A stretch of 36,771 nucleotides of DNA from assembly GCA_031256905.1 (NCBI GenBank), contig JAIRPY010000111.1, forward strand, positions 1 to 36,771, written 5' to 3'. Position numbers and translations under genes: made by a program. Below the pieces are notes generated by a model. That model did not search any database and had not been told where the DNA came from. It was given only the letters and a program-made list of their open reading frames with translations. Source of the DNA: Spirochaetaceae bacterium (lineage in GTDB: Bacteria; Spirochaetota; Spirochaetia; Treponematales; Breznakiellaceae). Positions 1 to 36,771 of the stretch are shown here, one piece after another; position 1 is the stretch's first letter, and each line of letters starts with the position of its first letter.

Positions 1-273
1 TGATGTCCACGTTGCATCTTGGGGGAAAAAGAAATTAGCCGCATCTTCGGCAATTAACCAGCTTTCTCTAAACCTTACCGGGCAGGTTATGGCAATATCG
101 TCTTTGTCAAATACTGAACATACCCCTAAAGGGTCATTTGCTTTATCCTTTGTACAAGAGGGGACTTTATTATTATAAGGACATAGTTTATTCTTCCTAT
201 AGCGGGTTGCTTCCAGGCTTAAATTATCAATGGGAAAGCCAAATATTTCCGCCAAGGGATTCTTTTTAGCCAT
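1..273 (-). CDS. NotI-like type II restriction endonuclease, N-terminal part (runs off window)
   Basis: The first 91 codons are present; the gene continues past the left edge. The protein begins MAKKNPLAEIFGFPID and has four cysteines, in the contexts LCPYNN, PSCTKD, GVCSVF and ITCPVRF (residues 31, 40, 52, 64). This arrangement recalls the N-terminal Fe-Cys4 region of NotI-family endonucleases, which cut 8-bp GC-rich sites. The ATG at 273 has a good Shine-Dalgarno sequence (GGAGG) a few bases upstream and a promoter at 302-330. A cognate methyltransferase would be expected to the left, outside the window. The family call is from memory of the cysteine pattern and the DPLGVCS motif; the catalytic core is not visible. 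Confidence 0.6.
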   Translation of the reverse strand, partial: MAKKNPLAEIFGFPIDNLSLEATRYRKNKLCPYNNKVPSCTKDKANDPLGVCSVFDKDDIAITCPVRFRESWLIAEDAANFFFPQDATWTS

Positions 274-301
274 AAATACCTCCAGAATATACTCAAAGTA
301 G

Positions 302-330
302 ATTATTGCATTATTTTATATTTTTTGCAA
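302..330 (-). promoter_or_regulatory. Predicted sigma70-type promoter of the NotI-like gene
   Basis: On the minus strand TTGCAA (330-325) is followed after 17 bp by AATAAT (307-302). This leaves a leader of about 20 nt that includes the GGAGG ribosome-binding site before the ATG at 273. Confidence 0.45.
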
Positions 331-410
331 GAGGGTAAAACATCCTTAAAAAACCAAATTTTTAAGGGAAAAGTATATTTTTATACATTCAGGGAAAAAT
401 TCGGGATTTA

Positions 411-617
411 TGGCGCATACCGTTCCGGTTGTATCTGACGTTTTGACCGCCGCGATAAAGAAACCGCGCAGCGGTTTCAGCGGCGGGCAAAATGTGCCGG
501 AGAAATCGGACTAAAGTCCGTTCGCACAAAGGCGCGCAACCCCGGCTGCGGTTTTCGTAGGCCGAAGGCGGCGTAAGCCGCCGAAGCATATACAGACCTG
601 TTACGCGCCGTTTGCCC
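411..617. repeat. GC-rich block of nested hairpins between AT-rich genes (attC-like or TIR-like)
   Basis: The gene-free stretch 274-630 holds this GC-rich block in AT-rich surroundings. Visible structures: CCGCCGC (447-453) pairs with GCGGCGG (480-486), enclosing GAAACCG/CGGTTTC (460-466/472-478). CGGACT/AGTCCG form a hairpin at 507-520. GGCGGC/GCCGCC form one at 567-582. GGCGCGCAAC (531-540) pairs almost perfectly with GTTACGCGCC (600-609), giving a 79-bp imperfect palindrome that resembles an integron attC site in size and plan. A short open frame on the minus strand (389-589) is low-complexity read-through of the repeat and is not called as a gene. Confidence 0.55.
600..617 (+). repeat. 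18-bp inverted-repeat family, copy A
   Basis: GTTACGCGCCGTTTGCCC. Inverted relative to copy B (1180-1197) and direct relative to copy C (1559-1576). Copies A and B bracket the 155-aa minus-strand gene as terminal inverted repeats. Confidence 0.6.
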
Positions 618-630
618 GTACTCCATTTTT

Positions 631-1098
631 TTATTCCATTATTGAAAATAATTTGATTATCGTTTCTTCATAATTTTTTTCTTTAAAATAAAATGTTCCA
701 ATATTTTTATTAATTATTGCTTCTTCATAATCATTTTCATAAGCAAAATCATTCCAAATATATAATCCATTTTCTTTTTTTATTTTACAGCATAATGCCC
801 CGCAACTAATATCCCCACATTCAGGGCAAACATATATTAATACACGCCCATTTTCAGTTTCAGGTTTTGTTTTAACCAATAATTGATTTTTACTTTTTTC
901 ATTTAATTTATTCCAGCCTTTACTAAAACATCCCATAAAATCATTATTCCTATCATTTTCAGTTAATTTTTTCAATAATGAATTCCCATCAATCATAAAA
1001 TCAATAGTTTCCACACCGCGTTTTATAATATTTTTTCCAGATTTTTCTTCCTGTCTTTTGAAAATATTGTAGTCCAGTTCATTTGTTTTAATTTCCAT
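631..1098 (-). CDS. Small AT-rich cassette-like gene, Cys-containing protein of unknown function
   Basis: 155 aa, no signal peptide or membrane segment. The middle holds VCPECGDISCGALCC, a cysteine cluster (CxxC...CxxxCC) that could bind a metal. It resembles small proteins found in accessory gene clusters; I cannot assign a function. The gene is strikingly AT-rich compared with the chromosomal genes from 5 kb onward, and inverted repeats A and B flank it. No Shine-Dalgarno sequence precedes the ATG, but TTGAAA and a perfect TATAAT (1133-1106) sit just upstream, with the -10 ending 7 nt from the start codon, so the mRNA may be leaderless. Confidence 0.7.
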   Translation of the reverse strand: MEIKTNELDYNIFKRQEEKSGKNIIKRGVETIDFMIDGNSLLKKLTENDRNNDFMGCFSKGWNKLNEKSKNQLLVKTKPETENGRVLIYVCPECGDISCGALCCKIKKENGLYIWNDFAYENDYEEAIINKNIGTFYFKEKNYEETIIKLFSIME

Positions 1099-1105
1099 GG
1101 TGTAT

Positions 1106-1133
1106 ATTATAAAACATCCATTTTATTTTTCAA
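1106..1133 (-). promoter_or_regulatory. Predicted promoter of the 155-aa gene, leaderless geometry
   Basis: Minus strand: TTGAAA (1133-1128), 16-bp spacer, TATAAT (1111-1106), then 7 nt to the ATG at 1098. Initiation would be expected at or next to the start codon. Confidence 0.5.
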
Positions 1134-1141
1134 GCTATTTT

Positions 1142-1160
1142 TTGTATAATTTTTATACAA
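1142..1160. promoter_or_regulatory. Palindromic operator-like site between divergent cassette genes
   Basis: TTGTATAA-ttt-TTATACAA is a perfect 8-bp palindrome with a 3-nt centre. It lies between the divergently transcribed 155-aa (minus) and 137-aa (plus) genes and just upstream of the -35 box of the former. It fits a dimeric repressor site, but AT-rich DNA makes such palindromes less surprising. Confidence 0.35.
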
Positions 1161-1179
1161 TATATTCCGACTAATTTTA

Positions 1180-1197
1180 GGGCAAATGGCGTATAAC
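1180..1197 (-). repeat. 18-bp inverted-repeat family, copy B
   Basis: Plus strand GGGCAAATGGCGTATAAC; its reverse complement GTTATACGCCATTTGCCC differs from copy A at three positions and from copy C at two. The ATG of the 137-aa gene lies inside it. Confidence 0.6.
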
Positions 1198-1599
1198 TTT
1201 TTTATAAATGAAATTAAAAAAATATTCCCCTATATTAACTCCAATGATGAAAATTGGCTCATTTTGGATGAAGAAACATTTTCAATAGAATTTAATGTTG
1301 GGGAAGATGATCCTATAAATAATATAATGTTGCACGTTAGGGGAGAAGATGAGGCGTTAAAAGCCATTGGATTAGTATGTAAAAAAATTAATTTACAGGC
1401 CTTTGATACAACAGAAAGTAAAATCATTGATTTTGATAAAGAAACAAATGAGGGTTTTACACAATGGAGGGAATATAAAAATAATGTATTAAATAAATAT
1501 AATATGCGCGCCCTAAAGCGCAAGATTCAGCGGGAGCAATACGGCTTACACCGTGAACGTTATGTGCCATTTGCCCTTGACATTATTGTAAAAAAATAG
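1186..1599 (+). CDS. Small AT-rich cassette-like gene, unknown function
   Basis: 137 aa, soluble, no recognised motif. It begins MAYNFFINEIKKIFP and has an acidic body. The start lies inside repeat B, with AGGG a few bases upstream as a weak ribosome-binding site. From about residue 106 the composition changes abruptly: the last ~32 residues (from MRALKRK) are encoded by GC-rich sequence that contains repeat C. The native protein may therefore once have ended near codon 105, with the frame reading on into the repeat. A small accessory or immunity-type protein is possible, but this is unproven. Confidence 0.6.
   Translation: MAYNFFINEIKKIFPYINSNDENWLILDEETFSIEFNVGEDDPINNIMLHVRGEDEALKAIGLVCKKINLQAFDTTESKIIDFDKETNEGFTQWREYKNNVLNKYNMRALKRKIQREQYGLHRERYVPFALDIIVKK
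1559..1576 (+). repeat. 18-bp inverted-repeat family, copy C
   Basis: GTTATGTGCCATTTGCCC, inverted relative to copy B and lying within the 3' end of the 137-aa gene. Preceding GC-rich DNA from about 1503 resembles the hairpin DNA before copy A. Confidence 0.6.
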
Positions 1600-1612
1600 T
1601 TTAATCAACCAA

Positions 1613-1633
1613 CCCCGCCGCAGAGCGGAGGGG
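1613..1633. repeat. GC-rich hairpin upstream of the 167-aa gene
   Basis: CCCC-g-CCGC, loop aga, GCGG-a-GGGG: a 4+4 bp stem with one internal mismatch, followed by a second G-run/CCCC pairing to about 1646. It lies just before the ribosome-binding site of the 167-aa gene. It could be part of a recombination site or a terminator without a U-tract. Confidence 0.35.
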
Positions 1634-1674
1634 GTATTAAACCCCACTGCGAATACATTATTGGAGGAAGAAAA

Positions 1675-2178
1675 ATGAATGTGAATTTTGATACTTTTGA
1701 AAAGTTAAAAAATCTCTATAATGATTTGATCGCGGAAGGTTGCAATCAATTTTACATCTATGGGATAAAAAATATACATCCCGCCGATGATGTGAATTGT
1801 TTAAACAATGACGGACAAAAATGGGAAATATATTATACGGAAAGAGGCCATAAAACAAAGTCTTTTTATTCAACCTACGATTTAGAAGACGCAGTGAATT
1901 ATTATAAAAATTTTATAATAAACGAAATTGAACACTGGCATTTGATTTGTTTTACAAGATCGAATGAACTAATGAATACATACAAAAGAATTCTTGAAGA
2001 AGCCCAGATAGAAATTATTGAAAACAATATTCCTCATTATAAATATTATGGGGATGTTGTGTTTAGAGTATTTGTAAAAGGTAAGGGTATATTTAAAGCG
2101 AAAGAATTATTTGACAATATACCGTATTTTGATGCCGACTTGGCGCGCTACAGGGCTGGGTTCAGCGGACTAGATTAA
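1675..2178 (+). CDS. Small AT-rich cassette-like gene, possible immunity-type protein
   Basis: 167 aa, cytoplasmic, no membrane segment. The central segment with KWEIYYTERGHKTKSF followed by a YDLEDAVNYYKNF helix resembles small Firmicutes and prophage proteins of the SpaC/immunity type (pattern: structural residues, then YYSERG, then a DxxxAxxYF helix). I cannot name the family with certainty. GGAGG precedes the ATG at good spacing. The last ~15 codons run into GC-rich sequence (GGCGCGC at 2142) resembling the hairpin at 531, as in the 137-aa gene. AT-rich composition marks it as part of the same acquired segment. Confidence 0.65.
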   Translation: MNVNFDTFEKLKNLYNDLIAEGCNQFYIYGIKNIHPADDVNCLNNDGQKWEIYYTERGHKTKSFYSTYDLEDAVNYYKNFIINEIEHWHLICFTRSNELMNTYKRILEEAQIEIIENNIPHYKYYGDVVFRVFVKGKGIFKAKELFDNIPYFDADLARYRAGFSGLD

Positions 2179-2215
2179 TACGCTTTTGCGCCGTATACAA
2201 CCAGAACGTTAGAAG
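2142..2215 (+). repeat. GC-rich repeat related to the 531-617 block
   Basis: GGCGCGCTACAGGGCTGG (2142-2159) aligns with GGCGCGCAACCCCGGCTG (531-548). Further on, GCGCCGTATACAACCAG leads to AACGTTAG at 2206-2212, which resembles an integron core site. It overlaps the end of the 167-aa gene and closes the AT-rich segment. Confidence 0.4.
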
Positions 2216-2237
2216 GTATATCTTTAGGAGAAAAATT

Positions 2238-3245
2238 TTGAAAAAAATATTGTTAAAAAAACCACCCTTCAAAAATATTCTTCCTTTGCTGGTATTTATC
2301 GTAGGATTTATCTCCCTGGGGATGGGAAAATATCCGATAGCTCCGGGAACGGTTTTTGAAGTATTGCTCCATCCAGAAGGGGCGCGGCAGAATTTGCCGT
2401 TGGAATATCAGGTTATTTGGACGATTCGGCTTCCCCGCCTATTAACGGCTTTTTGCGCAGGAGCCGGACTTGCCTTGTGCGGCGCGGCGTTGCAGGGAGT
2501 GTTTCACAATCCTTTAGTTGATCCTCATGTAATCGGAGTAACGTCCGGAGCGGCTTTCGGGGGCGCGCTGGCGATTTTGTTAGGCGCGTCCGGCGGAGTG
2601 TTGATGCTCTGCGCGTTTGGTTTTGGTATGGGGGCCTTAGTTTTGGTATACGCCCTTGCGGGTTTACTGAAACAAGAATCGAATCTCATTCTGGTTCTTG
2701 CGGGACTTATTTTAAATGGCTTTTTCAGCGCGTTGGTGAGTATGATTCAGTATCTCGCGGATACCGAAACGAAATTGCCAAATATCGTATTTTGGCTTAT
2801 GGGAAGTTTTGCCAACGCGGATTGGCCTAAAACCGGATTATTCGCTTTGGCCTTTTTGCCGGGAACAGTTTTACTGTTGCGTTTGCGCTGGCGGATCAAT
2901 GTGCTTTCGCTGGGAAGCCGGGACGCGAAAGCCCTTGACCGAAACGCGGCTTTCGCAAAACCTGTAATACTAACTTTGTGCGCCCTGATAGTATCCGCGC
3001 AAGTGGCGGTAAGCGGAAGCATCGGCTGGATAGGATTAGTAATTCCGCATCTTGCCCGAATCGTCGGAGGTTTTGATCATCGCGCGGTACTTCCTACCGC
3101 GATGCTTTTAGGCGGCGGATTTATGATCCTAGTTGATGATTGCGCGCGAATGTTATCTTCCGCCGAAATTCCCTTGGGCATTATTACCGCTGTTTTAGGC
3201 GCGCCTTTTTTTACCGTATTACTGCTTAGAACAAGGAAAATATGA
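2238..3245 (+). CDS. FecCD-family ABC transporter permease (possibly molybdate/tungstate type)
   Basis: 335 aa integral membrane protein of the BtuC/FecCD family, which forms the dimeric channel of metal-chelate, cobalamin or oxyanion importers. Family hallmarks: IRLPRLLTAFCAGAGLALCGAALQ early, HNPLVDPHVIGVTSGAAFGG in the next segment, and GSIGWIGLVIPHLAR before the C-terminal helices. About nine or ten hydrophobic stretches are visible. Translation starts at TTG 2238, with AGGAG at 2226-2230. The stop overlaps the ATPase start (ATGA at 3242). The third gene is ModA-like, so the substrate may be molybdate or tungstate, as for the FecCD-type MolBC system; that is inference. No FecB/BtuF-type binding protein is present in the window. 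Confidence 0.85.
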   Translation: MKKILLKKPPFKNILPLLVFIVGFISLGMGKYPIAPGTVFEVLLHPEGARQNLPLEYQVIWTIRLPRLLTAFCAGAGLALCGAALQGVFHNPLVDPHVIGVTSGAAFGGALAILLGASGGVLMLCAFGFGMGALVLVYALAGLLKQESNLILVLAGLILNGFFSALVSMIQYLADTETKLPNIVFWLMGSFANADWPKTGLFALAFLPGTVLLLRLRWRINVLSLGSRDAKALDRNAAFAKPVILTLCALIVSAQVAVSGSIGWIGLVIPHLARIVGGFDHRAVLPTAMLLGGGFMILVDDCARMLSSAEIPLGIITAVLGAPFFTVLLLRTRKI

Positions 3246-3964
3246 GCATAAAAACCGAAAAATTGGTCTTTGGCTATAAAAACCCGCTTTTTTCGCCGTT
3301 GGATTTTTATAGCGGTTCGGGAAATATTACCGCCATTTTAGGCGCGAACGGAAGCGGAAAAACCGCGTTTCTGCATACTATTATCGGCCTTTTACCGGTT
3401 CTTGCGGGACGAGTTAGTATTACTGAACCTATAGCTTTCGTACCTCAATTTTTTAGTCCTCAGTTTAGCTATACTGTTTTAGACATGACCCTTATGGGAA
3501 GAGCTTCTTGGATAGAACTTCTGTCTTTGCCTAATAAGGAAGATGAAACCGCCGCATTACGCGCCCTCGCTTTACTTGGTATAGCACATTTAGCGGATCG
3601 GCCTTACAACACGCTTTCCGGGGGTCAGCGGCAGATGGTACTGATTGCCCGGGCTCTTGCGGGAAATGCTTCCGCCATCGCTCTGGACGAACCGGCCAGC
3701 GCGCTGGATATGCGCAATCAGGAATCGACTCTCAAACTTTTGAAACGTCTTTCCAAACAGGAAGATAAAACCATTCTTTTTACGACTCATGATCCGAGTC
3801 ACGCGTGGTATATTGCGGATAACACGTTGCTTTTCATGCCGGATTTGCATTGGATTTTTGGGAAAACCGCAGAAGTGTTGACCGAAGAACATCTTACGAA
3901 AGCCTATTCCATTCCGATAAAATATATTCCTCAGGCGGGATATTTGCCGATATTTGATATATGA
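3242..3964 (+). CDS. FepC-type ABC transporter ATP-binding protein
   Basis: 240 aa nucleotide-binding subunit that pairs with the upstream FecCD permease. Walker A is GANGSGKT (residues 34-41), the signature is LSGGQRQ, Walker B is AIALDEPASALD, and the switch histidine is in FTTHDPSHA. All catalytic motifs are intact. The ATG overlaps the permease stop by four bases (ATGA), and its own TGA overlaps the ATG of the ModA-like gene in the same way, so the three reading frames are translationally coupled. Confidence 0.88.
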   Translation: MSIKTEKLVFGYKNPLFSPLDFYSGSGNITAILGANGSGKTAFLHTIIGLLPVLAGRVSITEPIAFVPQFFSPQFSYTVLDMTLMGRASWIELLSLPNKEDETAALRALALLGIAHLADRPYNTLSGGQRQMVLIARALAGNASAIALDEPASALDMRNQESTLKLLKRLSKQEDKTILFTTHDPSHAWYIADNTLLFMPDLHWIFGKTAEVLTEEHLTKAYSIPIKYIPQAGYLPIFDI

Positions 3965-4666
3965 CGGTATTTGCCGCCGGCAGTTTGCGCAGGGCCTTTT
4001 CGCGCATGGCCGATGCGTATCAATCGGTATACGGGCAGTCGATAGATTTTGTATTCGGCCCCGCCGGATTACTGCGAGAAGCTATCGAGCGCGGGCAGAA
4101 GCCGGATTTGTTTGCTTCGGCGAATACGGCGCATCCCGAAAAACTTTTGGATTCCGGCTGGGCCTATCGAACCTTTCCTTTTGCCCGCAATGCCTTGGGT
4201 CTTACGGTTCGGTCTTCGGCGTTGACGGCGGGGATGCATTGGCTTGACGTGTTGACGAATCCCAAATTAAGAATCGGCATTTCTACGCCACGATCCCAGC
4301 GGAGATTATGCTCTGGAGCTTTTCAGCAATATCGAAAAGACTCATCCTGGAGTTGGGAATTGGCTTAAAGAGCGGTCTCTTTGGCTTGCCGGCGGGAAAA
4401 GGTCTGCGATTCCGGCGGGAGAGCCGGCCGGGGCCTATCTGATTCGTACCGGTCAGGCCGATGTATTTGTGGGATACAAAAGCGGCGCGGTATTTTTGCG
4501 GGATCCATCGCTTACCGTATTGGCTATTCCCGATACGCACAATGTTTATGGAGTATATGGAATTGCCTTATTGAATCCTGCCGGGGAAAGATTTGGAAAA
4601 TTTATTTTGAATCTGGGGAAACCCTATTTGCAGGAATCCGGTTTTATGGCTTTGCCCGAAAATTAG
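3961..4666 (+). pseudogene. ModA-like molybdate-binding protein gene, frameshifted and without signal peptide
   Basis: The frame from 3961 encodes MTVFAAGSLRRAFSRMADAY...GPAGLLREA...DLFASAN...FPFARNALGL, the N-terminal lobe of ModA-type periplasmic oxyanion-binding proteins. After ISTPR (about 4290) the frame is lost. The +1 frame continues the family sequence as DPSGDYALELFSNIEK...QADVFVGYKSGA to TAG at 4666. The expected STPxxDPSGDYA junction suggests a small deletion (5 nt would fit) or one extra base. An in-frame stop at 3955 rules out an upstream signal peptide: the ORF opens directly at what is normally the first strand of the mature protein. A sequencing error could explain the frameshift but not the missing export signal. 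The stop shares bases with the convergent ATPase stop. Confidence 0.75.
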
Positions 4667-5373
4667 CCAAAAAGGGTATCTTCAATATTACGGCAGATCC
4701 TTTGAAACTCCGGACTGCGGCAGTCTCGGGGGCGGGAAAGCTCTACTTTAATAGCCGCGTCGATAGTACCGTTTTTCATTTGAATAACCTCATCCGAAAG
4801 ATAAACCGCTTCTTCAATATCATGGGTTACCAAAATAACTGTCATGGCAAGGGTTTTCCAAATTTCACTCAGCTCTTCCCGCAGTTGTTTCCGGGTAAAG
4901 GCGTCTAACGCGCCGAAAGGTTCATCCAGAAGCAGAATTTGAGGTTTTCGGCACAGGGCCCGGGCCAGAGCTACTCGTTGGGCCATGCCCCCGGACAGCT
5001 TGCGGGGAAATAGGCCTTTCCAATCCCCCAGGCCCACCAAGTCCAGCATAGCGTCCAGATCCTTCTGAAAACGTCCTTTCGCTGGAAAGGCAAGACGTAC
5101 ATTTTGTTCTACCGTCAGCCAGGGCAGGAGCCGGGGATCCTGAAACATCAGGCTGAAACGGGGAGCGGCTCCGGTACATTGGATTGTTCCGGCGTCCGGC
5201 TGTTCTAAGCCGGCAAGGAGTTTCAGGAGGGTTGTTTTTCCGCACCCGCTCTTGCCGATAATACCGATAAAACCGCCGGAAGGGATGCGGAGATTCAGAT
5301 TCCGTACCGCGGCGATTTCTTTTCCCGGATTCCAAAATGAACGGCTTACCCCGGAAAGTACTATTTCAGCCAT
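4663..5373 (-). CDS. ABC transporter ATP-binding protein, nitrate/sulfonate/taurine family (SsuB/TauB-like)
   Basis: 236 aa from the ATG at 5373 (MAEIVLSGVSRSFW). This start overlaps the permease stop by 8 nt and is preferred over an in-frame upstream ATG at 5442 that would extend deep into the permease gene. Walker A GKSGCGKT is at residues 40-47; the signature LSGGMAQR, Walker B LLLDEPFGALD and the H-loop THDIEEA follow. It should energise uptake through the adjacent SsuC-like permease. Last gene of a three-gene operon (binding protein, permease, ATPase). Confidence 0.85.
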   Translation of the reverse strand: MAEIVLSGVSRSFWNPGKEIAAVRNLNLRIPSGGFIGIIGKSGCGKTTLLKLLAGLEQPDAGTIQCTGAAPRFSLMFQDPRLLPWLTVEQNVRLAFPAKGRFQKDLDAMLDLVGLGDWKGLFPRKLSGGMAQRVALARALCRKPQILLLDEPFGALDAFTRKQLREELSEIWKTLAMTVILVTHDIEEAVYLSDEVIQMKNGTIDAAIKVELSRPRDCRSPEFQRICRNIEDTLFG

Positions 5374-6160
5374 TTTTACCCCAGTTTTTATCTTCGGTAT
5401 TGAGGGAAAGAACCCGGAGAATTCCGCCGAAAAGGGCATCAACCAGAATACCCATAAGGCCGATAGTTAAAATCCCCACGAAGACTCGGTCGATCCGAGC
5501 CGTTTCCTGAGCGTCGGTAATGAGATACCCCAAGCCTTCGGAGGAAGCAAACAGTTCGGCCCCCAGCAAAGCTCGCCAAGCATACCCAAAACCAAGCCGG
5601 AATCCGGTAACAATCTGGGGAAGGGCCCCGGGAATCAAAATAAACCGGATATGCCGAAACCAGGACAGTTCCAGGGATTTGGATAACTCAAACCACCGGG
5701 GATCCATCGTATTGAAACCGCTTAATACATTGAGAAAAACCGGAAAAAAAGTCGCCAATACAATAACCGCCCGCTTTGAGGCTTCGCCCAATCCAAACCA
5801 GAGAATCAACAGGGGGATCAGGGCCAGGGGCGGAACCGCCCGGAGGAATTCAAAAATCCCATGGAAGAGCTTTTTGAGAATGGGACTGTAGTGAAATACA
5901 AAAGCCAAAGGAAGGGCGAAGGCTATCGAAATTCCGTAGCCCGACAAAACCCTCAGAAGACTTATCCCAAGATGCCTTCCCAGTTCGCCGCTTTCCAAAA
6001 GGCGGATCGCCCCGGCCATTACTTTTGCCGGAGAAGGAATCAAATAGGGGTTTACCCATTTAAACTTACTGAGAAAGTGCCATAAAAGCGCCAGAATCCC
6101 CGGAAGGATCAGGAAATGTATAAGATCCCGGGGAAGGCTTTTTTCTTTTGAAAAAATCAT
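5366..6160 (-). CDS. ABC transporter permease, nitrate/sulfonate/taurine family (SsuC-like)
   Basis: 264 aa, about six membrane segments. The cytoplasmic EAA-type loop reads ELSKSLELSWFRHIRFILIPGALPQIVTG, typical of the BPD_transp_1 fold in SsuC/TauC/ThiX-type permeases. The GYAWRALLGAELFASSEGLGY segment is also characteristic of the family. The ATG at 6160 overlaps the TGA of the binding-protein gene (ATGA), and its own stop overlaps the ATPase start by 8 nt, so the operon is translationally coupled. Confidence 0.85.
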   Translation of the reverse strand: MIFSKEKSLPRDLIHFLILPGILALLWHFLSKFKWVNPYLIPSPAKVMAGAIRLLESGELGRHLGISLLRVLSGYGISIAFALPLAFVFHYSPILKKLFHGIFEFLRAVPPLALIPLLILWFGLGEASKRAVIVLATFFPVFLNVLSGFNTMDPRWFELSKSLELSWFRHIRFILIPGALPQIVTGFRLGFGYAWRALLGAELFASSEGLGYLITDAQETARIDRVFVGILTIGLMGILVDALFGGILRVLSLNTEDKNWGKNG

Positions 6161-7110
6161 TTACCGAAAGCAACCGGAAGCGTTATATCCGCCGGATCGA
6201 TGGACTGCTCGATCATCTTTTGCTCTAAAAGGAAGGCCGTGTCTCTGGTCAGGCTGGCCAGGTCGTTTTGGGTGAAGCTGGAATCCATCCCGCTCCAAGT
6301 ATACAGAGCTCTACCGTCTTCCGGGGAAATCTGCTGGATTTTTGCCCCTATCCCAACGGCCTCTTCCGGATTATGCAGAATCCAGGTATAGGCTTCCTGC
6401 TGGGTTTTTAGGTAGATCTCCAGCAATTCAGGATACTTTTTGGCAAACCCAGGCCGGACCGCGGTTAGGAGCAAGGGGTTGATGTAACCGTCGGCGGTAA
6501 AGAGCGTCTTCAACCCGGCTTCTTCACTGCGGATAATTAACGAAGCCGCCAGCAAAGCTCCGTCGATCTTGCCGGCCAGCAGAGCGGTTCGGGCTTCAGG
6601 CAGATCCATGGAAATAAAGTTCACGTCGGTAAGGCTCAGTCCCTGGGACCCCAAGGCGGCTACAAGCATTTGGTGCAAGACGGTCCCTTTCGGTCCCGCG
6701 ATGGTTTTTCCTTTCAGGTCCTGAATTGCTTGGGGACCCTCCTGTCCGGTCATAAGCGCGTAAGTCCGGGTCGGACGGCTCACGATGCCGGCAATCTCCA
6801 CCCGGTTTCCTGCGGCATTTGCCATAATCACCGATATGCTGTTGATCACCGACGCAATGTCCAAGGACCCGGCGGCCAGAGCTTGGGCCTGATGAGCCCC
6901 GGAGTTAATATCCCACCAGCGGACCCGGATATTCTTTTCTTGAAAGGCCGATTCCAGCATCCCCTTTTCTTTCATCACCATAAGCTGGAGATTAAAGGGA
7001 GATTCCACATACGAAATATTGATTTCTTTGGGATACCCTTCTTTTTTCGCGCTGGCGGAAGCAAGGAGAGAACCGAAACAAAGAAAACAAATCAGAAAAC
7101 TAAAACGCAT
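6157..7110 (-). CDS. Periplasmic substrate-binding protein, nitrate/sulfonate/taurine family (SsuA-like)
   Basis: 317 aa with a clear signal peptide (MRFSFLICFLCFGSLLASASA). The mature part has the NMT1/SsuA pattern: INISYVESPFNLQL near the start, an AQALAAGSLDIASV segment that lines the ligand cleft, then LKGKTIAGPKGT and ARTALLAGKIDGALL. It delivers a small anion or heterocycle to the permease; the exact ligand cannot be read from sequence. GGAGG lies 6-7 nt upstream of the ATG, and a strong promoter lies at 7141-7169. First gene of the operon. Confidence 0.82.
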   Translation of the reverse strand: MRFSFLICFLCFGSLLASASAKKEGYPKEINISYVESPFNLQLMVMKEKGMLESAFQEKNIRVRWWDINSGAHQAQALAAGSLDIASVINSISVIMANAAGNRVEIAGIVSRPTRTYALMTGQEGPQAIQDLKGKTIAGPKGTVLHQMLVAALGSQGLSLTDVNFISMDLPEARTALLAGKIDGALLAASLIIRSEEAGLKTLFTADGYINPLLLTAVRPGFAKKYPELLEIYLKTQQEAYTWILHNPEEAVGIGAKIQQISPEDGRALYTWSGMDSSFTQNDLASLTRDTAFLLEQKMIEQSIDPADITLPVAFGK

Positions 7111-7140
7111 CCTAATCCTCCATTCTGTTAATATTCTCTA

Positions 7141-7169
7141 ACAATAAGCTCCAAGGCCCAGTTTGTCAA
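7141..7169 (-). promoter_or_regulatory. Predicted sigma70-type promoter of the SsuABC-like operon
   Basis: Minus strand TTGACA (7169-7164), 17-bp spacer, TATTGT (7146-7141). A short leader then carries GGAGGATTAGG before the ATG at 7110. Confidence 0.65.
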
Positions 7170-7188
7170 GGCTTATTTTCAAGACGGC

Positions 7189-7217
7189 TTGAGAAAATAC
7201 CCTATACCCGTTAAAAT
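7189..7217 (+). promoter_or_regulatory. Predicted promoter of the SUMF1-domain gene, leaderless geometry
   Basis: TTGAGA (7189-7194), 17-bp spacer, TAAAAT (7212-7217), then 6 nt to the ATG at 7224. Initiation would fall at about the A of the ATG; no Shine-Dalgarno sequence is present. Confidence 0.5.
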
Positions 7218-7223
7218 AAAAGT

Positions 7224-8543
7224 ATGGAATCAGCTTTTCAGGAATTGATACACGCCTTTATCGCGGAACAGGGAATCGGCATCCTCGAACAAAGCAGTCG
7301 CTGTAAGGTTTTACTCCATAATTACGCAGACCATCCCGCGAAGACCGGTTTCAGAAAGGAAATCCGGGCCTTCCTGTACAGCCTCGAACTTAACGCCTAT
7401 CAGGAAATGCTTGCGGCGGCGACCCTCGAACCGGTAAAACAACGCTTGATCCAGCAATTACAGGACGAGTATATGCTCTCTCCGGAAGAAGCCGCCGAAA
7501 GTATAGCTTTCCTCGAAACCATCGTCCTGGAGCAGAAAGAAGCGGATCCATCCCGAATTGCCGAACTCGAAAAAGCCGCCGAAACCGGAGATAAACAAGC
7601 TCAATACGTTCTGGGGCTTCAGTTTGAAAAATTGCGCCGATATCCCCAGGCCCTATACTGGCTGAAAAAAGCCGCCAGGCCGGACCCCAGCGAATCCGAG
7701 ACCCCAAAAACTCAGAGCCAGACCGAAACGGTAGCAAATCCGGAGCCGAAAATCGAGATTCCCAGCTCCCCGGAGCCGGAGCCGGAAGCCCAAAACCAGA
7801 CCGGATTCGTCCGAATTCCGGAAGGCTCTTTCATGATGGGAAGCCCCTTTGGAGAACCGGAACGCATAGAAAACGAAATTCCCCATGAAATCATCATTCA
7901 GGAATTTTTTATGGGAGCTTATCTGGTCACCCAGCAGGAGTACGAAACGTATAACGATATAAATCCCAGCCATTTCAAGGGTCCGAAACTGCCGGTGGAA
8001 AATGTGAATTGGTACGACGCCATAGCCTATTGCAACGCCCGAAGCGTAGAAGAGGGCCGGGTCCCAGTCTATACCGCGAAGGGCGATGTAATCCGGCTGA
8101 ACCGGGCCGCGGACGGCTACCGGCTCCCCACCGAAGCCGAATGGGAATACGCCTGCCGGGCCGGAACCACGACGCCTTTCAATACCGGCGCGTCGATTTC
8201 CACGGATCAGGCGAATTACGACGGAACTTATCCGTACAGCGAGGGCCCGAAAGGAACGTATCGGGAGAAGACCACGCCGGTAGGCGCTTTCCCTCCAAAT
8301 CGTTGGGGTTTGTACGATATGCATGGCAACGTTTGGGAGTGGTGTTGGGATTGGTTCGACGCGTATGATATTCATCGAACCTATGACCCGGTGGGACCCT
8401 CCTGCGGCGCGAGCCGAGTCATTCGGGGCGGAAGCTGGGGCGGCGGGGCCCGGTATTTGCGCGCGGCTTATCGGTGCGGGAACAACCCTTTTGCCCGGGA
8501 TAACTACCTGGGATTTCGGGTGGCCCTTCCCGGCCGTTCCTAA
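7224..8543 (+). CDS. SUMF1/FGE-sulfatase-fold protein with Sel1-like N-terminal region
   Basis: 439 aa. Residues 1-150 are helical and end in one Sel1/TPR-like unit (AAETGDKQAQYVLGLQFEKL). A Pro/Glu-rich linker (about 155-190) follows. Residues 192-439 are a complete SUMF1 domain: FVRIPEGSFMMGSP, PVENVNWYDAIAYCN, YRLPTEAEWEYACRAG, WGLYDMHGNVWEWCWDW, RVIRGGSWGGGARYLRAA and LGFRVA. The paired copper-binding cysteines of true formylglycine-generating enzymes are absent from the RGGSW region, so a ligand-binding or other role is more likely than sulfatase maturation. No signal peptide. The stop is one base before the tgt start, suggesting co-transcription with tgt and the HEAT gene. The promoter suggests a leaderless mRNA. 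Confidence 0.82.
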   Translation: MESAFQELIHAFIAEQGIGILEQSSRCKVLLHNYADHPAKTGFRKEIRAFLYSLELNAYQEMLAAATLEPVKQRLIQQLQDEYMLSPEEAAESIAFLETIVLEQKEADPSRIAELEKAAETGDKQAQYVLGLQFEKLRRYPQALYWLKKAARPDPSESETPKTQSQTETVANPEPKIEIPSSPEPEPEAQNQTGFVRIPEGSFMMGSPFGEPERIENEIPHEIIIQEFFMGAYLVTQQEYETYNDINPSHFKGPKLPVENVNWYDAIAYCNARSVEEGRVPVYTAKGDVIRLNRAADGYRLPTEAEWEYACRAGTTTPFNTGASISTDQANYDGTYPYSEGPKGTYREKTTPVGAFPPNRWGLYDMHGNVWEWCWDWFDAYDIHRTYDPVGPSCGASRVIRGGSWGGGARYLRAAYRCGNNPFARDNYLGFRVALPGRS

Positions 8544-8544
8544 G

Positions 8545-9672
8545 ATGGAAAACGGGATGTTCAGGATAGAAAAAACTTCAGGGAAAGCCCGAACCGGCAC
8601 GATGACCCTTCCCCATGGCTTGGTATCGACCCCGGCGTTTATGCCGGTCGGCACCAATGGAACGGTCAAGGCCCTCACTCCGGAGGACCTCGCGGAAATT
8701 GGATTCGATATACTTCTTTCCAATACTTATCATCTTTATCTCCGTCCCGGGGCCGAGCTTATAGCCCAAGCCGGGGGGCTTCATCGCTTCATGCACTGGA
8801 ACAAAAACATTCTTACCGATTCCGGAGGCTTTCAGGTTTTTTCCCTCGCGCCGTTTCGGAAAATTCGGGAGGAGGGCGTCGAATTTCGTTCCCACATCGA
8901 TGGTTCTTCCCATACCCTCACCCCGGAAAACGTGGTCAGCCTCCAGAGTAAATTCAACAGCGACATCCTCATGCAACTTGATGTGTGCAGTCCTTGGGAA
9001 ACGCCGTATAACCGGGCCGAAGAAGCCGTGAGACTCACCGGGTATTGGCTTGAGAAATCCAAGCAGACCTGGAGGGAAAAAGTTTCCGAAGGATACGAAG
9101 GAAAACTTTTTGCCATAGTACAGGGGAATTTTTACCCGGATCTGCGGCGCAGAAGCGCGGAATTGGCCCTAGCCGCGGATACTCCGGGAATTGCGGTGGG
9201 CGGACTGTCCGTCGGGGAACCTCCGGAGGTCTTTGCCGAGTTCATGAATTACACCGCCTCCCTTCTGCCCCCGGAAAAGCCCCGGTATGTTATGGGGATT
9301 GGCACGCCTCAGTACATCCTTGGGGCCCTGGCCGGAGGGATCGATATGTTTGACTGCGTCCTGCCGACTCGGACCGGCCGGATAGGTCATGCCTTTACCC
9401 GAGACGGCTTGATCGCCCTGAAGAAAAACGAATACCGGCTCGATTTTTCGCCGATAGATTCAGAGTGCGGTTGTAAGGTCTGCCGAAATTACTCCCGAGC
9501 CTATCTGCGGCATCTGTTCAGGGCCCAGGAAATTTTATCTTCTATACTTTTGAGTTACCATAACCTCTTTTTCTTGCAGGATCTGGTAAAGCAAGCTCGG
9601 CAGGCGATACAGGAAGACCGGTTTTCGGTTTTTTCCCAGACTTTTTTACAACGTTACACCCAAGGAGGCTAA
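8545..9672 (+). CDS. tgt: Queuine tRNA-ribosyltransferase
   Basis: 375 aa, the usual length for bacterial Tgt, which exchanges guanine-34 for preQ1 in GUN-anticodon tRNAs. Motifs: TPAFMPVGTNGTVKALTPEDL, NTYHLYLRPG, LTDSGGFQVFSLA (general acid/base Asp), GGLSVGEP, MGIGTPQYILGA and FDCVLPTRTGR (nucleophilic Asp). The zinc site is CGCKVC followed by a downstream histidine (RHLF). The frame is open well upstream inside the SUMF1 gene; I start it at ATG 8545, one base after that gene's stop. ATG 8557 (MFRIEKTSG) is an alternative and closer to the family's usual N-terminus. Confidence 0.95.
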   Translation: MENGMFRIEKTSGKARTGTMTLPHGLVSTPAFMPVGTNGTVKALTPEDLAEIGFDILLSNTYHLYLRPGAELIAQAGGLHRFMHWNKNILTDSGGFQVFSLAPFRKIREEGVEFRSHIDGSSHTLTPENVVSLQSKFNSDILMQLDVCSPWETPYNRAEEAVRLTGYWLEKSKQTWREKVSEGYEGKLFAIVQGNFYPDLRRRSAELALAADTPGIAVGGLSVGEPPEVFAEFMNYTASLLPPEKPRYVMGIGTPQYILGALAGGIDMFDCVLPTRTGRIGHAFTRDGLIALKKNEYRLDFSPIDSECGCKVCRNYSRAYLRHLFRAQEILSSILLSYHNLFFLQDLVKQARQAIQEDRFSVFSQTFLQRYTQGG

Positions 9673-9675
9673 AAG

Positions 9676-11052
9676 ATGGTTTTTAAAAGTTTTTTTTCCG
9701 GGCTTTTGTTTTTTTTCTCGATTTCTCCGGGCTTCGCGGTGGAAATTGTCTCGGCCGGGCAGACCGAGGACGAAAAACGAAGGGATACCGTGCGTTACGG
9801 CACGGAAACCGAGATTGCCGCGCTCATTCAGACCTTAAAAGATGAAAAATCGGAGTTAATGGACAAAAATCTTGAGGCGGAACTCGTAAAAATATCCCAA
9901 ACCACTCGAAATCAGAATATTCTCACTGGGTTGTTGGGCTTTTTTGCAGAACGGGAAGCCCCGGGGCTTGAGGAGCGAGCCTTACGCGCCATAGCCGAAA
10001 GGGACGACGAAGCCCATTCCACGGTTTTGGCGGCCCTTGACTATGTCGGTAAAGTGCATGCCTTAGCCGCGGTAGCCCCTCTGGAAGATCTGCTCGACGC
10101 CAACGAGGAACGGTACATGAACCCGGCCTTCAAAGCCCTGGGCCGGGCCGTGAAGGGCAGTAAAGAAAGCGATCCGGTGGCGGAGTATTTGATCGATTTT
10201 TACAGCAACCGAAATCCCCCTGAAAAAAGTATGTGGGAGATTATCGCCGCCCTCGGCGAGACCGGTTCTAAGGCGGGGCTTCCTCTGCTGTGCGAGATCG
10301 CGGAAAACCCGGACGAACGCGCTGTCGTGCGGATTGCCGCGGTGGAGGCTCTGGCTAAGATCGGCGATGAGGCCGGGCTTGCGGCAATTCTGGGGGCTTT
10401 AAGCTCGGCGGATCCGAATCTGCGGTCCGCGGCGGTTGGATCCCTGGGGCCCTTTTCGGGTCCCCAAGCGGAGGAGGCTATCTTGGAAAGTTTCCGGGAT
10501 TCCTATTTTCGGACCCGTCTCGGCGCGGCAAAAGCCGCCGGGGAACGCAAGTTAAACGGAGCCGTACCGTATCTGCGGTTTCGGGCCGAGTACGACGAAG
10601 TTCCCACCGTAAAAGAAGCGTCGATTAAAGCTCTCGGCGCGATATGGGACGGAGAAAGCAAAACCGTGTTGGAAAAACTTTTTTCGGACCGGAAAACCTC
10701 AGACCGAACGAGAATTCTTGCCGCAGAGATGCTTATTCAAAACGACCCGGGAGGATATACCGATAGGGTCATCGAAGAAATGGATGACGCCCAAAAGCGA
10801 AATCAGAAAGCTCTGTACAACGGATTTTTAAAAGATGTATGCGCAGGAAAAACCGGTAAACTCGAAGGTTTGGTCCGGCGGTTTTTGAGTTCCGGGGGAG
10901 TCGTCGAAAAGTCCTATGCTTTGGATATGATTCTTACGAATGAGTTCAAGTCCTTTGCCGCGGAGATTCGGCTTTTGGCCGATGAAAAGAACAGCGGCAT
11001 CGCCCGAAAAGCCAAAGCGGTCCTGGAAAAGCTCGGCCTCCCCCAAAGCTGA
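9676..11052 (+). CDS. Exported HEAT-repeat (PBS lyase-like) protein
   Basis: 458 aa. Residues 1-22 look like a signal peptide (FFSGLLFFFSISPGFA). The rest is an alpha-solenoid of tandem ~30-residue helical pairs, for example AVVRIAAVEALAKIGDEAG followed by LRSAAVGSLGPFSGPQAEEA, as in HEAT/PBS lyase repeats. These act as protein-interaction scaffolds; the partner is unknown. AAGGAGG overlaps the end of tgt, and the ATG lies 3 nt after the tgt stop, so the gene is in the same operon. The gene ends 8 nt from the convergent DUF4838-like gene with no obvious terminator between. Confidence 0.75.
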   Translation: MVFKSFFSGLLFFFSISPGFAVEIVSAGQTEDEKRRDTVRYGTETEIAALIQTLKDEKSELMDKNLEAELVKISQTTRNQNILTGLLGFFAEREAPGLEERALRAIAERDDEAHSTVLAALDYVGKVHALAAVAPLEDLLDANEERYMNPAFKALGRAVKGSKESDPVAEYLIDFYSNRNPPEKSMWEIIAALGETGSKAGLPLLCEIAENPDERAVVRIAAVEALAKIGDEAGLAAILGALSSADPNLRSAAVGSLGPFSGPQAEEAILESFRDSYFRTRLGAAKAAGERKLNGAVPYLRFRAEYDEVPTVKEASIKALGAIWDGESKTVLEKLFSDRKTSDRTRILAAEMLIQNDPGGYTDRVIEEMDDAQKRNQKALYNGFLKDVCAGKTGKLEGLVRRFLSSGGVVEKSYALDMILTNEFKSFAAEIRLLADEKNSGIARKAKAVLEKLGLPQS

Positions 11053-11060
11053 TTCCATGG

Positions 11061-12200
11061 CTAGACCTTTTGGAAGGGCCGGGCGGAAAACCAGCCTCCG
11101 GCTTCCGCGCCGGCTTCTCCGGGGAGGCAGTTCACCCGAAAAAGATTGGGCCGGGCTTCAATATCGCCTTTTCGGGGAGGATTTTCGTAATACGATATTC
11201 TTCCCTGAGGGTTTATCCGCGTCAGCGCGTCGGCCACCGCGTTGACGGCTATGCGGTTTTGTTCCTCCACGGTAAAGGCTCGGCAGGTAGGACAAGAACA
11301 CCAGGCCTTTTCATGGCCCAAATCGGGCCACAGATGATACACTTCAATTTCAGGATGAGACCGAAAAACTTTAGCCGCCTCGCTTTGAAGCATCTTGATG
11401 GTATCCGGCGCGGTGGGGCAAAAGTTGTATTCTTTATCCCGCCGGCCTGCGTCCATGCGGAACATTTCCCGATTGAAGAGATAATACCGCCGGGGCACAA
11501 ACAGCGATAAATCCCAGCCCCCAAGTTCAATGGTCATGGCGTAACTTTCCGCCAATTCCAGCAACTCATGGGGGGAACCGGCAAATTTCTTAAAGGTTTT
11601 TTGAAAAGATTTTGAAAAAAAAGCGTCCCCTTTGGCGTCTTTATCGGGAATCGCATTTCGGATGGAAAATACGAGGGTATCTATCTGATTTCTGACAGCC
11701 CAAAGAAGTAAGGACTGCCATTTTTTGGCAGGCCCTTCTCGGCCGAACAAGAGTCTGCGGCGGATCGTGTCCGGACTTGAAGGATGATAAGCGTAACCTT
11801 CCCGAAGGAGGTAGTCTTTCGGACTGGCTTTGTTGAGAGGCGGGAGGGTTTCTTGATCCGGTTCGGTCCAGGAAAAGCCTAAGGCGGCAAGGAAATCAAA
11901 AATGCCGTTACACAGTCCTCGATCCGATTCCCCGCTGATTTCAAGCCCTTCCTTTCCAATGCGCCACGAAAAGCCATTCTTTTCCCTTGTTTCCGGCCGG
12001 ACAATCAGAAAGATCCCGGCTCCCGGCGGGTCTGGGGACTTTTCGGACATCAATTTAAGGGTTGGAGGTTTCTGCCGAGTCTTCGCCTGACTCTGAAGCA
12101 ACCTAATGTAATGGGATAAGTCTTCTGCGGCTCTTTTTATCCCCGGTATCCCCTCCGGCATCCGAATAACCCAGTCTTTGGAAACGTCAAAACTTATCAT
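11061..12200 (-). CDS. DUF4838-like / GH67-N-terminal-like protein, short form
   Basis: 379 aa from ATG 12200 (MISFDVSKDWVIRMP). An upstream in-frame extension to 12416 runs antisense through the metallo-hydrolase gene and is rejected. The N-terminal part (IKRAAEDLSHYIRLLQ ... GLCNGIFDFLAALGFSWTEPD) resembles the alpha-glucuronidase N-terminal domain. The C-terminal part has HLWPDLGHEKAWCSCPTC and a following VNAVADALTRINPQGRISYYE, typical of DUF4838, a domain often found in polysaccharide-utilisation settings. Relatives as I recall them are much longer, so this one may be naturally short or truncated where it meets the HEAT gene. No signal peptide and no Shine-Dalgarno sequence; see promoter 12208-12236. 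Confidence 0.65.
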   Translation of the reverse strand: MISFDVSKDWVIRMPEGIPGIKRAAEDLSHYIRLLQSQAKTRQKPPTLKLMSEKSPDPPGAGIFLIVRPETREKNGFSWRIGKEGLEISGESDRGLCNGIFDFLAALGFSWTEPDQETLPPLNKASPKDYLLREGYAYHPSSPDTIRRRLLFGREGPAKKWQSLLLWAVRNQIDTLVFSIRNAIPDKDAKGDAFFSKSFQKTFKKFAGSPHELLELAESYAMTIELGGWDLSLFVPRRYYLFNREMFRMDAGRRDKEYNFCPTAPDTIKMLQSEAAKVFRSHPEIEVYHLWPDLGHEKAWCSCPTCRAFTVEEQNRIAVNAVADALTRINPQGRISYYENPPRKGDIEARPNLFRVNCLPGEAGAEAGGWFSARPFQKV

Positions 12201-12207
12201 TATTCTG

Positions 12208-12236
12208 AGTATATACGATTTTCGGCTATACAACAA
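12208..12236 (-). promoter_or_regulatory. Predicted promoter of the DUF4838-like gene, leaderless geometry
   Basis: Minus strand TTGTTG (12236-12231), 17-bp spacer, TATACT (12213-12208), then 7 nt to the ATG at 12200. The -35 box is weak and the -10 strong. It overlaps the divergent promoter 12227-12255. Confidence 0.45.
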
Positions 12237-12255
12237 GGGAGAATTAGGGCATACT
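12227..12255 (+). promoter_or_regulatory. Predicted promoter of the PhnP-like gene, leaderless geometry
   Basis: TATACA (12227-12232), 17-bp spacer, CATACT (12250-12255), then 6 nt to the ATG at 12262. Its -35 region overlaps the -35 of the divergent DUF4838-like promoter, so the two may compete for polymerase. Confidence 0.4.
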
Positions 12256-12261
12256 AGGATT

Positions 12262-13059
12262 ATGAATCTGAGGATTCTCGGCTCCGGGACTTCCCATGGA
12301 ATTCCGGTGATAGCCTGCGCCTGCCCAGTATGCCGTTCCGAAGATTTTCGGGACCAAAGGATGCGCTCATCCCTGTACGTCCAAGGCGCCGCCGGAGAAC
12401 GAGCGGTCATCGACACAGGACCGGAATTCCGGCTCCAGGCGATACGGGCTGGGATTACCCGGCTGGACGGTCTTTTCTTAACCCACGCCCACGCGGATCA
12501 CCTGCACGGTCTCGACGACATTCGCCCCCTCTGTCAGGACAAGCCCCTGCCGGTCTACGCCGACGCAAACACGATGCGGGAAATGCGGGAACGATTCGCC
12601 TATATTTTCCAGAAGACTCAAATCGGCGGCGGAAAACCTCGGATTACGCCGGTTATTGCCGCGGAACCGATACGTCTCGGCCATCTCATCTTCACTCCCT
12701 TACCGGTAAAGCATGGGACCCTCGATATTCTCGGCTGGAAAATACAGGAAGGACCGGCGTCCGCGACGTATCTTACCGATACCAGCGATATTCCGCCCGG
12801 GGCGTTCAGCCTTATCGGGCAACCCCAGGCGGTAATCATCGGCGGGCTTCGGGAGCGGCCTCATGAAACGCATTTCAGTTTCCTGCAAGCTCTGACCGCG
12901 GCGGCGCGAACGAAAACTTCCCAGATATACCTCACCCACATCTGCCATGACCATTCGCATCAATCAATAGAAGCTTTTTGCCGCCTCTGGCAAAAAAGCT
13001 CCGGCTTCATCGGCGCCGCTCAACCCGCCTACGACGAACTGACTATATCTCTACTTTAG
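12262..13059 (+). CDS. PhnP-like MBL-fold metallo-hydrolase
   Basis: 265 aa from ATG 12262 (MNLRILGSGTSHGIPV); an earlier in-frame ATG at 12178 would overlap the divergent gene. The metallo-beta-lactamase signature is LTHAHADHLHGLDDIRPL, with a second metal histidine in VKHGTLDILGW and aspartate in TYLTDTSDI. A CACPVC cysteine pair near residue 20 matches the structural zinc site of PhnP-type phosphodiesterases, which open cyclic ribose phosphates. No phn genes are nearby, so a general cyclic-phosphate or housekeeping role is likely. It ends in convergent overlap (4 bp) with mutL. Confidence 0.82.
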   Translation: MNLRILGSGTSHGIPVIACACPVCRSEDFRDQRMRSSLYVQGAAGERAVIDTGPEFRLQAIRAGITRLDGLFLTHAHADHLHGLDDIRPLCQDKPLPVYADANTMREMRERFAYIFQKTQIGGGKPRITPVIAAEPIRLGHLIFTPLPVKHGTLDILGWKIQEGPASATYLTDTSDIPPGAFSLIGQPQAVIIGGLRERPHETHFSFLQALTAAARTKTSQIYLTHICHDHSHQSIEAFCRLWQKSSGFIGAAQPAYDELTISLL

Positions 13060-14750
13060 GTGCGTTTTACGGCTTTGAAAAGGTCTTCCCGGCGGATCTC
13101 AAACCAGAGGGGACGCCCATGGGGGCATCGGGGGGCGGGCAGTTCCAGAACCGCTTTTGCCAGTCTGAGCGCGGCGGCTTCGTCGAGGTATTCCCCGTCT
13201 TTTATAGCGTTATGGCAGGAAAGGGTGGCCGCCCAATGTTCGGCGATATTTTCGTTGGCGTTTTTAAGATTTAAGATTTCCCGTACTGTTTCAGCGTCTC
13301 CCAGGCGCCAGGATTCCGGAAGGGCGTCGATGCGCCAGGACCCGTTGCGCCCCTGGATGCGGATACCCAGCCGGGCCAGTTCCTCCCGGCGGTTTTCGAG
13401 GAACTGGTCCTCGGCATCGCTTTCGGTGCTGAAAGGAATCGATACCAGCAGGTCCTGCTGAGGAATGGGTTTTGTGAGAAACTCGTCGTACAAAAGCCGT
13501 TCATGGGCCGCGTGCTGGTCGATGAGAAAGAGCCGGGCGTCTTTTTCAACGAGGATGAAGAGATCGAAGGCCCTTCCGGTATATTTCAAGCCCGCCTCGG
13601 TCTGCTCTTTTGAAGAATCCTCCAGAGCCGCTTCCGCCAAAAAAGATGTTTTTTTTTCTTCTTTTTCGATGGGAATTTGGGAAGGGGCCTTGGGTTGTTT
13701 CGGCTCTTCGAAGACGAAGTTTGCCGGCGGCGGAGGCTGTTCCGGCGCGAGATTCTTGTGCCGGACGAAGGCCCGGATTGTCTGGGTTATGGCATGGTGG
13801 ATTGCGCCGGAATCCGCGAATCTGACTTCCCGTTTTGCCGGATGAATATTGAAATCCGCTTTGGCGGGGTTTATGTCGATGTAGATTGCGCCTATTGGAT
13901 GGGTGTTATTGGGAAACCAGCCCTGTACGCCGTATTCCATCGCCTGCAGGAGGGAGAAATCCTGAATCCGCCGTCCGTTGGTGAACAGGTACTGGTGCCG
14001 GCGGTCGGACCGGGAAAGTTCGGGACCCCCAAGGACCGCGGCAACGGTGAAACCGTCTCCGGCGGCGTTGATTTCGTAGAGAAAATAATCTTCTCTGCGA
14101 GAGAGCAGAGCCGCGGAGAAGCGTTCTTTACGGCTTGACGTTGGGGGAAGATAGGTTTTGAGTTTTCCGTCTTGGCTGAACCGAAACCCGATGCGGGGAA
14201 ACGCGAGAGCTTTATCGAGAAACATGAGCCGGCATTGGTGGGCTTCGCTCCAGTCTCTTTTGAGGAAACGTTTTCGGACCGGTATGGCGTCGAAGATGTC
14301 CAGGGCCCGGACGCTGGTGCCTTTGATGCGGCGGGTCTGTTCGATTCTGGGCTGGGCGTGGTCCCCGGGACCGATTTGCAATCGCCAGGCTTCCCGGCCG
14401 TCCGGGCTGGAGAGGATTTCGAGGCGCGAAACCATAGCCGCCGCGGCGAGGGCTTCTCCCCGAAAGCCCAAGGTGTCCGCGACGTTGAGGTCCTGCATCG
14501 AGCGGATTTTGCTGGTGGCGTGAGTCTGCCAGCAAATCGACAGGTCCTCATAATCCATGCCTGCGCCGTCGTCGATGACCTCGATTTTACGGATGCCTCC
14601 GTTTTCGATATTAACTTCGATGAGACTGCTTTGCGCGTCGATGGCGTTATCGATAAATTCCCGAACCAGCGCGCTGGGGCGGTCGATAACTTCTCCGGCG
14701 GCTATTTTTTTGGCTTCTTCCGGCGGGAGGAGCTGGATTCGCTCACGCAT
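13056..14750 (-). CDS. mutL: DNA mismatch repair protein MutL, endonuclease type
   Basis: 564 aa from ATG 14750; a TTG one codon upstream is also in frame. The GHKL ATPase domain shows EFIDNAIDA (motif I), VIDDGAGM (motif II) and TLGFRGEAL (motif III). The C-terminal domain has DQHAAHERLLYDE, SCHNAIKDGEYL and CPHGRPLWFEI, the metal-binding set of MutL endonucleases. This implies nick-directed rather than MutH-directed repair. In the DQHA(X)2E(X)4E motif the last position is Asp, with Glu one residue later. The gene overlaps the xseB stop by 8 nt and is cotranscribed with it. Confidence 0.95.
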   Translation of the reverse strand: MRERIQLLPPEEAKKIAAGEVIDRPSALVREFIDNAIDAQSSLIEVNIENGGIRKIEVIDDGAGMDYEDLSICWQTHATSKIRSMQDLNVADTLGFRGEALAAAAMVSRLEILSSPDGREAWRLQIGPGDHAQPRIEQTRRIKGTSVRALDIFDAIPVRKRFLKRDWSEAHQCRLMFLDKALAFPRIGFRFSQDGKLKTYLPPTSSRKERFSAALLSRREDYFLYEINAAGDGFTVAAVLGGPELSRSDRRHQYLFTNGRRIQDFSLLQAMEYGVQGWFPNNTHPIGAIYIDINPAKADFNIHPAKREVRFADSGAIHHAITQTIRAFVRHKNLAPEQPPPPANFVFEEPKQPKAPSQIPIEKEEKKTSFLAEAALEDSSKEQTEAGLKYTGRAFDLFILVEKDARLFLIDQHAAHERLLYDEFLTKPIPQQDLLVSIPFSTESDAEDQFLENRREELARLGIRIQGRNGSWRIDALPESWRLGDAETVREILNLKNANENIAEHWAATLSCHNAIKDGEYLDEAAALRLAKAVLELPAPRCPHGRPLWFEIRREDLFKAVKRT

Positions 14751-14970
14751 CAAACAGTCCCAAATCCGGGGGGACGTTTGCTTTAACTTCTGGTCCGTTC
14801 ATGAGAATTTCGATTTTACTTTCCGCTTTTTCAAGGTCCTTTTCCAAAGAACGGGCAAGTTTGATGCCTTCCTCAAAGGATTTGAGGGCTTCTTCCAGAG
14901 AAATGTCAGGCTTTCGGATGTACTCGCCGAGATTTTCTAATTGGGCAAGCCGTTCTTCAAAATGTTTCAT
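14743..14970 (-). CDS. xseB: Exodeoxyribonuclease VII small subunit
   Basis: 75 aa, the usual length. It starts MKHFEERLAQLENLGEYI and continues with the family segment SLEEALKSFEEGIKLAR, which forms the coiled helices that assemble on XseA. The ATG at 14970 is 15 nt downstream of the tRNA-Pro 3' end, and no Shine-Dalgarno sequence is visible there. An in-frame extension to 15018 would run through the tRNA gene and is rejected. mutL follows with an 8-nt overlap. xseA is not in the window. Confidence 0.9.
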   Translation of the reverse strand: MKHFEERLAQLENLGEYIRKPDISLEEALKSFEEGIKLARSLEKDLEKAESKIEILMNGPEVKANVPPDLGLFDA

Positions 14971-14985
14971 GTTTTTTCTAAAGAG

Positions 14986-15060
14986 TCGGGCAACCCGGAT
15001 TTGAACCGGGGACCCCAAGTCCCCCAGACTTGTACGCTAAACCAACTGCGCTATTGCCCG
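14986..15060 (-). tRNA. tRNA-Pro (anticodon GGG)
   Basis: 75 nt including the discriminator A. The acceptor stem CGGGCAA/TTGCCCG is a perfect 7 bp with the C1-G72 pair typical of proline tRNAs. The anticodon arm is CAAGT-CTGGGGG-ACTTG, giving anticodon GGG, and the T arm contains GGTTCAAATCC. CCA is not encoded. A good promoter lies at 15074-15102, and xseB follows after 15 nt. Confidence 0.95.
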
Positions 15061-15073
15061 TTATTTTACTAAA

Positions 15074-15102
15074 AGTATACTAAAATCCTCAAAAAAAGTC
15101 AA
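15074..15102 (-). promoter_or_regulatory. Promoter of tRNA-Pro, xseB and mutL
   Basis: Minus strand TTGACT (15102-15097), 17-bp spacer, TATACT (15079-15074). The predicted start is about 6 nt upstream of the tRNA. No other promoter is evident before xseB and mutL. Confidence 0.7.
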
Positions 15103-15119
15103 GGTTTTTCTTTAAAACT

Positions 15120-15992
15120 TTAAAAGGTGTTCCTCAAGACTTCGTTATTTAAAACAATCGCGACTTTGCCTTCCCGGAGGAGCCTGCGATTGACGGCAGA
15201 GGAGACGATAAGCAGGGCGTCTTCCCGGTCTATGATCGGGTCCGTGGGGCGGATGCCGAACACTCCCCGGGCAATCACCCGCAAGGGATTATCTCCCACC
15301 AGCTTTCTTAGGTCCGGGTCAAGCCCGGACGGATTGTTCTGAAAAAGGCTCTCCGAACCGACGTAACGCACCATCGTAGGCGCCGCCGCAGGATCGATCA
15401 TATTTCGTTCATATATCATATTCATGTCGCTGTCCCAAATTTTGGGGAAAATGCAGGGCAACGCGTAGGCGGAAGCGTTCCGCCCATGGATGGGCAGAAC
15501 GTCGTCGGCGATGATGATAATCCCCGTATAGGAGGCTACCGGCGCCGGGGTCAGCACCCGTATCGTGTCTTGGGGACGGGTATGCCGGATCAATGACCCG
15601 CTGAGGGCCTCCAAATTTACCGTGTAATGGGCAGACATAACCGTTAAATCCGTAGAAAGGGAGGGAGGAATTTTTCCCGCCCCAAGGCTGATCGCATCCG
15701 TTGACAATAACGAAAATTCCCCCCGGTTGAGCAGATCCCCCAGAGTGCTGGAGGAATCCACCGGTAAGGCCAAAAGATGAGGGCGCATCAGATGGGGATA
15801 TTCATCGGTAATGATTTCCTCCGCGTGAATCCTGCCGGTAGGCAGACGAATCCCCGCGGATAACAAGTTGATCGTTACTGACGCGGTGATCTCCATCTTC
15901 TGCCATTCAATGGACCCGATTATATCGACTTTGGTTTGGGCCGCCAGAGGAAAAAAAGCAAAAAACAGGACAAGATGAAAAAAATATTTCAT
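15120..15992 (-). CDS. Conserved secreted protein of unknown function
   Basis: 290 aa with a signal peptide (FFHLVLFFAFFPLAAQ). The mature part begins TKVDIIGSIEWQKMEI and ends in a segment (RGVFGIRPTDPIIDREDALLIVSSAVNRRLL) that looks like a folded alpha/beta domain. I do not recognise a named family; it looks like a conserved spirochaete periplasmic protein. The ATG lies 6 nt after the stop of the lytic transglycosylase gene, and no Shine-Dalgarno sequence precedes it, so translational coupling is likely. A role in cell-envelope upkeep is inferred only from its neighbours. Confidence 0.7.
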   Translation of the reverse strand: MKYFFHLVLFFAFFPLAAQTKVDIIGSIEWQKMEITASVTINLLSAGIRLPTGRIHAEEIITDEYPHLMRPHLLALPVDSSSTLGDLLNRGEFSLLSTDAISLGAGKIPPSLSTDLTVMSAHYTVNLEALSGSLIRHTRPQDTIRVLTPAPVASYTGIIIIADDVLPIHGRNASAYALPCIFPKIWDSDMNMIYERNMIDPAAAPTMVRYVGSESLFQNNPSGLDPDLRKLVGDNPLRVIARGVFGIRPTDPIIDREDALLIVSSAVNRRLLREGKVAIVLNNEVLRNTF

Positions 15993-15998
15993 AGCTTT

Positions 15999-17540
15999 TT
16001 ATCGGAGTTTTAACTGCTTTCCCACACGAAGCACGTCATTCAGTTTCATGCTGTTAAGCCGAGCTAGGGTTTCCGGGGTTGTTTTGTAGGCCCGGGCTAT
16101 GGACCACAAGGTGTCGCCCGGCTTTACCGTGTACGTCCCCGCTCCGCCCGAAACCGGGACGGTCCGCTGGACGGGGCGGTACGGTCCCACGTCTTTGTAG
16201 GCCGGAATGAGCAGACGGGTACCGATTTTGAGATACCGGGCCTGGAGGCCCGGGTTGTTTTTGAGAATCGTGTCCACCGATACGCCGAAATGCTGGGCTA
16301 TTTCGGAAAGGGTGTCTCCGGAAGCCACGGTGTGAAAGTAATACCGAATCAAGGGAAGGTCGGTCCGTTCCAGTACTGCGGCTACGGCTTCCGCGTCCGC
16401 GGATTTAACCTTGAGGTAGTAATTTTGGTCCGGAGGGGTGACGTTATAGAGCAGTTCCCGATTCGCGCTTTTGAGGTCCCGTTTATCTATACCGGCTTCG
16501 GCGGCCAGCAGTTCCAGGTCGACCATTCGGCCGACTTTTATGCGGGTCCATTCAGGATCGGAGTACCATACCGGTTCGATGCCGAAATATCGGGAATTTG
16601 CCATGATATGCGCTATGGCCAGCAGTTTCGGCACGTAGTGAATGGTTTCGGTTAAGAGATGCTTGCGTTCTGACAAGAGCCAATAATCCCGCAGGCCGGT
16701 TCTCTGCATGATCCGGCTCACTCCGCCAAGACCCGCGTTATAGGCCGCCAGAGCAAGGGGCCAATCCTTGAGTTCCCGATAATTTTCCTCCAGTTTACTC
16801 AACGCGCCCATCGTGGATTTCCAAAAATCCATGCGTTCGTCCATCCAGTCGGTTACTTTCATGTCGTAGGGTCCCATGCTGTTTTTCATGAACTGCCAAA
16901 GGCCGGTGGCTCCGGATTTGCTTACTGCGGTCGGCAGGAACGCGGATTCAATGACCGGAAGGTACATCAGTTCCATCGGCAGGTTTCGGGCTTCTACTTC
17001 TTTGCGGATAAAAGCGAAATACGGCGCGCCCCGGCGCATGATGCCTTCGAGAAGTTCGATTCCCTTGGGGCTTGAGTACCGGACGATGTACTCTTGGGTG
17101 AGGTACTTGTCGATGCCCGGTATTACCCCTTCCCGCAGGTCCGCGCTGTCGGTCCGGGCGGTAAGATGGTCCGGCTGAGAATAAGGGGTTATCCGCAAGG
17201 GCCGGGCCGGAGAAGGGGTGGGAAAGACCAGGGACCCATCCAAATTCAGCTCTGGGTAGAGGGAATCCTCGGACAGCGCGGCGGCATCCGCCGCCAGAGG
17301 TTCGGCGAAACCCGCTTCGGCTAAAGGTTCCGCCGATACAGCCAGCAGTTCCGGGGAAAGTTCCGGAACCGGCAGAGTCGCCGGATCAAAGTCGAGGCTT
17401 TCCGGTTGGGCGTGCATACAGGATACCAGACTTACTAGGCCCAGAATAGCGAATCCTGCTCTTTTGTCAGGGTTTTTCTTAGCCTTTTTTAAGAAACTCA
17501 AAAAAATCACAATTTTTCTCCATAATAAATTCCCGCCCAT
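15999..17540 (-). CDS. MltD-like lytic transglycosylase with two LysM domains
   Basis: 513 aa. Residues 1-41 hold a charged start, a hydrophobic stretch and a possible lipobox (LVSC, Cys41). The SLT catalytic domain spans about residues 150-310: LPVIESAFLPTAVS carries the catalytic Glu (about 198), followed by SGATGLWQFM and LALAAYNAGLGGV. LysM domains follow at about 400-445 (VASGDTLSEIAQHFGVS) and 465-512 (VKPGDTLWSIARAYKT) and would bind peptidoglycan. The ATG at 17540 has GGAGG at good spacing and is preferred to the GTG at 17546. Its start lies 34 nt inside the end of the upstream TPR lipoprotein gene. Confidence 0.9.
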   Translation of the reverse strand: MGGNLLWRKIVIFLSFLKKAKKNPDKRAGFAILGLVSLVSCMHAQPESLDFDPATLPVPELSPELLAVSAEPLAEAGFAEPLAADAAALSEDSLYPELNLDGSLVFPTPSPARPLRITPYSQPDHLTARTDSADLREGVIPGIDKYLTQEYIVRYSSPKGIELLEGIMRRGAPYFAFIRKEVEARNLPMELMYLPVIESAFLPTAVSKSGATGLWQFMKNSMGPYDMKVTDWMDERMDFWKSTMGALSKLEENYRELKDWPLALAAYNAGLGGVSRIMQRTGLRDYWLLSERKHLLTETIHYVPKLLAIAHIMANSRYFGIEPVWYSDPEWTRIKVGRMVDLELLAAEAGIDKRDLKSANRELLYNVTPPDQNYYLKVKSADAEAVAAVLERTDLPLIRYYFHTVASGDTLSEIAQHFGVSVDTILKNNPGLQARYLKIGTRLLIPAYKDVGPYRPVQRTVPVSGGAGTYTVKPGDTLWSIARAYKTTPETLARLNSMKLNDVLRVGKQLKLR

Positions 17541-18586
17541 TCCCACCTCCCGTGGATTTTAGGGTCTAAAGGAAAGTATACTTTTCTAAAGTACAAGTAC
17601 CAGGTGGTAATGTACTGGTCCCATCCGCTGGTCCGCAGATAGGCTTCCGTAGCGTTTGATCCTGAATCAAGTTCCTCGGCGTATTGAATCCGTCCTCGGC
17701 TCATAAACGCGGAAAGGCTGAATTCAGCCATAGTTGAATCATCCACATCCTGGGACCAGGAACGGGCGAAAAAATTCACCTTCGCCTGATACTGCCGCAG
17801 TTTCGCGCTGTTTTCTGTGTCTATCGCTTCTTTTACGGCTTTAAGCAGAGCGTCCAGGGTTTCAAAGGTCCAGTCTTTGGGAGAATTGTTAAAATCGACG
17901 AGCTGTTTCGCATGATAATCCGCATTCGGAAAGCCCGGAACGCCGGTTTTGCCGATATAGGGTCGATACTGAGTATAGGCCTGAATCGCTTCGTTCCATT
18001 CGCCGATCCGCTCATGGGCATAGGCCAATTTGAAGTAAGCCTGCCCCAGATCTATCTGATCCGGAAATCGGGCGATAATTTCCTTATAGTACCGTACCTG
18101 CCGCTCCGGGTTGTCAGTCCCTTCGATAAGATGGCGCAAACAATCAAGGTGAATCGACTGTCCCTGGACCGTCAAATCCGGGTAGTTGTTTATAATCCTA
18201 TCGAAATACAGAGCCGCCACTTGGTAAGCCTTCTGTTCTTTATACGCGTACGCGGTCATGTGAAGATAATACGGGTTATAAGGATCCTCAGGATCTTGAT
18301 GAATCTGGGATGTAAGAAAACTGATCGCCTTGGGGTAGGCCTTTAGACGGACGAATCGGCCTGCGATTTCCCGGACCACCGCAAATCGAGGCTCCCCGGG
18401 TTCCCTTTCCTTCGCCAACAGAAAAAATAACTGCCTAATCGTCTCCCGATCCGCTTTGGAACCGATCAGGTAATAGGGATCAAGCCCTGGTTTTTTCCCA
18501 AAAACCAGCCCCGGCGGAAGGGCATAATTACTTTGTCCGCAACTCATCATCATAATACAGCCGCATACCATTACATATCGTTTTAT
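17507..18586 (-). CDS. TPR lipoprotein, possibly starting at an AUA codon
   Basis: About 359 aa. TPR-like helical pairs include YYLHMTAYAYKEQKAYQVAA and AYFKLAYAHERIGEWNEAIQAY. The first ATG (18571) is about 21 nt from the only good Shine-Dalgarno (AGGGAGG, 18597-18592), too far to use. An ATA at 18586-18584 lies 6 nt from it and adds KRYV, giving MKRYVMVCGCIMMMSC: a basic n-region, hydrophobic core and lipobox. I annotate the longer form; the shorter one would lack the basic n-region. The protein is probably a membrane-anchored scaffold in the same operon as the lytic transglycosylase, which it overlaps. Confidence 0.72.
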   Translation of the reverse strand: MKRYVMVCGCIMMMSCGQSNYALPPGLVFGKKPGLDPYYLIGSKADRETIRQLFFLLAKEREPGEPRFAVVREIAGRFVRLKAYPKAISFLTSQIHQDPEDPYNPYYLHMTAYAYKEQKAYQVAALYFDRIINNYPDLTVQGQSIHLDCLRHLIEGTDNPERQVRYYKEIIARFPDQIDLGQAYFKLAYAHERIGEWNEAIQAYTQYRPYIGKTGVPGFPNADYHAKQLVDFNNSPKDWTFETLDALLKAVKEAIDTENSAKLRQYQAKVNFFARSWSQDVDDSTMAEFSLSAFMSRGRIQYAEELDSGSNATEAYLRTSGWDQYITTWYLYFRKVYFPLDPKIHGRWEWAGIYYGEKL

Positions 18587-18639
18587 GGTAAACCTCCCTA
18601 TTATTCTTTTCGGAAGGTCGACGTTTTTTTTTAGATTTT

Positions 18640-19491
18640 TTAGGAGAGGAAATTTGAAGAAAAACCGAAAAGATTGAGGCAGTTTTCGGCAATTCGGCTT
18701 TTTAGGTCCTCCAAATCGAGGCCGAGAAGCTCCGCCGCGCAGCGGTACGTTTCCAAAACCATGCCCGGATGCGCCGGTTTCCCCCGAAAGGGCCGAGGCG
18801 CAAGAAAGGGCGAATCCGTCTCCAGCAGGATCCGGTCCCGGGGCGCAAAAATGAGAGCTTCCCGGAGATTAAAAGCATTCTTATACGTCAAAACCCCAGT
18901 AAAAGAAAGGTAATACCCCAAATTCAGAAAATCCCGGGCTTCCGGTAGACCGTAAGAAAAACTGTGAATCACCCCTCGAGGTCCGGAATGAGATGCAAGA
19001 ATTGCTTTCGTTTCCTCAAAGGCCTCTCGGGAGTGGATAATAATAGGAAGATTCAGCTTTTCCGCCAAATGCAAATGACCCTCAAACAGACGCCGTTCTC
19101 CTGCCAGGTCCGCGCCGGCCGAGGGCCTGTTGTGATGCCGATCAAGCCCGCATTCCCCAAGGGCGGCCAGGCTATCCCGAGGCGCGCCGGCCATCTGGGC
19201 TTCCAGCGTCGAAAGACGCCCCTCAGGATCGGTAATAGCCTGGGGATAAGGCCACACCCCGGCGGCAAATCGGACTCCCTCAAAACCGGCGAAATCCGCC
19301 ATTCTCAGGCTTAGATCGTCTGCCTCGGTTCCTATATCCACTATACAGCCGAATCCTGCGTCAAACAACTCCCGGACTCGCGCTTCCCTTGAAACCTCGT
19401 CTTCTTTCAGCATGGAAAGATGCGCATGGGTATCAATAAGCCCCGTAAAGAACGTTTTTTTCCCGGGATATTCATACATACCCTTGACCAT
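18640..19491 (-). CDS. tatD: TatD-family metal-dependent deoxyribonuclease
   Basis: 283 aa from ATG 19491, or 279 aa from ATG 19479. TIM-barrel hydrolase with metal ligands in LIDTHAHL, LGECGLD, IIHSREAFEE, HSFSYG and LLETDSPFLAP, all in family order. TatD enzymes are 3'-5' exonucleases and D-aminoacyl-tRNA deacylase relatives. Neither ATG has a convincing ribosome-binding site. TTGAAT, an 18-bp spacer and TATGGT end 7 nt before ATG 19479, so a leaderless shorter form is possible. The start region overlaps the promoter of the divergent tRNA-Leu gene. Confidence 0.92.
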   Translation of the reverse strand: MVKGMYEYPGKKTFFTGLIDTHAHLSMLKEDEVSREARVRELFDAGFGCIVDIGTEADDLSLRMADFAGFEGVRFAAGVWPYPQAITDPEGRLSTLEAQMAGAPRDSLAALGECGLDRHHNRPSAGADLAGERRLFEGHLHLAEKLNLPIIIHSREAFEETKAILASHSGPRGVIHSFSYGLPEARDFLNLGYYLSFTGVLTYKNAFNLREALIFAPRDRILLETDSPFLAPRPFRGKPAHPGMVLETYRCAAELLGLDLEDLKSRIAENCLNLFGFSSNFLS

Positions 19492-19512
19492 ACCAGTATT
19501 AAAGGGTATTAT
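19484..19512 (+). promoter_or_regulatory. Promoter of tRNA-Leu
   Basis: TTGACC (19484-19489), 17-bp spacer, TATTAT (19507-19512), about 11 nt before the tRNA. The -35 box overlaps the first codons of tatD on the opposite strand. Confidence 0.7.
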
Positions 19513-19523
19513 TCAAGATACGC

Positions 19524-19607
19524 GCCGAGATGGTGGAATAGGTAGACACGGGGGACTTAAAATCCCCTCCTTGTAAAAGGATACGGGTTCAAGTCCCGTT
19601 CTCGGCA
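19524..19607 (+). tRNA. tRNA-Leu (anticodon TAA)
   Basis: 84 nt with the long variable arm of a class II tRNA. The acceptor stem is GCCGAGA/TCTCGGC with discriminator A. The anticodon arm GGGGA-CTTAAAA-TCCCC gives anticodon UAA, and GGTTCAAGTCC is the T loop. CCA is not encoded. Confidence 0.96.
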
Positions 19608-19645
19608 ACCTGAGCCGCAAGGCCGGGCTATACAATGGAGGTATT

Positions 19646-20545
19646 ATGAAAATAGGGATACGGCGGGGACTATTGGTTTCAGCTCTGTCGGTGTTGGCTT
19701 TTCCGCTTTTTGCGAGCGCGGTACAGGAAAAAGAACTGGACGACCTGCTCGCCCTGAAAAGGGTCAGTTCCCAAGAAAAGGCTGGGGCAAATGGGGTCTC
19801 CCAAACCGTAGACGGTCAGTTTATCGAATTTTCAAAGGGAGATCTGACCATCCGGGTTCCCTTGGATGCGGGGCTTGAAAATGCGGATCGGTTTATCGCT
19901 ATGCTGGCCGGCGGATTTTCCGGGGAAGCCCTAGCCGGAAAATGGCTTGTTTCCGATGCCGAAGAATCAACGGGATACCTTTCCTTCGAGTTCGACCGGG
20001 ATACGTTCATCGCGGTCCAAGCTCCTCCGCCGGACGGAGATCGCAATATTGTGTATACCGGTTTGTACAAAATCGCGCAAAACGAAGTGATCCTGCCGGA
20101 TTTCGGGGTTCTGCGGAATATCACCCTTACCGATGGAACCCAAGGCGAACTGGAATTTTACTTTTCTCCCATCGCATCGGAGGAATATACCGAAATCCGC
20201 CTCAAATCCCAAAAAGCCGAAACCTTCGACTCAAACCGAACTCTGCTCCTCTGCAAAACCTGGAAGTTAGCCAAACGAGATGGTCAGGAAACCCAAAATA
20301 CCCAATACGAAGAAACCATCCTCTTTACCAACGCCGGAACGTATCTGGTCAGCTATCCAGATGGAGAATTCGGATTAGCCAAATGGCGATGGAATAACGC
20401 CGACGAATCCGCCTTCGAATATTCCTGGAACGAAGATTGGAACGAATCCGGTATCGGCCTGATCCAGCAACTAACCCAGACATCTTTCACCGTTAAAGAT
20501 AAAGCCGACGTAATTTACGAATTCATCCCCGGAGACGGAATGTAA
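19646..20545 (+). CDS. Secreted protein of unknown function
   Basis: 299 aa with a clear signal peptide (RRGLLVSALSVLAFPLFASA). The mature region is beta-rich and acidic, without a recognised domain. GGAGG lies 4 nt before the ATG. TATACA at 19630 could be a -10, but no good -35 is seen, so read-through from the tRNA-Leu promoter is possible. A bidirectional terminator follows the gene. Confidence 0.7.
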   Translation: MKIGIRRGLLVSALSVLAFPLFASAVQEKELDDLLALKRVSSQEKAGANGVSQTVDGQFIEFSKGDLTIRVPLDAGLENADRFIAMLAGGFSGEALAGKWLVSDAEESTGYLSFEFDRDTFIAVQAPPPDGDRNIVYTGLYKIAQNEVILPDFGVLRNITLTDGTQGELEFYFSPIASEEYTEIRLKSQKAETFDSNRTLLLCKTWKLAKRDGQETQNTQYEETILFTNAGTYLVSYPDGEFGLAKWRWNNADESAFEYSWNEDWNESGIGLIQQLTQTSFTVKDKADVIYEFIPGDGM

Positions 20546-20554
20546 CAAAAACCC

Positions 20555-20585
20555 AAGCCGGAAATGAAACCCGGCTTTGTTTTTG
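20555..20585. terminator. Bidirectional rho-independent terminator
   Basis: AAGCCGG (20555-20561) and CCGGCTT (20571-20577) form a 7-bp stem with a 9-nt loop, followed by TTGTTTTT on the plus strand. An A-run on the left serves as U-tract for the minus-strand gene. It lies between two convergent genes. Confidence 0.8.
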
Positions 20586-20593
20586 AAAAAACG

Positions 20594-21340
20594 CTACGGC
20601 CCAGGCAAATAAAACACGCCGATAAACGTCGGAACGCTGTACAAGGGCGAAAAATTACCGTCAACCCCGGTAACGACAATATACACCCCGGCATACGCAT
20701 ACCGAGTAGTGATATCGCTCTTATCTATTACATCCGCGTTGATCCCGGCGGTTATGTTAGCCGGCGCGTTGAGTTCCGGGGTGTTGATGAAATACCGGTT
20801 CGCCGGGACCGGACTGAAAAGACCATTCCCAGAAAACCGCCGCATATTGTACGAATTGCCGTTAATACTAAGGTTGGGAATGATCCGGGGAGTAGTTTCG
20901 GTAAAGTTTAGAACCATACTTTTCCCAAAAGAGCCGGACCCCAAAACCCCATCGATGTCCGCCCCCTCCAGAGTCAGGGGGTAATATTTCCTATTCGTGA
21001 AAAGACTCCCTATCGAAACCGTGGTATTCGACGTATCCGAGTTGGTATAGGGCAGAAAATAATTATAATCCGCCATTAAAGCCGAATTCAGATCGCTCAT
21101 ATTGCCGGGATGGATCTCCGGATAAAATACTCCGCTCATATAAATTCGGTAGTAAAGGGTGAAATGGGTAAAATAGATGCTGTCAATCCTCGGAAGCGTA
21201 ATAACCGCCATCTGGTTGAGGGTAACCGAAATGTTCCCGGTCGGCACTTTATCGAGAAAGGGGTAATCTTCAATGCCGCAGGCGGCGATACTCAGAACCG
21301 CCGCCGGGATGAGGGCTGGGGGAAAAACCTTTCCGGGCAT
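20594..21340 (-). CDS. Lipoprotein of unknown function
   Basis: 248 aa from ATG 21340 (MPGKVFPPALIPAAVLSIAAC), with a lipobox SIAAC at the end of a hydrophobic stretch. The in-frame extension to 21403 overlaps the upstream gene and is rejected. The mature protein is beta-rich with many Tyr, Asn and Ser residues and no motif I recognise, consistent with a surface or periplasmic lipoprotein. The ATG overlaps the stop of the preceding TPR gene by one base (TAATG). Confidence 0.72.
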   Translation of the reverse strand: MPGKVFPPALIPAAVLSIAACGIEDYPFLDKVPTGNISVTLNQMAVITLPRIDSIYFTHFTLYYRIYMSGVFYPEIHPGNMSDLNSALMADYNYFLPYTNSDTSNTTVSIGSLFTNRKYYPLTLEGADIDGVLGSGSFGKSMVLNFTETTPRIIPNLSINGNSYNMRRFSGNGLFSPVPANRYFINTPELNAPANITAGINADVIDKSDITTRYAYAGVYIVVTGVDGNFSPLYSVPTFIGVFYLPGP

Positions 21341-22077
21341 TAGAGGCCGAGGGCTATGATCCGGCTTTGGGCGAGATTCGTCCAGAGCGGATCGTCGGGC
21401 CATTTATTGATGACTTCCCGATAGGCTTTTAGGGCGGCGTCTTTATCCTTTCGCTCTTCCTCGAGGCGGCCGATCTGGAACTGGGCCCGGCTTGCGGTGG
21501 GAAACGTTTCGCCGAAAGCGATGCTCTGGGCGTAATAATCTATCGCCCCTTGAATATTCCCTTGTTCTTCCGCCGAGACCGCGGCGTTGCAAAGGGAAAC
21601 CGGGGTTAAATAGGTTTTTCCGCCGGCTTTCGCGCCGGCGGTCCAGGCTTTTTCCGCGGATTCCCAATCCTTTTTTTCCATATAGATACTGCCGAGTAAA
21701 CTATAGCCCCGAGCCGAGGCGTACCCGGCATGGTTTTTCGCAAAAACGGTCAGGTCCGCTATGAAAGCGGTTACTTCGCTTTCTTTTGCCGGGTCCGTAA
21801 GGTTCAAGGTTTCGTACCGCTGAACAAACTCTTCCGCCTGCTCTAAAGCCCCATTCCGAAGGGCTTCAAAAACAATCAGCCCCGCAATAAAACCGATAAA
21901 CACCACCCCAAGCCCCAAAGCTCCGGCAAAAATAAGCCGCCGGTTGTTTTGAATAAACAGATTGAGCCGTTCCGACGCGCTTACCGGTTGATTAAAGTCA
22001 GGCTTCGGGGCAAAAGGCGGAATCTGCTCTTCCTTTACCGCAAATTCTTCGCCTGTAATTTCAGAATTTTTTGCCAT
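21340..22077 (-). CDS. Membrane-anchored TPR protein (YfgM-like architecture)
   Basis: 245 aa. A cytoplasmic N-terminal tail of about 45 residues is followed by one membrane segment (LIFAGALGLGVVFIGFIAGLIVF, split here only by naming its start: LIFAGALGLGVV, about residues 48-70). Tetratricopeptide-like repeats follow (SARGYSLLGSIYMEKKDW, NIQGAIDYYAQSIAFGE, AQFQIGRLEEERKDKDAALK). The layout matches YfgM and similar periplasm-facing TPR proteins that assist protein export. AAGGAAC precedes the ATG. Cotranscribed with the downstream lipoprotein; an 80-nt gap separates it from the sigma-54 activator upstream. Confidence 0.75.
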   Translation of the reverse strand: MAKNSEITGEEFAVKEEQIPPFAPKPDFNQPVSASERLNLFIQNNRRLIFAGALGLGVVFIGFIAGLIVFEALRNGALEQAEEFVQRYETLNLTDPAKESEVTAFIADLTVFAKNHAGYASARGYSLLGSIYMEKKDWESAEKAWTAGAKAGGKTYLTPVSLCNAAVSAEEQGNIQGAIDYYAQSIAFGETFPTASRAQFQIGRLEEERKDKDAALKAYREVINKWPDDPLWTNLAQSRIIALGL

Positions 22078-22157
22078 TCTTGTTCCTTTTTCTTCTTTAA
22101 AAAGTTTCTTCCCTAAAAAAAGCAGTTTTTTCCTTTTCTTTAAAAATATTTTTTATC

Positions 22158-23681
22158 CTAGGCTTCCGCTTTTTCTACTGGATTTTGGATAGTCAATTCT
22201 TTTATGAGTTTCGAGAGATACGTTCTTTGAATATCCAAAGCTTTTGCCGCTTCGGTCTGATTCCAGTTATGTTCTTCCAGCACTTTTTGGATAAAATGCG
22301 CCTTAAATGCGGTAACCGCGGTTTTTAGGTCCCGGGTCCCTTCTTCTTCGAGGGAAACCGCGCCTTTATTGAGAAATAAATCTTCTTTTTCTATCCATTT
22401 GCCTTTTCCGATGACGCACGCCCGTTCGACGCAATTTTCCAGTTCCCGGACGTTTCCGGGCCAAAAGTAGGAGAGCATCATTTCCATAGCTTCGTTTGAG
22501 AAGCCGTCGAATTGTTTTTTGGTTTCGATTTTGTAGCGGTTGAGGAAAAAGGCCGCGAGTTCCGGGATGTCCTCGGTTCTCTGGCGCAAAGGCGGAATGT
22601 ACAGGGGCAAAACGTTCAGCCGGTAGTACAGGTCGCTCCGGAAGGCGCCGGCGGAAACGAGGGTTTCGATATCCTTGTTGGTGGCCGCGAGGATTCGGAT
22701 ATTTACCGTTACGGTGGTATCGGACCCGACTTTTTCAAAGGTTTTTTCCTGAATGACCCGGAGCAATTTTGCCTGTAAGTTGAAGGGCATATCCCCGATT
22801 TCGTCGAGGAAGATGGTGCCTTCGTCGGCGAGTTCGAACCGCCCCTGCCGGTCCGCGACCGCGCCGGTAAACGCGCCTTTTACATGGCCGAACAGTTCGC
22901 TTTCCAGCACGCCTTCGGGCAGAGCCGCGCAGTTTACCCGGATGAACGGCGCGTCCCGGCGTTTACTCCGGAGGTGGATTTGTTCGGCGAAGAGTTCTTT
23001 GCCGACTCCGCTTTCCCCCAGAATGAGGACCGAGGAATCGGTTTGGGAAATTCGGTCGATTATTTCAAGTTTTTCCAAAATAATCTGACTTTTGGCGATA
23101 AGGGTGTGGTAGCCTTTATCGGTTTGCAGTTGGGACCGCAAAAAGTGAATTTCATTTTGGGCTTTTTCGGCGTTTTTGGCGTTTACGACGGCAAGAGCCG
23201 CTTGATTCGCGAAAATTTCAAGCCATTCCAGGTCTTCTTGCCCGAAACATTGGGCGTTTTTCTTGTTGATAAGCTCGATAACCCCGATGCATTCTTCTTT
23301 TACCCGCATCGGGACGGCCATCATGGTCTTGGAAGAGTAGTTTATCTGTTTGGCTATGCCGATAAAGTGGCGTTCGTCGTTTACCACGTCGTTTATGACT
23401 ACCGATTTATTGTGCTGAACCACCCAGCCTGCGATGCCTTCGTCGGCTTTGAGGGTGAACCGCTGAACTTCCATGCCCTTCGGTCCCAGGGCGACCTCGA
23501 AGTAGAGGAGGTTGGTTTCTTTGTCCAACAGCAGGATGCTCGAGGATTCCCCGTCGCAGAGCCGGGTCGCGGATTCAAGAATATGGGTCAGTAAAGTCCG
23601 GACATCCCCGTAATTCGAGTTAATGAGGGTGTTAATCTCAATGAGGGTGTTGAATTTCTGGACGTTAATCTGGGACAGCAT
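22158..23681 (-). CDS. Sigma-54-dependent transcriptional activator with GAF domain (FhlA-like)
   Basis: 507 aa from ATG 23681; a TTG at 23687 immediately after the upstream stop is an alternative. The N-terminal GAF domain (about 25-170) includes DGESSSILLLDKETNLLYF and LKADEGIAGWVVQHNKSV. The AAA+ domain has Walker A GESGVGKE, the sigma-54 contact loop GAFTGA, and Walker B IFLDEIGDMP. The C-terminal Fis-type HTH is NWNQTEAAKALDIQRTYLS. There is no receiver domain, so a small ligand rather than a kinase should control it. No -24/-12 promoter was found in the window, so its targets lie elsewhere. Confidence 0.9.
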   Translation of the reverse strand: MLSQINVQKFNTLIEINTLINSNYGDVRTLLTHILESATRLCDGESSSILLLDKETNLLYFEVALGPKGMEVQRFTLKADEGIAGWVVQHNKSVVINDVVNDERHFIGIAKQINYSSKTMMAVPMRVKEECIGVIELINKKNAQCFGQEDLEWLEIFANQAALAVVNAKNAEKAQNEIHFLRSQLQTDKGYHTLIAKSQIILEKLEIIDRISQTDSSVLILGESGVGKELFAEQIHLRSKRRDAPFIRVNCAALPEGVLESELFGHVKGAFTGAVADRQGRFELADEGTIFLDEIGDMPFNLQAKLLRVIQEKTFEKVGSDTTVTVNIRILAATNKDIETLVSAGAFRSDLYYRLNVLPLYIPPLRQRTEDIPELAAFFLNRYKIETKKQFDGFSNEAMEMMLSYFWPGNVRELENCVERACVIGKGKWIEKEDLFLNKGAVSLEEEGTRDLKTAVTAFKAHFIQKVLEEHNWNQTEAAKALDIQRTYLSKLIKELTIQNPVEKAEA

Positions 23682-23687
23682 ACCCAA

Positions 23688-26057
23688 TCAGGCGTTGCCC
23701 TTAGATTTTAGGAAATCCCCGAGGGTATATTTCGAACCGTCGGATTCTTCGGCCGCCATGTATCGGGACATTTCTTCCCTCTGCATTTTTTTCTGGTAAT
23801 CCCGGATGGAAAACGCGACTTTTTGCTTATCCGGCTGAATTTCGAGGACTACCGCCTTAATTTTGTTCCCGACCTGATATTTTTTGATGGCTTCGTCGGG
23901 ATTTTCGTCCCGATTTTCCGGGAGATTGCTCTTGTGGATGAGTCCTTCGATGCCCCCGGGGACCCGCACGAAAATGCCGAAGTCAGTAATGGAAGAAACT
24001 TCCCCTTCAACCAGCGCGCCGGGCCGATAAGCCGCCGCGAAACTCTGCCACGGGTCCTCGGTAAGCTGTTTGATGCCCACCTGAATGTTCCGCTTCTCCG
24101 GGTCCACCGCGAGAACGATAATCTCGATTTCCCTGCCGACTTGTAATTCGCTTCCGGGATGCTTGACTTTTTTGGTCCAGGAAATATCGTCTCCGTGGAG
24201 GAATGCGTCGATGCCTTCTTCCATTTCGATAAAGGCCCCGACGTTGGTGATTTTCACGACCTTCCGGGTCAGCCTTGTGCCGATGGGATATTTTTCATCG
24301 ACCCGGTCCCAGGGATTTGCAGTCACCTGCTTCAGCCCGAGAGAAACCCGCCCGGCTTGCAGGTCGTACCCGAGAATCATACATTCCACCTGATCCCCGA
24401 TTTTCACGACCTCGTCGGGCCGCTGGATTTTCTTGACCCAAGAAAATTCCGAAATGTGGGCCAGCCCTTCGATGCCTTCTTCCATCTCGATAAAGGCCCC
24501 GAAATCGGTAAGTTTCGTTACTTTGCCGGTAATAATATCATTGACGTGGTACTTATCTTCAAAGTGAACCCAGGGATCATCGGTGAAATGCTTGAGGGAA
24601 AGGTTGATGCGCTTCTCTTCCGGGTCGATCCGGATGACCTTGAGGGTGATTTCCTGCCCTTTTTTGACGAAATCCTTCGGCCGGGTGACGTGCCCCCAGC
24701 TCATATCGTTTATGTGCAGAAGTCCGTCGAAGCCCCCGAGGTCAATAAAGGCCCCGAAGGAGGTGAAACTTTTCACGACTCCGGTAATGTCCGCGCCGAT
24801 AGGGGTGTTTTCGAAAAAGTCCAGCCGTTTTTGTTCGACCGCTTCTTCAAGCCATTTCCTGCGGTTTACAACGATGTTGACTTTACCGTCCGAGTAGAGC
24901 CGTTCGACGTAGACCGGGGTTTTAAGCCCCAAGAGGCGTTCCGGTTTATCGACTTTTTGGGAGTCGGACTGGCTTATGGGAAGAAACGCGTTGACTCCCT
25001 CCCCGAGGCTGAAGCTGTAGCCCCCTTTGACGAGGCTTTCAACGGTCCCCTCGATGAGGGTGTGGTCCTGAAAGGCTTGCCGGAGATTTTTCCAAAGCAG
25101 TTTGATGTCCGCTTTTTGCTTGGAAACGATTACTTCGCCGTTTTTATTCTCTTTGGTGATGAGAATGACCGCGACTTTATCCCCCACTTGCGGGGGTTCC
25201 GGGAACTCTGTAAGGAGAATCTTACCTTCCGATTTGTAGCCTACATCGATGAACACCTGATCCGCGGTTACCGCGACCACCGAGCCTTCGACGATCTGTC
25301 CCTCTTCGAGGGATTCAAGGGATTTAAGATACTCTTCCATCTGTAATTGTGTCTGGATGTTATCCGCAGAGTTTTTCGATTCATCCATTGCCACTTCCTG
25401 AGTCATGCTTGATCCTTCCGTTATCTTCGGTTTTATCGTATCTACCAATATGGCATAAACTTCTTCGATGGTCAAGAGGGAAGTATCGAAAACCCGGACG
25501 CCCGGCGCGATTTTTAGGCTTCCTTCGCCTTTATTTTTATCAATTTTGTCCCGTTCCTCGATAGCCCACTGGATTTCCTCAAGCCCAAGATGAGACACCC
25601 CCTGATCAAACCGCCGTTTCGCCCGAGCTTCCGGACTGGCGTCCAAATAAAACCGGTATTCCGCCTTCGGAAAAACGACGGTCGTCATATCCCGCCCTTC
25701 GGCTACCGCGTCGAAGTTCCGGGCAATCTTCCGAATCAACGCGTTGACCACCTCTCGAACCCGGGGAATCCCGGACAACGGCGGCGTATACCGGTCGATC
25801 TCATCGGTATGCAAAAGGGCCTCCACATTTTCGCCCTCCAGATGGACCGCGCCATTCCGGTACGTAATATCCGCCTGTTCCGCATAAGCCTGCGCGCCGG
25901 TTTCATCGCCCCCCGCAATGCCCCGCCGAACGCACCCCAAAGCAATCGCCCGGTAGATATTGCCGGAATTGATGTACGTATAACCCAACCGTTCCGCCAA
26001 AAGCCGGGCTATCGTGCTTTTCCCGGACCCGGCAGGTCCGTCTATCGCAATTACCAT
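23688..26057 (-). CDS. Cytidylate kinase / ribosomal protein S1 fusion
   Basis: 789 aa. Residues 1-215 are a complete CMP/dCMP kinase: GPAGSGKSTIARLLAERLG (P-loop), YINSGNIYRAIA, VAEGRDMTTVVFP and EARAKRRFDQ. Residues about 255-750 contain six S1 RNA-binding domains; the best repeats are GVVKSFTSFGAFIDLGG, GKVTKLTDFGAFIEMEEG and GEVSSITDFGIFVRVPGG. This fusion is known in treponemes. ATG 26057 has GGGGGAAG upstream. The kinase acts in pyrimidine nucleotide recycling, S1 in mRNA loading on the 30S subunit. A Shine-Dalgarno and in-frame ATG between the two halves (25404-25419) may yield free S1. Confidence 0.93.
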   Translation of the reverse strand: MVIAIDGPAGSGKSTIARLLAERLGYTYINSGNIYRAIALGCVRRGIAGGDETGAQAYAEQADITYRNGAVHLEGENVEALLHTDEIDRYTPPLSGIPRVREVVNALIRKIARNFDAVAEGRDMTTVVFPKAEYRFYLDASPEARAKRRFDQGVSHLGLEEIQWAIEERDKIDKNKGEGSLKIAPGVRVFDTSLLTIEEVYAILVDTIKPKITEGSSMTQEVAMDESKNSADNIQTQLQMEEYLKSLESLEEGQIVEGSVVAVTADQVFIDVGYKSEGKILLTEFPEPPQVGDKVAVILITKENKNGEVIVSKQKADIKLLWKNLRQAFQDHTLIEGTVESLVKGGYSFSLGEGVNAFLPISQSDSQKVDKPERLLGLKTPVYVERLYSDGKVNIVVNRRKWLEEAVEQKRLDFFENTPIGADITGVVKSFTSFGAFIDLGGFDGLLHINDMSWGHVTRPKDFVKKGQEITLKVIRIDPEEKRINLSLKHFTDDPWVHFEDKYHVNDIITGKVTKLTDFGAFIEMEEGIEGLAHISEFSWVKKIQRPDEVVKIGDQVECMILGYDLQAGRVSLGLKQVTANPWDRVDEKYPIGTRLTRKVVKITNVGAFIEMEEGIDAFLHGDDISWTKKVKHPGSELQVGREIEIIVLAVDPEKRNIQVGIKQLTEDPWQSFAAAYRPGALVEGEVSSITDFGIFVRVPGGIEGLIHKSNLPENRDENPDEAIKKYQVGNKIKAVVLEIQPDKQKVAFSIRDYQKKMQREEMSRYMAAEESDGSKYTLGDFLKSKGNA
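25404..25419 (-). promoter_or_regulatory. Internal ribosome-binding site and start codon for free S1
   Basis: Minus strand GGAAGG (25419-25414) lies 7 nt upstream of an in-frame ATG (25406-25404, codon 218; MTQEVAMDESKN), exactly at the linker between kinase and S1 repeats. Spacing and position suit independent translation of a 572-aa S1 protein. Confidence 0.45.
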
Positions 26058-26066
26058 ACTTCCCCC

Positions 26067-26095
26067 TTAATACGCATAAACCCCCGTTTGTTCAA
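26067..26095 (-). promoter_or_regulatory. Predicted promoter of the cmk-S1 fusion gene, very short leader
   Basis: Minus strand TTGAAC (26095-26090), 17-bp spacer, TATTAA (26072-26067). Only 9 nt separate the -10 from the ATG at 26057. A typical start site would leave a 2-3 nt leader and exclude most of the GGGGGAAG ribosome-binding site. Confidence 0.5.
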
Positions 26096-26205
26096 CTGTC
26101 GCTGTATGTTCTGCGGAAATCCAGTCTCCTTACCTACTAGCCTAGCGTTTCTAGGGGATATATCTCAATATCCTTTTTAAGGGAGAAGTGTCAAGTATGT
26201 TAAAA

Positions 26206-26246
26206 TGTCTGGCACTTTCTTTAGTCTTTGTCTTTAGTGCCAGACA
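26206..26246. repeat. REP-like inverted repeat beside the RAYT gene
   Basis: TGTCTGGCACT (26206-26216) and AGTGCCAGACA (26236-26246) are perfect 11-bp inverted arms with a 19-nt loop. It sits about 50 nt upstream of the RAYT start, where such transposases usually keep their cognate repeats. Confidence 0.75.
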
Positions 26247-26295
26247 CTAAAAGAAAAAGTGAAGCAGATTGCGTATTGATGCCTTATAGGGATTT

Positions 26296-26805
26296 ATGAG
26301 ACCCTTACGCATACTTATAGACGGGGCGACGTATCATGTCACCTCCGAGATCAACCGAGGCAACTATGATTTGCAGGAGCCTCGGTTCAAGCAAGCCTTT
26401 CTGGACTTCGTAAAAAAGACAAAAAAGAAGTTCAGCTTCGAGTTGTGGAACTTTTGCGTCCTAGACAACCACATCCATTTTCTCATGAAACCCGGACCCG
26501 GGGAGTCTTTATCTAAAATAATGCAGTATTTGAAGAGCCGGTTTGCGAGATGGTGGAACAAGATGCATAATATCACCGGCAGTTTGTGGGGCCGGCGGTT
26601 TTTTTCCCGGATAATCAAGGATGAGGCGGACTTTGCGAGGGTGTCAGAGTACATTGATGAGAATCCGGTGAAGGCTGGTTTGGCACAGAAGCCTGAGCAA
26701 TGGCGTTTCGGCGGGCTGTTCCACCGGCTGATGCGCATCCTCGGCCTAATCGACCCCATCCCAGACCCATCAACGCTCTTTACCAAAAGCCCATCGCCGA
26801 TATAA
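26296..26805 (+). CDS. REP-associated tyrosine transposase (RAYT, Y1_Tnp family)
   Basis: 169 aa, typical length. The HUH metal motif is in LDNHIHFLMKPG, and the catalytic tyrosine is in VSEYIDENPVKAGL. Other family segments are HVTSEINRGN near the start, ARWWNKMHNITGSLWGRRFFSR in the middle (split: ARWWNKM, then GSLWGRRFFSR), and EQWRFGG near the end. RAYTs are single-copy domesticated relatives of IS200/IS605 transposases that nick REP palindromes. AGGGA precedes the ATG at 26296. REP-like arms lie on both sides (26206-26246 and 26808-26817), with further motif copies in the next gene. Confidence 0.9.
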   Translation: MRPLRILIDGATYHVTSEINRGNYDLQEPRFKQAFLDFVKKTKKKFSFELWNFCVLDNHIHFLMKPGPGESLSKIMQYLKSRFARWWNKMHNITGSLWGRRFFSRIIKDEADFARVSEYIDENPVKAGLAQKPEQWRFGGLFHRLMRILGLIDPIPDPSTLFTKSPSPI

Positions 26806-26807
26806 CG

Positions 26808-26817
26808 GTGTCAGACA
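26808..26817. repeat. REP-like half site downstream of the RAYT gene
   Basis: GTGTCAGACA, matching GTCTGACAC in inverse at 28489. It lies 2 nt after the RAYT stop codon. Confidence 0.5.
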
Positions 26818-26861
26818 TTAGGACTCTTGTCACTTCAGGAGTTCATGGGTATGCTTGAAGG

Positions 26862-29800
26862 ATGGAACATCCGCGGCAGTCTAGCGCATCTGCTTTGATC
26901 CTTCGGTCTGGGGCTTTGGCGTTGATTTTCTATCAGCTCAGGCTTTTGGCTCAGGATATGGCGGATACTCCGGTTTTTGCCGCGGCTTTGTTTCTTGGTT
27001 TTGGCGGAGCGTGGGGGCTTTTCCGCAAAAGCGTCCGGCCTGTGCAGGCGGCGGCGTTTATTGCCGCGGCGCCGTGGGTTATTCGGGGGATCCTGGCTTT
27101 TCCTCGGCTATTTTTCGGGGATGCCGAGGTAGGCCTTGACGCTTTACTCCTTAATTTTGATCGCAATACATTTATTGTTCTGATTCCCTTTTATTGGACC
27201 GGCCTGTCCACGTATTTTTGCGCCCGGTCCCGGAGTTTTCTGCAAGCGGATATTATCATCGCTGATACTTTGCTTGTGACTCTGTTCAGCATCGCGCCGA
27301 CTGGGGACATTGATCTGTATCGTTTGCCGATTTTGCTTATTCTCATGTTTACTCTGATACTTTTTCTTCAGATTCTCGCGCTGATTCTTTCTATACCGCC
27401 GGAATGCAAGGTGCGCCGGGGAGAACGATTGGGAAGCGCGATTGCGCTGTTCATACCGGTACTGATCGGAGGCTTGCTTTTCCTTGGGCCCTTTCAGGCG
27501 AAAGCCGCGGATCGAGGGGGCGGGCTATTATCTCCCAATCTTTTCAGTTTTGATTTTTCCCAATTTCTCCATCTGGAAAGTGAAATCAGCATGAATGAAG
27601 ATTTAGTGTTTATTCTGCGAAAAGCCCCGGACAACCCGCAAGTTCTTTTGCGGCGGTATGTGCTTTCGGGTTACTCTCGCAGGGAGGGATTTTTCCGGTA
27701 TGAACCTTTGGATGAGCCGACTCATCCGAAAAAGCTTCCGGTAACGAAAGCGGCTCAGAGATATGAAAAAAAAACTTTGAGCGGACAAGAGTATTACCTT
27801 GTGAATTTTGAGGCTTCTGCGTTCGTGGCGATGAATGAACCTGTTGAAGTTACGCCCTTTGAGACCTGGGATGCCGGGTCCTTTACGTCGGTGTACGCGG
27901 TCCAGAGCCGAATCAACGAAGCCCTGCCCTATGAACTTTTCGATGCGGTTCCGGGCGAACCAAGTCCGGAAGCCCTCGAACTAAGTCCGGAAGAATACGC
28001 CGTGTATACTAATTACGGCCGAGACGAGCGAATCGCGGCTCTTGCCCGGGGGATAACCGCAGGTTGCGATAGGTATCAAGATAAAATTGATCTCATCTGC
28101 CAATTCCTAAAAGAAGGCGAATATCGGTACAGTTTCAGGCCCGGCATCGCTCCGGACGGGGATCAGTTGAGCCGTTTTTTGTTTCAGTCGAAAAAGGGCT
28201 ATTGTTCATATTACGCGTTTTCCATGACTCTGCTCCTTCGTTCTCTGGGGATTCCTGCTAGAGTCGCGGCCGGATTCAGCATTGAAAACGCTCCGCATGC
28301 GCTGAACTATTATCCGGTCCGGTCTAACATGGCCCACGCCTGGGTGGAGGTGAAGTATCCCGGGTACGGCTGGATCGAGTACGATCCCACAACTAAACAG
28401 CTCGCGGAAGGAGAGGCCTTCGAATTTTCTTCGGGAATGCCGGACGGATTCGAATCTTTGCTCAAAGAAATTTTAGATAAACACGCTAGTCTGACACCAA
28501 AAGAAGTGTCTGGCCCTAGAAAAAATACAGCCCGCGCCGAGGAGCTTCGGATTAGGGATTGGAGCGGTATACTTTTCGGAGTTGTGTTTGGCGGAATGGG
28601 TATTCTGATTCGGGTTCAATACCTGCTGGGAATGAGGTTTGCGAGGCCTCCCCGGAGAAAAGCGAATCTCCTCTGGAATCATGCGAAGCGCCGACTTGAC
28701 TTGGGGGGCTATGCTCGGAATTCTCAGGAAGCCGAGTCCGAATGGGCGCATCGCTTGGAAAGCCGATTTTCGGGGTTGTACCCTTTATATCAAGCGGTAT
28801 CCGCGGCCCGGTACGGACCGGAGTACTCCGCCGAAGCTTTTGGGGATATGCATCAGCGGTATCGCGTTTTTTCCGGGTCCTACGCCCGAATCGTCCGGCC
28901 GGGGCGGCGCGCGCTGGCCTGGGGGATGCCGCTCCTCGCTTTGGTCCTGCCTCCGGGAAAACTTTATTCGTCCTGGAAAATACTGGGAATTCTTATTATC
29001 CTTTTTTGGGGCTTTTCGTCGGCCCAAGCTCAGTATATTGAGGGGTCAGACACTCAAAACGACGCGCAGATGATTTACGCTCAAGCTCTGGAATCTCAGC
29101 TTGCGGAGCATTGGGAGCGGGCGGTGGAGCTGTATAACGATGGCTTGACTCGGTATCCGGAGGATCCGCGGTTTTCGTGGGCCCTGGGAGAGCTGTATTA
29201 CAAACGTAATTTTTATAGTTTGGCTTGGGATTACTACCGCAAAACCGAGCGGATTCTGCCGGAGGACCCGGATGTGCTGTATCAGCTTTCCCGAACCGCG
29301 GCGTACCTTAATCGGGATGCCGCGTCCGCGGCGTACCTTGAGCGGCTGTTGCTTTTTGAGCCGGATAACCAGAAAGCTATTGGTAATTTGGGGTGGATGT
29401 ATTTCAAACTGCATCGTCTGGGAGAGGGCAAGGCTCTGTTGCTGTCGGCCCTGGAGCGGTTTGGTCCCAATCCTGATTTTTCCATGACCTTGGGAACAAT
29501 TTTTGCGGACCTTTTTCAGTACGAGGAAGCCAAAAAACGATACTTGGAAGCCATCGCTTTGGGTGAAGAAATCGGAGACCGCCGATTCACCGCGGTAAGC
29601 CACTATAACCTGTCCCTTTTGGAAGCTCGGTTTTATCAGTATGATCGCGCTTTTGAGCGGACCAATATTTCGCTCCGTTCTCTGGATCGGGCTACGGGGC
29701 GGCTGGCCCGAGGAGAGTTGTTTCTCAAACAGCTTGAATTTAAACAAGCCTTTATGGATTATCAAGCCGCATACGAGATGGAACGCAATTCGGTCCCCCT

Positions 29801-30770
29801 TTCTAAGGTCCATCTCGCCCAGTCGTACCAGCAGGCGGGACGGCTGGAAGAAGCCCGAGTCTACGCCGAAGATTGTCTGCGCGGCCCGGACCTTTCCTGG
29901 ATGCTCAATTACGGCATCGATCCGGTGCGGTATAAGCAGGACCTTCATGAGATTCTCTATCGGGTGTATGCAGGCCTTGAGCGGACCGAATATACCGGAA
30001 CCCCCAAGACTTGGCGGGAAATGGCGGGAAGCGCGTTTCGGAAGGCGTCGTATTGGTTTAAACGAGAGACCCATCGGCATTTGTTTCGGAAATACAGCCT
30101 CCTGGCGGCGGATATGTATACTTCAGATGGCGAATCAAATCTGGAATCTCTTTTGCAATATTACCATGCCTTTGAAGACTATCCTCGACGGGCTTTAGTA
30201 TATCTTCGCAAAGCCGGGTCCTTCGAGAGGCCCCTCATTCCGGAGTCGGCCAGCACGTATCTGTTTGAAGAAGGACGTCTGCTGAAAAATTACGCCTTAC
30301 TGTATGAAGGCATGGGCCGGTTTAATCCGGTGTGGCAACGGGATATGCTCGTAAAGGGTTTTACGGAACTCGCGAAACCCACCTGGAGGGCAAAACCCGA
30401 GACCCGAGGAGAAGCGGCAGAATCGCTCTACGCCCTGAACCGCGGAGCTTTGCGGCAGAACGGCATCCGCCTGCCGGTGGAGCTTGCAGTGTCTGGCACT
30501 GCGCCGGGAAGCAAATTCACTGAAACCTTGGTCCGGCGCCTTAAAGCCGGGGGGATTGACGTTCGGCCTGGTCCAAGCCGTTTCCGGCTGGAGATCCGTA
30601 TTCAGGGAGATCAGGAAAAGGGCTGGCTGGGAGGGTGCGAAATTTATGACACCCTTCGGGGGAACGGGCTTCTGCTCAAGCGGAGCATTCCTCTGCATTC
30701 GCTTTCCGATAAGGCGCAGATAAGCGAGTTTGTTCGGGATTTGAGCAATAGTATGTTTACTTACGAGTAA
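26862..30770 (+). CDS. Transglutaminase-like membrane protein fused to a TPR domain
   Basis: 1302 aa. Residues 1-210 hold several membrane helices (DUF3488/TgpA-like). The transglutaminase core has its triad at Cys448 (KKGYCSYYAFSM), His492 (NMAHAWVEV) and Asp508 (WIEYDPT). Another helix lies at about 565-585. At about 700-720 SWKILGILIILFWGFSSAQA reads like a signal peptide and is followed from 735 by TPR repeats (AVELYNDGLTRYPEDPRFSW, NLGWMYFKLHRLGEGKALL). The last ~100 residues are a separate unknown domain. The fusion may join two formerly separate genes. ATG 26862 is the first possible start after an in-frame stop at 26856, but the Shine-Dalgarno CAGGAG lies 20 nt upstream, better placed for ATG 26844 of a 17-codon overlapping ORF. 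Three REP-like motif sites lie inside the coding sequence. Confidence 0.85.
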   Translation: MEHPRQSSASALILRSGALALIFYQLRLLAQDMADTPVFAAALFLGFGGAWGLFRKSVRPVQAAAFIAAAPWVIRGILAFPRLFFGDAEVGLDALLLNFDRNTFIVLIPFYWTGLSTYFCARSRSFLQADIIIADTLLVTLFSIAPTGDIDLYRLPILLILMFTLILFLQILALILSIPPECKVRRGERLGSAIALFIPVLIGGLLFLGPFQAKAADRGGGLLSPNLFSFDFSQFLHLESEISMNEDLVFILRKAPDNPQVLLRRYVLSGYSRREGFFRYEPLDEPTHPKKLPVTKAAQRYEKKTLSGQEYYLVNFEASAFVAMNEPVEVTPFETWDAGSFTSVYAVQSRINEALPYELFDAVPGEPSPEALELSPEEYAVYTNYGRDERIAALARGITAGCDRYQDKIDLICQFLKEGEYRYSFRPGIAPDGDQLSRFLFQSKKGYCSYYAFSMTLLLRSLGIPARVAAGFSIENAPHALNYYPVRSNMAHAWVEVKYPGYGWIEYDPTTKQLAEGEAFEFSSGMPDGFESLLKEILDKHASLTPKEVSGPRKNTARAEELRIRDWSGILFGVVFGGMGILIRVQYLLGMRFARPPRRKANLLWNHAKRRLDLGGYARNSQEAESEWAHRLESRFSGLYPLYQAVSAARYGPEYSAEAFGDMHQRYRVFSGSYARIVRPGRRALAWGMPLLALVLPPGKLYSSWKILGILIILFWGFSSAQAQYIEGSDTQNDAQMIYAQALESQLAEHWERAVELYNDGLTRYPEDPRFSWALGELYYKRNFYSLAWDYYRKTERILPEDPDVLYQLSRTAAYLNRDAASAAYLERLLLFEPDNQKAIGNLGWMYFKLHRLGEGKALLLSALERFGPNPDFSMTLGTIFADLFQYEEAKKRYLEAIALGEEIGDRRFTAVSHYNLSLLEARFYQYDRAFERTNISLRSLDRATGRLARGELFLKQLEFKQAFMDYQAAYEMERNSVPLSKVHLAQSYQQAGRLEEARVYAEDCLRGPDLSWMLNYGIDPVRYKQDLHEILYRVYAGLERTEYTGTPKTWREMAGSAFRKASYWFKRETHRHLFRKYSLLAADMYTSDGESNLESLLQYYHAFEDYPRRALVYLRKAGSFERPLIPESASTYLFEEGRLLKNYALLYEGMGRFNPVWQRDMLVKGFTELAKPTWRAKPETRGEAAESLYALNRGALRQNGIRLPVELAVSGTAPGSKFTETLVRRLKAGGIDVRPGPSRFRLEIRIQGDQEKGWLGGCEIYDTLRGNGLLLKRSIPLHSLSDKAQISEFVRDLSNSMFTYE
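28486..28518. repeat. REP-like motif pair inside the transglutaminase/TPR gene, linker region
   Basis: GTCTGACAC (28489-28497) and GTGTCTGGC (28506-28514) around an A-rich centre; GACAC and GTGTC can pair. It encodes residues about 543-551 (SLTPKEVSG) in the linker after the transglutaminase core. Confidence 0.55.
29045..29054. repeat. REP-like motif inside the transglutaminase/TPR gene, at the domain junction
   Basis: GTCAGACACT, inverse of AGTGTCTGAC. It encodes part of EGSDTQND (about residue 728), directly after the internal signal-peptide-like helix. Confidence 0.45.
30486..30502. repeat. REP-like hairpin inside the transglutaminase/TPR gene, C-terminal domain
   Basis: GCAGTG-tctgg-CACTGC, a 6-bp stem containing GTGTCTGGCACT, 10 of whose 11 last bases match the arm at 26206. 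It encodes AVSGTA near residue 1209. Confidence 0.55.
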
Positions 30771-30799
30771 GCACCGGGGAGCGACGCTCCCCCGGTGCC
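30771..30799. terminator. Strong hairpin between convergent genes, no U-tract
   Basis: GCACCGGGGAGC, loop gac, GCTCCCCCGGTGC: a 12-bp stem with one bulged C, filling almost the whole gap between the convergent stops of the TPR fusion gene and pfp. No T-run follows on either strand, so it would be a U-less terminator or 3'-end protector. Confidence 0.55.
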
Positions 30800-32455
30800 T
30801 TACGGATGTTCCAGCTTGAGGGTTTTGGTGGGCTGATTGCAGACTTCCGGGGGTCCGTAATACTGAATCGCGCCTGGATAAAGGAAGCTGGTTTTTACTG
30901 CCCAGGCCTCTCGGTGGGCGGCAAAGGTTTTGAAGGGCGCGCCGTCAAGTTCGACGAGGGCTTTGCGGATAACCGGTTTTTTAGCCCCGTGGCGTTGTTC
31001 CAGATGCATCATCATGGTTAAGGGGACGCCTCCGGGGATCCATTGTTCGGCCGGGGCGGCGAGGTTTTTCACGCAGGAAAGGTAGCCGGTTTGCCCGGAA
31101 GCGATGAGCGCGAAGGCGCTGAATCCCAGGGCGTATCCGTAATCGGCGTCGAAGTTGGATGGAAAGGCGCAACGTCCCTCGTAGCCGAAGAAATGCCCGA
31201 GGCCGCTGAATTTACCGGGGTAAGTTCCGGCGGCTTTGAGTTCTTCGAGACGTTTTTTGGTTAGGGTTATGAGGAGTTTTTCGGTTTCGATGAGGGAAAC
31301 CTGTACGTTGCCGTGGGGGTCCCGATCCATGAAGAGTTCTTTTGCGATGGTTTGGGGGAGATGCCGGAGGAGTTCCCCGGACGGTCCGGAGAGTTTCGGC
31401 GCGATGAACTCAAGCTGGTCATGGAACGCTTCGATGCGGGAGAAGGCTTTTTCATGGACTGCGAGAATATCGTTGAGTTCCGAGATGAGCTGTTTCATTT
31501 CCGGGATGAATTCTACCAGTCCTTCGGGAATCAGAACGACTCCGAAGTTTTCTTGGTTTTCCGCGCGTTTGACGACTGCGTCGCAGATGCGGTCTACGAT
31601 TTGCTTGAGGGACAATTTTTTCGCTTCCACCTCTTCGGAGATGAGGCAGATATTCGGCTGGGTCTGGAGGGCGCATTCCAGGGCGATGTGACTGGCGGCG
31701 CGGCCCATGAGTTTGATGAAATGCCAGTATTTTTTCGCGCTGTTTGCATCCCGCTGAATATTCCCGATGAGTTCGCTGTAGGTTTTCGCCGCGGTATCGA
31801 AGCCGAAAGAGGCCTCGATGTGCTGGTTTTTGAGGTCCCCGTCAATAGTTTTCGGACAGCCGATCACCTGCAGGGCCGAGCCTTTTTCCAGAAAATATTC
31901 CGCCAGCAGTCCGGCGTTGGTGTTGGAATCGTCGCCGCCGATAATCACCACCCCGTTGAGGTTGTGTTTTTTCGCGGTTTCCAAGGCTCCGGCGAACTGC
32001 TCCGGGCTTTCGATTTTCGTCCTCCCGGAACCGATGATGTCAAATCCTCCGGTGTTTCGGTAGGCGTCGATCATCTGGTCGGTAATCTGCACGGATTTAT
32101 TTTCGATAAGCCCCTCGGGACCTCCCAAGAAACCGTAGAGCGCGGAATTGGGGTTTCCCTTTTTAAGCCCGTCGTACAAGCCAGCAATCACGTTATGCCC
32201 TCCCGGAGCCTGCCCGCCGGAAAGGATCACGCCGACTCGCACCGCCCGCCGGATTCCTTCATTTGTTCCTTTTTCAAAAGTGATGATTGGTTTTCCGTAG
32301 GTATGCTTAAAAATTTCTTTTATTTCCCCGGGATCCGCGACGGATTCCGTAGGAGACCCAACCTTGAGGGCGATACTTGCCACATCTCCGGACAAACTTG
32401 CCGGGAGTTTCGGTTTGTAGCCGTAACGCGCTTGCTGTAAAGCGGATAAGTCCAT
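30800..32455 (-). CDS. pfp: Pyrophosphate-dependent 6-phosphofructokinase, long form
   Basis: 551 aa, the long PPi-PFK clade found in spirochaetes and plants. It phosphorylates fructose 6-phosphate with PPi, reversibly, in glycolysis and gluconeogenesis. Motifs: [19 protein letters not shown] (phosphate-binding start), [12 protein letters not shown] with the GGDD that selects PPi over [14 protein letters not shown] (catalytic Asp and Lys) and [12 protein letters not shown] strong AAGGAAGGAG precedes the ATG. The TAA stop lies against the terminator hairpin. Confidence 0.95.
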
Positions 32456-32531
32456 TTTTTTCTCCTTCCTTCTTTTTTAGTATATTTTTAAAAGTTAGTA
32501 TAGGAGCTTGGTAAGAATTTTGAGGGAAAAT

Positions 32532-33419
32532 ATGTATGCCTTAGGCCTGGAGCTGATTAAAAGCCTCCAGACTTTGGATCATCCGGTTGCGGATTTTATC
32601 CTGGGTCTCATGACAAATACGATATACGTCTATATTCCGTTTACAGCCTTCGTTTTTTGGTGTATTGATGAAAAAAAGGGAGTTCGTCTGGGACTGCTTC
32701 TGCTGATTTCCGCGGAGTTCAACGGTATTTGCAAAAATCTGCTGAAATTGCCGCGGCCGTACAATCTGGACCCTACGGTGGGACGGGGCGAAGCGGCGGG
32801 TTTCGGTATGCCCTCAGGTCATGCCCAGCTTTCTCTGACCTTTGGTCTCGGCGTCGCGGTAGGGCTAAAGGCCCAAGCGCATCGGTTCAAGGTTCTGCTT
32901 TGGACCGGAGCGATAGGGTACAGTTTTATCGTGGGCTTTACCCGGCTGTATTTGGGTTTGCATTTCCCGACGGACCTTATAGGAGGATGGCTCTTGGGGG
33001 GTATTATTCTGGGGGGATATTTTTTCGGTGAAAAGTATGCCGTTAAGCTGTTGAATCAGGGGGGATTGCGGGGGCAATTAATAGCCCTATCCCTGATCGC
33101 TTTGGGAATGAATGCCCTCGGAGGCGACAAAGATCTCAGCGGAGGGTTTTTGGGATTTGCCGGAGGGTACAGTCTTCTCATAAACCGCCGGCCCTTTTCT
33201 GCGCAGGCCTCGACGTTTATGAATCTTGTTATCCGTTTTATTATCGGCCTGACCGGAATGTTTATCATCTTTTGGACTCTGACGTTATTATTTAAAGGTT
33301 TATCTCAGTATGATCTGGGACGTTTTGTCCGATCCGGCGCGGTTGGGTTGTGGACTACTGGGGGGGCGCCTCTGGTTTTCATGCGTCTTGGGCTTGCGGA
33401 GGCGCAAAAAGACGCATGA
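32532..33419 (+). CDS. PAP2-family membrane phosphatase
   Basis: 295 aa from ATG 32532, which has GAGGG 5 nt upstream; the frame extends to a GTG or TTG near 32508 without ribosome-binding site. The PAP2 signature is complete: KNLLKLPRP (motif 1), MPSGHAQ (motif 2), TRLYLGLHFPTDLIGG (motif 3). About seven membrane helices. Such enzymes dephosphorylate lipid phosphates such as phosphatidate or undecaprenyl pyrophosphate at the membrane. Divergent from pfp; the 76-nt gap is AT-rich with several TATA-like boxes but no clear promoter. Confidence 0.88.
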   Translation: MYALGLELIKSLQTLDHPVADFILGLMTNTIYVYIPFTAFVFWCIDEKKGVRLGLLLLISAEFNGICKNLLKLPRPYNLDPTVGRGEAAGFGMPSGHAQLSLTFGLGVAVGLKAQAHRFKVLLWTGAIGYSFIVGFTRLYLGLHFPTDLIGGWLLGGIILGGYFFGEKYAVKLLNQGGLRGQLIALSLIALGMNALGGDKDLSGGFLGFAGGYSLLINRRPFSAQASTFMNLVIRFIIGLTGMFIIFWTLTLLFKGLSQYDLGRFVRSGAVGLWTTGGAPLVFMRLGLAEAQKDA

Positions 33420-33462
33420 AACTTTGGGATTTTGCAAAAACCCGGAAGGTTTGAGAATTATC

Positions 33463-34209
33463 CTAATTTTTTACCTTGAGGTACTCTTCCTCGAGGTGTT
33501 CTAGTTGGAGGCGTTCGTTCTCCTGAGCGATGCGGGAGCCGCTCATTTGGGGCAGGGTGAAGGGGAAAAACCCAGGGCTGGCGAGGAGGCTCTGGAGGGA
33601 ACTTTTCTGTTCCGGCAGGGATCGCAGGGCCGACTCGAGGAGTAATCCTCCCAAAAAAGGAGAATTGATGGGTTTTGGTTCATTTTTTTCGTAGATTCCG
33701 GTTTTACCATTATCTTTGAGAAAGCCCCATACGATAAAGGTCCGGATGGCGTATCGGGAACAGCGTTCTACGGTACTGCGTTCTCCGTAGATTTCGTAGA
33801 TGCGGCTCATGATTTGGTTTTTAAGAATCGGTTCCTTAGAATTGGAAAAAAGCGCGCCGAAAACTCCGCAGATGTTGAACAAAAACGGATAAGCCCCGGC
33901 ATACATGAGCCAATGGCAAACGAGAGCGTCCTCGGGTTTGTCTTTGAGGTAGGTCAGGGCGGCGTCCCGCAGAGCTTTGAGTTCTTTGCGAGGGCTTGCC
34001 CAGGCGTTCATAAGCAGGGAGACGGCAATCGATTTGGTTTTGTCCGCCCGGTATAAGGTTCCGCCTCCGCCGCTTTTATCTTTCAGGTATTCTTCCAATT
34101 CCGCCCGGATGTCTTTTTCGGACCTTCCGGCAATAAGCATATCCGCGGTTTTTTGCATCCATTCGAGGCGGATGACTTGTTTTACCCCGATGGTTTTTTC
34201 CGTATTCAT
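33463..34209 (-). CDS. Protein of unknown function, BrxA/DUF1819-like layout possible
   Basis: 248 aa, soluble, mostly helical, no signal peptide. The order of segments (MQKTADMLIAGRSEKDIRAE near the start, a central RTFIVWGFLKDNG that looks like the end of a winged helix, and INSPFLGGLLLESALRS after it) is reminiscent of BrxA (DUF1819) from BREX systems, but I see no BREX partner genes and sequence evidence is weak. GAGGAGAT lies close upstream of the ATG. Stands alone, divergent from the alcohol dehydrogenase gene. Function unassigned. Confidence 0.65.
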   Translation of the reverse strand: MNTEKTIGVKQVIRLEWMQKTADMLIAGRSEKDIRAELEEYLKDKSGGGGTLYRADKTKSIAVSLLMNAWASPRKELKALRDAALTYLKDKPEDALVCHWLMYAGAYPFLFNICGVFGALFSNSKEPILKNQIMSRIYEIYGERSTVERCSRYAIRTFIVWGFLKDNGKTGIYEKNEPKPINSPFLGGLLLESALRSLPEQKSSLQSLLASPGFFPFTLPQMSGSRIAQENERLQLEHLEEEYLKVKN

Positions 34210-34289
34210 AGATCTCCTCTTTTACTGTATTTCTTGCTGATTTAATTTTACATAAATATTCAGTTTTGTACATACGGTTTCTTTTCTGC

Positions 34290-34318
34290 TTGCGGAATTG
34301 CCCGGCCTGGGCTACTCT
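34290..34318 (+). promoter_or_regulatory. Predicted promoter of the alcohol dehydrogenase gene, leaderless geometry
   Basis: TTGCGG (34290-34295), 17-bp spacer, TACTCT (34313-34318), then 6 nt to the ATG at 34325. No Shine-Dalgarno sequence is present before this ATG. Confidence 0.42.
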
Positions 34319-34324
34319 GCCTAT

Positions 34325-35377
34325 ATGAAAGCGTTGGTTATAGAAAAACCGGGAACCGCCCAAGTGCGGGAGGTCCCGATTCCTCCCTTGGGAGAAGAAG
34401 AGGTGCGGATTAAGGTGAAAGTTTCGGGGATCTGCGGAACCGATCTGCATATATATCGCGGAATATACCTGGGTACGTATCCTATAATTCCGGGGCATGA
34501 GTTTTCAGGCCTGGTGGAGGAGACCGGAAGCCAGGTTACCCGCCTCAAAGTCGGGGACCGGGTAGCCGTGGAGCCGAATATAAGTTGCGATAACTGCCCG
34601 GTGTGCCTTAGTAACCGGCAGAATTTTTGCGAGAATTGGAGCGCGGTCGGCGTCACCCGTCCCGGGGGTCTGGCGGAATACGTCATCGTTCCCGAAAAGG
34701 CGGCCCTTCGGATTCCCGATTTGCCTTTTTTGTCCGGCGCGTTTGTGGAGCCCCTTTCCTGCGTACTCCATGGGATTGAACGTTCCCGGATTCGGCTGGG
34801 AGATAAGGCTTTGATTTTAGGGGCCGGCCCCATCGGTCTTCTTTTGTTGAAGGTAATCCGCCTGCAAGGGGCCGCGGAAGTTACCCAAGTTGATCGGAAT
34901 CAGAGCCGGCGGAATAAGGCAAAACAAAAGGGCGCGGCAAAAGTCTGGGAGTCCCTCGAGGACCTGGACCGGGACGCTTTCGATGTGGTGATAGACGCCT
35001 CGGGATCGACGTATTTAATGGAACGAACTTTGGACTTTGTCCGAAAAGGCGGGACCGTGTTATGGTTTGGCGTTCCTGCCCGGTCCGCGAAGGTTAATCT
35101 TCCGGCTTTCACGATTTTTGAAAAAGGGCTGACTCTGCTTTCCTCCTTTACTTCGGTGCGGAATTCGATTCAGGCGGTGAAACTCTTGGAAACCGGCGCG
35201 GTGGATGTGAAAGATTTGGTTTCTCATCAATTAAGTTTAGAAGAATTTACCAAAGGCGTGGAGCTTTTGGAAACCGGCGCGGAAGGAGTTTTGAAAGTTG
35301 TGATTCTGCCGGAAAAAGAATCCCCCGGAGGACCCGGGGGCGTTAAACCCCCGGCGGGCGGGGACTTTAGCGGATGA
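34325..35377 (+). CDS. Zinc-dependent medium-chain alcohol/polyol dehydrogenase
   Basis: 350 aa from ATG 34325 (MKALVIEKPGTAQVREV). Catalytic zinc ligands are in SGICGTDLH and PGHEFSG. The structural zinc site is CDNCPVCLSNRQNFC. The Rossmann fold is ILGAGPIGLLLLKVI with an Asp after beta-2 (QVDRNQ), pointing to NAD rather than NADP. This fits sorbitol, threonine or butanediol dehydrogenase-type members; the substrate is not decidable. The last ~20 residues (SPGGPGGVKPPAGGDFSG) are low-complexity and coincide with a GC-rich hairpin. The stop overlaps the convergent ATPase gene by 11 nt. Confidence 0.88.
   Translation: MKALVIEKPGTAQVREVPIPPLGEEEVRIKVKVSGICGTDLHIYRGIYLGTYPIIPGHEFSGLVEETGSQVTRLKVGDRVAVEPNISCDNCPVCLSNRQNFCENWSAVGVTRPGGLAEYVIVPEKAALRIPDLPFLSGAFVEPLSCVLHGIERSRIRLGDKALILGAGPIGLLLLKVIRLQGAAEVTQVDRNQSRRNKAKQKGAAKVWESLEDLDRDAFDVVIDASGSTYLMERTLDFVRKGGTVLWFGVPARSAKVNLPAFTIFEKGLTLLSSFTSVRNSIQAVKLLETGAVDVKDLVSHQLSLEEFTKGVELLETGAEGVLKVVILPEKESPGGPGGVKPPAGGDFSG
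35333..35356. terminator. GC-rich hairpin inside the end of the dehydrogenase gene
   Basis: CCGGGGG, loop cgttaaa, CCCCCGG within the last codons of the dehydrogenase gene, just before the convergent overlap. No U-tract follows. Confidence 0.35.
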
Positions 35378-36062
35378 GCAGGGTTCTGGGGTCGAGGCGC
35401 AGAGCGGAGGTTCCCGAAACGGATTCCCGGTCCTTTGGAACTGACAAGGCGATGTGATCGGCCTGGGGTTCCAGCACAATCAGGGCCTTTACAAAATCGA
35501 GGTAGTCCTTTATGACTGCGGGAATTTTTCCGGGACCGTAAGCTCCGGGACCGGCCGGCACGTTGCAACTATACCACACCGAAAGGCCCAGTTCTTGGGC
35601 GAGGGTTTTTAGGCCGGCTAGGTCTCCCGGGGTTGCTCGGGCGAAGTCGTAGCCGTCGATGATCAACGCTTCGGCTTTGAAGCCTCCTTCTTGAATCATC
35701 GCTTTGAGGCTTCGCAAGATTTGATCTCCCGTTATGCCGCATTGGTTGAAGTGCATGAGGACTCGGTTTTTCACGAGGTCGTCTTTTACCTGTTGCAGGC
35801 TTTCGAGGCCCTGCTTTTTGACGAATTCTTCAAAGATGCTTTCGTACCAGGCCAGAACGTAGTCGTTGTGCTGGGTGAAAGAGACGTGAATCACCTTGCG
35901 GTCCTGCAAAAGTTGGTCCAGGGCGATCTGCACCAGGACCGACGTTTTGCCGACTCCGTTGGGCGACGCGATCACCCCGATTTCTCCGGGCCGGAGCGCG
36001 CCTTTAATGGAGGCTTCCAAAACCCGGACCGGACTTTGCCGTATCAGTTCTTCTTTTACCAT
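35367..36062 (-). CDS. RecA/KaiC-like P-loop ATPase
   Basis: 231 aa. GEIGVIASPNGVGKTSVLVQIA carries a Walker A (SPNGVGKT, about residues 33-40), and EALIIDGYDFA is the Walker B region with a downstream LSVWYSCNVP segment, as in DnaB/RadA/KaiC-type folds. It lacks the zinc finger and Lon-like domain of RadA and is shorter. The role is unknown; nucleic-acid or regulatory ATPase is possible. GGAAAGGAAA precedes the ATG. It lies 25 nt downstream of fusA on the same strand, probably co-transcribed, and its stop overlaps the convergent dehydrogenase stop. Confidence 0.72.
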   Translation of the reverse strand: MVKEELIRQSPVRVLEASIKGALRPGEIGVIASPNGVGKTSVLVQIALDQLLQDRKVIHVSFTQHNDYVLAWYESIFEEFVKKQGLESLQQVKDDLVKNRVLMHFNQCGITGDQILRSLKAMIQEGGFKAEALIIDGYDFARATPGDLAGLKTLAQELGLSVWYSCNVPAGPGAYGPGKIPAVIKDYLDFVKALIVLEPQADHIALSVPKDRESVSGTSALRLDPRTLLIR

Positions 36063-36087
36063 GATTTCCTTTCCTTTTTAGAAAAAA

Positions 36088-36771
36088 TTACTTGCCTTCT
36101 TTTTTTCGTTTTTCCTCGAATTTTTTGACTAATTCTTCGGAGAGGCTTACCGGGACTTTGCCGTATTTCTCGAATTCCATGGTAAAGTCCGCTTTGCCTT
36201 GGGTCAAGGACCGGAGGGTTGTGGAGTAGCCGAACATTTCGCTTAAAGGGACTTCCGCTTCAACCCGAGAAAAGGCGGTATCTTCGGAGGAGGAGAGGAT
36301 GATTCCCCGCCGCTGGTTTATAGAAGCGAAGACGTTGCCCTGAAATTCCGTAGGACCTTCGACGGAAACTTTCATGATCGGTTCGAGGATGCAGGGTTTG
36401 GCCTTGAAGTAGGCTTCCCGGAACGCGCCGATAGCGGCCAGCTGGAAAGCGATGTCCGAGGAGTCTACCGGATGGGATTGTCCGTCGTTTATGACGCACC
36501 GGATGTTGACTATCGGGAATCCGATGAGGCTTCCCCGTTTTACCGCTTCTTTGAAGCCTTTATCGCAACTGGGGATGAATTCCGTGGGAATTACGCCGCC
36601 TTTGATGTTATCGACGAACTCGTAATCGCTGTCTTGGCAAGGTTCGATGTAGCCGGCGACTCGTCCGTATTGCCCGGACCCGCCGGTTTGTTTTTTGTGG
36701 GTGTAGTTGAATTCCGCCTTTTGGGTGATGGCTTCCCGGTATGCGACTTGGGGCATTCCGGTTTCGACTTC
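36088..36771 (-). CDS. fusA: Elongation factor G, C-terminal part (runs off window)
   Basis: The last 227 codons are present; the 5' end lies beyond the right edge. Domain IV is seen in [31 protein letters not shown] and [16 protein letters not shown]. Domain V follows with [30 protein letters not shown] and [23 protein letters not shown] drives GTP-dependent translocation on the ribosome. Spirochaetes often carry two EF-G paralogues, and the GTPase domain needed to say which this is lies outside the window. Confidence 0.93.

Follow-up and report, generated by a model that had tools for sequence, protein, structure and literature searches.

How did the terminal repeat of a mobile element come to lie within the coding sequence of the gene next to it? 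The window considered here (i.e., the whole stretch of DNA that was analysed, 36,771 nucleotides from a Spirochaetaceae bacterium) contains a gene for a REP-associated tyrosine transposase (RAYT) and, immediately downstream, a gene for a membrane protein of 1302 residues. From the sequence of the window alone, an initial annotation described a short motif shared by the surroundings of the RAYT gene and by this large open reading frame, and proposed that linkers of the protein had evolved through in-frame insertion of REP sequences. We therefore consider what the motif is, how it is distributed in this genome and its relatives, and whether its copies in genes are additions to the proteins or replacements of what was already there.

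Results

Copies of the word in the window

The features of the locus are collected in Table 1; the fused cytidylate kinase/S1 gene listed there is suggestive of a spirochaete. The motif does form a perfect inverted pair just upstream of the RAYT gene, as first described: the two arms (26204-26216, with one mismatch, and 26236-26248, exact on the minus strand) make up an 11-bp perfect inverted pair that lies 47 bp upstream of the start of the gene. It recurs downstream of that gene and at three sites in the 1302-aa open reading frame, and the further statement that the rest of the window holds no comparable copies is borne out, in that all eight matches to the 13-mer AGTGTCTGGCACT (up to three mismatches) fall within 26204-30500, a number of matches equalled in only one of 100 shuffles.

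Table 1. Features of the RAYT locus and of the neighbouring 1302-aa gene (positions in the window).
Feature	Position	Strand	Detail
Fused cytidylate kinase/S1 gene	23688-26057		
Left-end inverted pair of RAYT element	26204-26248		AATGTCTGGCACT, 19-nt spacer, AGTGCCAGACACT
RAYT gene	26296-26805	+	Y1/HUH transposase, 169 aa; HUH motif in DNHIHFLM
Right-end core of RAYT element	26808-26817	-	GTGTCAGACA
1302-aa gene	26862-30770	+	Transglutaminase-core and TPR membrane protein with three motif sites; PF01841 (9e-24), TPR families
Site 1	28489-28516	+	Doublet GTCTGACACC-AAAAGAA-GTGTCTGGCCC; encodes SLTPKEVSGP
Site 2	29043-29053	-	GTGTCTGACCC, read on the minus strand; encodes GSDT
Site 3	30488-30500	+	Exact 13-mer AGTGTCTGGCACT; encodes AVSGT

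The core GTGTCTGRC[A/C]C has four exact copies in the window, one beside the RAYT gene (26237) and three in the 1302-aa gene (28506, 29043 and 30489), where both weaker sites are of the GTGTCTGRCCC variant. For a gene this long, about 0.04 family words would be expected on the basis of the 23 non-array copies genome-wide (tandem arrays set aside). The resulting P of about 1e-5 for at least three is descriptive rather than a clean test, because the initial annotation had pointed to this gene beforehand.

A multi-copy RAYT element

Y1_Tnp (Pfam PF01797, 6e-17) is the only domain found in the RAYT protein, and Pfam detected no C-terminal HTH domain in its 169 residues. The protein scores 102 bits against the NCBIfam model for REP-associated tyrosine transposases (NF047646, cutoff 80) and falls below the cutoff of the IS200 model; its nearest solved structure is TnpArep (PDB 4er8, E 3e-7). 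This genome contains eight matches to it above the Pfam cutoff, or 16 when fragments are included, that are 88-100% identical to the copy in the window. Most of these copies have a common left end, consisting of the core inverted pair with differing spacers, and a common tail. Several end alike at the right (...TATAACGGTGTCAGACA) and diverge beyond it, the right-end core being the point at which their similarity stops, and the same right end is present at RAYT copies or remnants on contigs C80, C128, C1, C39 and C125. The RAYT here is an element present in several copies, bounded by an inverted pair on the left and a single core on the right, and its copy number and common ends do not fit a single-gene RAYT that does not move as a unit. 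At the left ends that we read, no GTAG or GTGG foot directly precedes the core. On C125 (L064, 25-1776), a 3' remnant of the RAYT, right-end word included, continues in frame into a 584-aa open reading frame.

A repeat family paired with one RAYT clade

The motif had been expected to exceed its chance frequency across the genome, and it does: GTGTCTGRCAC has 31 exact matches versus none for the reversed control, GTCTGRCAC has 91 versus 12, and the variant GTGTCTGRCCC has 11 versus 2. GTGTCTGRCAC is thus a genuine repeat family, dispersed and palindromic (the 11-mer GTGTCWGACAC is a palindrome), and the RAYT gene is flanked by members of it. Genes contain the word at a density about 8 to 35 times lower than that of intergenic sequence, and in this genome the clear non-array copies outside genes lie mostly on contigs that carry RAYTs or RAYT remnants. 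A literature search on the word itself gave no relevant paper among the matches listed. The word is also contained in tandem arrays on contigs C63, C39, C58, C20, C128 and C85 (L047, L043, L046, L041, L067 and L053), which have periods that are multiples of 3 (e.g., 63, 42 and 84 bp) and are open in several frames.

In a tree built with one RAYT per genome, those of this genome (G000) and of G003, G008, G014, G027 and G029 form one clade (support 90/77). The core lies within 300 bp of the RAYT at five of the six tree loci of this clade; the sixth, in G027, has no core within that distance, and other RAYT copies of G027 do have it. Five of the six genomes are enriched in GTGTCTGRCAC (31 copies in G000, 50 in G003, 176 in G008, 235 in G027 and 10 in G029), the exception being G014 with 3, and nearly all other relatives, with other RAYTs or none, have 0-2 copies (the exceptions are G046 with 9, G088 with 6 and G062 with 3). 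These counts, together with the cores that flank the RAYT copies, support the link between motif and RAYT that was originally put forward: within the RAYT family, one clade has RGTGTCTGRCACY as its terminal repeat.

A sister RAYT clade pairs with a different word, GGGACAGAGC, and GGGGACAGAGC-like words often precede its RAYTs. GGGACAGAGCW has 39-157 copies in several sister-clade genomes (G026, G021, G063, G067, G068, G071 and G080) and 0-4 across G000, G003, G008 and G027, being absent from G000. Among the remaining genomes, no RAYT of the present clade was detected in G046, which has the nine copies of GTGTCTGRCAC mentioned above, and G031 and G017 each gave about 150 candidate RAYT matches at first look (36 were scored in each), far above the numbers usual for RAYTs.

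The three sites in the 1302-aa protein

Homologues of the 1302-aa protein occur in most relatives of the family, the nearest being only 69% identical, and the motif DNA is absent from the seven closest homologues examined (four variants of the 13-mer, up to two mismatches). An alignment of homologues had been proposed as the way to recognise the motif-encoded residues as insertions; no clean insertion appears in it at any of the three sites, and the linkers are variable in length. The residues encoded at site 1 align without gaps to such residues as SRLTPKEGTD of L075, and their LTPKE part is, judging by this alignment, ancestral. At site 1 the linker falls about six residues short of its counterparts in the two nearest homologues, and in homologues from relatives that lack this RAYT clade it is about as long as here or longer. 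The regions of sites 2 and 3 are about three residues longer than in L071, the nearest homologue, and lie within the spread of the other homologues, which vary by several residues anyway.

The copies had also been assigned to domain linkers, which holds for sites 1 and 2 but not for site 3. The first two are predicted disordered linkers (AlphaFold pLDDT <50), one following the transglutaminase domain and the other preceding the TPR region, whereas site 3 is placed by AlphaFold where a predicted beta strand ends and passes into a loop of the C-terminal domain. All three are in variable regions, and the structural model and the alignment together indicate that the words lie where the protein tolerates change but do not demonstrate insertion. 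That the copies keep the reading frame is weak evidence, given that at least five of the six frames of the word contain no stop, and we rejected frame-keeping as an argument for insertion. A 17-nt stretch of the site 1 doublet recurs beside a RAYT remnant on C125, and therefore supports a RAYT-related origin of this site.

The word in other genes

Elsewhere in this genome, the 11-mer occurs in three other ordinary genes, where it is read as VSDT; homologues of these genes show VTDT, ADT or VSDT, and no residues have been added. In the coding sequence of G008 (463 kb) there are 16 copies of the word versus 1.8 expected from synonymous shuffling, a count that none of 400 permuted control word families attains (the largest reaches 7), and the excess persists when one mismatch is allowed (33 seen, 13 expected). 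Fourteen of these 16 are in frame and read VSDT, VSGT or VPDT; likewise, 14 are followed by C or T, as intergenic copies are, and longer flanks are not common to them. The coding excess in G027 (3 versus 0.2 expected) is not significant, since 15 of 400 controls reach 3.

Homologues were aligned at 13 other single coding copies from G000 and G008. No residues are added at 11 of these; MurD of G008 has a clean four-residue insertion (NVSDT), and the remaining copy falls in a region of variable length. Several coding copies elsewhere occupy positions at which homologues have peptides near VSDT (VTDT, VADT or VPDT). By inspection, the word in the G003 genes for dihydroorotase and seryl-tRNA synthetase, and in the G008 genes for glycerol kinase and an MBOAT protein, seems to encode conserved residues of these families, and these copies were left out of the insertion count.

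Some proteins of G008 contain regions that are built of repeats. A divergent polysaccharide deacetylase (L178, 13711-15588) has a linker of several hundred residues, made of GGVSGT/GGVAGT, that holds 12 exact copies of the RAYT-linked word, and further regions of this sort occur in a protein with VSDTSTVSGTNLTSDTALVSDISAVSDT and in the tails of a Band 7 protein and an RsmB/F-type methyltransferase. Because of the genic excess in G008 and these word-built linkers and tails, the colonisation of coding sequence by the word is real in this lineage, and apparently it has proceeded mostly by replacement.

Discussion

The explanation that we favour, and to which we would assign an even chance, is that RAYT-related processing of single-stranded DNA placed the terminal word near the element, where it replaced or patched similar sequence and was kept at tolerant sites. 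TnpAREP proteins cut single-stranded repeats and join them again (PMC8266576, PMC6006769), and processing of this kind by the RAYT would seed its terminal word in the vicinity, a step that we infer from the clustering of the words and from their link to the RAYT clade. Within genes, the word would mostly be written over similar sequence without net insertion, as suggested by coding copies that add no residues, and the words that survive would be those read as V/G-S-D/G-T/P without a stop, at positions where the protein tolerates change. Replacement is supported in that seven close homologues lack the word yet show no corresponding difference in length; counting against it are the clean insertion in MurD, the repeat-built linkers of G008, and an excess in G027 that is within the range of controls. 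On present alignments, the coding copies in the 1302-aa gene are more likely to have replaced existing sequence than to have been inserted, and insertion followed by trimming may have occurred at these sites, since the nearest homologue is so distant.

In-frame insertion, by which the RAYT, in the manner of Rickettsia palindromic elements, would have put short motif units into the gene that now serve as linker residues, we consider rather unlikely for the 1302-aa gene. The slightly greater lengths at sites 2 and 3 relative to the nearest homologue are in its favour, as are, in G008, the four residues gained by MurD and the repeat-built deacetylase linker and protein tails. However, linker lengths differ among all homologues of the 1302-aa protein, site 1 is shorter than in its two nearest homologues and retains the ancestral LTPKE, and most other single coding copies add nothing. 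The original idea of linker evolution by REP insertion has some support from the repeat-encoded linkers and tails of G008, where most single coding copies nevertheless show no insertion; in the gene for which it was proposed, none of the three sites is a clean insertion.

A bolder proposal, which we regard as distinctly improbable, is that the RAYT-linked palindrome enters coding regions by templated patching (e.g., through single-stranded repeat DNA annealing at replication forks), in which near-matching DNA would be overwritten and similar codons converted into the exact word at unchanged length. If true, patching would amount to a selfish repeat editing ordinary proteins at VSDT-like sites.

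It is highly doubtful that the words arose as chance matches in permissive peptides and were retained by selection on the protein. Such coincidences could account for the coding copies at peptides that already resemble VSDT in homologues, and for the three other ordinary genes with the 11-mer in this genome, a number not much higher than the one or so per genome that makes up the background. But chance would not be expected to produce three exact family words in a single 3.9-kb gene beside a RAYT, a site 1 doublet whose spacer resembles that of RAYT-adjacent DNA, or an excess in G008 that withstands both synonymous shuffling and 400 control word families. Least credible of all is a recognition site selected genome-wide and merely used by the RAYT: although the word is palindromic and its copies in G008 occupy aligned positions without added residues and remain in excess at one mismatch, enrichment is essentially confined to genomes with this RAYT clade, genes are depleted of the word relative to the sequence between them, and the clear intergenic copies of this genome keep mostly to contigs with RAYTs or their remnants.

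Comparison with known systems

HIP1, uptake sequences and Chi are short words that are over-represented in genes without insertion, a property shared by the word described here, which differs from them in its association with a transposase clade, its much lower frequency and its mainly intergenic location. Its counts follow the RAYT clade, whereas a word of that kind would be enriched independently of a mobile element.

The element resembles a REPtron in having an HUH/Y1 transposase that passes the NCBIfam RAYT model and is flanked by an inverted pair of a dispersed repeat. It differs in that its left ends, where read, have no GTAG foot and in that several near-identical RAYT copies occur per genome, whereas REPtrons are described as mostly single and as not moving as a unit (PMC6006769). 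Terminal-inverted-repeat tyrosine transposases (TIRYTs), which are probably subclass 2.1 of Quentin et al., offer a second comparison, as here too a RAYT-like protein is associated with terminal repeats that are not of the GTAG type. The terminal repeats of TIRYTs have the consensus GGGGWSAS (Di Nocera et al., PMC3733652), which the GGGGACAGAGC-like words of the sister clade fit but GTGTCTGRCAC, the word of this clade, does not; and unlike TIRYTs and subclass 2.1, the protein here has no C-terminal HTH extension detectable with Pfam.

That REPs can lie within genes is not new in itself: Di Nocera et al. (PMC3733652) described such cases, and the Rickettsia palindromic elements (RPEs) are in-frame insertions (PMC10969869); like both, our copies are short palindromic repeats in frame within ordinary genes. 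Those known cases, however, are insertions (dimers of 20-30 residues, clusters of 43-82 residues, and RPEs of about 150 bp; PMC3733652, PMC10969869), whereas the coding copies here span 11-13 bp and mostly add no residues. Relative to the literature searched, the new points are the word, the fact that it pairs with one RAYT clade and its replacement-like occurrence in genes. In one relative (G008), this clade-specific word is over-represented in ordinary genes, mostly without added residues. With two RAYT clades paired with two words in related genomes, both the spread of RAYT repeats and their entry into proteins become testable.
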